Shown: one piece after another, positions 1 through 64,000 of the stretch
Layout of the letters: each line of letters opens with the position of its first letter
Numbering within the stretch: the stretch's first letter is position 1
Source of the DNA: Thysanoteuthis rhombus
Lineage: Eukaryota; Mollusca; Cephalopoda; Oegopsida; Thysanoteuthidae
Reading direction: 5' to 3'
Length of the DNA stretch: 64,000 bases
NCBI GenBank assembly: GCA_963457665.1
Contig: OY735215.1
Span: forward strand, 44,849,014-44,913,013
Made by a program: the position numbers and the translations under genes
Notes under the pieces: model-generated
Databases searched by the model: none
What the model saw: the letters and a program-made list of their open reading frames with translations, nothing else
Told to the model about the DNA's origin: nothing

Positions 1-330
1 TCGGCAGTGAATGAGATTTCGTTGTTGCAGTGGATGCGAATTAAAACCCGTGACGTCACCGCCGCACTTAATTTTTTTTTTTTTTTAAACTTAGAGAAAA
101 TCTATGAATGATTGTAAGTGCATGTTTTCTCCACGTTTTTTGTTGCACGTTTTTCTTTCTACCTGCTGCCTTCTCTCCCTGTTTGTGAGTGCGTCTGCTG
201 CAGGATTTTGATTGAGAAAAAACACGTACGGAAATCGTGGGCGGGGGAAACTCTTTTTAAAAAAAATAAAGTGTCCGGGAAAAAGAAAAAAAATGAAATT
301 TGTGAGATAAGAGAGAAATAATAAAGAAAC
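1..330. other. Unassigned AT-rich sequence
   Basis: No gene or recognisable repeat seen. It holds a poly(T) run near 70-86 and a single palindromic TGACGTCA (CRE-like) at 51-58, which is about as frequent as expected by chance in a window this size. A short open frame at 118-321 has no recognisable motifs. Confidence 0.5.
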
Positions 331-760
331 AGGTTTGGTTAGTCACCCAGTGGAGACCGTTACGTGACCAATGTTCCTTGGCAGTATGCAGTGTTTAGGT
401 GATCAAATAAAATATTGGAAGAAGGGATGATCAGTGAATAAGTTACTCCTCTCGCCTTTCATTAGGTAAAAATCACTAAACAGGGCTGATTTTCTTTTAA
501 TTAACAGCGAGCACAAACTAAGGACCAATTTAGCAAACTAACCCTCAAACATACAAAAAAATATCTAGTGTTTTAAAAAAAAACAAAAAACAAGAAAACC
601 GATATATTTTTTTTTTGTTGACATAATAAGGAGTAACTGTTGACATTTCAGCCCTCTATCTCCATTGCTGCAGCTTTTATGCACGATATGCATACATAAC
701 CAGCCAGCTTGAAACCTGAGAGAGTCCTGTAATGACAGTTTTGGTTGACGATTTCTAACA
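331..760 (+). repeat. Dispersed repeat A, near full copy
   Basis: This copy starts with CAGGTTTGGTTAGTCACCCA and runs through a GTGATCA..AATAAAATATTGGAAG block and a TTTCAGCCCTCTATCTCCAT block. It ends with a block resembling TGACAGTTTTGGTTGACGAT. The same blocks occur in the same order at 5862-6135 plus 6478-6545 and at 18432-18870 on the plus strand. They occur reversed at 16735-17085, 17550-17895 and 63100-63300, and partly at 38640-38860. No coding capacity is visible, so it is probably a non-autonomous element or a LINE tail; which of these is not resolved. Confidence 0.7.
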
Positions 761-984
761 AAGTGAAGAATAATAAAGTGAAAATGAGTAAATCAAGAAA
801 ATAAGGAGAGGAAAAAAATTAAAGCAAGAAAAAACGAAAAAGAGAAAGATTGAGAAGTGATCATGGTTCGACTAATAACATTTTTATTTAATGGAGAATG
901 AAAAGTACGATTCTGAACAGGCGTTAGTTATTTCTCGCATTCATTAACCTTATTTCATTTATACATGTATACTTGCCATCAAAG
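761..984. other. AT-rich unassigned
   Basis: A-rich plus strand with polypurine runs at about 775-860. No gene or repeat homology seen within the window. Confidence 0.4.
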
Positions 985-1386
985 TCAATAATTGAACAGC
1001 TGTAGAGTCGAAATTTGAAGCCATGTAAAAGGATTCCATTGAAGAATAAATATGGTTAGAATAAACTCTATTTATGATATCACTGGCGTTTTCTGCTTGT
1101 AAAAAAGGATCTTGAGACATCTAGTTTCTGGAGAATCTAGATGTTATTTCCACTGGAAAACATTTATAATGGAGAGTAGAAAACATGTAGATTCTGGAGA
1201 ATTCTCGATATCGATGAACCTGCCAAAAGAAAGACCTTAGAGTTAAAAAAATAAAATAAAAAATAAACATTTTTAAAAGGAGTCTATTGGGATACTGATG
1301 TCAATTCCCAAGTAGGCAGATAAAATGTTAGAACCAGTAGTGCTACAATAGATCCTTTTGCTTCTATTAGTGGCTACAGTTCTTCG

Positions 1387-1387
<1 letters not shown>
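985..1387 (+). repeat. Dispersed repeat C, copy 1
   Basis: This segment aligns collinearly with 62400-62800. Shared blocks include AAAAGGATTCCATTGAAG, CTATTTATGATATCACTGGC, TTTCCACTGGAAAACAT and TAGTGGCTACAGTTCTTCG, separated by similar distances. No reading frame is conserved. The two copies lie at opposite ends of the window and are both on the plus strand. Confidence 0.65.

Positions 1388-1428
<41 letters not shown>
1388..1428. repeat. (AT)n microsatellite
   Basis: Uninterrupted dinucleotide run of about 40 bases directly after repeat C. Confidence 0.95.
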
Positions 1429-1431
<3 letters not shown>

Positions 1432-1514
1432 ATGATCTTCCGAAATGAAATGGAGCACTCAGGTGGATGGGGAATCTATGCGTTAATAAATATATCACTT
1501 AAATTCAACCTTAG

Positions 1515-1605
1515 TGACTGTCCAGTTCCGTGGAGCAGAGGGATGATACCAGCCTCTGGGTCTGAAGCTAAGGTTTTGATCCTATCTCGTGGTACTGGAC
1601 GGTAT
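1515..1605. repeat. Small inverted repeat between two microsatellites
   Basis: The block near 1517-1536 (TGTCCAGTTCCGTGGAG) is roughly reverse-complementary to the one near 1587-1603 (CTCGTGGTACTGGACGG), so the segment can fold as a hairpin of about 90 bases. An (AT)n tract lies about 90 bases to the left and a (TA)n(TG)n tract directly to the right. This suggests a small fold-back element or the ends of a MITE. Confidence 0.55.
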
Positions 1606-1613
1606 AATGGATA

Positions 1614-1616
<3 letters not shown>

Positions 1617-1670
<54 letters not shown>
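1617..1670. repeat. (TA)n(TG)n compound microsatellite
   Basis: About 33 bases of TA followed directly by about 21 bases of TG. The open frame across it on the minus strand is only a translation of the repeat. Confidence 0.95.
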
Positions 1671-1671
<1 letters not shown>

Positions 1672-1771
1672 CTGTTTGTTGATTTTAAGATTTGCGTTAT
1701 GAAGGGTGAGTACTCGATATCAGGGACAGAGCACATGTAAATATAGTGTAGACTGAGGAAACAACACTCCG

Positions 1772-1856
1772 TGGTGACTCCAAATTTTATGCTGCTGCGA
1801 TCTTCAGCATCTGAAAATCTGGTCAGAATATCGCAGCAGTATGGAACTCGGAGTCG
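1772..1856. repeat. Imperfect palindrome of about 85 bases
   Basis: The left arm, 1772-1801, contains GACTCC..GCTGCTGCGAT. The right arm, 1830-1856, contains ATCGCAGCAG..GGAGTC. The arms are near reverse complements with a loop of about 28 bases. It looks like a very short fold-back element. Confidence 0.65.
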
Positions 1857-1859
1857 CTC

Positions 1860-2650
1860 AGGATAAAAATAGTCAGGAAAAGTTTGTTTGGTTATGGGTT
1901 TTTTAGAATGGAGAGGTGGTGTCTTTCTTTAGATATAAAACTGCTTTTTTCTTAATTTTATTCTCTTCACCTTCCTGCTGTCACTTCCTACTGTCACTTT
2001 CATCAACATTGTGTCAGATCACCTCGCATTCACACAACAAACATGCCTTGTACATACGTGAGTATGTATGTGTGTTTGCACGGGCCTGACAGCATGTGTG
2101 AGCGTGTATTTATCATGGACTGACTAAATATGTTATTTCGATTTATAACTTGTTAACAAGTTGTTCAACGTGAAATTCCTGATTCATTTATGGAAAAAAA
2201 TAATTGGAGATTATTTATTTAATCTAAATATTTTCTTAGGTTTCTACACATTAATTTTCTCCTGCAATTTGATTATGATTTAAGGAGTTCTTGCATGTAA
2301 AAAACTGTTCCAAAGAGAGCTTGAAAAAAGTGACCGGCTGAGAAAAGGTCGTGTGAATTGATTTAAAAAAATATCCAATCTTTTGTACGGATTCAACTTG
2401 TGTGATGTCGATTTCTAGCATAAGAACATGCATTATCATACGGCGAAATGGCTATCCACCCTATTTGTTTTTTACATATGAAATATCTTTTTTAGAATAG
2501 TAAGATGGAAGGTGATATAAATAATCAAAAACGGTAAATATTTAATTAAATAATCCTCAAATGATAAAATGCTATTCTTTAGGTTTAGTGGTCACAAATT
2601 TGGTAAAGTACGAATAATCACTTCCCTGGTATTGAACCTTTCATCATGGC
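1860..2650. other. Unassigned AT-rich sequence
   Basis: No gene, RNA or repeat was recognised. Short open frames such as 2251-2439 on the minus strand carry no motifs. Confidence 0.4.
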
Positions 2651-2654
2651 TGGT

Positions 2655-2740
2655 GAATATAGAGGATGCTGCAAGACTTCTTATCCGAATCCTCCGTAAG
2701 TTTGCACCATAGTAGTGTTCGCTCCAAATGCTTTTTGACG
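2655..2740 (-). pseudogene. Mariner transposase scrap
   Basis: On the minus strand one frame reads EVLQHPLYSPA. This resembles the stretch just before the third catalytic aspartate of mariner transposases (VL.HPPYSPDLAP.D). The same word, EVLQHPS, occurs in the mariner copy at 55.8 kb, which supports the call. The reading frame is broken on both sides, and the sequence farther upstream on the minus strand (to about 2870) is not clearly alignable by eye. Only a remnant is supported. Confidence 0.5.
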
Positions 2741-2869
2741 TTATCGGCAGCATTCTGCCCGAATTTGAAATCGCTCTTAGAGATCAGGCTAACTTCTTTG
2801 AAGGACAACTTTTCTGTTGAGGGCTCAAAAATTTCAAATGATAATGAATTGTATGTCTATTGGATCTAA

Positions 2870-3800
2870 AATAAATGCAATTACATTAGTAAATCTTCAA
2901 CTTTTAGCTCTGCTCTCCACAATGTGAAAAACGACATTTTGTGTGTAACAATGTAACACTATTTGTACAGGTGGAACGAGGTTACATGGTACCAGCAGTA
3001 AAAAAAGAAAAAAAATAGGACTCAACCCTACTGAGCACGGTTAACCAACTATTTCATATGTGTATGATGAGAATTTCGTCCATATATCTGTTGATAATGA
3101 GAAAAAAGAAAAGAAAAAGAAAAACCAGCCGAAATCCGATCTCGTTTCGCCGATGTCCATTTTCTGAGTTCATAACAATTTGCTACTTTTTTCTACTTTT
3201 CGTGGTTCCAGTATAATAACCGTTATTTTCTGATCGATTATGTCTAAAAATCACAGAAAATGTCAATTATTCCTTTCAACTTTTGTTTTAGATACCAGGA
3301 CAGTTGTCACTCGGAATATATTTATCCTCAACAGGCAAATTTGCTCATCTTTAATTACGCAAAGTAAGAAAAACAACTAGATATTAATATCACTGCCCTT
3401 GTCACAAAATCAAAGTCTAAAGAATATTATAGACATTTTCTGTACTTTTTACACAAAAGCAATCACAAAAAATAACACGCACTACCCAGAAACGAAAATC
3501 ATGTTGCGTGGTGTAATCGCTTCGCACCTCCGGATTGTGTTTTTTCCCAAGGTCTCACGGTGCCACTGCAATATCTCCCACAGACAAAATATACCCTGCA
3601 TAAAATCAACATAATGAACTGCTCTATTTCTACAACGCATCCTCCATATTCACTTTCTCATCGGCCATATTGTTTTCTTTGGTCGTTCATTTCTGCAATT
3701 GGCACCGAATGCATCGCTTTCAGGAAATGACCTATTATTCTTGACTGATTTTCCTTTGCAAAACTTATCTTCTTCTCTTAGTTTTCCCCAGATAGATAGA
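2870..3800. other. Unassigned sequence
   Basis: No repeat or gene recognised. Short A-rich runs occur near 3000-3020 and 3105-3125. The open frame at 3399-3614 shows no recognisable domain. Confidence 0.4.
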
Positions 3801-3857
3801 TATGATCAAAGACTTGCTCATACAAATAGATAGATTGACTGGTGGATTTATCCTCCT

Positions 3858-4160
3858 CCTTTGCTCTTTCTGTCTCTTTCTCTCCTTTTCATTCTCTCCT
3901 CTTTCTCTCCTTCTCACCCTTTCCCCTTTTCTCTATTTCATTTCTCTATTTCTCTTTCTGCTTTTCCTTCTTCTCTTATTCTATTACCCTTTCTCACTTT
4001 CTTCCCTTCAACCCCATCAATTTCTCACCTTTTTCTCCACTTTCACTCTTCCCCCTATCTCTGTTCCTTTCTTTTTTCTCTTTCTCTCCTCTTCTTGTTT
4101 TTTTTTACCCCCCCCCCCTTTGTCCTCTCCCTCTTCTCTCCTCCTCCTCCTCCTTCGCAG
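3858..4160. repeat. Polypyrimidine tract (TTTCTC/CTTCTT-rich)
   Basis: About 300 bases of near-pure C and T on the plus strand, including a C9-C10 run near 4110-4119. It is open in all three forward frames, which produces long Ser/Phe/Leu open frames that are not genes. Confidence 0.9.
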
Positions 4161-4436
4161 ATCATCAACTCTTGATTGACAAACAAATCCAATCAATTTT
4201 TTTTGTTCTGTTGACGAATTTCCGGCATCGAATCCGGAATGTGTCGATTTAAACGATCTGCTGTTTATTAGAAAAGGATTCTGGGTAAATTTTCACAAAA
4301 AAAGGGAATGTGAAAAAAGAAAAGATAATGATTTCTATTGCGCATGCGTGTAAACGTGCACCTGCTTTCAATGTATGAACCCTAGGAAAGCACGTGCCCG
4401 TGAAAAACTCTGAGTAAACCCAGAGAAGATATTTCC

Positions 4437-4438
<2 letters not shown>

Positions 4439-4470
<32 letters not shown>
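4439..4470. repeat. (AT)n microsatellite
   Basis: Uninterrupted AT run of about 32 bases just left of the MITE-like element. Confidence 0.95.
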
Positions 4471-4474
<4 letters not shown>

Positions 4475-4485
4475 GAATGTATACA

Positions 4486-4695
4486 TATACCGTATTTTCC
4501 CATGTATAATGCGCGTTTTTTCCAGATATATGAGCTAAGGAATCCAGGTGCGTGTTATCTACACAAACAATTGTTATACACGTTTGAATGTATAATTGCA
4601 TACTCTGAATAACAGATTTTTATTTGAAATCTGTGCTCAATCGGCAATGCAGATTATTTATGGTACCAGTTTATATATGCTGAAATACGGTATAT
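4486..4695. mobile_element. MITE-like element with ATACCGTATTT ends
   Basis: The left end reads ATACCGTATTTTCCCATG and the right end AAATACGGTAT. The terminal 11 bases are exact reverse complements. The body is about 200 bases, non-coding, and includes TATAATGCGCGTTTTTTCC, a phrase I recall from short elements in mollusc and fish genomes. (AT)n lies to the left and (TA)n(TG)n to the right at 4690-4722. The 41.5-kb element has related ends (TACCATATATACTCGTGTA). Confidence 0.6.
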
Positions 4696-4919
4696 ATATA
4701 TATATACGTGTGTGTGTGTGTACTTAGAGAAACTAAGAAATGTATACTTTTTGCTTGTATTTTTCGTTCCTGATATTCGTGTTTGTAAGAAGCATCATTT
4801 AATAGACGCGTTCTTTTAAACCATTTCTTTTCTTATATCAAGTTAATCAATTGCCAAGATAACGCTCATCAATTCTTGGCTCTTTGTTCTTGTAATCCTT
4901 TGAAAATTTCAAGTTGCAA

Positions 4920-4982
4920 TGACAGCAGCGACAACCGTAGTAGCACTACTACAACTACTACCACTAGTTGCAGTTGTTATTA
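4920..4982. repeat. Degenerate trinucleotide-rich stretch
   Basis: Mixed CAG/CAA/TAC/ACT triplets such as ACTACTACAACTACTACC. This is low complexity with no coding signal. Confidence 0.6.
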
Positions 4983-5057
4983 ATTTTGTTTGTTGCGGTG
5001 AGGTGGTGGCAATTAATGATTATGTGCCTGCTATTTTCATACGGTTTTAAAGTTTGG

Positions 5058-5500
5058 AAAAACGAGTTTTGCGAACCTCCACGATCTCCAACTAATGCAA
5101 AAGAAACTGAATGAAGAAAGCAAGAAAGTAGGTCTTCACATGAACGTCGGTAAAACAAATGTTAAGTGCAGCAAACTTGTTAAGGACAAAGATACAATGA
5201 TCAAAATCGAAAAAGTACACCACTACATCAACCTATGATAAGAGGTCAAGTGAATAACTACCATAGGTTGACAAACTTTCAACCTTTAAAAATAAGAAAA
5301 TTATATTAGATCTAAAAAGAAGGGTCCGCGACCAAGGTACCTACCCTCACATATGGAGCTGAAACATGGAATCTAACCAAATTGACCACAAAACTGAGAA
5401 CTCTACAGAAGAGAGAATGCCCAACATCACATTAAGAGATCACAAGACAGCACATTATACTATAGAACAGATTGGAGTCAGATACATCATAAAAAGTACA
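5058..5500 (+). pseudogene. RTE-type LINE, reverse-transcriptase C-terminal fragment
   Basis: Forward frames read LNEESKKVGLHMNVGKT, then KDTMIKIEKVHHYINL, then LTYGAETWNLTK and finally RDHKTAHYTIEQIGVRY. These are consecutive landmarks of the thumb and C-terminal region of RTE-type endonuclease/reverse-transcriptase proteins. Stops and frameshifts separate the blocks, so the copy is dead. The catalytic palm is missing because the fragment starts downstream of motif C. The same family occurs on the minus strand at 14.9, 16.2, 44.8, 49.9, 53.1 and 58.1 kb; this is the only plus-strand copy of that subfamily here. Confidence 0.85.
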
Positions 5501-5861
5501 TTTTTAAACTCAAATACCAAAAATGATAAAAAAAACTTTTTTTTGTGTATTCATATGTACAGATGAAAATTATGCGAAAACCTATAATTCAAAGGTAAAA
5601 AAATAAGATCGATAGAGATCATTTGAAATAATCAAAATGCCTTTTTCAATGTATATCTATGAATAGAATTAGAAATCAGAGAAAGAATTAAAACCATTCA
5701 GTTGACAGTTCCAGTCAAATCAGGTAGAATATTGAGGAGAGTCCTGGAACACTAGGTCTCACTTTATCTTCGGTGAAATTCACCGGTTACCAGAGGCGTG
5801 AAAACTAAACGAATACAATAATAGCAATTTTATCCTCTTTATGATCAACTGGAATTGATGA

Positions 5862-6135
5862 CAGGTCTGATTAGTCATTGAATAGAAACCGTCCTTTGAT
5901 CTACATACTTTAGCAGCATGCCATGCTGGGGGTGGTCAATTAAAAAAACAATGGAAAAAGGTGATTAAGTTACTCCTCTTGCCTTTTGTTGGATTTCTAA
6001 AAAGTCCTAACTTAAAAAAAAAACAAGAGTAAACGGCAAATTTTCAAAAAAACAAAAGAGCATTTTTGCTAGATTTTGTTAGGAATGAATTTTTACATTT
6101 TCAGCCCTCTAGCTCTATTATTAGGCACGACAAAT
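5862..6135 (+). repeat. Dispersed repeat A, 5' part
   Basis: Starts with ACAGGTCTGATTAGTCATTG and contains AAGTTACTCCTCTTGCCTTT and TTTCAGCCCTCTAGCTCTAT, matching the copy at 331-760. The expected 3' block lies about 340 bases further on, at 6478-6545. Confidence 0.7.
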
Positions 6136-6477
6136 ACATGATCGCTGCTACTCAAATACAAGTATGGCAGCTCCGAGAGAGCACACTATCATAAGTGTCC
6201 CATGAAGCAGGAGGTCCTGAGAAATGTACAGAGTACTCAGGCGGTTCGTGCTTGGAAAGATATAATAATCGGCGGCAAAGCACAGTCTGAGACGACCACA
6301 AAACATTCTTGGTGCTACATACGCTAACTGGTTTTTACAACCAGTCACCCATCTAGAAGATGATCAGGCTCCACCTTGCTCAACTCCCATGATCTTACAA
6401 GAACTGATGAATCCACTGGAATTTGTTTGTATTTGTGCGTGTGTATGTTTGTGTGTGTGCATACAAACATAGAAGCA
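6136..6477. other. Segment interrupting repeat A
   Basis: About 340 bases between the 5' and 3' blocks of one repeat A copy, much longer than the equivalent gap at 331-760. It is more GC-rich than its surroundings and ends in a TG-rich stretch near 6430-6460. It could be an insertion, but no target-site duplication is visible by eye. The minus-strand open frame at 6148-6348 has no recognised domain. Confidence 0.4.
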
Positions 6478-6545
6478 CTGGAAAACTAAAGAAATTCGTT
6501 GACAATTTTGGTTGACAGTTTTTGATAACAATGTAAGTGACCATT
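6478..6545 (+). repeat. Dispersed repeat A, 3' block
   Basis: Contains TGACAATTTTGGTTGACAGT followed by TTTTTGATAACAA, matching the terminal block of the copies at 331-760 and 18432-18870. Confidence 0.6.
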
Positions 6546-7000
6546 TTAATAAATCATCGGGATTTTTTACGAAGGCTGAAAAGCCAACTTCCCTTTATTT
6601 GATCCCCAGCACCATAGTTCCCTTTGGGCACGAACACACTTTTTGCAACTAAAGCTCAAAGGAAATTAATGTTCGCACACATGGTTTGTTCTCTGGAATA
6701 ATGTAGTAATTGATATCAATACATAATATCATGAGTACTTATATATACAACCGTTTGTCTGCCATTCTTTTACGCTATAGAAACCGCCTAAATATGAACG
6801 CAGCCCAAAGAAATGTTGCATGCATCCTCAGTGAACCTTGGGGGAGATTTTCTGGTAGAGATTTCAAAGTAATAAACTTGGGAGTGGTACAATGAAAATT
6901 ATCGAAAATCAAGTACGGAATTCTTTGAGGCAATTTTATGATATGAAGGTTTTAAAAGGAGGTTCGATATAATCCAAAGCTAAATCAGACTCCTACCTTC
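6546..7000. other. Unassigned AT-rich sequence
   Basis: No repeat or gene recognised. The open frame at 6710-6895 carries no motif. The last part (about 6930-7000) begins the left arm of the large inverted repeat. Confidence 0.35.
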
Positions 7001-7027
7001 CGTTCAAACAACGTATTTGCGTATGAA

Positions 7028-7330
7028 TATCTTCTTATTTTATATGTTTAAAGATAATTCTTCAAGGGGTCAAAGTGAGAGGAAACCTGCCCCCTCTATG
7101 GCTAAAAGTAGAGGGAAACTCTTTTTTCCTCTTTAGGGAGACAAAAATGAAGGGAAACTGTTTCCCTTTTAAAGGATCAAATTTGAAAGGGAATTTTTAC
7201 TCTCAGAAGGTGAAAAATGAAGGAAACTCCTCCCCTTAAAGAGGTCAAAAGTGAAGGGAATTCTTTTAACCTTTGAGAAGTACAAAATCAAGAAAAACTT
7301 TGTCCCATATTTTAGAGGTCGAAGGTGTAT
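7028..7330 (+). repeat. Hairpin-rich minisatellite, left arm of large inverted repeat
   Basis: About seven degenerate units of 33-40 bases with the core AAAAGTGAAGGGAAACTCTT followed by a CCCCTTTAAAGGG-like half. Several units are self-complementary, for example AAGGGAAACTGTTTCCCTTT. The array is preceded by CTTCTTATTTTATATGTTTA. The whole block, including that lead-in, recurs reverse-complemented at 9905-10300. Confidence 0.75.
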
Positions 7331-7885
7331 GAATAATTTGTTTTACAAATCTGGAGGCTTCAGTCTTTTTTTTACTCCTTAAATATCTAATCCAGCATCG
7401 ACGGGTCTTTTATCGAGTAATGATTTCAAGTTTACATTTGCACGAGCATTTAGTCAGTACATACTTTTATTGGAGAGCAAAATGCTGAACATGAGCTTTT
7501 TGCACCTCCTGACCACTGAAAAGTACGGGAAACTTTCCAGCGTAATGCTCTATGGTCGGCTATGCGACTGACTCATGTACGGGAGAGCCTAATTATGATC
7601 AAATTCTTTTCAAGCCAAAAAATAATAGCAAATGATTCAACCTTATTTTCTTAGAATTTTAAGGGCAGCGTATTTGTCGAATATCAATTTCATCAAAATT
7701 TCCCTAAACATCAGTGTCAATAAGAATAAAAGCTTTAATTGTCCTTTTCTTCATTTATGACATGATTACTAGTTGATCACTAAACAAACGTAATCAGCTA
7801 AATTGATTCAATTCAGAACCGTATTATTTCTCTTGACATTTTAGATTCATGTTCAATTTATTATGTCTCAAAGCGTATATTGCAA
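7331..7885. other. Unassigned sequence between the inverted minisatellite arms
   Basis: No gene or known repeat seen. It forms the left part of the roughly 2.6-kb loop of the large inverted repeat. Confidence 0.35.
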
Positions 7886-7887
7886 TG

Positions 7888-7982
7888 TGATGATGATGAT
7901 GATACCACCACTACTGCTGCTACTACTACTACTAATGATAATAATGATAATAATAATAATAGCAGCAGCAGCAGCAGCAACT
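7888..7982. repeat. Compound trinucleotide repeat (GAT, ACT, AAT, AGC)
   Basis: Runs of GATGATGATGAT, CTACTACTACTA, AATAATAATAAT and AGCAGCAGCAGC follow each other. Low complexity. Confidence 0.9.
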
Positions 7983-8009
7983 TGTCCTTTTATTAAATGA
8001 GAATTTCAT

Positions 8010-8320
8010 TTGAATATGATCAAACTCCAGATCAAGTCTGGATCCCCACCTAGTTACCGAATTCTGGAGTTAACTTTGTGATTCTATTGTAACAAGAACA
8101 TCAATAACAATCCACACTTAGTTTTCCGAGTCTGCTGTTGACTTTGTCGAGGTAAGAATAAAAAAAACTCCTCACTGAATTTTGGGGAGTACTCTCTTCG
8201 CATTAAACCAAACCGATATGTAAAATTACGAATCCTCTGCTCTGATTTGAAATTACAACAAACTGATCAGTAGACAGCTCTCTTACCGATTGAGCTAGAT
8301 TAAAAAAATCTTACATATCT
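8010..8320 (-). mobile_element. tRNA-derived SINE (family II), minus strand
   Basis: Read on the minus strand, the promoter head is TAGCTCAATCGGTAAGAGAG (A box), followed by a degenerate B box near TAATTTCAAATC. The tail runs leftward to about 8025 and ends in sequence matching CAAACTCCAG.TCAAGTC. The tail is shared with 34885-35110 and 27500-27640. A second, partial head follows at 8395-8460, suggesting two copies in tandem. Confidence 0.65.
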
Positions 8321-8394
8321 CAGAAAATTGTTGTTAGAAATACGGAAGGGCGTATTCCATTGTAACAAATAAATGCATTCATGAAATCAAATTA

Positions 8395-8460
8395 ACATTT
8401 CCCTGATGTGATTTGAAATCAGAGCCAAGTGATTGGCAGCCGGCTCTCTTACATTTTTTT
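8395..8460 (-). mobile_element. Partial tRNA-like SINE head, minus strand
   Basis: The reverse complement reads GTAAGAGAGCCGGCTGCCAA then TGGCTCTGATTTCAAATCAC, which is the head of the same SINE family as 8010-8320. The left tail is short or missing. Confidence 0.5.
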
Positions 8461-8607
8461 CACACAAAATTCACTGGATTTGATAGCAGAACCATCAATC
8501 GCCCTGTATATATGTTGCCTTGTGCCACATTTTTAGAGCCATTGGAAAAAACAAAACAAAATGGAGCTTGTAAAGTAGTTGAGTATGTATCTGTGTGTAC
8601 TTCAAGA

Positions 8608-8665
8608 GGAGGAGGAGGCAGCAGCGGCGGTGGAGGAGGGGAGGAAGAGGAAAAAGGGGAAAATG
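8608..8665. repeat. GGA/GGC-rich low-complexity tract
   Basis: AGGAGGAGGAGGCAGCAGCGGCGG followed by GGAGGAGGGGAGGAAGAGG-type purine sequence. The open frame across it (8413-8706) is a repeat translation. Confidence 0.8.
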
Positions 8666-9080
8666 AGTACGGTCCACATTTTGGGGTGGGCCAAGTTTCA
8701 GATTAATCCATCATGATATGACTGAGAAAAATGATATTCCACATATTAAGGACAAATAGTCAGACCGAAGACGTGTCTTAAAATGGATACGCCTAAAAAG
8801 AACGAAGACAAACATCGAAGAAATCACTCACAGGCAGAAGTTATTTACATTACTTACCAAATACGTTTCCAATTCACTCATACACACACACACAATTACA
8901 TTTCAAAAAATAGATTTAAAAAAGAACGATTAGTATTTTGTTTGGGTTTTTTCTTGGGGATTGGGGATGGACTCCATTTTTACGGAAAGACTGCGTTGTT
9001 TTTAAACAAAGGCAGCAATATATCATAGTTGATCAATGTTGATGGATCAATTGTTCGATTTTCAACAAATATCAACCGAC
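8666..9080. other. Unassigned sequence
   Basis: Contains a short (CA)n run near 8881-8893. No gene or repeat family recognised. Confidence 0.35.
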
Positions 9081-9084
9081 ATTG

Positions 9085-9320
9085 CTCACTGCAGTTTCAA
9101 TAGGACCAAAAACAGATATGTCCATGTTACCACTCATAAAGGGAAGTCGTGGATAAGGGAAGACCACAGAAATGGAAGCCGCTGATAGAAGGCCACTGAA
9201 AGGGAAACTGTGGATAAGGATGGACCTTTGAAATATAAACTGCAGATAAATTAGAACCACCAAAATGTAAACCAAAATGATAGAACCACTAAAAGAGGAA
9301 CGCTGGATGCCTGTGAATGC
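9085..9320 (+). repeat. Degenerate minisatellite (about 30-38 base unit)
   Basis: About six units resemble GACCACTGAAAGGGAAACTG followed by TGGATAAG. The best matches are at 9128-9160, 9160-9195, 9195-9225 and 9280-9312. One more unit-like phrase (GACCACTGAAAGGGGGTGG) appears near 9403. Confidence 0.65.
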
Positions 9321-9339
9321 TGAGATCGTAATGTTATAT

Positions 9340-9880
9340 CTATCACGGGAATAGACTTTTAAAAATCAATAAATGATTGTTCTTAGACGATAAAAAAAGT
9401 GCAGACCACTGAAAGGGGGTGGGGTCGTGGTTATTTCTTTTTTTTTCTATCACAAGAATTGATTAAAGAATTTTTTTTTAAATGAATGATGTCAGTTAAC
9501 TGGCGACAATTGATTTAAAACACGTATATATTACGTCAGCTAACTGGTTGACAGACAAAGTGAGTCAGGGAGACGTTAGACACATCTAAAAACTTCTTCA
9601 TGAATTATTTGTGGCTTGTTATCCTTTTCTCTTTTTGTAACATATATAATTATGTGTGTGTATATGTATATATATTTTTTTCTATCACGAGAATTGACTT
9701 TAAAAAAAGGTAAATGACGTTTGTTAATTTGAGACAATTGATATATATATATATATATATATATATGACATAATCTAATTGGGGTCAGACAGAATAAATT
9801 ATAGAGACGCTGGACACATCTAAAAACTCCTTCATCAATTATTTGTAGCTTCTCACCCTTTTCACTTTTTATAACATGGT
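9340..9880 (+). repeat. Direct duplication of a ~200-base segment
   Basis: Copy 1 (9446-9650) and copy 2 (9677-9877) share TTTCTATCACRAGAATTGA, GACAATTGAT, GACACATCTAAAAACTYCTT and CAATTATTTGTRGCTT in order. A shorter start of the same unit lies near 9341. An (AT)n run at 9741-9766 sits inside copy 2. Confidence 0.75.
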
Positions 9881-9904
9881 GAGTCTCAGTGTCGGTGACG
9901 TTTT

Positions 9905-10620
9905 AGCCCCCTCCCTCAGATACGCTTCTGCCTTCATTTTTGATTGTTTAATTGGGGAAAAGTTTCCTTTTTCTTACCCCTTGAAGTGGGGAGGGGCTAC
10001 CTTCGGGTTTAACCTCCTTAAGGCAGGTGGACTCTGCAATTACTACTAACCCCTTAAGGATCGAAAGAACGCCTATCATTGATCCTTTGAAGAGAGAAAC
10101 GTTTTCTTATAGTTTTCACTCCTAAAAGATAGGAAAAGTCAATCTTGACTTTTGAGCACTATTGATAAGAAAAAAGTCAAGAATAAGACCTTTGAAGGGA
10201 GGGCATTTTCCGATTACTTTAGACCCCTCGATATGTTATATATAAACATATAAAATAAGACGGTATTGATGGTAGACGGAAAGTAAGATTCCACTTCGGC
10301 ATTATAGCTACATTGTAAGTAGAAACCCCCATCTAAGACCTATAAAAAAAACTTATATCCTGATAACCGAAGTATCTCTTTATGCCGGGTAAAATATTTC
10401 TGAGGGAACAAAAAAATATCAAATGTAAGAAAAGATTTTCCTTCTACTTTTTTGAGGAAAAAGCTTCCTTTCGCCTCTGACCACTCAAAGGGTAACATAA
10501 AGGTTACCTTCACTTCTAACCCCCAATAGGTGGAAAAAGTTCCCTTTTAGTTTTGATCCCTAAGAGATAGGGAAAAGATTCCTTTCACTTTTAAGCCTTT
10601 GATGGGAAAGTTTCATATCT
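9905..10620 (-). repeat. Hairpin-rich minisatellite, right arm of large inverted repeat
   Basis: Reverse orientation of the 7.1-kb array, with recurring phrases such as ACCCCTTGAAGTGGGG, TAACCCCTTAAGG, GATCCTTTGAAGAGAGAAAC and GGAAAAAGTTCCCTTTTAG. The block TATAAACATATAAAATAAGA at 10240-10260 is the reverse complement of the lead-in at 7031-7051 and lies at the matching end of the array. A second cluster of units in the same orientation is at 10430-10620. Confidence 0.75.
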
Positions 10621-11075
10621 ACTGGATATTTTATATACACCAGAAAGTTACTTTATCCGGCATATGGCAGTGTTTCAATATTGAGAATCTACTTATATAT
10701 TTTGTATAATATCAAGTTTTGTTTTTTTGGTCTTCCATATTTAGCTGTCCCATGAAAGCTTGTAAATTTTAGCATCATGAAAAGTCATGTAAATAGATCT
10801 TGCAAAGAATAAGTGTGAACGGAATGAGTTTTTCTGAATATAACATCACGGTGTCTCCCAATAGAAGCTCAAACTGGGAGTATTGATCAGCCTTATAACC
10901 ATGTAGTAAATCGAAACCCCTATCAAAATATTACAAATCGTCCCGGATTTTTTACACGCTCTAATCCTGAACATTTTAAGGGTGCTTTGAATTACTATCT
11001 CCGGTTAAGATGTACCGTGCGGGGGGAGAATGCAAGCATAATAACAAATTTACGCGAAAGTTAAATATAAACAAT
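10621..11075. other. Unassigned sequence with an internal repeat
   Basis: TTATAACCATGTAGTAAATC followed by GAAACCCCTATC at 10892-10925 resembles ATTATAGCTACATTGTAAGT plus GAAACCCCCATC at 10301-10336. This suggests that the unit flanking the minisatellite is itself repeated. No gene seen. Confidence 0.4.
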
Positions 11076-12045
11076 GAAACTCTGCGAACAGAATCTGATC
11101 CATTGCTGAGATCGTTTATTGGATTTTGAGTCCAACGCTTTAATCAATCGTCCATCACAGCCAGCAAAATTATTTGTTTCTTATCTCAATATGTAGTTAA
11201 TCTTTCCTTTGAAAATGACAATATGAACAAATCCAAGGCCTCACGAAGAAAGCCATCACAGTAAAGGGAAATACCAATTACGCGTCGGAACTTATCCCGA
11301 TAATTTTTCCGTCACTAAAAATTACACGCCACAAATTATAATCGAGGCTGTGAGGGCATTTCAAGTCCAACACCCTAACCACTCATCATCACACTACTGA
11401 CAGTTAATTCGCTGATTTCTTGATCAGTAATATATTTTTCATTTAGTAAAGATTACTCGCTTCAAATATGTATTACTCCTTGGATTTCGAGTCCAATACC
11501 TTAAACACTAACCATTACTGCACAAGGAGGAAACTTATCGTTTTTTTTGTTTTGGTTTTTTTTTTATTGTTTTTTAAATTTTTTTGACCTGACGTACATT
11601 TTACGTTTACGAAGAATTACATGCAGCGAGCTAGATTACAAACTAATGCGGGTAATACCTTTCGGTTTTCAAGTACAACGCCAATCGGCCATCAAAACAC
11701 AAACATTTAACATATTTTTTTCTGATTTTTACCAGCAGTATATTTCTCCTTTATAAAACGTGGGGAATAAGATTTAAACCAAGTTGCCTAGTTGATTTCG
11801 AGTCAAACAAATTGACCGTGTGGCCATCAAGGCGCTACTAATCAAGCTATTGTGTTCCTACATTGACCACCAGAATATCTCCACTATCACTAGAAATTAC
11901 AAGCTGCAAACAGGATCAGAATCTGAGTGCGAGTGGCCCATTGAATTGCAAGCCTAACGCCTTAACGCCTCGGTGATCAAATTTGATTAACCTATCCATC
12001 TTTCACGTGTACCTGCAGTATATGTTCCTTTACTGAAATTTACAC

Positions 12046-12126
12046 GCAGCGAACAGGTTTCTAACCTCTGCAGGTATTGCCCATTGGATTCAAAGATGAA
12101 TGACTTAACTGCTTGGCCATCACAGC
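12046..12126 (-). pseudogene. tRNA-Ser-like unit with near-intact acceptor and T stems
   Basis: It is 81 bases long, the usual length of tRNA-Ser. Acceptor halves GCTGTGA and TCGCTGC pair at six of seven positions. The A box reads TGGCCAAGCAGTTAA. The T arm AGGTTAGAAACCT pairs well, although the loop is off consensus. The anticodon arm is disrupted (CATCTTTGAATCC), so it cannot be a normal Ser tRNA. Confidence 0.65.
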
Positions 12127-12489
12127 ACCGACAACCAAGCTATACTTTTTTTTTATCTTAACCACCAGTATATTTTTCTTTACGAAAAAAATCGAACTTG
12201 TGCAGACATTGCCCATCGGATTTCAGGAAGTGCCCCTGTAAGTCCAAAGCTTTAACAATTTAGGCATAAAACCACTGACAATTAGCACATTCATTTATTA
12301 TCTTGGTTATCAGTATTTTTTTTTGTTTACTAAAAACTGCCAGCTGCTAACATGATTCAAACATGAGCGGGGTTCGCCCATTGGATTTCAATTCCAATGA
12401 CGTGACAACCCAGCCATCACAGGGTTGACAATTAAACCATACGTATTTCATCTTGATCACCAGTATATTTTCCTTTTTTTTAAAATGTC

Positions 12490-12566
12490 ATGCTACAAAC
12501 AAGATTCGAAACTGTGTATATATATTGGATTTCGAATCCAACGCCTTTACTACTCACGCATCACAG
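12490..12566 (-). pseudogene. tRNA-Ser-like unit with CGA-type anticodon loop
   Basis: The anticodon arm reads TTGGATTCGAAATCCAA on the minus strand, giving a seven-base loop with CGA at the anticodon position (serine). The T arm GTTTCGAATC is close to a B box. The variable region is replaced by a short TATATATA, and the D arm is degraded. Confidence 0.6.
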
Positions 12567-12631
12567 CTATGCAATTCAAACTCGACGTTTCCTGTCTTGA
12601 GCGTACGTATATATTTCTTCTAAAACGGACA

Positions 12632-12713
12632 CGCAGCAAACAGGATTTTAATCTGTGCAGGTGTTACCCACTGGATTACAAATCCAACCTCTTAACCGGT
12701 CAGCCATTACAGT
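12632..12713 (-). pseudogene. tRNA-Ser-like unit, full length (82 bases)
   Basis: All arms can be placed: TGGCTGACCGGTTAAGAGG (D arm), TTGGATTTGTAATCCA (anticodon arm), GGGTAACACCT (variable arm) and CAGATTAAAATCCTG (T arm). The loop no longer reads as serine (TGT), and the acceptor 5' half is mutated. Confidence 0.65.
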
Positions 12714-12986
12714 GTTGGCAGCTAAACCATAAATGTCTTATTTTGGCCATCAGAATTTTTTTAATTGAAAGTATCAAGCGACGAACGGGATTCTAACCAG
12801 TGCAGTCTTGACACATTGAATTTTGAGTCAGACACATTAACCACTTGGCTGCCAATCAGATTTTGGGCAGTTGTTATGTGATTTCAAGTACAAAACATCG
12901 GCTACTCAGACATCACAGAATTGGAATTTAACCCCTGCATGTCTTGACTTGACCATCAGTACATGTTTCCTTTATCTAAAAAATGC

Positions 12987-13050
12987 CCGCTGCGACCAGG
13001 AGACGAGCTTGGATTTTAAGGGCAATGCTTTAACCACTCGGCCATCGCAA
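12987..13050 (-). pseudogene. tRNA-Ser-like unit with perfect A box, T arm deleted
   Basis: The minus strand starts GCGATGGCCGAGTGGTTAA, an exact tRNA-Ser D-arm sequence. Most of the variable and T arms are missing, so the unit is only about 64 bases. It forms the 5'-most unit of the array in transcription order. Confidence 0.65.
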
Positions 13051-13690
13051 CACGCAATTGTATTTTTTTCTCCCCCCACACTACTGACACTTATATCATC
13101 ATCGGATTTAATCATCACCTTTTCTCTTTCACTCTCACTGTTCATACTTTGCTTTTGTCCTCTTTTTTTACCCTTTGATTTTTTATTGCACATTACACTT
13201 GGAACTATAGATGCACTGGTGTAAGTACTTTCTGTGATACTTATTTCCTTAGTTTTATGTCTTGTTTATTTGCGAATTTGTTTTCTCGTTGTTCAACCTT
13301 TCGTTGGTCCCAATTGCATGTAAATGTTAAATATTATAAGGAACATCAGATATCGCCCCTATTTAGATTACCCTGCATCTCAGTCGTAAACCACTATTCG
13401 AATTACCTATGCTGCATGCACTGAATCGGTTTAGAATTTGAGGTTAACTATCTATTTTCTTCGGCGCTATATTTACAGATTCTACGTGGTAGGAAGGCGA
13501 AAAGGTTAAACTAATTCTAAAACCGAAAGCAAATACTTAAACTATGTAGTTTTTAAATAAAATAGTGATAATATGTTCAAGTGTTTGTTGGGGTAAAATA
13601 TATGTCATTTAAACCGGCGAGGATTAAATTGTTAATGGAGGAAGAATAAAATAAGATCAAGAGAGAAATCGGATATTTTTCAAAAAGTTA
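13051..13690. other. Unassigned sequence
   Basis: A T/C-rich stretch lies at about 13060-13175; the rest is AT-rich with no recognised gene or repeat. Confidence 0.4.
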
Positions 13691-14240
13691 TCGAAAGAGA
13701 TCATGGGTCAAGCAGAAACGTGAAAAGGAAAATTGATGGAAAGAAGAGTGGGGGGAGGGCTAATTGAAGAATCTTGAAAGATGTGAACAATTGAAATCTA
13801 CTGAAAAAGAATTGTTTGATTGTGAGAGGGAGGGTGGAAGAAAAAAGAATGACTGAATGAATGAATAAAAAAGAATTTACGAAAGTGACGAAGAATCCCA
13901 AAGAAACCGTTAATTGGAATTGAGAGAGAGAAAGAAAAGGAAGAACAGGAGGATGTATGAAAGAAAGGAAGTAGGGGAGTTTAGCTAACGAAAAACATAA
14001 AAAGTTCAATGATATCTAGAGAAAGCATATGAAGAGGAGATAGGAAGAAAAAGGAAGAAATAAAGTGAGATAAATAATGAACGGATATAAGAAAGAAAGG
14101 AAGGAAGAAAGAGATATTTGGTGTGATGTAGAATGTGGCAGAGAGAAAAGGAGATGGTCAAGAAAAAAGAAATAAAAGAGGGACATCTGAATTCTTGGTA
14201 AAAGATAGAAGAAAATAAGAAAATAAAACTATGAAGCACT
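13690..14240. repeat. Purine-rich tract (GAAAGAAAGG-type)
   Basis: The plus strand is dominated by A and G with scattered interruptions. It yields Phe/Ser-rich open frames on the minus strand (13701-14009, 14006-14284) that are repeat translations. Confidence 0.8.
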
Positions 14241-14324
14241 CGGAGGGCGCATACGACTGACAACGCCTTTACCAGGGGAAGCAATCATGCATCGATCTGA
14301 CCCAAACTAACTTCTTGATCACAC

Positions 14325-14630
14325 CTCTAGAAAATTCCATTGAAATTTATTGACGACCTTTGAAGATATGTCAACTGACATAAACATTTGGCGATACTAT
14401 TTGATGTAGACATAAAACTACGACGTAGAAGAAGTAATTGGACATGGATCCGCCCCAATTTCAACCAATCATCCCTTTGCCCATTGTCCACATTTCCACG
14501 ATATTTCATCGAAATTCAATGAATCATTTTGAATATATTGTGTGGACAGACAGACAGACAGGCTGAAAACGGACACACGGATGGACACAACTGAACACAT
14601 ATACCTCCCCAAGTTTGTTGGTGGAGTTAA
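14325..14630 (+). repeat. Dispersed repeat B, most complete copy
   Basis: Ordered blocks are CCGCCCCAATTTCAACCAAT, TTTCATCGAAATTCAATGAA, GTGTGGACAGACAGACAGAC and a closing CCTCCCCAAGTTTG..GGTGGAG. From memory this is the layout of a very widespread invertebrate interspersed repeat that ends in a CCTCC..GGAGG hairpin. It is non-coding. Further copies are at 18895-19145, 20335-20400, 20450-20770 (reverse) and 62030-62330 (reverse). Confidence 0.75.
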
Positions 14631-14936
14631 CAAGCAAATATAATCGATGGAAACTCAGTTCTATCTGTGAACAATCGCGTTTATCTTGCTTGAAATGGAT
14701 TATTTCGCTATGGACGAGAGCTTTCTACCTTGCAATTGATAACTATCACTCTTCCTCGCCTTCCATAGCGAATGGGTTAATTAAGTTTAGCACAAGAACA
14801 AATTATGGGAAATAAGAAGAGAAATTCAGTAAACCCTTTCTATAACAAACTGATCGGGGTTTGTTGTCATTAAAGCCTAAATTTCGTAATACCCGGTCGT
14901 TTTCCCTCTTTAGGTAGATAAGTAAATTCGATATTT
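14631..14936. other. Unassigned sequence
   Basis: No gene or repeat recognised. Confidence 0.35.
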
Positions 14937-15355
14937 TGCTGCATGCGTTGGACATAGACCTTCTCCAAGGGCTACTAAATCACTCAATCGTAGATTTCAT
15001 GGAACTAATATCCTCTGAACGTGTCTGATTCGTCGTAGACTTTGCCGGTTCAAGTTTCTTGTATGATCCCTAGATATCAACGCTGTGAGATGTAATGTCC
15101 AGGAGTTGTCTGGTTTTCTTGCATGACCAGCCCATTGCCAACTTCGAATAGATTCTATATCTCTGCTTCCTGTTTTTCTCTAATATACTGTGCTGTCTTG
15201 TGATCTCTCCATCTGATATTGAGCATGATCTTCTCGCGTGCATGTTGCATAGCTCTCAGTTCGAGATTCAACCTTTTGGTCAGGTTTTGTGCTTCAGTCC
15301 CTTTTATGACTCTCAGGATGATGCATTGGTTGTGGACCCTTCCATAGCGAGGGTT
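14937..15355 (-). pseudogene. RTE-type LINE 3' fragment
   Basis: On the minus strand the frame reads LRAMQHAREKIMLNIRWRDHK then TAQYIREKQ, which is the C-terminal signature of the same RTE subfamily as at 5.06 kb. The nucleotide phrase CTAATATACTGTGCTGTCTT near 15180 is shared with the 45.0- and 50.1-kb copies. The upstream part of the element is missing. Confidence 0.8.
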
Positions 15356-15384
15356 AATTGTACGCTGATTTTCCAAGTGGGAGT

Positions 15385-15497
15385 CGCTTACCTTCAGCAT
15401 TCAAAATCCTGGCATTTACCCCGGCTCGAACACTGATCATTGGCGACTATTGTAAATACGCAACCACTTCAACCACTGCACAGACGCAAGAACTAAT
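15385..15497 (-). mobile_element. tRNA-derived SINE (family III), minus strand
   Basis: The minus strand gives GCAGTGGTTGAAGTGGTTGCG (A-box region), then AATGATCAGTGTTCGAGCCGG (B box TGTTCGAGCC) and ATTTTGAATGCTGAAGG. The same order occurs at 47855-47970 and 48035-48160. It lies directly next to an RTE 3' fragment. Confidence 0.65.
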
Positions 15498-16160
15498 TGA
15501 TTGTCGTCCTCTTTCACGTTTTCCAAGCGAAAAAGATCACAGCTGTTACCCTGTTCACTGGATCATCCGCTTAACGCTAAACGTACGTCCAGCATAAAAT
15601 TACATTATATCTTCATTACCATTCATCTTCCAGATATGCAAAACATCCCTTTACGACCGAATATCTGCAGCTGGTTCACTGGCCTCGCTGCCGTCCTTCC
15701 TTCCTTTCCGTCTATGTCAGTATCTTTGTCTCTACCGGAGTTATCAACACAGGCCAGCTTTGACAGTATCAATAGATTTAGGAAAAATAATTAAAATCTT
15801 CTCGATATTTCTACATGAGAATGTAAAAATCTATATCAACCTGATATTACAATTCGCAAGAATTCTTTCAGTCTCCCCGTCCATAAGGCGCATCTAAGCA
15901 GTTGTCTAGGACCCATAAATACTAGGGGCTTACAACAAAAAAAATATTCATAAGAATACAACCGAGGACGCAAATTTTTAGTCTTGCCAAGGGCTCATGA
16001 AACCCTTTCGCAAATTTTATCTCGGTTAGGACGCAGGAAACCCCCTGCAATGACTGCTGCTGGGCGTTGACAATTTTTACCAATGTTGACCCCCCCCCCG
16101 GACTCCTTCACTAAGACTGATTCGTTGAAATCCTAATACATCCGTGATTTTTTTTACACG
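15498..16160. other. Unassigned sequence
   Basis: No gene recognised, and a short C-run lies near 16090-16099. Open frames at 15358-15597 and 15501-15794 lack recognisable domains. Confidence 0.4.
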
Positions 16161-16161
16161 G

Positions 16162-16425
16162 ATTCATCATCATCATCAATCTTTTATCGTCTGTCATTGA
16201 ACATAGACTCTCCCCTGGATTTGCTCCGCCTCCCTATCGTGGGCGTTGCAGAGCCAATATTTTTTTAAAATCTGTCCAGTTCGTCTATCGATCTCATATT
16301 CTGCCGGTCTTGATTCAGCATTTGATCTCTTGGGATCCATGTTGTGAGTTCTGATGTCCATTGGTTGTCTGTCATTCTTGCAATACTACCAGCCCAAAAA
16401 GTGATTTATCTCCGTACGTAGTAAT
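16162..16425 (-). pseudogene. RTE-type LINE, short 5'-truncated copy with 3' tail
   Basis: At the left edge CATCATCATCATC is the reverse complement of a GATGAT-type 3' tail, typical of RTE elements. It is followed by the shared 3' region (GAACATAGACTCTCCCCTGG, GATCTCTTGGGATCCATG, TCCATTGGTTGTCTGTCATTC). The same region is at 49.9, 53.1 and 58.1 kb. At about 260 bases it is a classic 5'-truncated insertion. Confidence 0.75.
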
Positions 16426-16734
16426 GGGCTATTCCACTTGAAGCTAACAAATATTGATAGCGGGGATTTCTCCTACCAAACTTGTAGAACAATGGACTCT
16501 TCCACTTGAACAAGTTCATTAATTTCTCTGCTGAAAATTAATCTCAGAAATTCAAATACATATCCGTGTTTTCTCATAGGTATTGAATAGTTACATTTGT
16601 TAGGGAGTGACAAATACGAAGAATGCAGATGAAAAAGTGTCATATTGAAAGAGTTTTATACATTTTTCTTTCCATAACTGTATTCCCTATCTATTGACCG
16701 TTCCACTTTATTCTTCATTTATTGTTTTTTCCAG

Positions 16735-17085
16735 TCGATAACTGATCTTAGAAATCGTCAAACTGTCAACATAGGTTTCTTCAGTTTTTAAAAGAGTCTG
16801 ATTTGCTGCCTGTCCATCTGTACTAAAGAGCTGGAAATTTAATCATTTACTCTTTATTATGTCTAAAAATAATGTTTTTCATTTGAAAATTCACCCCCTG
16901 TATAGGTTTTGAGGGGTGGGTTCAATTTGCCATGTAAATGTATGCCAACTTGATCCCTTAGTTTGCGTCCGGTATTAATACTTGTTTTTGTTTTTTGTTT
17001 TTTTTAATTCGGACTTTCTTAGTGTCACCGTCCAAAAAAAATTTAGAGAAGAGATTTATACATTGATCATCACCTTTTTCCATTT
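16735..17085 (-). repeat. Dispersed repeat A, minus strand
   Basis: The reverse complement carries the 3' blocks (ACTGTCAACATAGGTTTCTTC on the plus strand). It then carries the AGAGCTGGAAAT and GTTTGCGTCCGG blocks, and at its right end TTGATCATCACCTTTTTCC. Confidence 0.6.
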
Positions 17086-17088
17086 TCA

Positions 17089-17540
17089 TTGAGACATGTT
17101 TTCTCCGTTTTTTCTTTTATTTTTGTTGTTTTCTTCATAAATTCTGTTGTCTCTTTCTTCTTTCTGACAGTTTGTCTATTTTTTTCTTTTTCGGCTATAC
17201 TTTTTAATTTGTTTTTTTCTTCCTTGACTATTCTTTGCTTCGCTTTTCTCGTTAATTTTTTTCCCTTTTCTTTTACCCCTTTTTCCTCTCTTTCTTGTCT
17301 CCTTTCTTTCGATTCTTTATCCTATCTATCTTTCCTTTCTTCCCTTCTTCCTATTTCATTCTAACCTTTCTTAGCTTTCTTTTTCTTTCTTTCTTCCTTT
17401 CTTCCTTTCTTTATATTTCATTTTTACTTTTCTTTGTCTTTTCTCTCTTCTTTCCTCCTCTTCTTTCCTTTCTTCGTTTCTTTCATTTCCTCTTCCTTTT
17501 TTTTCTCTCTTTTCCAGTCTTTTTCTTTCTTCCTGGCAAT
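17089..17540. repeat. Polypyrimidine tract (TTTCTTCC-type)
   Basis: About 450 bases of C/T-rich sequence lying between two minus-strand repeat A copies. Phe/Ser/Leu open frames here are repeat translations. Confidence 0.9.
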
Positions 17541-17549
17541 GAATCATGC

Positions 17550-17895
17550 ATATAGGTTGCACCGACAGAACTAGAGAGCCGAAAATCTCGACATTTACTC
17601 CTTATCTCTGGAAAAAAAAACGTTTTCTTTTCTGTTCTTTTTCTAATTCCTTCACTAAGAAGTTTTTTTAGGAGAGGGCAAATCTAAGTTTATAGTGAAT
17701 TGATTGCTTTGTTTTTGTCATGCTTGTTTTGGGGAAAATTCATGCTTCTTTCAATGATCACTAGCCGAGAGTAGTAACTTATTAATTGATCACTACTTTT
17801 TCAAATCTTTTAATTGACCATCCCTAACACAACATGTTGCCAAAAGATGAGGTGGTCACATGACAGTTTATATTGAGGGACTAACCAGACTCGTT
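17550..17895 (-). repeat. Dispersed repeat A, minus strand, 5' part
   Basis: It contains GTTGCACCGACAGAACTAGA, the reverse complement of the AGCTCTATTGGTGCAGC block. It ends at the right with GGACTAACCAGACTCG, the reverse complement of the element start. Confidence 0.65.
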
Positions 17896-18170
17896 TTCTT
17901 CTATCTTAACCTATTTTCTTTCTCTCTGTCAGTTTCTTTATTTGATATTTCTCTCTTTTTTTTTAACCTTCTCTCCTTTTAAAGTTCTTCGTTAGTTTTT
18001 TTGTTTTGTTTTTTTTTTTGTTTTCTTCCTCTTTTTCGTTTGGGTTTCTCCATTTTGTTTTTGTCTATCCTTTTCTTTTTCTTTTGACCTTTTTTTTTAC
18101 CTTCTGCATTCTTTCCTGTTTTCCTTTCTTCTCCTTTTCTTCTCCTTTTTTTTCTCTCCTTCCTAAAAAC
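17896..18170. repeat. T-rich and polypyrimidine tract
   Basis: Runs of TTTTCTTTTTCTTTT type with several poly(T) stretches. Low complexity. Confidence 0.85.
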
Positions 18171-18177
18171 TAATAAT

Positions 18178-18331
18178 TTCTCCGCTTTGTGCAAGAAGCT
18201 CAACCATTTCATAGATTGTGAATCTCTTGAAAAAGACGGTTCCATCTCTGAAATAGGAATTGACGCAGATGGCAATTCCAAAAATGAACGCCTGTTTCAC
18301 TGACTCTTCCATTCCGCTGAACATGAAGAAA
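18178..18331 (-). CDS. Weak candidate terminal exon, unknown protein
   Basis: On the minus strand a pyrimidine-rich stretch ends in CATGTTCAG, a good 3' splice site. It is followed by an open frame reading GMEESVKQAFIFGIAICVN, then SYFRDGTVFFKRFTIYE and finally LLAQSGEIISF before a TAG stop. The segment is not low-complexity, unlike its surroundings, and is not matched elsewhere in the window. However, all three minus-strand frames are largely open over this short span, no partner exon is visible, and I do not recognise the protein. It could equally be unique non-coding sequence. Confidence 0.2.
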
Positions 18332-18431
18332 GAAAGAAACACGGGTTGGATCAATGAAAACAAATAAATAAACAAGAAAGCACCCAGAGAGAGCATGCTT
18401 CAGACATAGCAACAAATGAATAAATAAAAAC

Positions 18432-18870
18432 AGTTTATACAGGTCTGGTTAGTCTTTCAAGTAGAACTGTCATGTAACCAACGTTTTTCGACAGTATGCT
18501 GTGTTGGGGTTGATCAATTGAAATATTGGAAGGAGTGATTGATTTTGTAAACACTAAAGAGTCTGAATTTTCAAGAAATAAACGGGCGCAAATTAGGGAT
18601 CTGTTTAGTGTAAACTTACATTGCAAACTGAACCCTGCTCGAAAAACCCATTATGGGGATATTTTTAAAAAATGAAAAAAATGTTTTTGGTAAACATAGT
18701 ATGGAAAAATATTTAAATTTCCAGCCTCTTAGCTCTATTGGTGCAGCCTGTATCCGTAAAACATGCATGCATACATACATATATACATATATAACCAGCT
18801 GAACCGACTTGGAAACTGAAGAAACCTTTTTTGAAAGTTTTGGTGGCAGTTTTTGATTTACGGTTTCTAA
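18432..18870 (+). repeat. Dispersed repeat A, near full copy
   Basis: Starts with ACAGGTCTGGTTAGTCTTTC and contains CAGTATGCTGTGTTGGGGTT and TTAGCTCTATTGGTGCAGCC. It ends near GGCAGTTTTTGATTTACGG. Collinear with 331-760. Confidence 0.75.
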
Positions 18871-18894
18871 TATAAAAATGGTGCAGAGGAGATA

Positions 18895-19145
18895 ACTGTA
18901 AAAATGTCTGGATCCAGCTTAGAATTCAACCAAATCTCCCTCAACCAATAGCCCTCCCTTCCTAAAGATATCATTGATATCGATAAAAAAAATTGAGATG
19001 TCATGTGGACAAACGTGTCTGAATATATAAAAAAATCTCAAGAAATATAACTTTCCTGCATCCAGCCCTAAATCCAATTTATCTTTCCTTTCACCAAGGT
19101 TTGAACTTCCACAAAATGTCTTTGAAAATTATTGAGAACCTGTAC
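18895..19145 (+). repeat. Dispersed repeat B, two partial copies in tandem
   Basis: CTGGATCCAGCTTAGAATTC..ACCAAATC and GCATCCAGCCCTAAATCCAA are two starts of the same motif about 155 bases apart. The TCATGTGGACAAACGTG block falls between them. Confidence 0.55.
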
Positions 19146-19154
19146 AGATATGTG

Positions 19155-20260
19155 AACCGTAGAACGACTTTTTATTGAACGACGTTTCAACGAACGGCAT
19201 TTCATCGAAACAACTTTTCATACGAACGACTTTTTCATTACGACGACATTTAATCGAAACAGCTCTTTATCGAAGCGACTTTATCGAAACGTTTGTTGAT
19301 ATTTCGTTTATACTTATTTTTTTTTTTATAACAAAATTATCAAATGATTATTTATCTGCTATATATTGCACATAATTCATAAAACTGGCAGATACAGGTA
19401 CGTGCTTTCTCACAACCGGAAATCAACACCTAATTATGGAAACGGAAGTTGTCTTAGTTTTTGCTAGAAAGAGAAAATCCTAAATATTCATTAAAAAAAG
19501 AAAAACAAATTTTGATTAATCATAACGTAGGATTGGATAGTTATAATGTCAATGTTTATTTTATTTTTACAACTCTTAAAAATATTTCTTGGATTTACCG
19601 ATATATCATTTTGTTTATACTTTTTATGTTCTAGTTCTTGAGAATATACTCAGAGAAAGTTTGTATCAGAATTTTCCAATCTTTTTTTTTTCTTTTTTTT
19701 TTTCAGGTGTTGATTTCCCAGAGAAAATATCACTGGTTTTAAAATGTTTAATTTTAAATGGAAATTTTATATTTGTATTATTAAAATCATTTTTGATTTT
19801 GATTTTATTTCCCGGTAAAAATATCACTGGTTTTGAAATTCAAAATTTCAAATGGAAATCTTATATCTAAATCATTGAAATTCAATTTTTATTAGAATTA
19901 CAAATTTAAAAATCATTTTGATAAATAGTCGCTTCGATGAAAAATAGTTTCGATGAAGTCGTTTCGCTAAAGAAACTCTCGAGGAAATGTTGTTTCGATG
20001 AAGATATAAACGACACTCCATCGAAACGATGAAGTGTCGTTTCGATAAAAAGTCATTTCTATAAAAAAAAAAAAAAAGTTGTTTTGCTGAATTGTTGTTT
20101 CAATAAAAAAAAGTTTTATTGAAAGTTGTTTCGATTAAATTTCAATTCGGTAAAAAGTCATTTTGGTAAATAGTTCTTTCGATGAAATGATTCTTCAATG
20201 AAAAGTCTCCTGTTGAAAAGTCGTTTCGATGAGATGTCGTTCCGCCTTTCGATGAGGAGA
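19155..20260. mobile_element. Fold-back element with short-repeat arms
   Basis: The left arm (19157-19300) holds about eight copies of a CGAAACGACTTTTCAT-like word. The right arm (19925-20260) holds about fifteen copies of its reverse complement (AAAAGTCGTTTCGATGAA). The core (19300-19920) is AT-rich and non-coding. It contains a direct duplication of about 95 bases, with AAAAATATCACTGGTTTT starting near 19720 and again near 19818. It also contains an inner inverted pair, GGAAATCAACACCTAA at 19418-19433 and AGGTGTTGATTTCC at 19705-19718. The arms are arrays instead of simple long terminal repeats, which is the layout of fold-back (FB-type) elements. No transposase is visible. Confidence 0.75.
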
Positions 20261-20334
20261 AAATTGTTCAGTTAGGTCGTAGTAGACAGACAAATATGAC
20301 TTGATACATAGATGTATGGATTTTTTTTTTACAT

Positions 20335-20780
20335 CTCTCAATCAAGGAAAAAATCTCGGATCCATCCTAGAATTTCACCAATTTTTCCTCACACATTCCA
20401 GAAAACTTAAATCAGAAATTTCAGTTAATTGTATTCACTCAAGTATGTTTATCTGTTTACTCACACGATATCTCCAAAAGTGTTCAATGAATTTCGATGA
20501 CACTTTGAGGAACGATTGGGGTAGCTAAGAAGGGGAATTAGCAAATTTGCATTTACCTTCTCCGCACCGCAGTTATATGCCCATACAATATATCCAAAAG
20601 TTATCGTCTCGATAAAGAACGAATTTTCACAAGGGTGTGACATTAAGATAATAATCTAAATTATGGAAAATTGGTGTAGTTACCCACCCATCTCCCTAAA
20701 TCGTAGCTATATAGGAAGTCTTTACTTAGCGAATAGCGCAGGCATAGATGTGCGCTCTCGGAGTGGTTTTGTTTTGAAAA
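20335..20780. repeat. Dispersed repeat B fragments in both orientations
   Basis: CTCGGATCCATCCTAGAATT at 20357 is forward. ATATCTCCAAAAGTGTTCAA at 20467 and ATATATCCAAAAGTTATCG at 20587 are reverse. GCGCAGGCATAGATGTGCGC at 20738 is the reverse end block. Together with 18895-19145 they flank the fold-back element. Confidence 0.55.
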
Positions 20781-21231
20781 TTAACTTTCCAAGAAACATT
20801 GGTTGCCCTTATGCTGGCCACAGCAACAACAGTCCCTGCTTGGGCTTCATGGAGTTCTTCAAGTTTTTTGTGACATGTAAAAATAAACTTCGATGCGACA
20901 AGCACCCAAAGTGGCGTGTCTCATTTCACCATACGAAATATCAGGTTCGGTAAAATTCAGAATCCTACAAAGAAAGAAAAGAAAAAGGAAATGGCGTCAA
21001 ATTGACTCTTTATTTAGTTTTTCAATAGATTTTTTTATTCAAAAAAGGACCATAGAGACTCCAACCCGACCCTCACTCGCAATTTCACCTATTAATTTAT
21101 GGTCACAGTACTGGGCCTGGGAAGGAATTGGTTTGGGGATGTCACTGACTAAACAGGAGGAAAAAAAAAACGAAATGATTGCCAGGACCGGATAAGGAGG
21201 ATTAAAAGATACAATGGCTATTTCTTGATGT

Positions 21232-21238
<7 letters not shown>
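20781..21238. other. Unassigned sequence
   Basis: No gene or repeat recognised. The overlapping open frames 20663-20953 and 20893-21195 show no domain. Confidence 0.35.
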
Positions 21239-21283
<45 letters not shown>

Positions 21284-21288
21284 TGTGT
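21239..21288. repeat. (TG)n microsatellite
   Basis: About 50 bases of TG with one TA interruption. Confidence 0.95.
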
Positions 21289-21604
21289 CTATTTCGATTG
21301 CTTTTAGGAATTCTGTCATTTTTGTCTTTTTGTGGAAAGGGGCTTTATGCTTGATCAAGACAATTTTTGCGCTTCCCTCATTCGGTTTCAATCAATATTT
21401 GTCAATCGATCTGTTTGTCCTTATTCCGGTTCGATACGAATTACTTCTCTCTCTCATCTTCCTGATAACTGGCTTCATTTGTCCAAGGAATTCAATAAAG
21501 ACATCGCCATATTACCAGCAGATGTCTGTGAGAAAAAATAATTTATTTCAGAGTACATCTGTCGATCCCAATAGCCCCATCTCTCCCTTGCTCTTAATCA
21601 AATC

Positions 21605-21607
<3 letters not shown>

Positions 21608-21666
<59 letters not shown>

Positions 21667-21681
21667 GTGTGTGTGTGTGTA
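21608..21681. repeat. (TA)n(TG)n compound microsatellite
   Basis: About 56 bases of TA followed by about 16 bases of TG. Confidence 0.95.
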
Positions 21682-23690
21682 TCTCACAAAAAATGAATCA
21701 CCATAGCTTGTGCACGCACCAGGACTGATTATTTAAAAAATTATCTTTAACAAAATAGAATTCTTGTCTAAAATAATACCAACACGAGATTTAGGCATTG
21801 TTTGTTCAAAATTATGCATAAAAGGCACCTTTCGAAAAATAAAGGAAGACGTTCTTGTATAGTGCTTAGTGGTGAACTCATGGAAATGCTCAAGGTTGCA
21901 GCCAAAAATATGTGGCAAGGAGCACCCAGAAAGACGAACACACAGACGAACAAAGAGAGGAGAATCTGTAGTCCCCTTGGCTGGTTGGTCTGGAGCGCCA
22001 TTTAGGGGAGTGGGACTACGCTGATTCAATACATATATGTCTATTTATATCCATTTATTCATATATATAGTTACTGCAAGAAAGAACACAAAGTAAGAAC
22101 TTCGTACCTGGACAACCGATTCCTTTTCCGTGCCGATAACGACTACGTCTGCTAAATCTATCTAGTTATCTATCTGTTATCATTTATCAAACTTTATGCA
22201 GTACAGAGGAATACATAATGTGCCAATAAGTGTTTGAAATTTTTTTTAACCATTCTGTCGGGCATTAAAAATCAAGGGGTGCCTGGAAATTATATTTTTT
22301 TAATCACAACTTCGGAAATTTTGGTCATTTTGAGTTTGATTCTTGCTTATTCTACAAACATTCACTTGGCATTAGTGCATTTGAGAAAAGCTCAAACCCA
22401 CTTCTCCCTTCAATCTCTCCCATCGCCAAATACCTTTACAAAGTGTTTCGTCACTGGTATGCTACGATGGTTGACAGAGAGGGCACTCAAGGGAACCACT
22501 TTTTCCGGTATGCTTTGGTTGTAGTAACAATAAAAGGCGGCTAAACCCATTGTCAACCTCGAATAAGAACAGGCGAATTATTGGAAACATGCAATATCTA
22601 ACTACCAATTATAACCTTTTTAAAGAGAATAAAACTATTCAAATATTGCAATGCGTTGGTATAATGACGAGGCGACCGTCCACAGATTCTCAATTCGTAC
22701 ACTTATGGGATTTGGGATGAGTTGTAGTGAGCAGCAGTCTTCCAGATATACTTGTAAACCATTTATCTTATAATCAGAAATTATTGCAATTTGAAATTTC
22801 CATAGCATCCCGTGTCTCGTTGTTCTCAGGAAGAATCCTTCGGTTCGATTCGAAGAATCAGGTTGATTTGGAAAAAAAACCGAATGAATCATGAGGAGAT
22901 CGCCCGTGGGTGAGAATTTTGGAAAGACAATATCTGATTGTCAGGAAAGCAAGCGAGCAAGCCCTGGGTGTCGATTGATTTTATTTAATTGGGAAAAGAC
23001 TTAAGGATCTTGTTGATCTTTACGTGTTCTGAAATTCCACGAATCAGAGAATTCGTTTTAGGAGCGAATTCCTACCTCTGATTGACACCCGAAATCAACA
23101 CCTACCGATGCCCCAAAGAGCAGATTTTGCACACGACCCCTCGACAATTGATTCAATAGAAGTCAAGTGTCTTTCTGGTGATTATTGGAAAATATAGACT
23201 TTCTGCAATATATGCTGGACTGGCTAATATCAAGATTGACAATAGGTGTAACAGCTATTTACTTTTACTACTGACTTGGTTGTAAGGTAGTTCATGGGTG
23301 AGTGATTTGCCTAAATGTACTCACATAGTTAGGATGAGACATTTTATAAAGATATCAGGGGATGGGCAAAATCTAAAATCTCAAAGGTATTACAGCTACG
23401 TGAGCACTAGTTACTAAATTTCAAATTTTGTCTATTGATTCTATTTCCTGTGTTGATAACCTTTGTATTACCTGTTCTTAATAATTACTAAACTTGACCC
23501 GACACAAAGCCAAATTGTGTAAAATTAAGCAGAAAAATTATGTTGCGCCAATATATAGCGTGTAGCTTTATGGGTAATAGGGCATGAGCCTTATTTTCCT
23601 CTTTGTGGATGTGTCTGAATTTCTGTACATCACAAAGAAAAATGAAAGTGAATTATTCATTAATTCAATTGTTTTTTTTTTTTAGATTCA
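21682..23690. other. Unassigned, about 2 kb
   Basis: No gene is supported; open frames here are short and lack motifs. The only structure noted is a weak inverted pair, GGGTGTCGATTGATT at 22968 and GATTGACACCCGAAATC near 23080. Confidence 0.4.
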
Positions 23691-23734
23691 CTTTAAACAG
23701 AGATATATTTCGTCATTATTGGAGGCTTTTGAGC

Positions 23735-24062
23735 ATTTAGCGTGAACACTACGACAGTGTAAACTGAACACTGTTGGCTCAATAGGATTAGGTTTAGAAA
23801 TATGGATACTAATAATAACCCTCAAGGGAGGCCCAAGCCTGTTCTTAATGACGAAGAATCTTCGACAACAATGACCAAAGACCTACCTGACATTTCTCCT
23901 TCTGATGATCATCTTTTCAAGCATTTTGAACTTTATATCCATGAGAAAAAGTTCAATTTCGGGAACGACATAATTTGTGTATTTATTGAATTAGAGACCA
24001 ACAAACCAAAAGAATTGTATATGATACCATTTGGCCTAGACAACGTAAATAAAATGAAATAA
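23735..24062 (+). pseudogene. Mariner transposase, internally deleted (family 1)
   Basis: The open frame from 23802 reads MDTNNNPQGRPKPVLNDEE, which matches the linker after the helix-turn-helix of mariner transposases. It then jumps directly to ISPSDDHLFKHFELYIHEKKF, the region of the third catalytic aspartate, and continues as FIELETNKPKELY. About 180 residues including the first two catalytic aspartates are missing, so the protein (86 residues instead of about 345) cannot be active. The nucleotide sequence upstream to about 23735 still aligns with the copy at 55.57 kb. The 3' end forms one arm of an inverted repeat. Confidence 0.8.
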
Positions 24063-24205
24063 TCGACTGCTTTTTAACTCATTATTGAGTGCAACGCTAC
24101 TTCGGAGCTGCTATCCTATCGGTCGCAGGTATGATTCCTGCAGCAGATCCATTTTCTTTAATTATTTATTCTATTTACGTTGTCTAGACCAAATGATACA
24201 TTTAC
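24017..24205. repeat. Inverted repeat of mariner 3' sequence around a tRNA-like core
   Basis: The left arm, 24017-24063, contains TTTGGCCTAGACAACGTAAA. The right arm, 24161-24205, contains TTTACGTTGTCTAGACCAAA. They match as reverse complements over about 45 bases with few differences. The ~97-base core carries GTCGCAGGTATGATTCCTGC, which resembles a tRNA T arm (CAGG.TCGAATCCTG). Confidence 0.75.
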
Positions 24206-24389
24206 TGTGGATTAACAGGAGATCGTTTCAAATATAGCTTTCAATATAATATAACACAATTTATAATCGTTCTGTCGGATCATATATCTATTTCTTGATA
24301 ACATAATTGTGGCGTTGGAAGAAACATGTAGAGCAGACCGTGAATAATCAAAATGAGAATTAGGAGTTGAAACATTCAGCCCTAAAAAC

Positions 24390-24392
<3 letters not shown>

Positions 24393-24424
<32 letters not shown>
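24393..24424. repeat. (TA)n microsatellite
   Basis: About 32 bases of TA. Confidence 0.95.
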
Positions 24425-24426
<2 letters not shown>

Positions 24427-25330
24427 TTATTTTTTGCAGGTTGAGTTACCTATGAATAAAATGGGGCTGAGATTCGTAAAACGTTCCGAGTAAAAATCTT
24501 TGATTTCTGTTAATTGATTGTTATATTTTTTGCGTTTTTTTTTTTCTTTAGTTTAGAAAGTTGGGTTAAAAAAATTTTTTTTAATTTCATTCTAAAAAGA
24601 ATATTCAGATTTTTTACGTATCCCTGAATAGTAAAAGATTCAACAATTGCATCACTGGTGTAAAACTCTGAGTCATTGCGAAGAACTGAATCGTCTAATT
24701 ACTTATATATATGATGGGACAGATAGAGAGAGAAAGATAGTGGAGGGTGGACAGACTGATAATGATGGATAGTATCTACGTATTCTGTAAAGAATGAATT
24801 CATCAATTACTTTTTCAACGAATCGATCATTCTTTAACTTTTCACATATGAATATGGTAGAAATAGATGATAGGAAAAGGAACAAGGATCCATAACTAAG
24901 AAAGACGTGCCAAACAAGGTAGAATCCAGAGCAAAGATGTGACACAAGGTCGTTTTCAATGTGGGATAGGGATAGAGCACCCATAAAAAATTGCTCAAGT
25001 CCCTGCAACTAGTGTCTCGGAGGCGTCAGGACAAGCCTGACCCATCCCTCTCCGTGCAATGGGACAACACCGCCACGAGGCGAATTGTTTCCCGAAGACT
25101 GGGCCAAATGAATATTTGAGATCCTAGGACGAATCTCCAGTCATGCAGAGCCTCAGTACCCCTCATTGGACTTCAACATTAAATCGATGCATCCAGCCAG
25201 AGAAACCCTGCCAACCCTTTGGGTCCAATGGCTGTGAAAGTGCAGATTGATTATAGCCAGGATGCATTTATACTACACTTTGATCCGAGCCAAAAGGCCA
25301 AAAGTGGGTGCTGGGAACAGGATATGCAAA
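24425..25330. other. Unassigned, partly GC-richer
   Basis: The segment 25010-25330 is less AT-rich and less repetitive than its surroundings. I see no conserved protein or splice-site pattern in it. Confidence 0.35.
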
Positions 25331-26130
25331 AATGGAGACGTTGGAAAGAAAGGAAAAGAAGAGGAATTCTTAAGAAAGTAAGAGAATATACTGGGAAGGG
25401 GAGAAAAGAAAAGGTGTAAATAAAACAAAGGGAGAGAAATATGTTGGGAAGAGGAGAATTGCAAGAAAGGATCGAAAAGAAAATAGTGCTGAAGAAAATG
25501 GCAATGAAGAGACAGCGAGAGAAGAAAGAGGGGCGAGACTTCCAATAAAAAGAGAGGGATTGATGGTGACAAGAGGGGAATGATGAAGAGGCGAGAAGTC
25601 AAAATAAAAGAGGAGAAAAAGGACAAGAGAATGGAAGACAAAAAAAGAAGAAAAAGATGGTAGAAATAAGAGAAAGGAAATTAGGTGTAGAATCCAGAAC
25701 ACAGAAGCGGGGAAAGTCGCTGGATAGAGGAGAACTGCAAAGCTCACAAGGAAGGGAATAATCGTGTTAGAGAGAACGGTGATGAAGGAAAAGGAAGGGG
25801 ATAAAACCCGAAGATAGATAAGGGAGAAAAGGGTTTTTTCCAAGATGAGAAAATAAGAGCGAGACTTCATTTTTTTAAAAAGTGGAGAAAAGGGGATGGC
25901 AAGAAGAAAAGGTTTGTGAGGTGAAGAGTCAAACAAAGACGAAGAAGAGGACAATCAATAGAGAAGAAAAGAAGAGGGTGAATAAAAGATGAATAAAGAG
26001 GGAAGAGATGGTAGAAAGAGAAGTAAAGAAAGGGTCATGATAAAGAAGGCAGATAAGGAATAGAAAGAGTAGAACATCAGCACATAATCACATGGATGGA
26101 AAGAGAATAGTGTGAGAGACAACGGCGATG
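25330..26130. repeat. Long purine-rich tract (GAAAGGAGAAGAAA-type)
   Basis: About 800 bases dominated by A and G on the plus strand. The 194-residue minus-strand frame at 25370-25954 is a translation of this low-complexity sequence (Ser/Phe/Leu-rich), not a gene. Confidence 0.85.
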
Positions 26131-27335
26131 AAATATCAGAAAGATCGCCATAAACACAATGAGGGGTATTGGTTAGGGCGGGTCGGGTTGGCATCTGGGG
26201 AGATGTTTCAAGAGAAGGAATTGATTGAGAATTGGATTTTAAATCCGCAGCGTCTATAATCGATTACGGGATTTAACTGTAGCAATGAGGTAAGTAGTTT
26301 TACAAGGAAAGTTACTTAGGATCGAAGATGCATAACGTGAGGCGATGAAGAGAAAAGATGGCGCCGTTCTTGTGCTTCATTTATTAACACTAGCTGAATA
26401 CCCGTCCTACGGAAGGGTTATTCGACTATTTCTATCTATCTGTACTTAGGATTTTACCCAAGTATTCATTGTTCCAAAATATCTATAATTCATTTTGCAA
26501 CAAAATTAAACCTAATCATATGTTAATTTATAAGAATAAAAAAAGATGAAATTTTATTGTTGTGTATGATTTGAACAATATTTCTTTCTAAAAAAATGAA
26601 ATAAGGTACTTTTTATCGGTAGGTCTCTCCACCAAATGGCCTTTGGGGGTTTCACTTTTTAGATATTTTCTAATTTCAAAGACTTCTATTTAGAATCTGA
26701 CAATAAGAAGTATAAACAAAGGACATGGATGCAAAACAACCCCAGGCGATTTCTTTCTCTCTTCCTGTATTTTTCTTTCTTTCCTTTTGTAGTTATTTCA
26801 GCAACAGACAACAAAGTAGTTTGTGTTACATATATTTACGTTAGCTCTATCATAATGAGGATTTATAGAACGCCTGACACAAGTTCTTGTAAAGGAATGT
26901 CCAACCCTTATTTTACCGAAAGTGATCAATAGTTATTTGCTAAGCCTATTTGATTCTGGCACAAGACTAAATTGTAGGGATATCCAGTGTGGATCTAAGT
27001 TAACACACCAGCAAATTGGCCTGCAAAACTAATTTGCTATTTATTTTTCGATACGTTGGACAAATATGAGGCTAAGAAGTCAGCAAAATGTTTTGGTTGG
27101 GCTTTTAACGTAGACATACGCACCAATTTGTTTCTTCAAAAGGAGTTCGACAATTCCTTTCAAGTTTTTTTTAAATCGCTTCCGACTTGGAAGTTGTTAT
27201 ATTCTACACATCCATGTACGATAAACACAAAATATACAAATGCATATTCGTGTCTGTAGATCACAAGGATTGATTTTTTTTTTTTTTTTTGAGTCGTTTG
27301 AAATATTTCTATGATTCATCTCCGGGAATGGATTG
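26131..27335. other. Unassigned AT-rich sequence
   Basis: Poly(T) at 27272-27291. No gene or repeat family recognised. Confidence 0.35.
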
Positions 27336-27339
27336 TTCG

Positions 27340-27500
27340 ATGGTTTGATCGCCATCTAGCAAGAAAGACCATCAGCTCTTACTTTCTTTCTTTTTTTACG
27401 ATCAGTTCTTTTTCTGTTTTGTTTCTTCTATCTTTCTTTTTACAACCAGCCCTTTCCTTCTTTCTTTCTTCCTTCCTTTTCTTTCTTGCTACTTCTTTAC
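27340..27500. repeat. Punctuated polypyrimidine minisatellite (short)
   Basis: CTTTCTTTCTTTTTTTACGATCAG and TTTTTACAACCAGCCCTTTCC show a pyrimidine run broken at intervals by an ACAATCA-like word. The same punctuation occurs at 28440-28640 and, reverse-complemented, at 32020-32640. Confidence 0.65.
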
Positions 27501-27640
27501 CAAACTCCAGTCCAAACCTGAAGTTGACTTAGTTTTTCAAACGTAACAAAAACAGCAGCAACACTACTCACAAAATATGAAGAGTAAAAATTAACATCCC
27601 CTACTATGATTTGATATCACAGCCCAAAATGTATCTAAAA
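27500..27640 (-). mobile_element. SINE family II tail, minus strand
   Basis: CCAAACTCCAGTCCAAACCTG and AAAATTAACATCCCCTACTA match the 34.9-kb copy in order. The promoter head is missing or too degraded to place. Confidence 0.55.
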
Positions 27641-27717
27641 ACGTTTAATGTTTTGTTCCATTATGATAAATAGATACATTTATACTGATATACATATATT
27701 TTTTTATTCATTATACT

Positions 27718-27745
27718 GGGTGTTCACAAAAGAAATTTGCACTCA
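27718..27745. other. Possible mariner-type terminal repeat
   Basis: TACTGGGTGTTCACAAAAGA resembles the terminal repeat of some Tc1/mariner elements (ACAGGGTGTTC.AAA). No second end was found nearby, so this is weak. Confidence 0.25.
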
Positions 27746-28435
27746 GGATTCATAGTTTTGTAGAGAAATACTTGATAATTATTGCGAGACCTGACATCAA
27801 AAGGTGTGCTGAAACAAGAATAAAAGAGTTGAGAGAAAAAAGATTCCATTTGGAGAAATTGTTAAAAATTGTTTAAAAATGAAATAAACTGTTTTTTAGA
27901 AGATGTCTGGTAATAACCTTATTTCTCCACAAGACTGCACATTGTGATTGTCAATAACTTGAATAATTTTTGCTTTGATCGTTCTTTGAAACCATACATT
28001 TCTTTTGTAATCGCATACGCCAAATTGGTGTAATTACTTTTCTTTTTGTAAAATTGTTTTTAATTCGCCTTTGATCGCATGCATTTTTGATCTTAAAAAA
28101 GATAATTGTTTTAAATTCTTGTTTTGATAAAATAAACTTTTACCTAAATTGAAACTACAAATTTTTTCAAATAAAAAAACAAGGTTAAAACTAAGTATTT
28201 ATTGATTTCACAAACTTTTCATTGCGAGAAAATAGTTGATTTATAACCTTGTTTTGATTAGCTGAACTTTTGATTAAATCAAAACTACGTATTCTTTTTT
28301 TTCATTTTTTGTACAAAAAATCAAATTTCGCCAATTGAGCAATTTCATCGATTCAGCGTTGCGTATATAATGCAAAAATTGCAGAAGTCATCTCTAGTCG
28401 AAATAGAAGTTAGAGTGGAGTTTAACCCTTTAGGA
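27746..28435. other. Unassigned AT-rich sequence
   Basis: TTTTGATAAAATAAACTTTT near 28121 and TTTTGATTAGCTGAACTTTT near 28251 suggest an old internal duplication of about 130 bases. No gene seen. Confidence 0.35.
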
Positions 28436-28439
28436 GCCA

Positions 28440-28640
28440 AGATTGTTTTATTTCTCTCAGTGCTCCTTTCATTCTTTCTACCATCAACTTTTTCTTTCTT
28501 TTTTTCTCTTTCAATTATCAGCCCTTTCTTTCTTTTTTTCTCCACAATCAACTCTTCCTTTATTTGTTTTCCTTCCTTTCTGGCTATTTTCTTCTTTTCT
28601 TCTTTTCTCTCTTTCTTTCTTCTTTCTTTCTGCGATCGCA
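28440..28640. repeat. Punctuated polypyrimidine minisatellite
   Basis: TTTTTCTTTCTTTTTTTCTC with interspersed ATTATCAGCCCTTTC and CACAATCAACTCTTCC. Two overlapping forward frames here are repeat translations. Confidence 0.75.
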
Positions 28641-29335
28641 AGAGGGGGGTGTGACCAGGAACTTTGAGAATCACTGATGTAAAAGTTATGCCATTTTTTA
28701 TTTGTGCCGATAATGTTCTAGGGATGATGCGAATGAACATTGAAATATGAACAAAATAAACCACACTATCTCGAATGCAAAAGAGAAAGTTGAAGTCTCA
28801 AATCTTTATTACCCTTCAAAGTCTTTGTTTGTATCATTGTTTTAAGTTTTATCTTAGTCATGAACCAACCAATTTCAAACATCCATCTTTTTAAGTCTCA
28901 ACTCAAAGAACTGAGAATAAAACGCCACGATAAGAATTAGAATACCATACACCGATGGTTTCAAAACTTTGAAAACTCAAGAACCTCTTCTATAAAGGTA
29001 TTATTGTTAGCATTTAATTTTTAGACTGTAATCAATGAACTACAAGAATTAACTTTTAAAAACTTGTCACCTTTAAAAATCATATTCTAAGTGGATTATA
29101 TTTATTTGAATTGTAATATTTCTGTGGATGCTTATAACATTCCCCTGTATAGACTGCTGCAGACCCCCTACCATTATTTATCGGACTCCAGTTTCGAAAC
29201 CACTGCCTTACACTGGGTGAAAACTGAATAGAACTCAGCCCATATATAGATACGGTGCGAGCAAGTGAAGTTTCGATTTTTTTATTTTTTTCGGACTCTT
29301 GTTTCAATACATTTAAAAATATTTCTTGATCGAAA
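28641..29335. other. Unassigned sequence
   Basis: No recognised gene or repeat. Confidence 0.35.
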
Positions 29336-29339
29336 GAAT

Positions 29340-29666
29340 TCCAAAATTAATTCATTCTTCCATTCCCTATGGCCCTCCGTTCAACAAAATGACATTGAGA
29401 TTCATTGAGAAATTTTGAGATGTTCTGTGAACAATCAAACAGACATGGAGGGAATGCATATACCTTTGGCAGCGACCCCTCTATAAGGAGATATAGTGGT
29501 GAATTTGAAATACTAGGAGAATTTTTTTTGAGATATTGCGTGGAGTGACACGACTGAATACATATAAATACATGAAAAGAATGAAAAAAATACCTCTCAA
29601 TCGAAAAGGATTCTTGATTCCTCCCCAAATGTTAGATCTTTTGAGATGCTGTGCGAACAGTCAGAT

Positions 29667-29743
<77 letters not shown>

Positions 29744-30017
29744 TGTGTGTGTATGTGTGTGAATATAATAATCGGCTTCTTTCTCAATTTTCCCATGAAT
29801 GTTGGCATCAATAAAAAGCTCTGCATTATAAAACGCGAAATACGGTATGACTACAGAGTGTTGGTAACAATTGCGTGGATATCGCGTTGAGTAACATAAC
29901 TGAATGCATATAAATATATGAAAAGAATGAAAAAAATATCTCTCAATGGAAAAGGATTCCGGAATCCTCCCCAATAGTGAAAACTTTTGAGATGCTGCGC
30001 GGACAATCAAACAGGCA

Positions 30018-30092
<75 letters not shown>
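29340..30092 (+). repeat. Triplicated segment interleaved with long microsatellites
   Basis: Copies at 29543-29664 and 29889-30012 share AAATACATGAAAAGAATGAA, CCTCTCAATCGAAAAGGATT and TTTTGAGATGCTGTGCGAAC with few changes. A partial copy (TTTTGAGATGTTCTGTGAAC) is at 29415. The first full copy is followed by (CA)n(TA)n(TG)n at 29665-29760 and the second by (TA)n at 30020-30092. Between them, 29772-29862 matches 41283-41375. Confidence 0.8.
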
Positions 30093-30095
<3 letters not shown>

Positions 30096-30640
30096 AACGG
30101 AGAAGTAAATATCTGTTTGATAACAGGTAAACCGATAAAAAAATCCCCACTGTGGTAGGTGAGCAAAGAATGCTTAGACCAGCTTCCGACCTCTCGATCT
30201 CTACCCATGGTGACACCTTAGATATACACATGGGAGCGTTTCGTGAAATCATGTTCGATCTGAAGAACAGTTATCAGAATTTTGGTCGTATATTTCCAAA
30301 ATCGGGTTAAGAACAATCAATATGCTTGGGAAGTTCCGAAAATCCTGATCCATAAAGTTTTCCATTGTCTTCTGGTTGCCCTTTGGTAACCTGGAAGAAT
30401 TCTATCCCCAACCACCAAGGAGCTCTAACGTTGAGAATTTGAAACATAGGATTAAATAACAGACAGCATTGAGAGCGTCAAACCGTAACTTCACAACAGT
30501 ATAAGCGCATAAAACAGTTTATAAAACTACTAACTGCTCCATAAGTACTAAAATGTTTTTGAAATCTAATTGATTTTATCTGTTTATTTTATTTCATGAC
30601 TTATATATTGTTTACATACACACGTACCAACACACACACG
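30093..30640. other. Unassigned sequence
   Basis: No gene or repeat recognised. Confidence 0.35.
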
Positions 30641-30643
30641 CGC

Positions 30644-30710
<67 letters not shown>
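30644..30710. repeat. (TA)n(TG)n compound microsatellite
   Basis: About 23 bases of TA followed by about 43 bases of TG. Confidence 0.95.
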
Positions 30711-30711
<1 letters not shown>

Positions 30712-31255
30712 ATATATAATTTAAAAACAAATATACAAAAACAACTGCATCGCAGGAATACATAAAAAAATTAGTTACAATTGCATAGAAGATCATATCA
30801 TAAATAAAAGGAAAAGCCACAATAATAAGATAAACCACAAAATAAACAACCCAAGACCACATATGTAACTATAGAATGGAAGAGAAATGCGCTCTAGAAA
30901 ATATTGCTAAAAAACTAACCTAAAGAGAAAACAATAATAATATTGAAAATTTTAAAATATGCAAGTGCTTATAAAAACACTTCGAAAATACATTCTCTTT
31001 TTACGGGAGAGTCAAGTAATATCTTCCTCTGGAACAACAAAGCTTCTAAAGAACAACAGAATTTATCAAAAAATGTTGCCACGAGAATGATTTTTTGTTG
31101 AAAGAGAAAAAACACGAAAATGATAGCTCCAATGACTTGAAGACCGTTCGATAACTAAATAATTGTGAACGCTATGATCGAAATTCCATAAAATCCGTGA
31201 AAAAACAATGAAGTTGTGGCGAAAAAAACGACTTATAAACAAATTAAAAACAGTA
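30711..31255. other. A-rich unassigned sequence
   Basis: Strongly A-rich plus strand with no recognised repeat. Confidence 0.35.
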
Positions 31256-31257
31256 AA

Positions 31258-31258
<1 letters not shown>

Positions 31259-31341
<83 letters not shown>
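31259..31341. repeat. (TA)n microsatellite
   Basis: About 80 bases of TA with a single C interruption. Confidence 0.95.
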
Positions 31342-31342
<1 letters not shown>

Positions 31343-32005
31343 AAGAATACTAATTACTCTTCAAATACCACTATCACATTTTCTTGATTATGTCCGATGA
31401 TAGTCTCAAAATCTAGAACAATCAACTTCGGAAAGTTTTCAAAAAACTTGACATAATGACATTAATAAAAGTTTGCATGCATTCTAGAAAAATTATCAAA
31501 CAATAAATAGACAAGATTTGTCTGTTATTTTCAGCAATATAGGACCTTACGTTGTACCTTTCCATCTGACAGAAATAGTAACGCAGTTTCGAACAAATCA
31601 ACCTCAGATAAAAGTTGGGGCTTTCAATTCAGATTTTCTAGACCCTACCTATTTGGTAGATTAGCACATCGTAATCTTCCAAACCTCTTATTTTCCCCTA
31701 TTCATCATTGTGTTACACTACCCTAATCAACATTTTCGTCGAATTAAGATTTCATATTACAGCATAATTTCTTGAGCGCGTTTTTTTTTTTTACTATAGT
31801 TGTTAAGAATAAGTATAACATAATTTGGCACAATATCGCTATAGTGGTGAGCTTAGTGATGACTAAACTCATCACTGTAATAATAATAAATTGTAAATAA
31901 TGGTCTAGTTAAGTATTAGTAAGCTTAGATTAGTCTAATGCAAGGCTACGAACGACAGAACCTACAATTACCCATTCAATCGTTATACATTGAGACTATC
32001 TGATG
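31342..32005. other. Unassigned AT-rich sequence
   Basis: No gene or repeat recognised. Confidence 0.35.
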
Positions 32006-32019
32006 CATTCACTCGTTGA

Positions 32020-32640
32020 AGATACAATTGGAAGAAAAAAGAGAAAGAAAGATAGAATAGATTGTAGGAAGGGAGAAAGAAAGGAAAATAATTGGTTGAA
32101 AGAAAGGAAGGAAGGAAGAAATAAGCAGACAATAGATTGCAGGCAGAAAGAAAAAAAGAAAGAAAGGACAGATGGATCGATGAAAGGCAGGAAGGGAGGA
32201 AGAAAGAAAGAAAGAGAGAAAGAGAAAGGACAGATTACAAAAGGAAAAATGGATTGTAGAAAGAAAGAAAAATGAATTATAGAAAAGGGCAAAGAAGAAA
32301 GAGGGAGAAAGGCTGGTTTGTAGGGAAGAAAGAAAGACAAAATGGATTGTAGAAAAATAAAAAGAAAGGAAGGGGGAAGAGGGAAACAGAAAGAATTGGT
32401 TGCAGAAAGAAAAAGGAAAGAAAGAATTAAGAACAAAAAAAACAAAGAAAGAGAAAAAGAATGAACTGGAGAAAGAAGGGTAAAAAAAAAAGAATGAAAG
32501 AAAAATGGATTGTAGAAAGAAAAGGAGAAAGAAAGCAACAAAGGTATGGATCGTAGAAAGAAAGAAAAGACTGAAAGAAAAATGGATTGCAGAAAGAAAA
32601 AGAAGGAAAGGAGGAAGAAAGGAAGAAATATGGAACAATG
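32020..32640. repeat. Punctuated polypurine minisatellite, about 12 units
   Basis: The word GGATTGTAGAAAGAAAG (with variants such as GGATTGCAGAAAG and GGATCGTAGAAAG) recurs at irregular 20-75 base intervals, near 32060, 32130, 32251, 32344, 32397, 32507, 32548 and 32583, within A/G-rich filler. The reverse-complement phrase is in the 27.3- and 28.4-kb tracts. The 225-residue minus-strand frame is a repeat translation. Confidence 0.8.
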
Positions 32641-32890
32641 TTGGCTCTCATCCCCCCTCTGCCTCCATGTCATTAATCGTTTAGCGGTTTCCTTTCAATA
32701 TCGAGAAGGTGGAGCAGGTCATCGTTGAGATTCTGTCGATGGTCGGGGATTAGCTGAAAATGTTTGGCGCCGGAAGCGGAATTAACTTTTCCATTAGCTT
32801 TGTCTTCGACACATGTCAACATTGAAGAACCTCTTGGAACAGTCAGAGGAATTCAAGTGGACGACCATTCCATCATTCGAACTCTAACAC
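32641..32890. other. Short GC-richer segment, unassigned
   Basis: Less repetitive and more GC-rich than its surroundings (GGCGCCGGAAGCGGAATTAA). The forward frame from 32764 quickly runs into pyrimidine-rich sequence. No convincing coding evidence. Confidence 0.3.
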
Positions 32891-33130
32891 TTTTCCCCCA
32901 CTTCATTCTTACCAACACCATCATTATTTCTTATCAACGTTTTCTATTCCTCTCACTCTCTCACTCGCTCGCTTTTACTCTCTTCTTCTTACTCATTTTC
33001 TCAATCTTTTCTCCTTTTCCTCTATCCATATCTCTGATTTCCTCTAACCCTCTTCCCTTTACCATCTCCATTCTGATCACTTCTCCACCTTTTCTTTCCC
33101 TGTTTCTATTCCACTCTCTCTAACCAGCTT
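32891..33130. repeat. Pyrimidine-rich tract
   Basis: CTCTCACTCTCTCACTCGCTC-type sequence. Low complexity. Confidence 0.75.
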
Positions 33131-33289
33131 TCACTTTTTTTCTAGAAGGTTCGTACATTGTTTTATCAAACATTCGATCATTTTCACAATTGAAACCTTT
33201 TTCTTACTTCTTATAACGATCACTTCATATTGACACTGTTTCATAAATACATTTTCCTGAGATTCTTTCCCTCTTCTCTCTCCCTATCA

Positions 33290-33291
<2 letters not shown>

Positions 33292-33367
<76 letters not shown>
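33292..33367. repeat. (TC)n(TA)n compound microsatellite
   Basis: About 22 bases of TC followed by about 54 bases of TA. Confidence 0.95.
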
Positions 33368-33370
<3 letters not shown>

Positions 33371-33494
33371 TCAGTTCATGTCTATCTCAGTCTGTTCCTA
33401 TCTATCTATCTCTTCTTTTTGGTTTCTTTTCCTTTTCCTCTTCTCAATGAATTTAAGGCTGAAAAATTCCACTGCCATAACATCCGACGAGACG

Positions 33495-33560
33495 TGACCT
33501 GATGCTGTTTAGTACGTCTGGTTCCCTGGAAGTCGTGAGTTCAATTCTAACAACTGGGCG
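33495..33560 (+). mobile_element. Possible tRNA-derived SINE head
   Basis: CTGATGCTGTTTAGTACGTC then AAGTCGTGAGTTCAATTC resembles an A box and B box (GAGTTCAATTC) at tRNA-like spacing. No matching copy was found in the window, so this is tentative. Confidence 0.35.
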
Positions 33561-33920
33561 ATGTGAGAGACTATCGCAGCAAGGCGACACCATATCAGTC
33601 TACTTTCGATCCTCACAAATTGTTACAATGGTGCGTTTCAGAAAGTAGATTTATATTCTGTCAAGGCTTCTGTAGTTGGTTCAGTCGTCGTCCCTGAATG
33701 TTATGCAAGTTTCCCGGAAGTTACTCTTTATTTCCTGCCACTTGCTCTAACAGTCTGAGGACATTTGATCCAGAATATCGTGCTAAAAAGTAACAGTAAA
33801 GATGAAAATCTAGATTCCCAATTCAAGCTTTTTACCTTGGCTAGAACAACCTGTGGCACCGACAGAATATGTCCAACTACATTGGCCACAAGCCTTAAAG
33901 TATGCCTAGCTCAGGAATTG
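33561..33920. other. Unassigned sequence
   Basis: No recognised feature. The right part may be the 3' flank of the mariner remnant that follows on the minus strand. Confidence 0.3.
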
Positions 33921-33924
33921 CGCT

Positions 33925-34180
33925 GTTCTCAATTCTAAATTATTTGCATTAGGGCCTCATACACATATCCAAGGATCCCTTCCACTCCTCAAAGTCTTCT
34001 TTCGGGATTGCCATCAGCTGCTTTGTTAATTTCGTTCACGGTCTTAAATCTCTCTGGGGAAAGCCAAGGGTTTGTCCGAACTATGGAGAGGTTGATATAC
34101 CCGAATGATGCGATGTGTTGCTAAAAGAAATCCTGCACATGACGTGAAAAATGATTGCCTCGCTCATGGTGGATGCAATG
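33925..34180 (-). pseudogene. Mariner transposase remnant (family 2), minus strand
   Basis: Minus-strand frames read in order HVQDFF.QHIASFGY, ERFKTVNEIN and KQLMAIPKEDFEEWKGSLDMC. These match the mariner C-terminal third: the HHDNA..H region, the RF.TVDEI stretch and the AIPK.DF..CF..WK..W.KC motif. At least two frameshifts are needed, and the third catalytic aspartate (PDLAPCD) is not preserved. It belongs to the same family as 46483-46939. Confidence 0.7.
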
Positions 34181-34560
34181 GTCACACATTACCCAAACTC
34201 GCTCAGTGATGTCTGACTACCAACTGATTAACCCTCAGAAGAGATTAACTGTCCACACATGAGCAGTCAAGTCCCCTCCGATTGATTGCCATATTCGAGA
34301 TTGTTGGATATTTTTGGACAAATGTTGTAATTTGTCAAGTTTTTTTTTTAATTTGTGCATGGATATCTAATAACCCCGGCTCAATACGGCACAAGACCAG
34401 AATAAAGCGTGTAAGAAGATTGTGTAGAGTAAATCTTCCAAATGACAAAGTTCTGTCTGATTGCCTTGGAGATCGTTATCAGAAATCGTGGCTTTTTACC
34501 TGGACAGGAAAACGATCCCTGACACCAGTTGGAAAGACATAACCATCTCAGCCACAATAC
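34181..34560. other. Unassigned sequence
   Basis: May contain the decayed upstream part of the mariner copy, but nothing can be placed securely. Confidence 0.3.
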
Positions 34561-34690
34561 TTTCATTGTTTATCTTTGCTTTTTCTATCCCTTCTTATCC
34601 CATTTTCCTCTTTTCTTTTTCATTCCTTTCTTTTTCTTTCTATTTCCTTCTTTTCTTGATTGTTCTTCCCTTCATCATAACTGTAGTGAT
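34561..34690. repeat. Short polypyrimidine tract
   Basis: TTTTTCATTCCTTTCTTTTTC-type sequence. Low complexity. Confidence 0.75.
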
Positions 34691-34884
34691 ATTGATTCCA
34701 ACTTTGTGTCATATAGAACTAAATCTAGGGTGACTCACCGTGGAACATTGATTACCTGATCTCCTCGGCCATTACGATTCTCACTGGGTGCTTCAACGCC
34801 TGTGATCATTTTCATCCTCTTCTCCTTTTTCCCCAGACTGTTTTCTCACCAATTGTCCTTTTTATCATTTTCATTTTATGTCCA

Positions 34885-35110
34885 GATATTGTCAAACTCC
34901 AGTCCACGTCAGGAGTTGGATTTGCTTTTCTCCAGATAACAACAACGATAAAAATCCTCACCTAATTTAGGGGAGTAAACTCTTTGTTATTTGTCTGTCC
35001 CATCACCTTAAAACAAACCTATGTATAAAATCAACATTCCCCTACTCTGGTGTGAAATTTCGACCAAGTAATCAGCAGGCGGGTCTCTCGCCGACTGGGC
35101 CAAAATGATA
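34885..35110 (-). mobile_element. tRNA-derived SINE (family II), best copy, minus strand
   Basis: The minus-strand head reads TTGGCCCAGTCGGCGAGAG (A box) and TACTTGGTCGAAATTTCAC (B box GGTCGAAATTTC). A body follows that includes GTAGGGGAATGTTGATTTTA, and the tail ends in GTGGACTGGAGTTTGACA. A second tail fragment follows at 35235-35305 (GATGCTGTTAAACTCTAATC). Confidence 0.7.
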
Positions 35111-35234
35111 AACCTTATATATCTACAAAAATGTATTTAACAAATACTCACTGACTTATTTCATTCTACTAATTTATATTAGATATTTTTTTTATCAATT
35201 ATATATTCAATACAAAAGGTGCAATAATCATTTG

Positions 35235-35305
35235 TTCCCAGATGCTGTTAAACTCTAATCCAAGTCAGGAGGTGACTTTGCTTTTTCTACCTCGTAACAA
35301 CAATA
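35235..35305 (-). mobile_element. SINE family II tail fragment
   Basis: AGATGCTGTTAAACTCTAAT followed by CAAGTCAGGAGGTGACTTTG repeats the tail of the adjacent copy. Confidence 0.55.
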
Positions 35306-36000
35306 GAAGCAGGAGAGGAGTTTGACCCTGCAGCTGCTAGAAAATGCAATTGTAGTCATCAGAAGAATGTAGGAATGCCACACGTGGATCGATGAGGCTG
35401 TCAATACTGGGGTTAAATGCAGCGAAAAATGCAGGCTAAATCTCTATCTTGAAAGCTCCCCTGGGGCCAGATGTCTTGATTCAATATTCACGATCTAATC
35501 AAGACCACTTTGGATAGCAGACCACCATTAATATTTCCCACCAAATATATCACCACCAAAATTAATCTCTAAAACTCTAAAAAGTGGTGCTCTTACGCTA
35601 CCTTCAGACTTCCGTACCCGCATATCACAGGTGACAAGCACCTAAAATAGTGTCACTCCCTCGATCCTTTATCTGTAGGAAGATATGGATTCACGCTTCT
35701 CCCAAGAGAACACAAACTGGATGAGTCGGAGTTCAGTCACCTTGCACCTCCTTAGCGGTTTACAAATACAATAAACCAATCATATTGAATATTTGTTCAA
35801 TTCAGTGAGTACCCAAGTAAGGGTCCAACTTACTTGAAATGCCTTGTAAGATTACCACACTATTTCTATGTGGTACCGACTATTGCTGCGGTGACTTGCT
35901 TCAGCGTTGTGGTCTCCGAACTTTGACAACTCTTTTCAATACCCTTTTCAAAAATTAAATTTTCTAGCCCCTCCCCACCTCACAAAAGAAATGGTCTGCC
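35306..36000. other. Unassigned sequence
   Basis: No gene or repeat recognised. Confidence 0.35.
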
Positions 36001-36001
36001 T

Positions 36002-36118
<117 letters not shown>

Positions 36119-38340
36119 TGTGACTATTGTATTTTTGCCCTATTCACGGAATTATCCGAGTGTGTATAAACCCAAATAGGAAAGGAACTGTTTATGTAAT
36201 GAAGAATTTTTTCAATTGCGAAGATATCACTTTCTTGCTCAGAACCCCGGAGCAAGGGCAAAAAACGGCTTGCAGGTCGAAACCAGCCCACCACGACTTT
36301 CTATCCGACCTACTGACCATACACCTTCTATTTTTACAACTAATAAATATAAAAGAAAATACTACGAGCAGGCACAATATTGTCAAGTTCTTACCAGATA
36401 TCCAATCAGGGATACATATTGGTGTTGTAGGAAATTTAAGAATTAATTATAGAAATAATTAGAAATAATTATCCGTGTCTTCAAAAGGCAATTATATTTT
36501 ACTATAAATACATAAATAACACCGTGCAACGCAATTTCTGTTCCTGGGTAGTGAGTGTTATTTTCTAAATGTTTATTCATAAAAAGTATTTTATTAAATT
36601 GCTCTCATTCCCTTCCTTGTGATCGAGATACTGATATTCTGAAATTTATCTATCTATCACTGTACGATGGGTGAATTAGCATACTTTTATTCACATTTTT
36701 TCAAAATCACATTTTGTTCAGGAGAACAATAATACGTGAATCTAAATAAGCATGTATTTATGCTAATGTTGAAGTAATCCCAAAATATTTGAAAGTGAAT
36801 AGTTTTTCGAGATTACGAATGTACCGTAAATCACTCTGACGAACCAGACCACATAATACCATGTCCCATGGTTGCAGCCTTTAAAGTCCAGACCATCCTG
36901 ATAGAAGCGCGAACGAAAACATATTTATATAGGTGTAACAATAAAATTAAAAAATAATTGGGGAAAATTACATGAATCGACGTCTCAAGGACATACGAAA
37001 CTTCTTAATCGACCGGATTTGCGTGGAAACAAAAAACAAATAGTGACAGTGACGGAGTTTCGTACCTCACTCGGAGAGTAACAGGAAAAAGTAAGTGTTC
37101 TGTTTCAGTTTTTAAATTTTCTCTCTTTTTCGAATTTTTTTTCTTTGGTTGACAAGGAATATTATACCAACAAAGCTTTTTCTACTAATATTCATTTCCA
37201 GTGTTTTGTTGTTGTTGTTGTTGTTGTATAAATATTTGTTGTTCTACCAAAAATTCAACATGGCTTTGTTGTCTGTTCATTTTTGCTCTGTACTTTTGGT
37301 TTTCACACTCGTACGCAAAATTGACTCACGCATTTGGTTTTAACTACTAAAAGAAAGATTTGCTAACGAACAATATAAGTTCCAAGTGAGTTTCTTAGAA
37401 TTCATTGAATTCTGCATGTCATTACGACTCAACATATTCTTTGCTTAACTGATACAAGATGAGTACCAATACGAATGTACTGAGTTGACATAGCAAAAGC
37501 CTCTGAGAGGGGATGCGGCCAGTGCATCGCACAATAGCCCAGAGGGGGGGGGGCAGAGTATTTTGGGTAGAGAAGTGTATCAAAACTCCCAAGTTTATAA
37601 TATCCATTAATGAAATAGGTTGACTCTATCGTTTACTGGCGAGTGAACATAGCGTGACGGGCTAAAAGGGGTTAAGCATATTAATATAGGATGGCTTATG
37701 AAATTCCTCTTGAAGGCCTTAGATGGGGCTAAAATAATCTATTTCGAGACATTTTCTTGTAACCAATTAGAATTATATTATCAAACGGGAAAAATGTTTT
37801 GTTGTTTTTTGGGGGGGCGGGAATCATATTTTGAAATCTAAACAATATTCATGCTTATAAAAGCCGAAGTATAAGCATTTATCTAATATTCTTTGATGAT
37901 AGAACTCTTGTTGCTATTCGATGTTTATTACATTATTTAGTCTTTGTTTGTCTACTTCACAACATTTATAGTTTTTTTTTAAACTTTATACCTAATTAAC
38001 TCGAGAAAATTTATAAACATGAAAAAAAACAGATTTTTTTTTTTCAAACTATCAATCACATTACACACAAGTTGAGGTAAACAGTGCCAACAATACTTTG
38101 GGATATTTACGGCACAACTTCAAACACACATTAAAAAATATTACTTTGACCAACATTTTAGAATTCTCTTATTTGTTACACCTATATTCATTAGTTTGTC
38201 TCAAAGTATATTTACTCGTTAGTAAATTCAAATTATTTATCTTTGAAGTTAGATATAAAAAACTGGGGTTTGTTTTGTTTTGTTTTTTAATTTGGTCTAA
38301 GTAATAATTTTCAGTGCATAGACTCGGATATATTCCTCTT
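36119..38340. other. Unassigned, about 2.2 kb
   Basis: Contains (TTG)n at 37207-37227 and G-runs near 37544 and 37811. The 111-residue frame at 36127-36462 has no recognised domain and begins at the edge of a microsatellite. No gene is supported. Confidence 0.4.
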
Positions 38341-38344
38341 ACGA

Positions 38345-38570
38345 TAAAAGGCACTCGTCAGGCCCTACTTAGAATGTGCCTCATGTACACTTATGGACTC
38401 AACACCTACAACGAGACCATTCAAGCACATTTGCCAACTATGCTACTCTGAGAGACAGCAAAAACTGAACTTAGAGTCTCTGCACTACTGACGAATGGGG
38501 GCAAATTTACTGGAAACACGCAGGTTTATTGATAACATTAACGCTCTAGACATTAACTGCCATTGCATAA
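38345..38570 (+). pseudogene. Jockey/CR1-like LINE, reverse-transcriptase C-terminal scrap
   Basis: One forward frame reads KALVRPYLECASCTL, then after about 25 residues KLNLESLHY and, past one stop, RMGANLLETRRFI. This matches the C-terminal pattern of jockey, CR1 and I-type reverse transcriptases (LVRP.LEYAS..W followed by L.LPSLE.RR..GDLI). The family differs from the RTE copies elsewhere in the window. The upstream catalytic domain is missing. Confidence 0.6.
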
Positions 38571-38639
38571 AAATTTATCAAAGAGAATGATATTGTTGGG
38601 TTCATATCTACCACTAATAGAGGTAATTTTTATCCGAAA

Positions 38640-38860
38640 TTTAACGTGGACTTTTCAAAATGAAATATTGCTAAGAAAGGGAGCTGGTTTTAATCTTTGC
38701 TGTTTTTCGTTTTACGAGCTCTAACTCCGTTTGTGCAGTCTGAACGCGGGACAAATACATAGTCAGCCAGCCAGGATCACTTAAAAAATGAAGAAACCTA
38801 TGCTGACAGTTTTTGCTGCCGATTTCAAGCAAGCTAATCTCGCAGACCATTACGACTCTC
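38640..38860 (+). repeat. Dispersed repeat A, 3' part
   Basis: GAGCTCTAACTCCGTTTGTGCAG and AGAAACCTATGCTGACAGTT..GCTG match the 3' half of the repeat A copies at 331 and 18432. Confidence 0.5.
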
Positions 38861-39301
38861 TCTGGGTTCACCAAAATTTGTGGTCATGTGCCTGAATAAG
38901 TTAAACTAAGTAAATACAGGTATCTCTCGTTCTTAGAACTTTATATCACACTCCTTTTCTGTTTTTACGAAGAAAGTCTCAGAGCGGAAATATCGTTTTG
39001 CTGCAAGCGTCCTCTTCCTTTCCCTCTTACACTTCGGTCTCTTGTACATTCCACTACCTCACCCATTAATGACTCATACCGTCATCACTCTTTTCTTGAT
39101 TGATAGACGGGTGGATATTAACCGACAGAAAGCGATTCAGAGATACGAACAGATCCATTCCCTCTGTTTTAACACTAATTTTCAATTCTAAAAGTGAGCA
39201 ATAAAATTATCTAAGGGTCACTTTAGGATGCGTGAATGTGAGTTGTTTTTTTTGGGGGGGGGTTGTTTTTGTTTTTTTTCAATTTGATTCAGATTAAACA
39301 T

Positions 39302-39385
39302 TTTGAAACACTGATTCTTCAATTTCCAATACATGGATTCGAACACTGATTCTTCAATTTTCTATAATACACGAATTCTCAAATA
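39302..39385 (+). repeat. Short tandem duplication (about 40-base unit)
   Basis: GAAACACTGATTCTTCAATT is followed about 39 bases later by GAACACTGATTCTTCAATTT. Each copy ends in a GGATTC/GAATTC-like word. Confidence 0.75.
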
Positions 39386-41055
39386 GTCGACATTGTTCAT
39401 GGTTTTTATTTTTCATTGTGTTTTAACCAAAATATTACCGAAAATAGTATTTTTAGATCGGGAATAACGTTATTTGAACAAAAGTAGAAAATTTACTTAT
39501 TTAAGATAACCAATATAAAAATGGAGATATGATACATTATCGCAGATAGTCTTGTGATATCAAAGTGTAGATATTTACAAATCTTCACCATGGAAGAAAA
39601 TGGTAGCAATAATTGGAAAGTTTCCATCTTAAGATACAAATCGTTGGCAAGAATTTCACCTTTTTTTTTTTTTTTCTTTCTATCTAACGCTTTGTGGGGT
39701 ATTAAAGTCCCCTCCCATAAAAAGATGTAAAATTAAACAAAACTGTATACGCAAAACACTTTTTAATGTCTGCCTCTTGAAGCGTAAGATTAGTATTCGC
39801 AAATACATTAAGTAGCGACAGACAAACGACCACGTTATCTTTTGGTTGGTTGAAGATAAACTCACTTGCTGAAAGTCACCACCCTGTGAGAAACAAATCA
39901 TCCATAATTGGAATATGATGTCCCTTGCCAGTTCAAGGGCTTGTTGATCTGTTGATCAGGGTTGGTGTTTTCCTGCCCAAGCAATAGATACAAGAGGCGA
40001 TAGAGTGGGTTTGAAGGAGGGGAGTTGTTGGTTCAATTCGGTGTTTTGTAGTGTAAGGATCGATCCGGTGGCGGTGAAGAGTTGCCAAGTTGTGTCTGGA
40101 GTGTGCACATCTGGTGAGCCACTAATGACCACCGAGTAAAGTTTTTGGACGATTAAAATCCGATCATCCCATTTCTTTACTGTTATTTTCTCCCTTTCTC
40201 TCCATCCTTCCATTATTGTTTTTTACTTATTGATTCTCTACTTTCTCCCGTATAGATTCAAGTTCTAGAATATTCATTTTATATCCTCTCGAGTAACACA
40301 GATTAATCCCCCCTTGTAGTGGCTCAAATAACTTCTGTATGATTTTCAATGTTCTTAGATGACTTGAAAAACTATAGTATAGATTCCATTGTTGTTTTTC
40401 GTCTTGTTTTTTTCGTTGAAATGAATTTGAAAAAAAAAAAGCACACAAATTTAGAACCTGCTTACAAGAAGTTTTAAAACAAATTGCTCACTACATCTTC
40501 CATGTGAAGAGAATGGAAGGCATAAGACAAGTACTTCCTTCACTCTTTTCGGCTAGACACGACCGAGTGCAGCTAGCCCTGTGTATCTGGCTTTAAAATC
40601 CTTTTCGGTGACTCGTATCTTTTTTCTGATTCATTGTCATTACTTCTTGAATATTTTAGAAATTTTTCTTGCCTCGTCACTAGATCCTTCCTTGGTCGAT
40701 TATATCATAGTGCCATGAAAATTGTTATACCCATCTCACAATATGATTTTGAATAATAATTGTTCATCTATTTCAAATAAATGGTGAACTTTTTGCGAAA
40801 TTTAATTTTTTTTTATCCTTTTATTCCACTGAATATGATTTACATTTTGCATTTTAATGAACCTTTTATTTGCTTTTATTTTGATTTTTAATAACTAAGA
40901 ATCTAAAGGAATACAAAAAAAACATTAGTCTGCATTATGATTTGCTCACAGCTATACATGAACCGCAAACCCACGTGCGCGATATTTCTGCATCCTTATT
41001 TTGTTGCTAATTTGACCATTATTAACAGAAGATTCTTTTAGATATTTCCTAAGTT
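39386..41055. other. Unassigned, about 1.7 kb
   Basis: Poly(T) near 39661-39675 and a G-run near 39254. Short frames carry no recognised domain. Confidence 0.35.
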
Positions 41056-41059
41056 TTGT

Positions 41060-41145
41060 CTGCCACAAGGCCACGTGGGTGGAATACCCACTAAGGATCA
41101 AACGCACTAACAATCGTCTGAGTTACCAACTTGCTAACCATAGCA
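41060..41145 (-). mobile_element. Possible tRNA-like head, minus strand
   Basis: The reverse complement reads GGTTAGCAAGTTGGTAACTC (A-box-like), then TGCGTTTGATCCTTAGTGGG (B-box-like). Spacing fits a tRNA-derived SINE, but no second copy is seen. Confidence 0.35.
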
Positions 41146-41257
41146 AACTGTGTTGGCTATTGGAGGCACTCAAGAAAAGATATATACTATATATATGTGC
41201 GTACTTATGAGCTTATATGTAAGAGTATATACATATACACGAGAGTGCATGTATGTG

Positions 41258-41380
41258 TGTAATATATATATATATATATATATCTCTGTAATTTTCCTAT
41301 GAATGTTAGCATCAATAAAAAAAAAGCTCTACATTCTGAAATGCAAAATACGATATGACTACAGAGTGTTGATAATGAAC
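41258..41380 (+). repeat. (TA)n tract with linked conserved segment
   Basis: (TA)n at 41260-41282 is followed by TTTTCCTATGAATGTTAGCA, AAAAGCTCTACATTCTGAAA and ATATGACTACAGAGTGTTGA. The same order follows the (TA)n(TG)n tract at 29772-29862. Confidence 0.75.
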
Positions 41381-41516
41381 ATTTCTGAGAGAATACCCCA
41401 AGTGCCAACGGTCAGTTTTAAGACTCCAGGATGGACATTTTGATCCTTAATTAGTCAAAAGCACTTCTTTTTTTTTTTTTTTTTTTTCAGATAGAGTAAA
41501 ATCTCTAATTTCACAT

Positions 41517-41667
41517 ATACCATATATACTCGTGTAATGATCGACTTTTTTTTTCAAGATCATTTTCTAAATCTATAGTCTATAACATACTTCGTGAAAA
41601 GTTCGCCCCCCCACCCGAAAAAAAATTGGACTAAAAACGTCGAAAAATACACGAGAATATACGGTAA
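41517..41667. mobile_element. MITE-like element, about 150 bases
   Basis: The left end TACCATATATACTCGTGTA and the reverse complement of the right end, TACCGTATATTCTCGTGTA, agree at 17 of 19 positions. The body is non-coding and contains GTTCGCCCCCCCACCC. Confidence 0.7.
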
Positions 41668-41984
41668 ATATTTGTCTACTTATTCTCATGCTGTTACCTA
41701 AGCCTCCACACCCTTCTTCTCTAATTACTCATTTCTGAACAATTACAGATCGATATAAATAAATCAATTATCCAATGCAAAGCAAAGCTTCCTTTCCTCT
41801 GATTCATATTAGGTTCCGCCCAGTTGACGTCATTCATTATTTTGTTTTTTATTTTCCAACTGATGATATCCAATGAAAAGTTTTTATAACTCTTATAAGA
41901 CTTCTCCCGCTGCTAACCCCAGTAGAAAAACGCCCATCCATTTACTACTACTATCATTATAAGCGCATCCATGAAAATAAAAAT
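41668..41984. other. Unassigned sequence
   Basis: No recognised feature. Confidence 0.3.
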
Positions 41985-43760
41985 TCGCACGCTGAAATGG
42001 CGTAAAGCGGAAAACCATTACCATTTATTAATACGGGGAAATTTTTTGAGTGTACCCAGATACAAAAATCGTGATTGTAGTATGTTATTGGTTGAGTTGT
42101 CGAACGTTGAAGTGTTGGTGGTGGTAAAGGAATTAGGGGAGTAGGATGTGCACGCTGCCTCTATTACAGGTCACTGCAAATCAAACGTAGAACTCTTTTT
42201 TTAAAAGCGAAAAAGAAATTAAAGCAGATATTCGAAAAGCGGCTGATACCTATAATATCAGTGATGCAACCATGTTTACACAACACCATTTTCTTCATAT
42301 ATTTTCTCGATTAAAGAACTTCGCTATAAAGCTAGCGGGAAACAAACTCCTTAACAACGGCTTGGGAAACTAGCGCCGTAGCCATTAATGTAAATGTCAA
42401 ACACCATATTCTTGAATAGATACTGAGCATAGCTAAAGCTGTTACAACGTAGTTATAATCGAGTCACCATCCAGGATCGAACTTGAAAAGTCACAAAAAA
42501 ACGTATAGGTTTTACGTGGAATATGCGCAAGTCAGTCGTCAAGTCTAGGCTTGTCGTTAAGTAAGAGGCATGCAGGACCCCAGTGCTCAAATGACTACTG
42601 GTGCTGTTTTCGTCCCAGTGTTCCACATTCATCACTTCTCAATATTCAGATCCTACTTCATATCCTGTCAGTAACATTTACGTTAATTCCTAACCACTGA
42701 TAATGCCTTCCTTCTTGATTTTCAATGCATTTCTATCGTAAATTTCTTCCCTATGCACTTTAATAGTAATATTAGCAATGTACTTACGTTCTGACTGTAA
42801 AACTTGCATTTCTTCTGGACCACTGACAATCCTTTTTTTCCTTATTTACAATGAATAACATAAATGGGTGCCAAAAATTGTTGAAATAAATTTTAATGAA
42901 AAGGATTGCAAAATTCGGTGCTCAATCGTCAAATTTTCAACTACAACCAGAAATATTGTATCTTAGAATAGAAAAATGACGAGGGAGTAGTGGAACAGTG
43001 GTCACGTCAGTTGAAAGCTAAAGGAAAAGTAGACACCTGGCCAATAAGAAAAACATTCATCGGCCGAAATGGCGTAAAGCGGAGAAGCAATTACAGTTAA
43101 TTTGTATGGTAAACATTTTTAAACGTTCCAAGACCTCCAAAATGGTCAAGATGGTATGTTAGGAGGTTGGATTTTTGGGAGGTATAAAAGACTGGGATGT
43201 GCAAGAGAGAGAGGGGGGGCGGAAGAATGTTTGTGCTGCTTCTATAACGGTTTGTTGCTAAACAATCGCTGAGCACTATTTTTGCTTTTCGTATTATTTT
43301 CATAAAATCAAAAATGAGGCGAAAAACGCGAACTCTCGAAAACCAGTATCATTACATTGAATAAGAGCTTTGACTTCTCTGCTTAATAAATCCTACTTGT
43401 GATATCACCAGTTGCATAAACAGTTAGAGTTTTTTCCTAGCTATCTTGAAGTAGAGCGTTCCTATGAAACCTTTCGTAAGCCGAAATGGCAAAAAGCAAA
43501 AATAGCCATGATCATCAAATCATGAGGGGGAAATGTTTTGAGCGTTCCCAGACCCACCAAATTAACTTTCTTAACACCCTTACGAGCTCTCTTTGATTTT
43601 TCTGGCACGTTAAAGGCATCTTGCTAACGGATTCACCGAATAAATCTATACAAAGCACAGATGCTCTCAGACGCTGTTCTAAGCTATAGAGGCTTGATGT
43701 GTTTAGTAAAGGCAAAATGGCATAAAGCGAACTTTCGTAAAATGAGGGATAGCTGTAACT
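41985..43760 (+). repeat. Repeat E, four same-orientation starts
   Basis: The word GAAATGGCGTAAAGCGGA and its variants start at 41993, 43066, 43483 and 43713. After the first two starts, blocks resembling TTTTTGAGTGTACCCAGAT, GTGCTGCTTCTATAACGG and a GCGAAAAA-type run follow in the same order, giving a unit near 420-430 bases. The distance between the first two starts is about 1070 bases, so an intermediate copy may be lost or decayed. The family is not recognised. Confidence 0.65.
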
Positions 43761-44175
43761 ATTACTATTGCTTTTTCTCCTTAGACATAATAATGCCACT
43801 ATATCTACTACAACTTATGATAATATTACTGCAGTCGTCACTAATGTCTCAAGACTCCACCTCTTTCCCAGTAGTAAAGCAAGATGAATCCCATGAAATC
43901 CCAGTGATTTGCAAATTGCAAATCGATCTGTACGAATCGAAGCTTGACGTAAAGTGATAAATACGCTGCTGGAACCAATTTCAGAGGTTTGGTTGGAGCT
44001 GATGACAATGACAGTCGAGGTTTCAGATCGAAGGGAGGTGCCACATTCCAAGAAACCCAACCTTTCAATATCACCCACGGTCCAAAGCCGCTTTGGGAGA
44101 GTGGGGGAAGGGGGAAAAGAGTTGGACTGTATAAGGCCGGAATAAAGATTTTTTTACGCACAATTACTTCGCTGA
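43761..44175. other. Unassigned sequence
   Basis: Overlapping short open frames on both strands lack recognised domains. No gene is supported. Confidence 0.35.
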
Positions 44176-44179
44176 ACGT

Positions 44180-44430
44180 TTCTCAACTTTTTGTATTCTT
44201 TTTCCTTTTTTTTTTTTTCATCTTATCCTCTTTCTTCTCGTTCTTCTTGTTCTCTTCCTTTCTCGTATTTTCCTATCTTCTGTTTCTCTTCTTTCTCCTT
44301 CTTCTTGTTGGTCTTTCTCCCACCTCCTCCTCCTTCGTCTTCAACTTATAATTTTCCATCGAATAATCCTTACCCTCCTTTTCTTTTAATCTCCCTCTAT
44401 TCTTACTCTCCTCCGCCTTGCTCTCTACTG
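44180..44430. repeat. Polypyrimidine tract
   Basis: TTCTTCTTGTTCTCTTCCTTT-type sequence. Forward open frames are repeat translations. Confidence 0.85.
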
Positions 44431-44758
44431 GAATCTTTCAGCAACATATTGTCATAACCAGTCGGACGGACGGATGGATGGATTGGGGTGGTGGATAGGA
44501 CTTGGGGATGATGGCTGGAAGAGTGGAACAGCTGTTTCCAAATACGAAGCGGCCTCTGTCAATATTACTTGACTCTTTTGTTATCCACACACACGCATAC
44601 ACGTACAAACACATACGTACATATATATATATAGTTATTGGAAGAAAAATGATATATATACGTATATAGAGATTAGATATTTATCAATTTATATATCTTG
44701 ACTTGGTCTGACACAAGGCTGCAAATGTTGGATAAGCAACTAGGATCTAACTCTATGG
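44431..44758. other. Unassigned with short simple repeats
   Basis: GGACGGACGGATGGATGG at 44463 and a CA-rich stretch near 44586. No gene seen. Confidence 0.4.
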
Positions 44759-44759
44759 A

Positions 44760-45430
44760 TTCAGCATCAGCCTTTTACTGTCCGCTGTTGGGTTTAAACC
44801 ACCCCTTTAGGTTTCGCCAGACCTCTCTATTGTGAGCGTCACAGTGCCAGTACTTGCTGAACGATCGTCAGCCTATCTTATATTTTGTCGGTCCCGGTTT
44901 CACATATGATCCACGTTGAGTCGTGATGTCAGTTCTCGGGACATGACTAGCCCATTGTCATTTGAGTCTTCTAGTGGATTCTATGATATCTCGGACACCT
45001 GTCTTCCCTCTAATATACTGTGCTGTCTTGTGAGTTATCCATGTGAGATTGAGCATGATTCTTGCACACATTGCATGGTTCTTAGTTTAAGAGCCAGTCA
45101 TCTGGTTTGATTCCATATTTCAGCTCCATAGGTGACTATTGAGAGGATACATACTTCTTTTCCGCACCAGCAGAATTTTATTCTTGAAGGATTGTCTTGC
45201 CCTGCCAAAAGCTTGCCAACCTAGTGTAATTTATTACATGATTTCTTCGTCTTTTTAGGATTTCATGAAGATCCGTTGTCCTAAGTCTAGTGGTCTATTC
45301 TCTCCATTTCTGCCTTTGTCTTCAACAAATTAGTTGTATATGACATTTTTTTTACAAAAATTCATGTGGAAGCCAAGTTTCATGTATGCGTACGTGTGCT
45401 CTACTTGTCATAAGTATTTAAAAAGCCGAC
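44760..45430 (-). pseudogene. RTE-type LINE 3' fragment, about 670 bases
   Basis: Shared landmarks with the other copies, in order on the plus strand: CTCTATTGTGAGCGTCACAG, TTTTGTCGGTCCCGGTTTCA, CCCATTGTCATTTGAGTCTT, CTAATATACTGTGCTGTCTT, TTTCAGCTCCATAGGTGACT, CTTGCCCTGCCAAAAGCTTG and TTCATGTGGAAGCCAAGTTT. The fragment extends from the 3' end to the region just after motif C. Multiple frame breaks are present. Confidence 0.85.
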
Positions 45431-45944
45431 ATTTTGCCTTTAACCGTTTGATTTTAAGAGTTAAAACGGGAAGACTACGCAGGAAGAAACTAATTCTGTT
45501 GCAATCAATATAACAAAGCATCCCTTTTAATAACATATCCTGGATGCTAAATTCCTGAAAAAGGTTTTTTTATAATGGGATTGAATTGTTGAAAATGTTT
45601 TCTATCCTACTAAGATATTGTTCAGAATCGTGCAAAAAGATTGAAAAGGCGAACTTATATTGCTATTTGAAAGAGTTGCCAAACTAGTAAGACAATTTGG
45701 AAACCCCCCCCTGCTGAGAATCCTTCATGGCCCCTGCAAATCCTGGGCAATGGGAGCGATTTTCCGTTTATTCAGATACTTACAGTAACCTATGGAATGT
45801 ACTGGTCATAAGTATTTGAACGAACCAATTGTGTTTTTTTTTTTTTTGTTTTTGTTTTTTTTAATACTTACACAAAGATTCCAACGAAAAATTCGATGCA
45901 GGATCAACATTTGCTGTTCCTCTCTACTCTTACTTTAACTCAAC
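45431..45944. other. Unassigned sequence
   Basis: Poly(T) near 45834-45860; nothing else recognised. Confidence 0.35.
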
Positions 45945-46170
45945 ATGTCCGTCCTCCTCTTTCTTTCCCCCTCTCTTCATTTTCTTTCTCTATAGAGAGG
46001 AGAGGAGGGTCTGAAAAAGAATGAGTGAAAATAGCAAGAGAAAGAAAATAGCTAAAAAAGACGAGAAAAGAAATTCAGGAAGTCTGAAAGAAAGAGAGAA
46101 AGGCACAACACAATTGGAAAAATGAGAGCGGGTAAAATGATGAACGAAATGAGAAGAGATGAACAGGAAA
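45945..46170. repeat. Polypyrimidine-polypurine pair, paralogue of 47.4 kb
   Basis: TTTCTCTATAGAGAGGAGAG marks the switch from pyrimidine to purine strand. Downstream, GTCTGAAAGAAAGAGAGAAA and GCGGGTAAAATGATGAACGA match ATCTGGAAGAAAGAGGGAGA and GCGGGGAAAATAATGAACGG at 47.54-47.61 kb. Confidence 0.7.
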
Positions 46171-46482
46171 TGTGAAAAATAAAAACGTTGGAGTAGAATG
46201 GCTGGAGGGAGAAGGGTGGGTAATTGGAAGAGAGATGATACCCTTAATTGATCGGTCTAATGCCCACCCCTAAGTGACCCCAGGTAACCATTTTGACTCG
46301 TCAGTGTTATTCACTGGACGCTGTCTACTAAATCTGGAGTCGAGAATTGAGAGGAGGCAAGATTAATTTTCTCCATTTTCTCCTTCCTCCCTCTCTTCCT
46401 TTGGTTTTGGTCTGTTGCCCTTTCACTCTCGCACCAGCGCAAAGAATTTCTTTCAAACACCTGCATTCACGAACACATAATA

Positions 46483-46939
46483 GGTCTGTCCGGTAAGTGT
46501 CCAGCCATTTTGAATATCTCGAGAACCGGTTGCGTGACCTTGATGTAACGTAGCAAGAACTCAGAAGGGGCGTTACTATGCAACTGATCAAAAACTCTCA
46601 GTCGGCAATGATATGCCAGTTTGTGTACTGTTGCATTCACAGTGACTGAGCAAGATATTTTTCACGTCTCGTGCAAGGTTATCTTTTCTTCTTCTTTGAC
46701 AAAATATAGCATCATCACGCTTCACTTAGCCTGAAGTTAGCTTCCTGCAATTGACTTTCCCATAAGAGATTTCAGATTGTTGATGAGATTAAGGAGAATG
46801 CAAGGAGGCAGCTGATGTCAATCCTGAGCGAGTACTTCGCACATTGCTTTCAAAAGTGGAAGGAATACTGTGATAAGTGTGTGAGGTCCTAACGGTAAAA
46901 AACTTTTATATCAAATGACTGGATATTTTCTGGACAGAC
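46483..46939 (+). mobile_element. Mariner element with terminal inverted repeats, internally deleted
   Basis: The left end GTCTGTCCGGTAAGTGTCCA and the reverse complement of the right end (46911-46939), GTCTGTCCAGAAAATATCCA, match over about 29 bases with few differences. Near the right end, 46764-46892 encodes KRFQIVDEIKENARRQL, then LSEYFAHCFQKWKEYCDKC and a stop. This is the C-terminal RF.TVDEIKEN and CF..WK..W.KC signature of mariner transposases. The element is about 457 bases instead of about 1.3 kb, so most of the transposase is gone. The left flank shows a TA at 46481-46482, but no matching TA is clear on the right. Confidence 0.8.
46764..46892 (+). pseudogene. Mariner transposase C-terminal coding remnant (family 2)
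   Basis: This is the only uninterrupted coding stretch of the element, 42 codons ending in TAA. It holds KRFQIVDEI, AHCFQKWKEYCDKCV and the stop. Weaker out-of-frame matches to the region around the second and third catalytic residues lie just upstream (46640-46760). It shares family-specific wording with 33925-34180 on the minus strand. Confidence 0.75.
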
Positions 46940-46974
46940 GTCACGTGGGTCATTGAACATGTCTGCCCTCCACT

Positions 46975-47460
46975 CCCTTCCCTGCCTCTCTCTCCCTCTT
47001 ATCCCTTTCCCCGCCTCTCTCTCTCTCTCTCTCTCCCTTTTATCCCCTTTCCCTTTCTCTCTCTCCTTCTTACCCCTTTCCCTTTCTCTCTCTTTCCTTC
47101 TTACCCCTTTCCCTTTCTCTCTCTTTCCTTCTTACCCCTTTCCCTTTCTCTCTCTTTCCTTCTTACCCCTTTCCCTTTCTCTCTCTTTCCTTCTTACCCC
47201 TTTCCCTTTCTCTCTCTTTCCTTCTTACCCCTTTCCCTTTCTCTCTCTCTCCCTCTTACCCTTTTCCCTTTCTCTCTCTCTCTCCCTCTTACCCCTTTCC
47301 CTTTCTCTCTCTCTCCCTCTTACCCCTTTCCCTTTCTCTCTCTCTCCCTCTTACCCCTTTCCCTTTCTCTCTCTCCCTCTTACCCCTTTCCCTTTCTCTC
47401 TCTCTCTTACCCTTTTCCCTTTCTCTCTCTCTCCCTCTTACCCCTTTCCCTTTCTCTCTA
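46975..47460. repeat. 31-base polypyrimidine minisatellite, about 13 units
   Basis: The unit is TTCTTACCCCTTTCCCTTTC followed by TCTCTCTTTCC. The starts at 47067 and 47098 are 31 bases apart, and further units follow with small changes (CCCTCTTACC variants of 31-33 bases). Because 31 is not a multiple of three, each repeated protein block spans three units. The 173-residue forward frame is therefore a repeat translation. Confidence 0.9.
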
Positions 47461-47610
47461 CAGAGAGAGGCTGAAAAAAAAATAAAACGAGAAAGAAAGT
47501 AACAAATAAGGCAAGAAAAGAAACAGAAATCCAGAATATCTGGAAGAAAGAGGGAGAAAGACATAAAACAAAAGGAAGGGGGAAAGAAAGCGGGGAAAAT
47601 AATGAACGGA
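47461..47610. repeat. Polypurine partner of the minisatellite
   Basis: Starts at TCTACAGAGAGAGGCTG, where the strand composition flips from C/T to A/G. It can pair back with the preceding tract. Paralogous to 46005-46150. Confidence 0.7.
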
Positions 47611-47850
47611 AATCTCGTCAACGATCTGAAATCTCTAATGGAAAAGCCAGAAGTTGCTGGGAGTCAAGTCAGTCCTTTTAACCCCTCGTCCACCTTGTGA
47701 ATAGCTTTTACATTCGCTTGAAAATAATCGTTGAGGATCATATAGATGTTGCAAATATTGATATGGCAAAGGGATAGCTTTCCATAATATATACCCAACT
47801 TTGAGTGACTCAAGGCCAAATAAACAAGACTGCTTCACCAGTATTGCAAG
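47611..47850. other. Unassigned sequence
   Basis: No recognised feature. Confidence 0.3.
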
Positions 47851-47854
47851 TGGG

Positions 47855-47970
47855 GAACCATCCTACCTTGTAAATCAGTGTTCAAAATCCTGACCTTTTA
47901 CGTAAACTTGGACACTGACAATTAGTTCCGGTGGGAAAAGCACAACTACCTCTGCCACCAAACAGCCCCT
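47855..47970 (-). mobile_element. tRNA-derived SINE (family III), minus strand
   Basis: The plus strand carries GTTCAAAATCCTGACCTTTT, CTTGGACACTGACAATTAGT and a GTGGGAAAAGCACAACTACC block, in the same order as 15385-15497. In the reverse complement they form a tRNA-like head with degraded boxes. Confidence 0.6.
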
Positions 47971-48034
47971 GCTTATAAATGATAGATTTAGTCTGACTAA
48001 AAGAATGAAGAGGAACGAAAAGATTGTATCACGC

Positions 48035-48160
48035 CAAACTTCCAAGGCCTACCTGACTTTAAAATCCTTATTCGAAATATTGACTTTACCTGGACTTGAT
48101 CATTGATCGCTGCCACCGGAAAGTATGTAACTATATCGACCACCGAGCAAGCCCAGGAAA
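48035..48160 (-). mobile_element. tRNA-derived SINE (family III), minus strand
   Basis: CCAAGGCCTACCTGACTTTA, TTACCTGGACTTGATCATTG and GTATGTAACTATATCGACCA followed by CCGAGC match the neighbouring copy and the 15.4-kb copy. The two 48-kb-region copies are about 180 bases apart in the same orientation. Confidence 0.6.
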
Positions 48161-48599
48161 TTCGGAAAAAACAAATTAATATGACCATATCGATGAAATT
48201 TTTTTTTTTTAGAGTTCAATTTAGTTGATGATATAATCAGTATGGGTGATTTTTACTATTAACTGAAAGAATTTTTAAAAGTTTGACGTACTTCCCGCAG
48301 TATAAAACGTTTCATTCAAAAATTAGCATATGGGGAGGTATAGCGCCAGCCACTGCAACCAAAGCAATGAGCTTTGAGGCTTCCAGTCATTTGGATGACA
48401 AAAGATTGGCCGAATGGGTTATCAACCGAGTAAACAAATGGCTGAATGAACAAATTTGTTGTTCTTTTCATGGCTTGGCCTCGCGGATGAGGATTTTAGG
48501 AGACTGCACGCCTGTCGCAAGACCGTCGGTGGGCAACGGGGCCCACATAGGTCAGACAGATTTTTCCATATTAGGTACTGGGGAAGGACTGATGATAGA

Positions 48600-48765
48600 T
48601 GGGAACACCGAGCTTACGGTGCCGCCTCCTATCTTCTGCTCAGCTGGAGGGACCATTACAAACAATGAAGTCCTCGAAAGTGCCACTACCTCCAGCATCG
48701 AATCTATACTACAAAAACACAGTTACGCTGGGCAGGCCACATTTAGGAGGGGGAGACAAGACTGC
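48600..48765 (+). pseudogene. LINE C-terminal scrap (QLRWAGH type)
   Basis: Three forward frames together give LSWRDHY, NEVLESATTSSIESILQ and QLRWAGHI. These are the adjacent landmarks W.D...N.EVL..A...SIE..L...QLRWAGHV.RM found near the C-terminus of some LINE reverse-transcriptase proteins. Two frameshifts separate them. The rest of the 174-residue frame (48283-48807) does not obviously belong to the element. Confidence 0.6.
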
Positions 48766-48809
48766 AGACTGTCAATTTTAAAACATATACTTATATACAG
48801 GTCGTAACT

Positions 48810-49880
48810 TTATGGCATGGGGGGTTTAAGCAGATAATGGGAATGATCCACTTCATGGTTGTACTGTTAGGAAACTCTATCAAAATCACTTTCAATTTTG
48901 AAAATACACTCCTTAATTTACTGTTAATAGTTGAAAACAAAGTTTAATTAGCGGTTGGATACAATCACGTTTTAGAGGTTATAGAGGAATGCCAATTTGA
49001 AAGAGTGCGCCAATATCTATTTTGTTGCTCTTGTTTATTTTCAATGATTATTTTGTGATTTGTGTATTATCACTTATGCTTATTTAATGGCATTTTGTGA
49101 GTGAAGTAAATGCTCGTTATAATGGGACTCGTTCCAACTTCACTATTGAATAACACACTTCTAACGGCACGTTTGTTTTCAGATGCGCCTATGCATCGCT
49201 ATAAGACACTTTTCGGTCGGTCGTTCCCTAATATGCTCAATGTTCTCGGCAGTATCATGTTGAATTGTTATGGAACTTGTTTCAGATCTCTAGGTGAACC
49301 ATCCTAGTATCCTGTTTCTTCCTCTCCCCTGTTACCACTAAGACAGATGGTGAACATTTGGTTAAACTTACGGTTCTTGTTATACTCCTGCAAGACTTTT
49401 GTCAGATATTAGTTTGCAGCAACAGTACAAGAAGATTTTAGTGCATTATTTTGAAAGTAAAATTTGTAAACCCCCAAAATAATACCGCTGTAATTTATTG
49501 CTACCTTATCTTTTGATCGAACTATCGCCAGTCCTAGCTATTTTGTTAGTTTACTAATACGTTTAACAACCAATTACTTACATTCCACCATGTACATGGT
49601 TGTTTGTATAATCACTTTTTGTTCCCTCCAATTCATTCTCAGTCCTGCAATGGGACATTGGACTGTGGAAGGGTTAAAAAGGTCCCTTTTATCCGTACGA
49701 ATAAAATCCATCCGTTAGAACAATAGATTTAACGGCACTCTTCAGTACTCGAGAGTGATACAATTACGGGAGTTTCCTGTGATACTAAGATAAGAAAGCT
49801 TTGGCTGGACGGTTATGCCTGCATCATCGAGAAACGGAAAGACGATGTAACATATTGACGTTGTGGGTGCAAAGGAAATT
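48810..49880. other. Unassigned, about 1.1 kb
   Basis: No gene or repeat recognised. Confidence 0.35.
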
Positions 49881-49887
49881 GTGGAGA

Positions 49888-50260
49888 ATCATCGTCAGCA
49901 GCCTTTCAGCGTCCTTTGTTTGACAAAGATTCACCAGACCCCTCTATCATGGACGTAACGTTGCCAATACTTACTGAATCTGTGTAGTTCATCACGCTAT
50001 CTTATTTTTGTCGGCCACAGTTTCTCAAATAATTTGAGACTCTTGATGTCAACTGGTTGTCTACCATTCTTGCAACATGACCAACCCATTGCCATTTGAG
50101 TTTTCTTGTGGATTCTTTGACGTCTATGACTCCTGCTTTTCTTTAATATATTGTGCTGTCTTGTGATATCTCCAAGCGATGTTGGGCATGATTTTATCCT
50201 GTGCACATTACATGGTTCTTAGTTCGAGGCTCAATATTTTGATTAGGTTGAGAAAATAAT
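49888..50260 (-). pseudogene. RTE-type LINE 3' fragment, about 370 bases
   Basis: CATCGTCAGCAGCCTTTCAG marks the 3' edge. It is followed by CCCCTCTATCATGGACGTAA, CTATCTTATTTTTGTCGGCC, CCCATTGCCATTTGAGTTTT and CTTTAATATATTGTGCTGTC. Truncated before the palm domain. Confidence 0.8.
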
Positions 50261-50720
50261 TTAAACATAGGGATATCAGTGTTTCATTCTAATTAAGAAT
50301 ATCAGACCTTGATGATAACCTTACATAATACGATTCTGGATAATTTCATGGAATTTCCCACTTTTCTTTCAGCCAACTAAAAATATTTCGCTGAGGGATT
50401 TTTTGTGGTTGGGACCTCTCGTTAAGTAAAATTTCTCCGTCGCTATTAGAGATACCCCTGTACATGAATTTCCTAAGTTTGTTTGTTTTTTATTTGTTTT
50501 GTTTTTTCGAAATGCCTGTATCAAAGCCAATTCAAGATTTGTTAGTATCACGATGGATTTAAGTATTTCTTGAACTAGGAATGTACCTTTTATAGAGTGT
50601 AGTATATATGACAATACATGATTTGCTATTATCACGAATGATTTGACCATTTTTTTTGTATTAGCATTATTCATGATAATACATTATCTATTTATCTTGC
50701 ATTCAATGCCCTTTCTTCTT
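50261..50720. other. Unassigned sequence
   Basis: No recognised feature. Confidence 0.3.
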
Positions 50721-52040
50721 TTCCTCACTTAATTGTCATGGCGGTATCTTTTGTTGACTCAAGATCATGATACGTACACACTGTATCGAATCTGTATAAG
50801 CAATGGTTTTGTTGATATGTAATATGTAAAGCTGAAGGAAGGAATAGAGGTTGGATATAGATTGAAATTGAATGTACAGGTCTAAAAAAGGTGAGAAAAC
50901 AGGTGAGGAAGAGAGAATGAAAAAATGCTATCGAGATAGATATGAACAGGTTGCGATGGATACCTATACAGATAGGTCGAGTTAGATATATGAATGTGCT
51001 GCATTTGATAGAAAAAAAGCTTAGATAGATTGAAAAGAAAATACGCAAAAAAGACAGAAAAATGAATGAACAATTCAAAAGCCGAGAAAAATCAAACAGA
51101 ACAATTTATGGTGTGTGTGGTAGGGTTCTAACAAAGTGTATCTCATGGACAAAAGAAAGAAAGAAAGAAGGGAAACTAATGTGCTGCGAGTTGTGTGTAG
51201 AAAAGCACTTTGGATGTTGGCATCTGAGCTGCAAAGAACATGGCAGATGCTCCGATAAAAAGCGAAGATAGTTTGGTAATTACCACTGATGAAAACATTT
51301 CCCATCAATTCGGATCTGCTTCGCAATCGCTTTCAGCTGACAATTTATTCTCACCAAAAAATGATGGCTATAGATCCTTTTAAACTTCTTCCTTCGCCAC
51401 CAGATCTCCGTTCTCCACACGTTATCGAAGCTTCCTCTCTGTCGTCTGCTTCTTAAGCACCCCTTTTTGAAAGAGAAAATGACGAGGCCTTGATTGAACG
51501 GCAAAGAATGAAGGGAAGGAAAGCGAACGAAGGAGAACTGAACAACAGGAGTGAGGGGTGATTCGTAGAATTCGTAAAATAATAACTAGCTGGAAAACCT
51601 GCTCTATGGACAGGGATTTAGTTAGTTCTTGAGGAAAGCCTGGATAGAACCTTTGGTCCCAGCTTGTAATCACACATTTGAACTCTACATTTATCGAATC
51701 ATACCTTATTTGAAAATCATCAACATCAGGAACTCTTGGATCGCATATATTGCAAATATATGAAGGGTCACTAAAGGTACTTGAATTTTAAATAGATAGA
51801 TATTAACTGGTCGGGAATGGAGATCTTAGGAAGAAGTAGAATAATAAAATGAGGGAAAGGATGTAAGATGAAGGGAGGATAAAGTAGACAGTGAAGGATA
51901 TGAGAAAAAAAATGAAAAGAAAGAACATAAGGTAGAAAACCAAGAAGTCAGATGAGAAAAATACAAAGGAGGACGGCGTAAGATTACAGCAGGGATTCAA
52001 TTAAGGAAAGGGAGAAGGTGGAGAAGGAGAATTTTAAGAT
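50721..52040. other. Unassigned with purine-rich patches
   Basis: A/G-rich patches at about 51000-51070, 51150-51170 and 51830-52040. The cysteine-rich short frame at 51062-51271 has no recognisable family pattern. No gene is supported. Confidence 0.35.
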
Positions 52041-52445
52041 TAAGAGCAGAAGTTGTGATTGTTCACTCTCCAATTTCTTGTCCGGGCGAATCTACCGCTT
52101 TAGTGAATGGAAACAGGTGCATCTCTCCGTTGGAATAGGCGCACGATTAGTTTTTCGAGATGCCGAAAACGACGATGAAAGATGGCTGCCATCGTTTCAG
52201 CAGATGAAAGCCGTCAGTGTTCACAGATTTACAGCAAAACTTGAACAAAAATAAAATAAGCAGAAAAGTAAATGAATCTCGCTTTTTATCTTATGAACAA
52301 CGCTTCTGTCACATTGAGTGTCTATTGCGTTTCTAATTTTCTCCCTTGTCGTAATTGTTCTCGACAGATCGCTTCGGATTCTTCGTGCGTCACTGTCGCC
52401 ATTAATACCGGTGCTGTTTCTGTCGTTTGTCATTGTTCCTTTGAG
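52041..52445. other. Unassigned sequence
   Basis: Forward frames 52018-52254 and 52272-52541 overlap a SINE and lack known domains. Confidence 0.35.
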
Positions 52446-52446
52446 G

Positions 52447-52620
52447 TGCAAAGTGGCCGAACGGTTAATGGCTACGGAAGATGGAATCGGCGAGTTGAGT
52501 TCAAAACCTGGTTGGAACAGTTTGTGTTCACTTCGAACTAATTCCTTTAGGAAAGGCATGAATCCAACTCCTCTCTTCAGTTATGGATGAATAGTCGGGC
52601 AGAACAGCCCAACCGTTATT
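52447..52620 (+). mobile_element. tRNA-derived SINE (family I), copy 1
   Basis: The head is AAGTGGCCGAACGGTTAATG (A box, Ser/Leu-type) with B box GAGTTCAAAACCTGG. The body is ACAGTTTGTGTTCACTTCGA then AGGAAAGGCATGAATCC. The same head and body order is at 57571-57730, which confirms a family. The tRNA-Ser-like head raises the question of a link to the 11-13 kb array. Confidence 0.75.
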
Positions 52621-53090
52621 GTTATAGTATCTATCATTGAACATTGTCTTTATTTTTGTTCACCTTTAACCCTTTTTCTTGGTTTTCTCTACTTAGATCT
52701 CTCAACATTTTTTGTAAAACCTCCGCAGTTTCTGATAATAATGTATTATCATCACAGTGCCTAGGATTGTTCAAATTTCCTACATCCATATTTACTCTCA
52801 CATCTCCTCAGTCTGTTCACCGAAAGGTACCCTCAAGACTCGCTTTCAAGAACTTTGGTGATATTATATCCCTATGCCTGACTCCTTTTCCAATATTTAT
52901 CTTGCTATTATCTTTATGAAGTGTAATCATTGCAGTCCCATTTTCGACAAAGGTGGATCAATAAGTCTGTGATCTGACACCTATTTATTAGCTGAATTTC
53001 AATCTAAAATGTTCACTCTAAATGATCGATCTACGTGATTAATGCTCACCACTGAATTAAATATTTTGACCAGGAAAGGGATTGTGTTGA
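52621..53090. other. Unassigned sequence
   Basis: No recognised feature. Confidence 0.3.
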
Positions 53091-53094
53091 AAAT

Positions 53095-54205
53095 CATCAT
53101 CAACAGGCTTTCAATGTCCATCACTGGACATAGACCTTCCCCAATATTTGCCACATTTCTATCTTACCGTCATGGAGCCAATACTTTCTGAATTTGCCCA
53201 GTTCGTCTCTCAATCTTGTATTCTGTCGGCCTTGGTTGCGCATGTGATCTATAGGGATCCACGTTGTGAGTCGTGATGTCCATAAGTGACTATCGGGAGG
53301 ATGCATTTTAGGCCTAATGGGATTTTGTTGGTTTTTGAAGGTTGAGCTTGCCCTGCCGAAGGCTTGCCATCCTAGTGTGATTCTTCGCTTGATTCCTTCT
53401 TGTTTTGAGGATTTCGTCAAGATTTGTAGATGTGGTGGTCTACTTCCTCCAGTTCTGCGTCTTCGATTTTGATCGTTGTCTTCTTATTTTCGACATGATT
53501 GTTGCACATGACCTTTGTTTAGCTGAAGTTCATGTGTAGGCTGACTTTTATGCTATCTTTATTTAATTCATCTATCATCAGTTGGAGGTTGTGTAAGTTC
53601 TCTGCAAAAAGGACGATGTCCTCTGCAAATCTGAGGTTGCTCAGATATTCGCCGTCTATTTTGATTCCTTCATTTTCCGAGTCTAGTCTTCCGAAGATCA
53701 TCTCGAAGCAGTCTATGAAAAGTCTGAGTGAGCTGGTATCGTCTTGTTTTACCCCTTTTTGGAGCTAGAAGGGCTCTGAGTCTATATGTAGTCTAATATC
53801 GGAGCTGCTGTGACTGTTTATATATTGCAGTACTCTGACGTATATAGGGTCTATACCTTGTAGAGTGATGGCCTTCATGACCATGGGAATTTACAAAGAG
53901 TCGAAGGATTTCTTGAAGGCTATAAATGCTACAGTGAGTGGAATTTAATATTCTCCCGCTTTTTCTTCTAGCTGTTTTATTGAATGGAGATGATCCACGG
54001 TCAATTAGTTTCTTCTAAAGTCAGCTTGTTCCCGTTGTTAGCTTTCATCTTGTGCTTTCGTGATTTGGTTGGTGATGATTTTTGCAAGAAGATGGTGGAT
54101 ACAGTTGAGTAGGCTAATAGGTCTGTAGTTGATGAGGTCCTTCGGGCTTCCTTTTTTTTTATATAAAAGCATTATGATTGCCGTCTTCCAGGACATTCTT
54201 TTATT
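53095..54205 (-). pseudogene. RTE-type LINE, longest copy, with altered catalytic boxes
   Basis: Minus-strand frames read in order NYRPISLLNCIHHLLAKII, VAFIAFKKSFDS (motif A region), GVKQDDTSSLRLF, GEYLSNLRFAEDIVLFAENL (motif C region), MIDELNKDSIKVSLHMN and EGIKRRITLGWQAFGRAS. Motif A shows FIAFKKSFDS where related elements usually have FIDYEKAFDS. Motif C shows FAED in place of FADD. About 350 bases of C-terminal sequence are missing near 53280. The left edge ATCATCATCAAC is the GATGAT-type 3' tail. The copy is 5'-truncated near 54205, within the RT domain. Confidence 0.9.
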
Positions 54206-54344
54206 TTAGGCATAAGTTGAAAAGAATTGGTAGTTTCGTACTGATGACTTTACCAGCTTATATTTGTAAAAATAATGTTTTTTTTTTTTCATCATTCACA
54301 CACACACACACATGTATATATATTCCGATATATTTTTAGATATT

Positions 54345-54740
54345 TGACTCGGTAAAACATACGTTTGTCTTCAACTCAATGCGCACAAAGAATTTACGAG
54401 AATTGCATTGAAGGTATTAAAGGCGTATACGAAAATGGCACTGTACTAATTAGAATATATAACGACAAAAACGAAATAAAGATAAAAGGATACAATATCG
54501 CCTAAACTATTTACAGCGAGCCTTGAAAGCGTCTTTCAATAAACTGACTGGGGGTGAGAGTAAACATAAAAGAGGTAAATATCAACTGAGGTAATGCTCA
54601 AAGATGAATATCATAAGAATAGGGGCAAGGTTTTAGAAGAGGTTGACGAATACATTTACCTGGGACAGCTGATAAAGTCAGAATGACTATGAAAGTGAAA
54701 TAAAACAATGCATAACGATTGGCTGAAAATTAATCGAATA
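54345..54740 (+). pseudogene. Second RTE lineage, reverse-transcriptase fragment
   Basis: Forward frames read RIYENCIEGIKGVYENGTV then IRIYNDKNEIKIKGYNIA in the finger/palm region, and after an internal deletion LEEVDEYIYLGQLIKS. Wording differs from the other RTE copies in the window, so this is a separate lineage. Motif C is lost in the deletion. It lies with its 5' end facing that of the preceding minus-strand copy, about 140 bases away, separated by a short (CA)n at 54297-54312. Confidence 0.75.
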
Positions 54741-55060
54741 AAGGCATACAGTTTCGAAGTATTCAGTTACTTCCCTTAGTTCCTTCCGATTATAATCGGC
54801 CAGGTCTGAAAGATTTCCCTTTTTAGCGTCACTGTTATCAAAATATCAAAGAAACCTAATGTGTTATGTTCGGATAGCCTTGTAAAGATTTGGATCATAC
54901 TAACCTTCACAAGAAGAACAATTCTAGATATAATAGAAATCTAGATTTTAAAAAATCACGAGAATGGTAACTCGATACTCGGAGCTCTGTTTCCGGGCAA
55001 CCAGCTGAAAATAACTATTCAGTTTAATATCATACTTAAACTGTGAATAGAACCCCCCCT
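54741..55060. other. Unassigned sequence
   Basis: No recognised feature. Confidence 0.3.

Positions 55061-55061
<1 letters not shown>

Positions 55062-55115
<54 letters not shown>
55062..55115. repeat. (CA)n microsatellite
   Basis: About 54 bases of CA, preceded by C-runs and followed by poly(A). Confidence 0.95.
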
Positions 55116-55119
<4 letters not shown>

Positions 55120-55499
55120 AAAACATAAAAAATTAATTCGTTCAAAAACTGACAAATTTCTGGAGGAAACTAGCGTCTTGAGAATTGTTTTGTTTGGGTT
55201 TTTTTTTTTCTTTCGATTATTCGATTACACTGAATATTAACCTTCCCTAGACCTGGCCTTAATGAATAAACGTATTATTCAAACCACATTCCCCTCGTAT
55301 CCTTCTTTATCTGCCGCTGCCTGGTGCTAGCTCAGTTTTTTTCAGCAAGTTGTTGGACATAAAATGTGCTATCTCACGTTGTTGAGATTAATGCTATGTG
55401 AAAGATTAACTAACGTATTGGCATTTTTTTATTTATTTTTTTATTTTTTATTTTTTGCTGATTCTATGTAAATAGATATAATTTATTATTGAATGTCTT

Positions 55500-56010
55500 T
55501 GAGCCCTTTAACAGCAAGTATTTCAAATTAGGGAATAAAGCTGCACAAGCTTCTGGTGACCACAAGAAAGCGTTTTGGGAGAGTACAACAGCAATGCGAA
55601 TTTAGCGTTGGTTCAATGTTCTATCTGGAAATATGGACGCCAATAATGAACTCCGACGGATGGTGCTAAACTTGTTCTTAATGATCGAAAACTATCGAAT
55701 GGTTGGAAAAATGGATCCAGCATGAATTGAATGAAATTCTTCATTTAAGTCTTTGACTACACGCCTGGTTGTATCTAAGCTTAGAGAATCGGGATATGAA
55801 GTCTTGCAGCATCCTTCAAATTTCCCCCTTATCTCTCCAACGGATTATCATCATTTCAAGCAATTTGAACTTCATATCATAACAATTCAATAATGGAGAA
55901 GACATGATTAATGCTTTTACTGAATTCATGACCACCGAACCTAAATAATTTTAAGGAGATTACATCATTATAGGATCATTGCTTCAAATGGGTTATATTT
56001 TTGTTTGATA
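55500..56010 (+). pseudogene. Mariner transposase, internally deleted (family 1)
   Basis: From 55519 the frame reads YFKLGNKAAQASGDHKKAFWE and, past one stop, RWFNVLSGNMDANNE, which is the N-terminal helix-turn-helix region of mariner transposases. After a deletion of the middle, it resumes with ESGYEVLQHPSNFPLISPTDY and HHFKQFELHI around the third catalytic aspartate, then ends with ASNGLYF. The first two catalytic aspartates are missing. The copy is the same family as 23735-24062 (shared MD.NN and S.DYH/DDHLFKHFEL wording), but the deletion end-points differ. Confidence 0.85.
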
Positions 56011-57565
56011 TTTGCCATTTTCTTTTGTTTGTGTGATCCTTCATTTTACTTCTTTTTTTTTTTAAAAAACCTTTTATGAAATCTTGATACGACGCCGGGT
56101 CTTCACTTGTTTGTTGAGGGCGACATCAGTAAAAGCAACGGGTGTTGCTATCTTTGGATCCGAACGTAAGAAACATAGCTTAATTGCTAAGCAGTTGTTT
56201 GGGAGCCGCTGATAAGTGCTAAAAGGGATTAAGCTGGAAGGAAAGATCACCAATTCTCATTTACCCACGAGTAGGTTTATTTTTCATTAGGCATAATAAT
56301 GGTATGTGGATAGCTTCAATTTTACAAGAGTCGGTGTTTGCTGAATGGGATGTGTTTATGGTCTTTGGAGGTGTTAGGTTTTACATCGGCAGGGTATGCT
56401 GAAGATCCTCCTCAGTAATTACGGTGACTCCTAATTTACATTTATTCTATTCCTGTAAAAGTTCAATTAATTTTGTCGGATCAGCTTGCCACACCGATGG
56501 ATGAAGCACGTGCATGGAAACCCAGAAAGTTATCTGATCTTGCAGGCCTACATTCATCAATATATCGAAACCAGTGGCCATTAATTGCAGAAAGTGTCAA
56601 GTGTAATGGCTGTTCATTGCAAAAAAAAGTCTTTGTCTCTTGCAAGATAACCCATTGTAAGTTATCCGTTGCAAATATCCCATTGCAAGATAAAGGCTCT
56701 GATTCACATGTAGAACTGAGTTGCTACCAATCACAATTTAACAGAAATTGAGTTAGCCATTTAACTACAGTCGATGGGTTATTCACTGACCTACAGTACA
56801 CAATTGGTTATTCTCCATTATCCTGAAAAAATTACAGATATGCAATTAAATCAGTTTTTAGAAGCTTTCCAAAAACAACATCCCCCTTTTCCTATCTTAC
56901 AGCAATGATGGGACCAAAAACACTTGACCCTAATAACATTTTGCAGTTTCCTATGACCATAAATGTATTCTCACCAATGGAGACCTTTTCCATGTTTTGT
57001 GTGGGTATCAATATACATACCTTATGTCATATTCACAGACTGATTCGTCAACCTGACCAGATCCCGGAAGAACGGTGGGACGTTGATGGGTTTCATTGGA
57101 TTGTAATGATAAACACTGGGTTAATTCCAGCTTCGAATCACCAGCTTACTTTCTACCTGTGGCGTATGCTGCTTTGTATCTTTGGTGTGCTTCAGATGCA
57201 CAAAAACGTAAAAATATTTTGGTGTATGTACAAAGCAATGAGTAATTGAGGCCTTTCTGGCATAATGTGTGGAAGGTGGTCCCGATTCTAGAAATCAGAA
57301 TGAATGGAAAACAGAATTTGGATCAGACACTATTATCACCAGATAATAGTGTCTAATTTAAACTTTGTTTTCCTTTCATTAATTTTCTTATTCCTTTTCA
57401 TATGTTCGCTGGTAATAACATTGGATGAGAGAGGGTATGAAACTTTCAAATTTACAAATTTACCACCTTCCCTACATGGTGCCAAAAAGACTTTTACTCT
57501 CCGTTGCTTTTTACAGACATTAAAATATTTCTGCGTTTTTGTGCATCCATAGCTCCCAGCAAACA
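56011..57565. other. Unassigned, about 1.5 kb
   Basis: Contains a small direct repeat near 56605-56692 (CATTGCAAGATAA-like words repeated with spacers). The 114-residue frame at 56905-57249 follows a TTTTCCTATCTTACAG splice-acceptor-like phrase but shows no recognised domain. No gene is supported. Confidence 0.35.
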
Positions 57566-57570
57566 GGAGT

Positions 57571-57730
57571 TGCGGAGTGACCGAGTGGTCAATGGCACGG
57601 CCCAAATTTAAGCACCGGCTGAGACAGTTTGTGTTCACTTCATACTGGGAAAGGCATGAATGTATCATTTCCTCCAGCTACCGGTGAAACAGCGCTGGAT
57701 GATACCAACTGGAACCGAAAAAAACTTGTG
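57571..57730 (+). mobile_element. tRNA-derived SINE (family I), copy 2
   Basis: The head is GGAGTGACCGAGTGGTCAAT (A box). The body is ACAGTTTGTGTTCACTTCAT then GGGAAAGGCATGAATG, followed by GAAACAGCGCTGGATGATAC. Matches 52447-52620 in the same order; the B box is more degraded here. Confidence 0.75.
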
Positions 57731-58068
57731 ATATTTGAAGCCTAGGTGGGACAGGTGATGCTGCAGTCAGCGTTAGGACACTAATAAACAAATGAAAAAA
57801 AAAACCTTTTTTTTTTTTTCACCGTAAGAAAATTGAGTCAAAATACAACTGCAGCTGGAGAAGGGGTGATAACGAGTAGAAACTTTTCGGCAACACTGTT
57901 CTCGTTGGACACCTAATGGAGAATAAAGTTTTAGAATGATTTTTCTTGTGGTCAGTGTGGCCATTGTTAGAATTTTTCCCCAAAATCTGGCTTTTTCAAA
58001 GCCACACTGGTTTTCGGGGGGGGGGGTCTATCATTCTATAAAAATGTAAATTTTTATCTGCGTCTGAG
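57731..58068. other. Unassigned sequence
   Basis: Poly(T)/poly(A) near 57790-57822 and a G-run near 58016-58027. Confidence 0.35.
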
Positions 58069-58069
58069 C

Positions 58070-58400
58070 ACGTCATCATCCGTTTTTTAATGTCCGTCTC
58101 TGGACATAAACCTTCCCTGGGATCCGCCATATTTCTCTATCATGGGCGTATCGGAGGCAGCATTTTCTAAATTTGTTTAGATCATCTCTCCATCTTGTAT
58201 TTTGTCGGACTCGGTTTTGCATGTGGTCTTTGGGGATCCAGGTTGTGAGTCGTAATGTCTATTGGTTGTTTTTCATTCTTGCAACATCACCATTTTGCTA
58301 TTTGAGTTTTCTAATGGATTCTATGATGTCTCTGCCCTCGTTTTCTTCCTGATATATTGTGCTACTTTGTTGGTTGTTGCGTCAAGGCTAGAGTTTGTTA
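58070..58400 (-). pseudogene. RTE-type LINE 3' fragment, about 330 bases
   Basis: TCATCATCCG at the left edge is the 3' tail. It is followed by GTCTCTGGACATAAACCTTC, TGGTCTTTGGGGATCCAGGT and CCTGATATATTGTGCTACTT, matching the copies at 16.2, 49.9 and 53.1 kb. Confidence 0.8.
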
Positions 58401-59080
58401 TGCAACAGTTCTTTAAAAGGGGTGCATTTCTTTAAGGGGGCCGTAATGTATGTATTCAATCCATTAAGTGCTGACTGCTGGGAGGTGCTTTATATCCGCA
58501 ATGTGCACCTGATATAAGGGAAGCAACTCTTTGATATGAATTTATCTGTAATGAGTTTATGCACACCAAGCATAAGTGGAAATCTAATTTGTTTATTTTG
58601 TTTCTTCAACATCCAATGGAAAATCCTTTTCCAATCTAAATACTGAGTTAAACTGAATATGCACTCCCAAAAGCAAATAGTTAATATATTGCTTCCACGC
58701 ATGGAAGAAACGTGAAAAATATACGGAAGTCCAGGTTTCTATCCTCTTGATTACAAATTGTGATCAGGGCCGGAAAGAATTGCTTGTTGCAAAAAAAAAA
58801 CACTTCAGTTTGAAATTCTCAAACATTCTCTGATGAAAGCTACTACCAATTTTTCAGTGAAAATCGTATGTACTGCAATCGAGGAATCGCCTGATCGTTT
58901 TAAACTGTGTGTGAAATACAAAGAAAGTATTTTCGAATTGTTTGTTGACTTTTGTAATGCTTAATGTTTACTTGATAAATGCACCAACTCTTACTTTACT
59001 TTATCATGTACTTTTCTTTTGATCACCGGATTTACTTTAATAGTATTTATGGTAGTACTTAGTTGTTATCGTCCCAACGT
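58401..59080. other. Unassigned sequence
   Basis: No recognised feature. Confidence 0.3.
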
Positions 59081-59084
59081 CTCA

Positions 59085-59295
59085 GCAGCTGTATGGTGAT
59101 TTCCTATATTGAAATCATTACAAATTATCAATAGCGCCCTCTAAGTTAAAACCAATACGCAAGCCCGTAAGTTGTCCATTCACTCCCTTTGAACCGAGAA
59201 AGTAGTCATTGCACTAGCTTGTGGATTTCTTCTCCTATTCTCACTCCCTTCTTACACAGGATCTCGAAAGGGTCATGTTGCTACTCAGAGGTGAT
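59085..59295 (+). repeat. Dispersed repeat D, copy 1
   Basis: TATTGAAATCATTACAAATT, TTAAAACCAATACGCAAGCC and AAAGGGTCATGTTGCTACTC occur in the same order at 61310-61500 with few changes. Confidence 0.7.
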
Positions 59296-61295
59296 GCCAT
59301 GATCAGTATTTGCAAACTGTCCAACTCTGGATTCAATTTTATTTGATATACGAAAACTTTCACACACAAATGCATATAAAGATATTCACAAGATGTGTAT
59401 CATTTTATTTGTTTAAGCCGAATAAATCATTCATTTTCTTTCAAAATACGGATTCGGTTGTGTTTCCATCTTGATTAACATCGCCACTGTCACCACTTGT
59501 TATCTAAATATATGATCATTTCCTTCACTTGAACCCGTATTCTAATAATCTAATATGGAGAACATTCATATCTCAATAAACTGGTTAGCTGCAACATGAT
59601 GTGACACGAGCATAAAATCCTTCTGATACACCCCATAACAATTTCACGCTCAGATAAACACTTTTAAAAAATATTGCAACCTTTTTCATTCAACAAAGAA
59701 TAATAAGCAAAAAAATGCCTTCCTTTTGATCGTAATCGAAAAATACATCAAATCCATTACTCCGAGGTTTTATCATAACAAAACAGAAACTTTGGAAAAG
59801 AGAAGGAAAAATCAACTTCTGCAGAAATGAAAAGCTTGCTTACATTTTCACTACAAAAATCTATGCGTTTCCAGAAAACGCTACCGTCAAAATTAACGAG
59901 CAACCAAAATCTTTTTTTCTATAAAACAAACTCGAAATAACAACTGAAAAAAATCACGACGAGGAAACTAAAAATGGAAAACACAATAGAATTAGAAATA
60001 TATAAAAAGGAAATGAATTAACCTCACCAAGAAACTATAATACTACAAAAAGAACAAAAAATTATCAAACTTAATAGAACCACCATATGGTTACGAAGAC
60101 TATTCCTTTTCCTGTGTAGAAAATATAATCTTACTTTGAGCAAACAAAGAAATTCAACGCCGTTAAGAAATACGTGTATAAAACATTTTTTACGAATACG
60201 AAGGAATTAATCGCTAATTGATTAACGTTTACAGAGTGCTACCTTCCCTTGCCAGCAAAACTTCCGACGTTAAATATTTGAATAGTGACTCTCTTGTTTT
60301 CTCAAATTAAAATGCTTTTCTTTTCTTTTCTTTTTTTTTTTCTTTTAAACAATACGAACATTTGGACTCTGACGCACAAAAAAGCCTCATCAAATTATTC
60401 CTATCGACCCCTAAGTAAAACTCGATTTTTCCAATTACAATTGCTGGGTAGAACAAGGCAAAACCAATCTATAATCTAACAAAAAAAGAAACTCAGAAAT
60501 CTTTCACTCCTCACACACGCTCAATCAGCACAAAAGTATTGCAATTTTTTCTCTATATCCCTTTGTTCCCATCAGAGCGATTACTTGTATTGGAACCAAA
60601 AACACGGTTTCATCATTTTTACAATAAAATTTTAAACGGAAAATTAGACAAAAGTTCCAAACCGATGATATAAAAATCACACATTGCTCCTCTGTCATTA
60701 ACATTAAAACAGTGCATACTAATCCTAACCTCCACCTTCTGATGCGTTTAGCGCCTAGACCTATGCCCTCTTACAACGGAGAATACGATGTAATAAGTTA
60801 CAACCAAAATCCAAGCCGAAGTTAACGATTAACTTTAACCGTGGAATCCAGTGGATTTGATGCTAGGAAGTACACCCCCTCACAACCAATTCTTCAAGGT
60901 GACAATTATCACCATAAAGAAAAATTTACATTGATAATCAAAAGACGAATTATTAGAAGAAAATAAAAGATAATCCAAGGAATAATTCAGCATTGAGTTT
61001 CACAAATAGGGCTTCTATTAAAGGTCATCCAACGCGTGAAATAGTATTTCAGCAGAAATTTCAAATTGTGTATCCAGGGAACATTTTGATACAACTGCCA
61101 TTCAACTTTCACACACATGACTCACGAACATATTCGCACATTTACACATAAACGACTTCTCAAGTCGACATTCCTGCAATCACAAAACAAGCATTCTGAT
61201 TCTACTTCCATGAATCTTACTACAAACATAAGCTCACTAACAACTGTACTTCGTTAATGTAACGTACTTCCCAATTTTAACGCCACACTTCCAGG
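59296..61295. other. AT-rich unassigned, about 2 kb
   Basis: Strongly AT-rich, rich in A on the plus strand, and without recognised repeats or coding signals. Confidence 0.4.
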
Positions 61296-61299
61296 GTGG

Positions 61300-61625
61300 C
61301 GATTATTTGTGGTGATTCTCTATGTTGAAATCACTGCAAATTATCAATATTATTCCCTTAGTTAAAACCAAGACACAAGCCCATAAGTAGTTTCAACGGT
61401 GTCACTTCCTATTATCCTGGAAAGTAATCCCTTCACTATAAAAAGCAATACTAGCAGCTTTTCTTGCAGGGGACCTAGGGAGGGTCACGTTGCTTTTCGG
61501 GGCACGGGAGGAAGATATCACGTATCACTTAATTCTTCGGGGTATGATAAACACCTGAAGAGGACCGGAGGTAACAACAGCCAAAACGTTGTGGTTATAA
61601 CAATCAAGATTAGTCCGAGTAAATA
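61300..61625 (+). repeat. Dispersed repeat D, copy 2, longer
   Basis: GTTGAAATCACTGCAAATTA, TTAAAACCAAGACACAAGCC and AGGGAGGGTCACGTTGCTTT match copy 1. It continues with AACACCTGAAGAGGACCGGA and CCAAAACGTTGTGG, a wording I recall from the 3' parts of some retroelements. It contains a 75-residue frame with no domain. Confidence 0.65.
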
Positions 61626-62025
61626 AGTAAATTATATTGATAATTCTTCATCTCAGAAATACAGAACTTCAACCATCTTCTTTTTCTCTGCTGCCAGACC
61701 CTAAGCACAGAACTGAACAATCGGCTATTTCTATGTCATGCGCCGTGTGGGTGGTATAACAATGCCACACATTTTTGAGTAGATAACAAGTGGTTGCCAC
61801 TTGAACCAGTAGGAAGTGGCCAGTCTTTATTATTGTCAGTTTTAGTTTTACCCGAGTGTCTTACCAGCTGGACAATACACTCTTGTTCAAACGTTGACCA
61901 CAAATAAACGATGATTTGTTTGTGTTGCATTTCAAGTACAGCCTTCGGTGTATCCGTCGCTTGTAGCGTCTATTAATATTTCTGCCTGAAAATGGAACCC
62001 AATTTTCCTCTGCCACCCAAGTTGT
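61626..62025. other. Unassigned sequence
   Basis: No recognised feature. Confidence 0.3.
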
Positions 62026-62029
62026 AAGA

Positions 62030-62330
62030 GGTATACGTATTCACTCGAGCCTATCTGTCCGTCTGCCCACGCAATATCTACAAAAGTTGTCGATGTATTT
62101 CAATGGAATTCTATGGAAGGGTGGGCAATGGACTACAGAAGAAGTAATTGAACTTTTCGATGGATCAAACAATTTTTTCTCTCGCTTGCATTGTAATGAT
62201 ATATCCACACCACACAATACATCAAAAAGTTCTCAATGAATTACTATTACTTTTTTTGTAGGGTAGGTCATGGGCCAAGGAAGAATTGATTGAATTTTGG
62301 GGTGGATCTTGGAATTTTTAACAATTACCT
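62030..62330 (-). repeat. Dispersed repeat B, two tandem copies, minus strand
   Basis: GCAATATCTACAAAAGTTGTC..TTTCAATGGAATTCTATGG and ATACATCAAAAAGTTCTCAA are two starts about 135 bases apart. Each is followed by a GGGCAA/GGGCCA..GAAGTAATTGA/GAATTGATTGA block. They are the reverse of 14325-14630. Confidence 0.65.
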
Positions 62331-62399
62331 TCAGTCATATGAGAATATTATCAATTTCTACGAAAAAGTAAATAGTAATTCGCCATCATAGTCTAACAT

Positions 62400-62800
62400 T
62401 GAACAAACATAGCACCAAATGCGAAGTCATATAAAAAGATTCCATCGAAGGATGAATATGATCACAATAAATTCTATTTATGACATCACTGGCGTTTCCC
62501 ACTGGAAGACATCTAAAATGGTGTTAGAAACATCTAGATTCTTAAAAATGTAAACGGTATCATAAAACCCGTGGAAATAAGGGTTAAAACTTCTCAACTT
62601 TCAAGAAAAAAGAACATTTTAGAGGGTGTCTAGGAGAGTACTGGTGCCAATTTTCATGTTCAAAATAAAACAGTGTGGACAGGAGCGCTGGAACACACAA
62701 ACACGTAAACAAACATGCCAACACACGCATGTATGAAAAAGAAAAGTATTGAACCATTGACCACCTTTGGTGGCTACGGTCGTTCAATTCTGATGGACTT
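62400..62800 (+). repeat. Dispersed repeat C, copy 2
   Basis: AAAAGATTCCATCGAAGGAT, CTATTTATGACATCACTGGC and TTTGGTGGCTACGGTCGTTC are collinear with 985-1387. Confidence 0.65.
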
Positions 62801-63095
62801 GGACTACACCTTTCGTATGATACCAAGAGTCTTGCAAATGTATTCATAATTTATCGTTGTTCATTATACAGTGACATTTTTATTTGGAGCCGTCAACAAA
62901 ACTACCAACCTAATTTTCTTCAGTTCTTAAGTTGGTATTGCTGACTGTTTATGTATGTGTGTATGTATGTATCGTGCACCCAGGCCTCGCCAATGGCGAG
63001 AAAAAAACGTTTTGGCTTCACGGAAATTCCCTTCTAAATAGCTTTTTTGGTGGTGGTGGGGGGTTACAGAGTAAATATGTCCTAAATTGGTCCTT
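62801..63095. other. Unassigned sequence
   Basis: Contains GTATGTGTGTATGTATGTAT near 62951 and a G-rich stretch near 63050-63063. May include the decayed 3' half of the following repeat A. Confidence 0.3.
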
Positions 63096-63099
63096 TGAT

Positions 63100-63300
63100 T
63101 GGTGTCCGCACGTTTTTTGTTTCTTTTGAAAATCCAGACTTTTTTAGTGATAACAGCTCAAAAAAAAATTAAGTGATGCAACTTATTCATTGATTACCCC
63201 CTTTTTTTTTTAATTAATTGATCACTCCTAACACAGCACGCTAGCAAAAGATGTTGGTCAAGTGAAGGTTTCGATTGAGTGACTAACCAGACCTATCTTC
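63100..63300 (-). repeat. Dispersed repeat A, minus strand, 5' part
   Basis: TTGATCACTCCTAACACAGC and GAGTGACTAACCAGACCT at the right edge are the reverse complement of the repeat A start; CAACTTATTCATTGATTACC is its third block. Confidence 0.7.
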
Positions 63301-64000
63301 GTCCTAAAAACAAATTTGTCCTTGAAAATTAAGCATATCATAAACCTCTTGCATCAATTCCTGACCACTAACAACTTCATCCTTCTAAATTTTCAATTGT
63401 TTCCTTCGGTGAAATCATTATCAATACATTTACTGAATACATATGATGGACTTATTCTTTCAGCTTCCTTTTTTGATCAAGAATATAGACGGAAAGCAAA
63501 GACTGAAAAGGACAGGGGAGAGAATGAGAAGATACAGGCAACGGGTGAAAGAAGAACTGGGGCATGAGATTCGGGGCAATTTTAATTGTCGACACTTGGG
63601 GAATTTCCACGGCTATTTTATCAAAGGCCCACTGTCAAATCTAGCAAATCATGAACCCTAAATAAACGATCCAATTTAGCTCTAGAGTAAAGATCCTGAT
63701 CATGCACGGTACCATCCACTACTGGCCACTTTGAGATTTTAAGCGGGTGGTGGTTTGTTTTGAAGAAAATAACCTTCGTTCGGCGGGTGGTGATATGTTT
63801 GAATCTCTTCAAAACATCTCAAAGTAGGCGGAGAGGGGTTGTATAACTCCGCTGCAGAGAAATGTCCTGATGATGAATCGCTACTCCAAAAACGTCAATG
63901 GTGTACTTGGCACTAACTATATCACCAATAACAAGCAATTCATTACTGGCTTACCTCATAATGAACACCCAACAGTAGTATTAAATAAATGAAGGTGCTT
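63301..64000. other. Unassigned sequence to window end
   Basis: No gene or repeat recognised. Short frames such as 63316-63567 lack domains. Confidence 0.35.

Follow-up and report, generated by a model that had tools for sequence, protein, structure and literature searches.

Array and units at 11082-13059

Positions 11082 to 13059 of the 64-kb stretch of Thysanoteuthis rhombus DNA analysed here (the window) carry an array of decayed tRNA-Ser gene and spacer units. On the assembly, the window spans C18:44849014-44913013. All of them lie on the minus strand, which is the sense strand, hence the numbering of the units from 13059 downwards. Fourteen units are delineated by an nhmmer profile that was built on five hand-cut seed units and run for three further rounds over the 64-kb window, with E <= 4.3e-9 for every unit in the last round. 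In the first round, the profile of the five seeds recovered nine unseen units with E values ranging from 1.1e-13 to 8.2e-5. A fifteenth body, at 11229-11292, is a heavily deleted remnant with E values of 6.3 to 8.6 across the rounds, like those of chance matches elsewhere in the window; it is counted as a unit because of its phase and of the recognisable spacers on either side, not because of its score. The original prediction of about 15 tRNA-Ser-like bodies lying head to tail on the minus strand is therefore upheld, as 14 units plus one remnant recognised by phase.

Unit 1 (13009-13059) has an exact A box and a partly deleted anticodon and variable region. It gives the second best match to the Rfam tRNA model (24.6 bits for a cut-off of 29) and, as read from the sequence and from the Rfam match, all seven positions of its acceptor stem pair if G-U is allowed. 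An exact A box and a six-of-seven paired acceptor stem had been predicted in two different units; both features are present, but they belong to this single unit and the pairing is seven of seven. Unit 2 (12848-12972), made up of a spacer and a tRNA body, abuts unit 3 (12778-12849), a tRNA body devoid of 5' spacer. The intervening spacer is lost and the two anticodons are 61 bases apart. Unit 4 (12633-12765; 23.2 bits with the Rfam tRNA model) is followed by unit 5 (12492-12619), whose score with this model is the highest in the array, and by unit 6 (12343-12476). In unit 7 (12192-12322), the anticodon arm carries a 15-base insertion and the match stops before the 3' strand of the acceptor stem. 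Unit 8 (12046-12181; 19 bits) is the full-length unit closest to the majority sequence (83%). Next come units 9 (11903-12031) and 10 (11766-11882), unit 11 (11623-11751), which has a deletion in the D-arm, and unit 12 (11470-11547), in which the match stops before the T arm and the spacer is T-rich on the plus strand at about 11540-11586. Unit 13 (11335-11443), the remnant numbered 14 and unit 15 (11082-11209; 22.5 bits) complete the array.

When the remnant is left out, the successive anticodon-to-anticodon distances are 132, 61, 145, 146, 144, 165, 132, 143, 150, 129, 182, 126, and 235 bases. The median is 144. The period had been predicted as mostly 140-150, but only five of the 13 distances fall within this range, whereas ten fall within 126-165; the others are 61, 182, and 235.

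Conventional annotation passes over the array. ARAGORN finds zero tRNAs in the window, and Rfam at its cut-offs finds nothing there. With the cut-off lifted, the Rfam tRNA model gives five sub-threshold matches between 10500 and 13800. Each falls within the array and on the minus strand, and none exceeds the 27.7 bits (vs 29) of unit 5. The prediction that no unit is intact is thus confirmed. Other sub-threshold Rfam matches (two snoRNA families and one CRISPR repeat) are far below their cut-offs and were taken as chance. Tandem Repeats Finder (TRF) does not call the array either, because its copies are only about 60% identical pairwise; its sole listing in this region is a T-rich run at 11535-11575. 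Of the 78 open frames in the window with 90 or more amino acids, 10 were compared with Pfam, some of them trimmed; they give one weak Cortexin match (E 0.0061), below cut-off.

A chance origin of the array is ruled out by the held-out units and by the statistics of the A-box-side pattern. With up to three mismatches, this 15-base pattern occurs six times in the window, four of them inside the array, vs 0.65 expected, and none of 100 shuffles reaches six. For the B-box pattern, the window gives five matches (one in the array) vs 2.1 expected, and seven of 100 shuffles reach five, which does not exceed chance.

Beyond the array, the unit profile, which is sensitive, matches no significant unit in the 64-kb window. 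The best non-array match is at 40123-40164 on the plus strand (E 0.16). This segment (about 40121-40164, E 0.15-0.16 with the unit model) is possibly a lone tRNA-like relic, or a chance match. Other repeats of the window are a minisatellite at 47024-47459 (14.2 copies of a 31-base pyrimidine-rich unit, 93% matches), an inverted repeat at 57195-57547 (86-base arms, 77% complementary, 181 bases apart), and a 141-base direct repeat adjoining AT runs (29532-29672 and 29878-30018, 83% alike, 346 bases apart).

The repeated unit and its decay

Taken over the 14 units, the majority sequence has 134 positions, each with seven letters or more. Written twice in a row, it is folded by ARAGORN into a tRNA-Ser(TGA) with zero mismatches, and both an A box and a B box are present. 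The spacers also belong together. Indeed, 11 of them, 55-70 bases long as cut, align with one another; the best conserved example, at 12425-12487 on the minus strand, is one of the 11 matched by a spacer-only model (47.9 bits, E 3e-13) and is itself a training spacer. In a leave-one-out comparison, 0.746 of the 990 body cells agree, and 0.703 of the 592 spacer cells; body columns do not differ significantly from spacer columns (p = 0.16). Since bodies and spacers are both repeated and alignable, the amplified object is a tRNA gene with its flanks, in line with the prediction that whole units were amplified with body and spacer both conserved.

Anticodons read TGA in five of the 14 units, CGA in three, CAA in two, and TAA, TGT, TTG, or TGC in one each. 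The statement that most units keep TGA or CGA thus holds for eight units, but not for the other six. The wobble base is T in nine units and C in five, which is compatible with a founder anticodon TGA, CGA, or a mixture. Behind the gene, TTTT is found within 22 bases of the end of the match in seven of the 15 units, a count in which the wrong place is examined where the match ends early. The aligned spacers (n = 11) show TnTTT at this position and not an unbroken T-run. A T-run terminator behind the founder gene is likely but not certain.

About 25% of the sites deviate from the majority sequence. If the majority is taken as the ancestor, body changes concern 41 of 96 cells at CpG sites, 114 of 420 at other C/G sites, and 82 of 474 at A/T sites. 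Pairing was measured at 20 stem pairs in 13 of the 15 bodies, leaving out unit 2, the remnant, and the variable arm. Pairs are formed in 0.735 of 211 cells vs 0.726 +/- 0.015 with partners shuffled (p = 0.33). Pairing is no better than under independent decay; hence, the stems broke without compensation. Neighbouring units share 0.61 identity vs 0.57-0.63 for distant ones, in pairs sharing at least 50 positions. As neighbours are no more alike than distant units, the units would have been alike when decay began. The K80 divergence from the majority is 0.31. With majority-rule ancestors and neutral rates assumed to lie between 2e-9 and 5e-9 per site per year, the array would be roughly 60-160 My old.

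Decay is not uniform along the body. The anticodon arm is better kept, with a divergence of 0.168, about 0.095 below the rest (p = 0.013). This may come from local alignment being anchored there, and a further constraint is possible too. The better kept arm is a point in favour of decayed units that still act, giving rise to tRNA-like small RNAs or serving as a chromatin boundary. A human precedent for the latter is a tRNA tandem repeat with a 7.3-kb CTCF-binding unit, proposed as a boundary (PMC4041453). However, compensatory pairing is lacking, several units carry indels, an exact B box is found in none of the 15 units (a looser B-box pattern in two), and an exact A box in unit 1 only. A present activity of the units is therefore extremely improbable.

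Living tRNA-Ser arrays and their spacers

The 134-base majority unit was searched for in the 2.73-Gb assembly, as the original prediction had suggested, and 39 of 650 candidates were scored. The 115 matches are in tandem arrays on C18 (11 matches, 56.82-56.85 Mb), C25 (25), and C7 (77), with one further match on C9 and one in the window. The latter corresponds to unit 8; this search recovers one of the 14 window units, and copies equally worn elsewhere would be missed.

The three arrays are living ones. On C18, ARAGORN identifies at least 83 tRNA-Ser genes (81 CGA and two TGA) in a fetched piece of 50000 bases, 5871 of which are N. The unit is 436 bases long and TRF counts 92.9 copies. Of the 108 ARAGORN calls on C7, 106 are tRNA-Ser (104 TGA and two GGA), with a period of about 208, and 342 of the 353 calls on C25 are tRNA-Ser(TGA), with a period of about 239. 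The pieces fetched from C7 and C25 start within the arrays or at their margin, their first tRNA lying at base 28 and 90, respectively, so these counts are lower bounds. C9 carries one lone tRNA-Ser(CGA) gene according to ARAGORN. The unit profile finds 93, 111, 358, and one units in the pieces from C18, C7, C25, and C9, respectively. The most frequent tRNA sequence of each array represents 38 of 83 calls on C18, 23 of 108 on C7, and 145 of 353 on C25. At five of 81 sites, the majority tRNA of the window array differs from the commonest tRNA of each living array, and it differs from the C9 gene to the same extent.

Like the window array, the living arrays are made up of tRNA-Ser units placed head to tail, and the consensus of each has a T-run behind the gene. 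In contrast, their periods are near 436, 208, and 239 vs about 145, and their units are near-identical and mostly called by ARAGORN. Divergence from their own consensus is 0.016 in the body and 0.053 in the spacer on C18 (92 units), 0.023 and 0.037 on C7 (110 units), and 0.015 and 0.022 on C25 (349 units). Bodies are thus kept better than spacers, as expected of genes under selection, whereas body and spacer are worn nearly equally in the window array.

These comparisons bear on whether the window array was ever more than a satellite born from a tRNA, spread and kept as satellite DNA with units unused as tRNA genes. Its tandem structure, its uniformity at origin, and its selectively unremarkable present state would fit, and the living arrays are large (92.9 copies on C18). 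However, the window array has only about 15 units, its majority sequence is a complete tRNA, and its living relatives treat body and spacer as genes under selection do. A satellite should be long, homogeneous, and abundant; the present array covers about 2 kb, shows about 60% identity, and has a spacer matched in the window only, in a genome search of low sensitivity. A satellite origin is unlikely.

The spacers distinguish the window array from the living ones. Alignment scores of its spacer with those of C18, C7, and C25 are no better than with shuffles. The spacer-only model matches its 11 training spacers and zero living-array spacers. Four weak extra matches are obtained, the best at 18659-18719 of the window (12.9 bits, E 0.035) and the others with E values of 0.12, 2.7, and 3.4; these last three are in the fetched pieces, where they neither fall within an array nor adjoin the C9 gene. 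When the assembly is searched with the spacer, the only two matches obtained are in the window. As this search recovers two window spacers only, worn sister spacers would be missed. Intact copies sharing the spacer had been predicted elsewhere, which is not borne out: the living arrays carry other spacers, and no intact copy with the spacer of the window array was found in genome searches that detect worn copies poorly. The C18, C7, and C25 spacers are also mutually unrelated (p 0.35-0.59). For the flanks of the C9 gene, scores with the spacer of the window array are 20 and 19 vs 16.8 +/- 2.1 in 20 plain shuffles; with 500 letter-pair shuffles, p is 0.21 and 0.23, and the spacer model gives no match. 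These flanks are unrelated as far as visible.

Two closer relationships with C18 were considered and rejected. Matches of the unit search extend into the C18 spacer by as many as 29 bases, yet the spacer scores are no better than those of shuffles. The 436-base unit might also be a trimer of a 145-base unit (436 = 3 x 145.3), but no extra tRNA-like body is seen in its spacer (p = 0.18). Since its spacers are unrelated to those of the living arrays, the window array is best read, on sequence grounds, as a sister array that started from a different tRNA-Ser gene and the flanks of that gene, and not as a broken copy of a survivor.

The same data allow us to weigh mobile elements, that is, a cluster of inserted SINEs with tRNA-Ser heads, or of TRIM-like elements whose LTR derives from a tRNA, such as Helenus. 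According to PMC10886601, Helenus is a TRIM in which two LTRs enclose a PBS and a PPT. It is present in bivalve molluscs, tandem arrays of one fish family are reported and, in rust fungi, predicted genes resembling tRNA-Ser-TGA are tied to it. Helenus and tRNA SINEs resemble the window array in having a tRNA-like sequence within a repeat, the window units indeed have tRNA-like heads, and the genome searches (one of 14 window units and two window spacers recovered) are insensitive to worn copies. However, these elements are mobile and dispersed and have LTRs or tails, none of which is seen for the window array. Unrelated spacers behind SINE heads, the alternative held out by the original prediction, did not appear; the spacers are homologous over their full length, and the units abut one another in head-to-tail phase on one strand. 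Moreover, 113 of the 115 genomic unit matches are in tandem arrays, the other two being the lone gene and the window, and the sensitive profile sees no unit elsewhere in the 64-kb window. Dispersed copies sharing head and body were found neither among the scored candidates nor in the window, although worn genomic copies could escape. Finally, in a figure of PMC10886601, molluscan Helenus is set beside tRNA-Lys. An origin from mobile elements is very improbable.

The assembly harbours other repeated genes. On C35, six tRNA-Ala genes (three TGC and three CGC) lie within 1000 bases (5808601-5809600) at a spacing of about 165 bases, and further tRNA matches are found at 5.79-5.83 and 7.58-7.62 Mb. 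On C43 (11.37-11.62 Mb), tRNA-Thr and tRNA-Gln are repeated jointly at kilobase spacing, which is another style of tRNA amplification. C25 also carries, at 56607734-56625492, nine equal-scoring haemocyanin domain matches in 464-aa open frames spaced by about 2.18 kb, either one haemocyanin unit repeated in tandem or an artefact of assembly. In total, the molluscan haemocyanin domain PF14830 is matched 52 times in the genome vs zero times in 14 prokaryote control genomes, and the PDB entry closest to a 301-aa reading frame is the squid protein 6r83 ('Hemocyanin subunit 1'). Both results point to a cephalopod genome, probably that of a decapodiform, a group having about 46 chromosomes.

Proposed birth and death of tRNA-Ser arrays

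The locus is very probably a dead tandem array of tRNA-Ser genes, amplified and then decayed as a block, of which a non-coding fossil remains. Among the original readings, that of a dead tRNA gene cluster is thus favoured by the gene-plus-spacer units, the tRNA-Ser majority sequence, the lack of compensation in the stems, and the existence of living tRNA-Ser arrays elsewhere. In the scenario that we propose, one tRNA-Ser gene and its own flanks would have multiplied head to tail, giving 15 or more units with a length of about 145 bases each. While the array lived, its units would have been kept alike, as the star-like divergence suggests, presumably by unequal crossing-over or gene conversion acting as both amplifying and homogenising force. 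Selection and homogenisation would then have been lost, probably together with function, and the units would have decayed together, stems breaking without compensation, B boxes disappearing, and deletions accumulating in bodies and spacers. Because the living tRNA-Ser arrays carry other, mutually unrelated spacers, arrays would have arisen on several occasions, starting from tRNA-Ser genes that differed in their flanks, the one in the window being an array that died.

Tandem tRNA arrays have already been described in Entamoeba, plants, and human (PMC2652664, PMC12308677, PMC10701932, PMC2888827, PMC4041453), and the window array is a decayed member of this known kind. In Arabidopsis, tRNA-Ser/Tyr (SYY) and tRNA-Cys genes form clusters in which, as here, gene and spacer are amplified in tandem (PMC12308677, PMC10701932). 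The Cys cluster, which is preceded by a related pseudogene, differs in belonging to a plant, in that most of its genes pass as functional, and in its unit of about 0.4 kb; the SYY unit differs in having three genes. Entamoeba also has tRNA genes in tandem array units. However, this is a protist in which almost all tRNA genes are so arranged, with up to five per unit and short tandem repeats between genes, and decay is absent from the description in the excerpted text of PMC2652664. Clusters of adjacent tRNA pseudogenes, for example the C-C pairs of cow, come from a tRNA survey (PMC2888827). They were detected with tRNAscan-SE, and shared spacers are not treated in the excerpted part of that survey. 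tRNAscan-SE would probably miss units as worn as those of the window array. Literature searches worded exactly for tRNA-pseudogene arrays or satellites returned no paper, which speaks to the wording used in the searched literature only.

What is unusual here is the completeness of the fossil, together with living arrays whose unrelated spacers are available for comparison. tRNA gene surveys detect intact copies and near-intact pseudogenes. The present array is so worn that it eluded ARAGORN, the Rfam cut-off, and TRF, and majority rule still restores a whole tRNA from it. A profile search with body plus spacer, rather than a tRNA score, would be one way to find others. With the three living arrays, the dead one provides a datable case of the birth of a tRNA array and of its block-wise death. 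More tentatively, and with somewhat less than even confidence on our part, the tRNA-Ser supply may be ensured in this lineage by serially replaced arrays, each newly started from a single gene and its private flanks, kept uniform for a time, and dying as a block when a successor takes over. If so, the array described here would be a fossil that dates an episode of tRNA-Ser array turnover.
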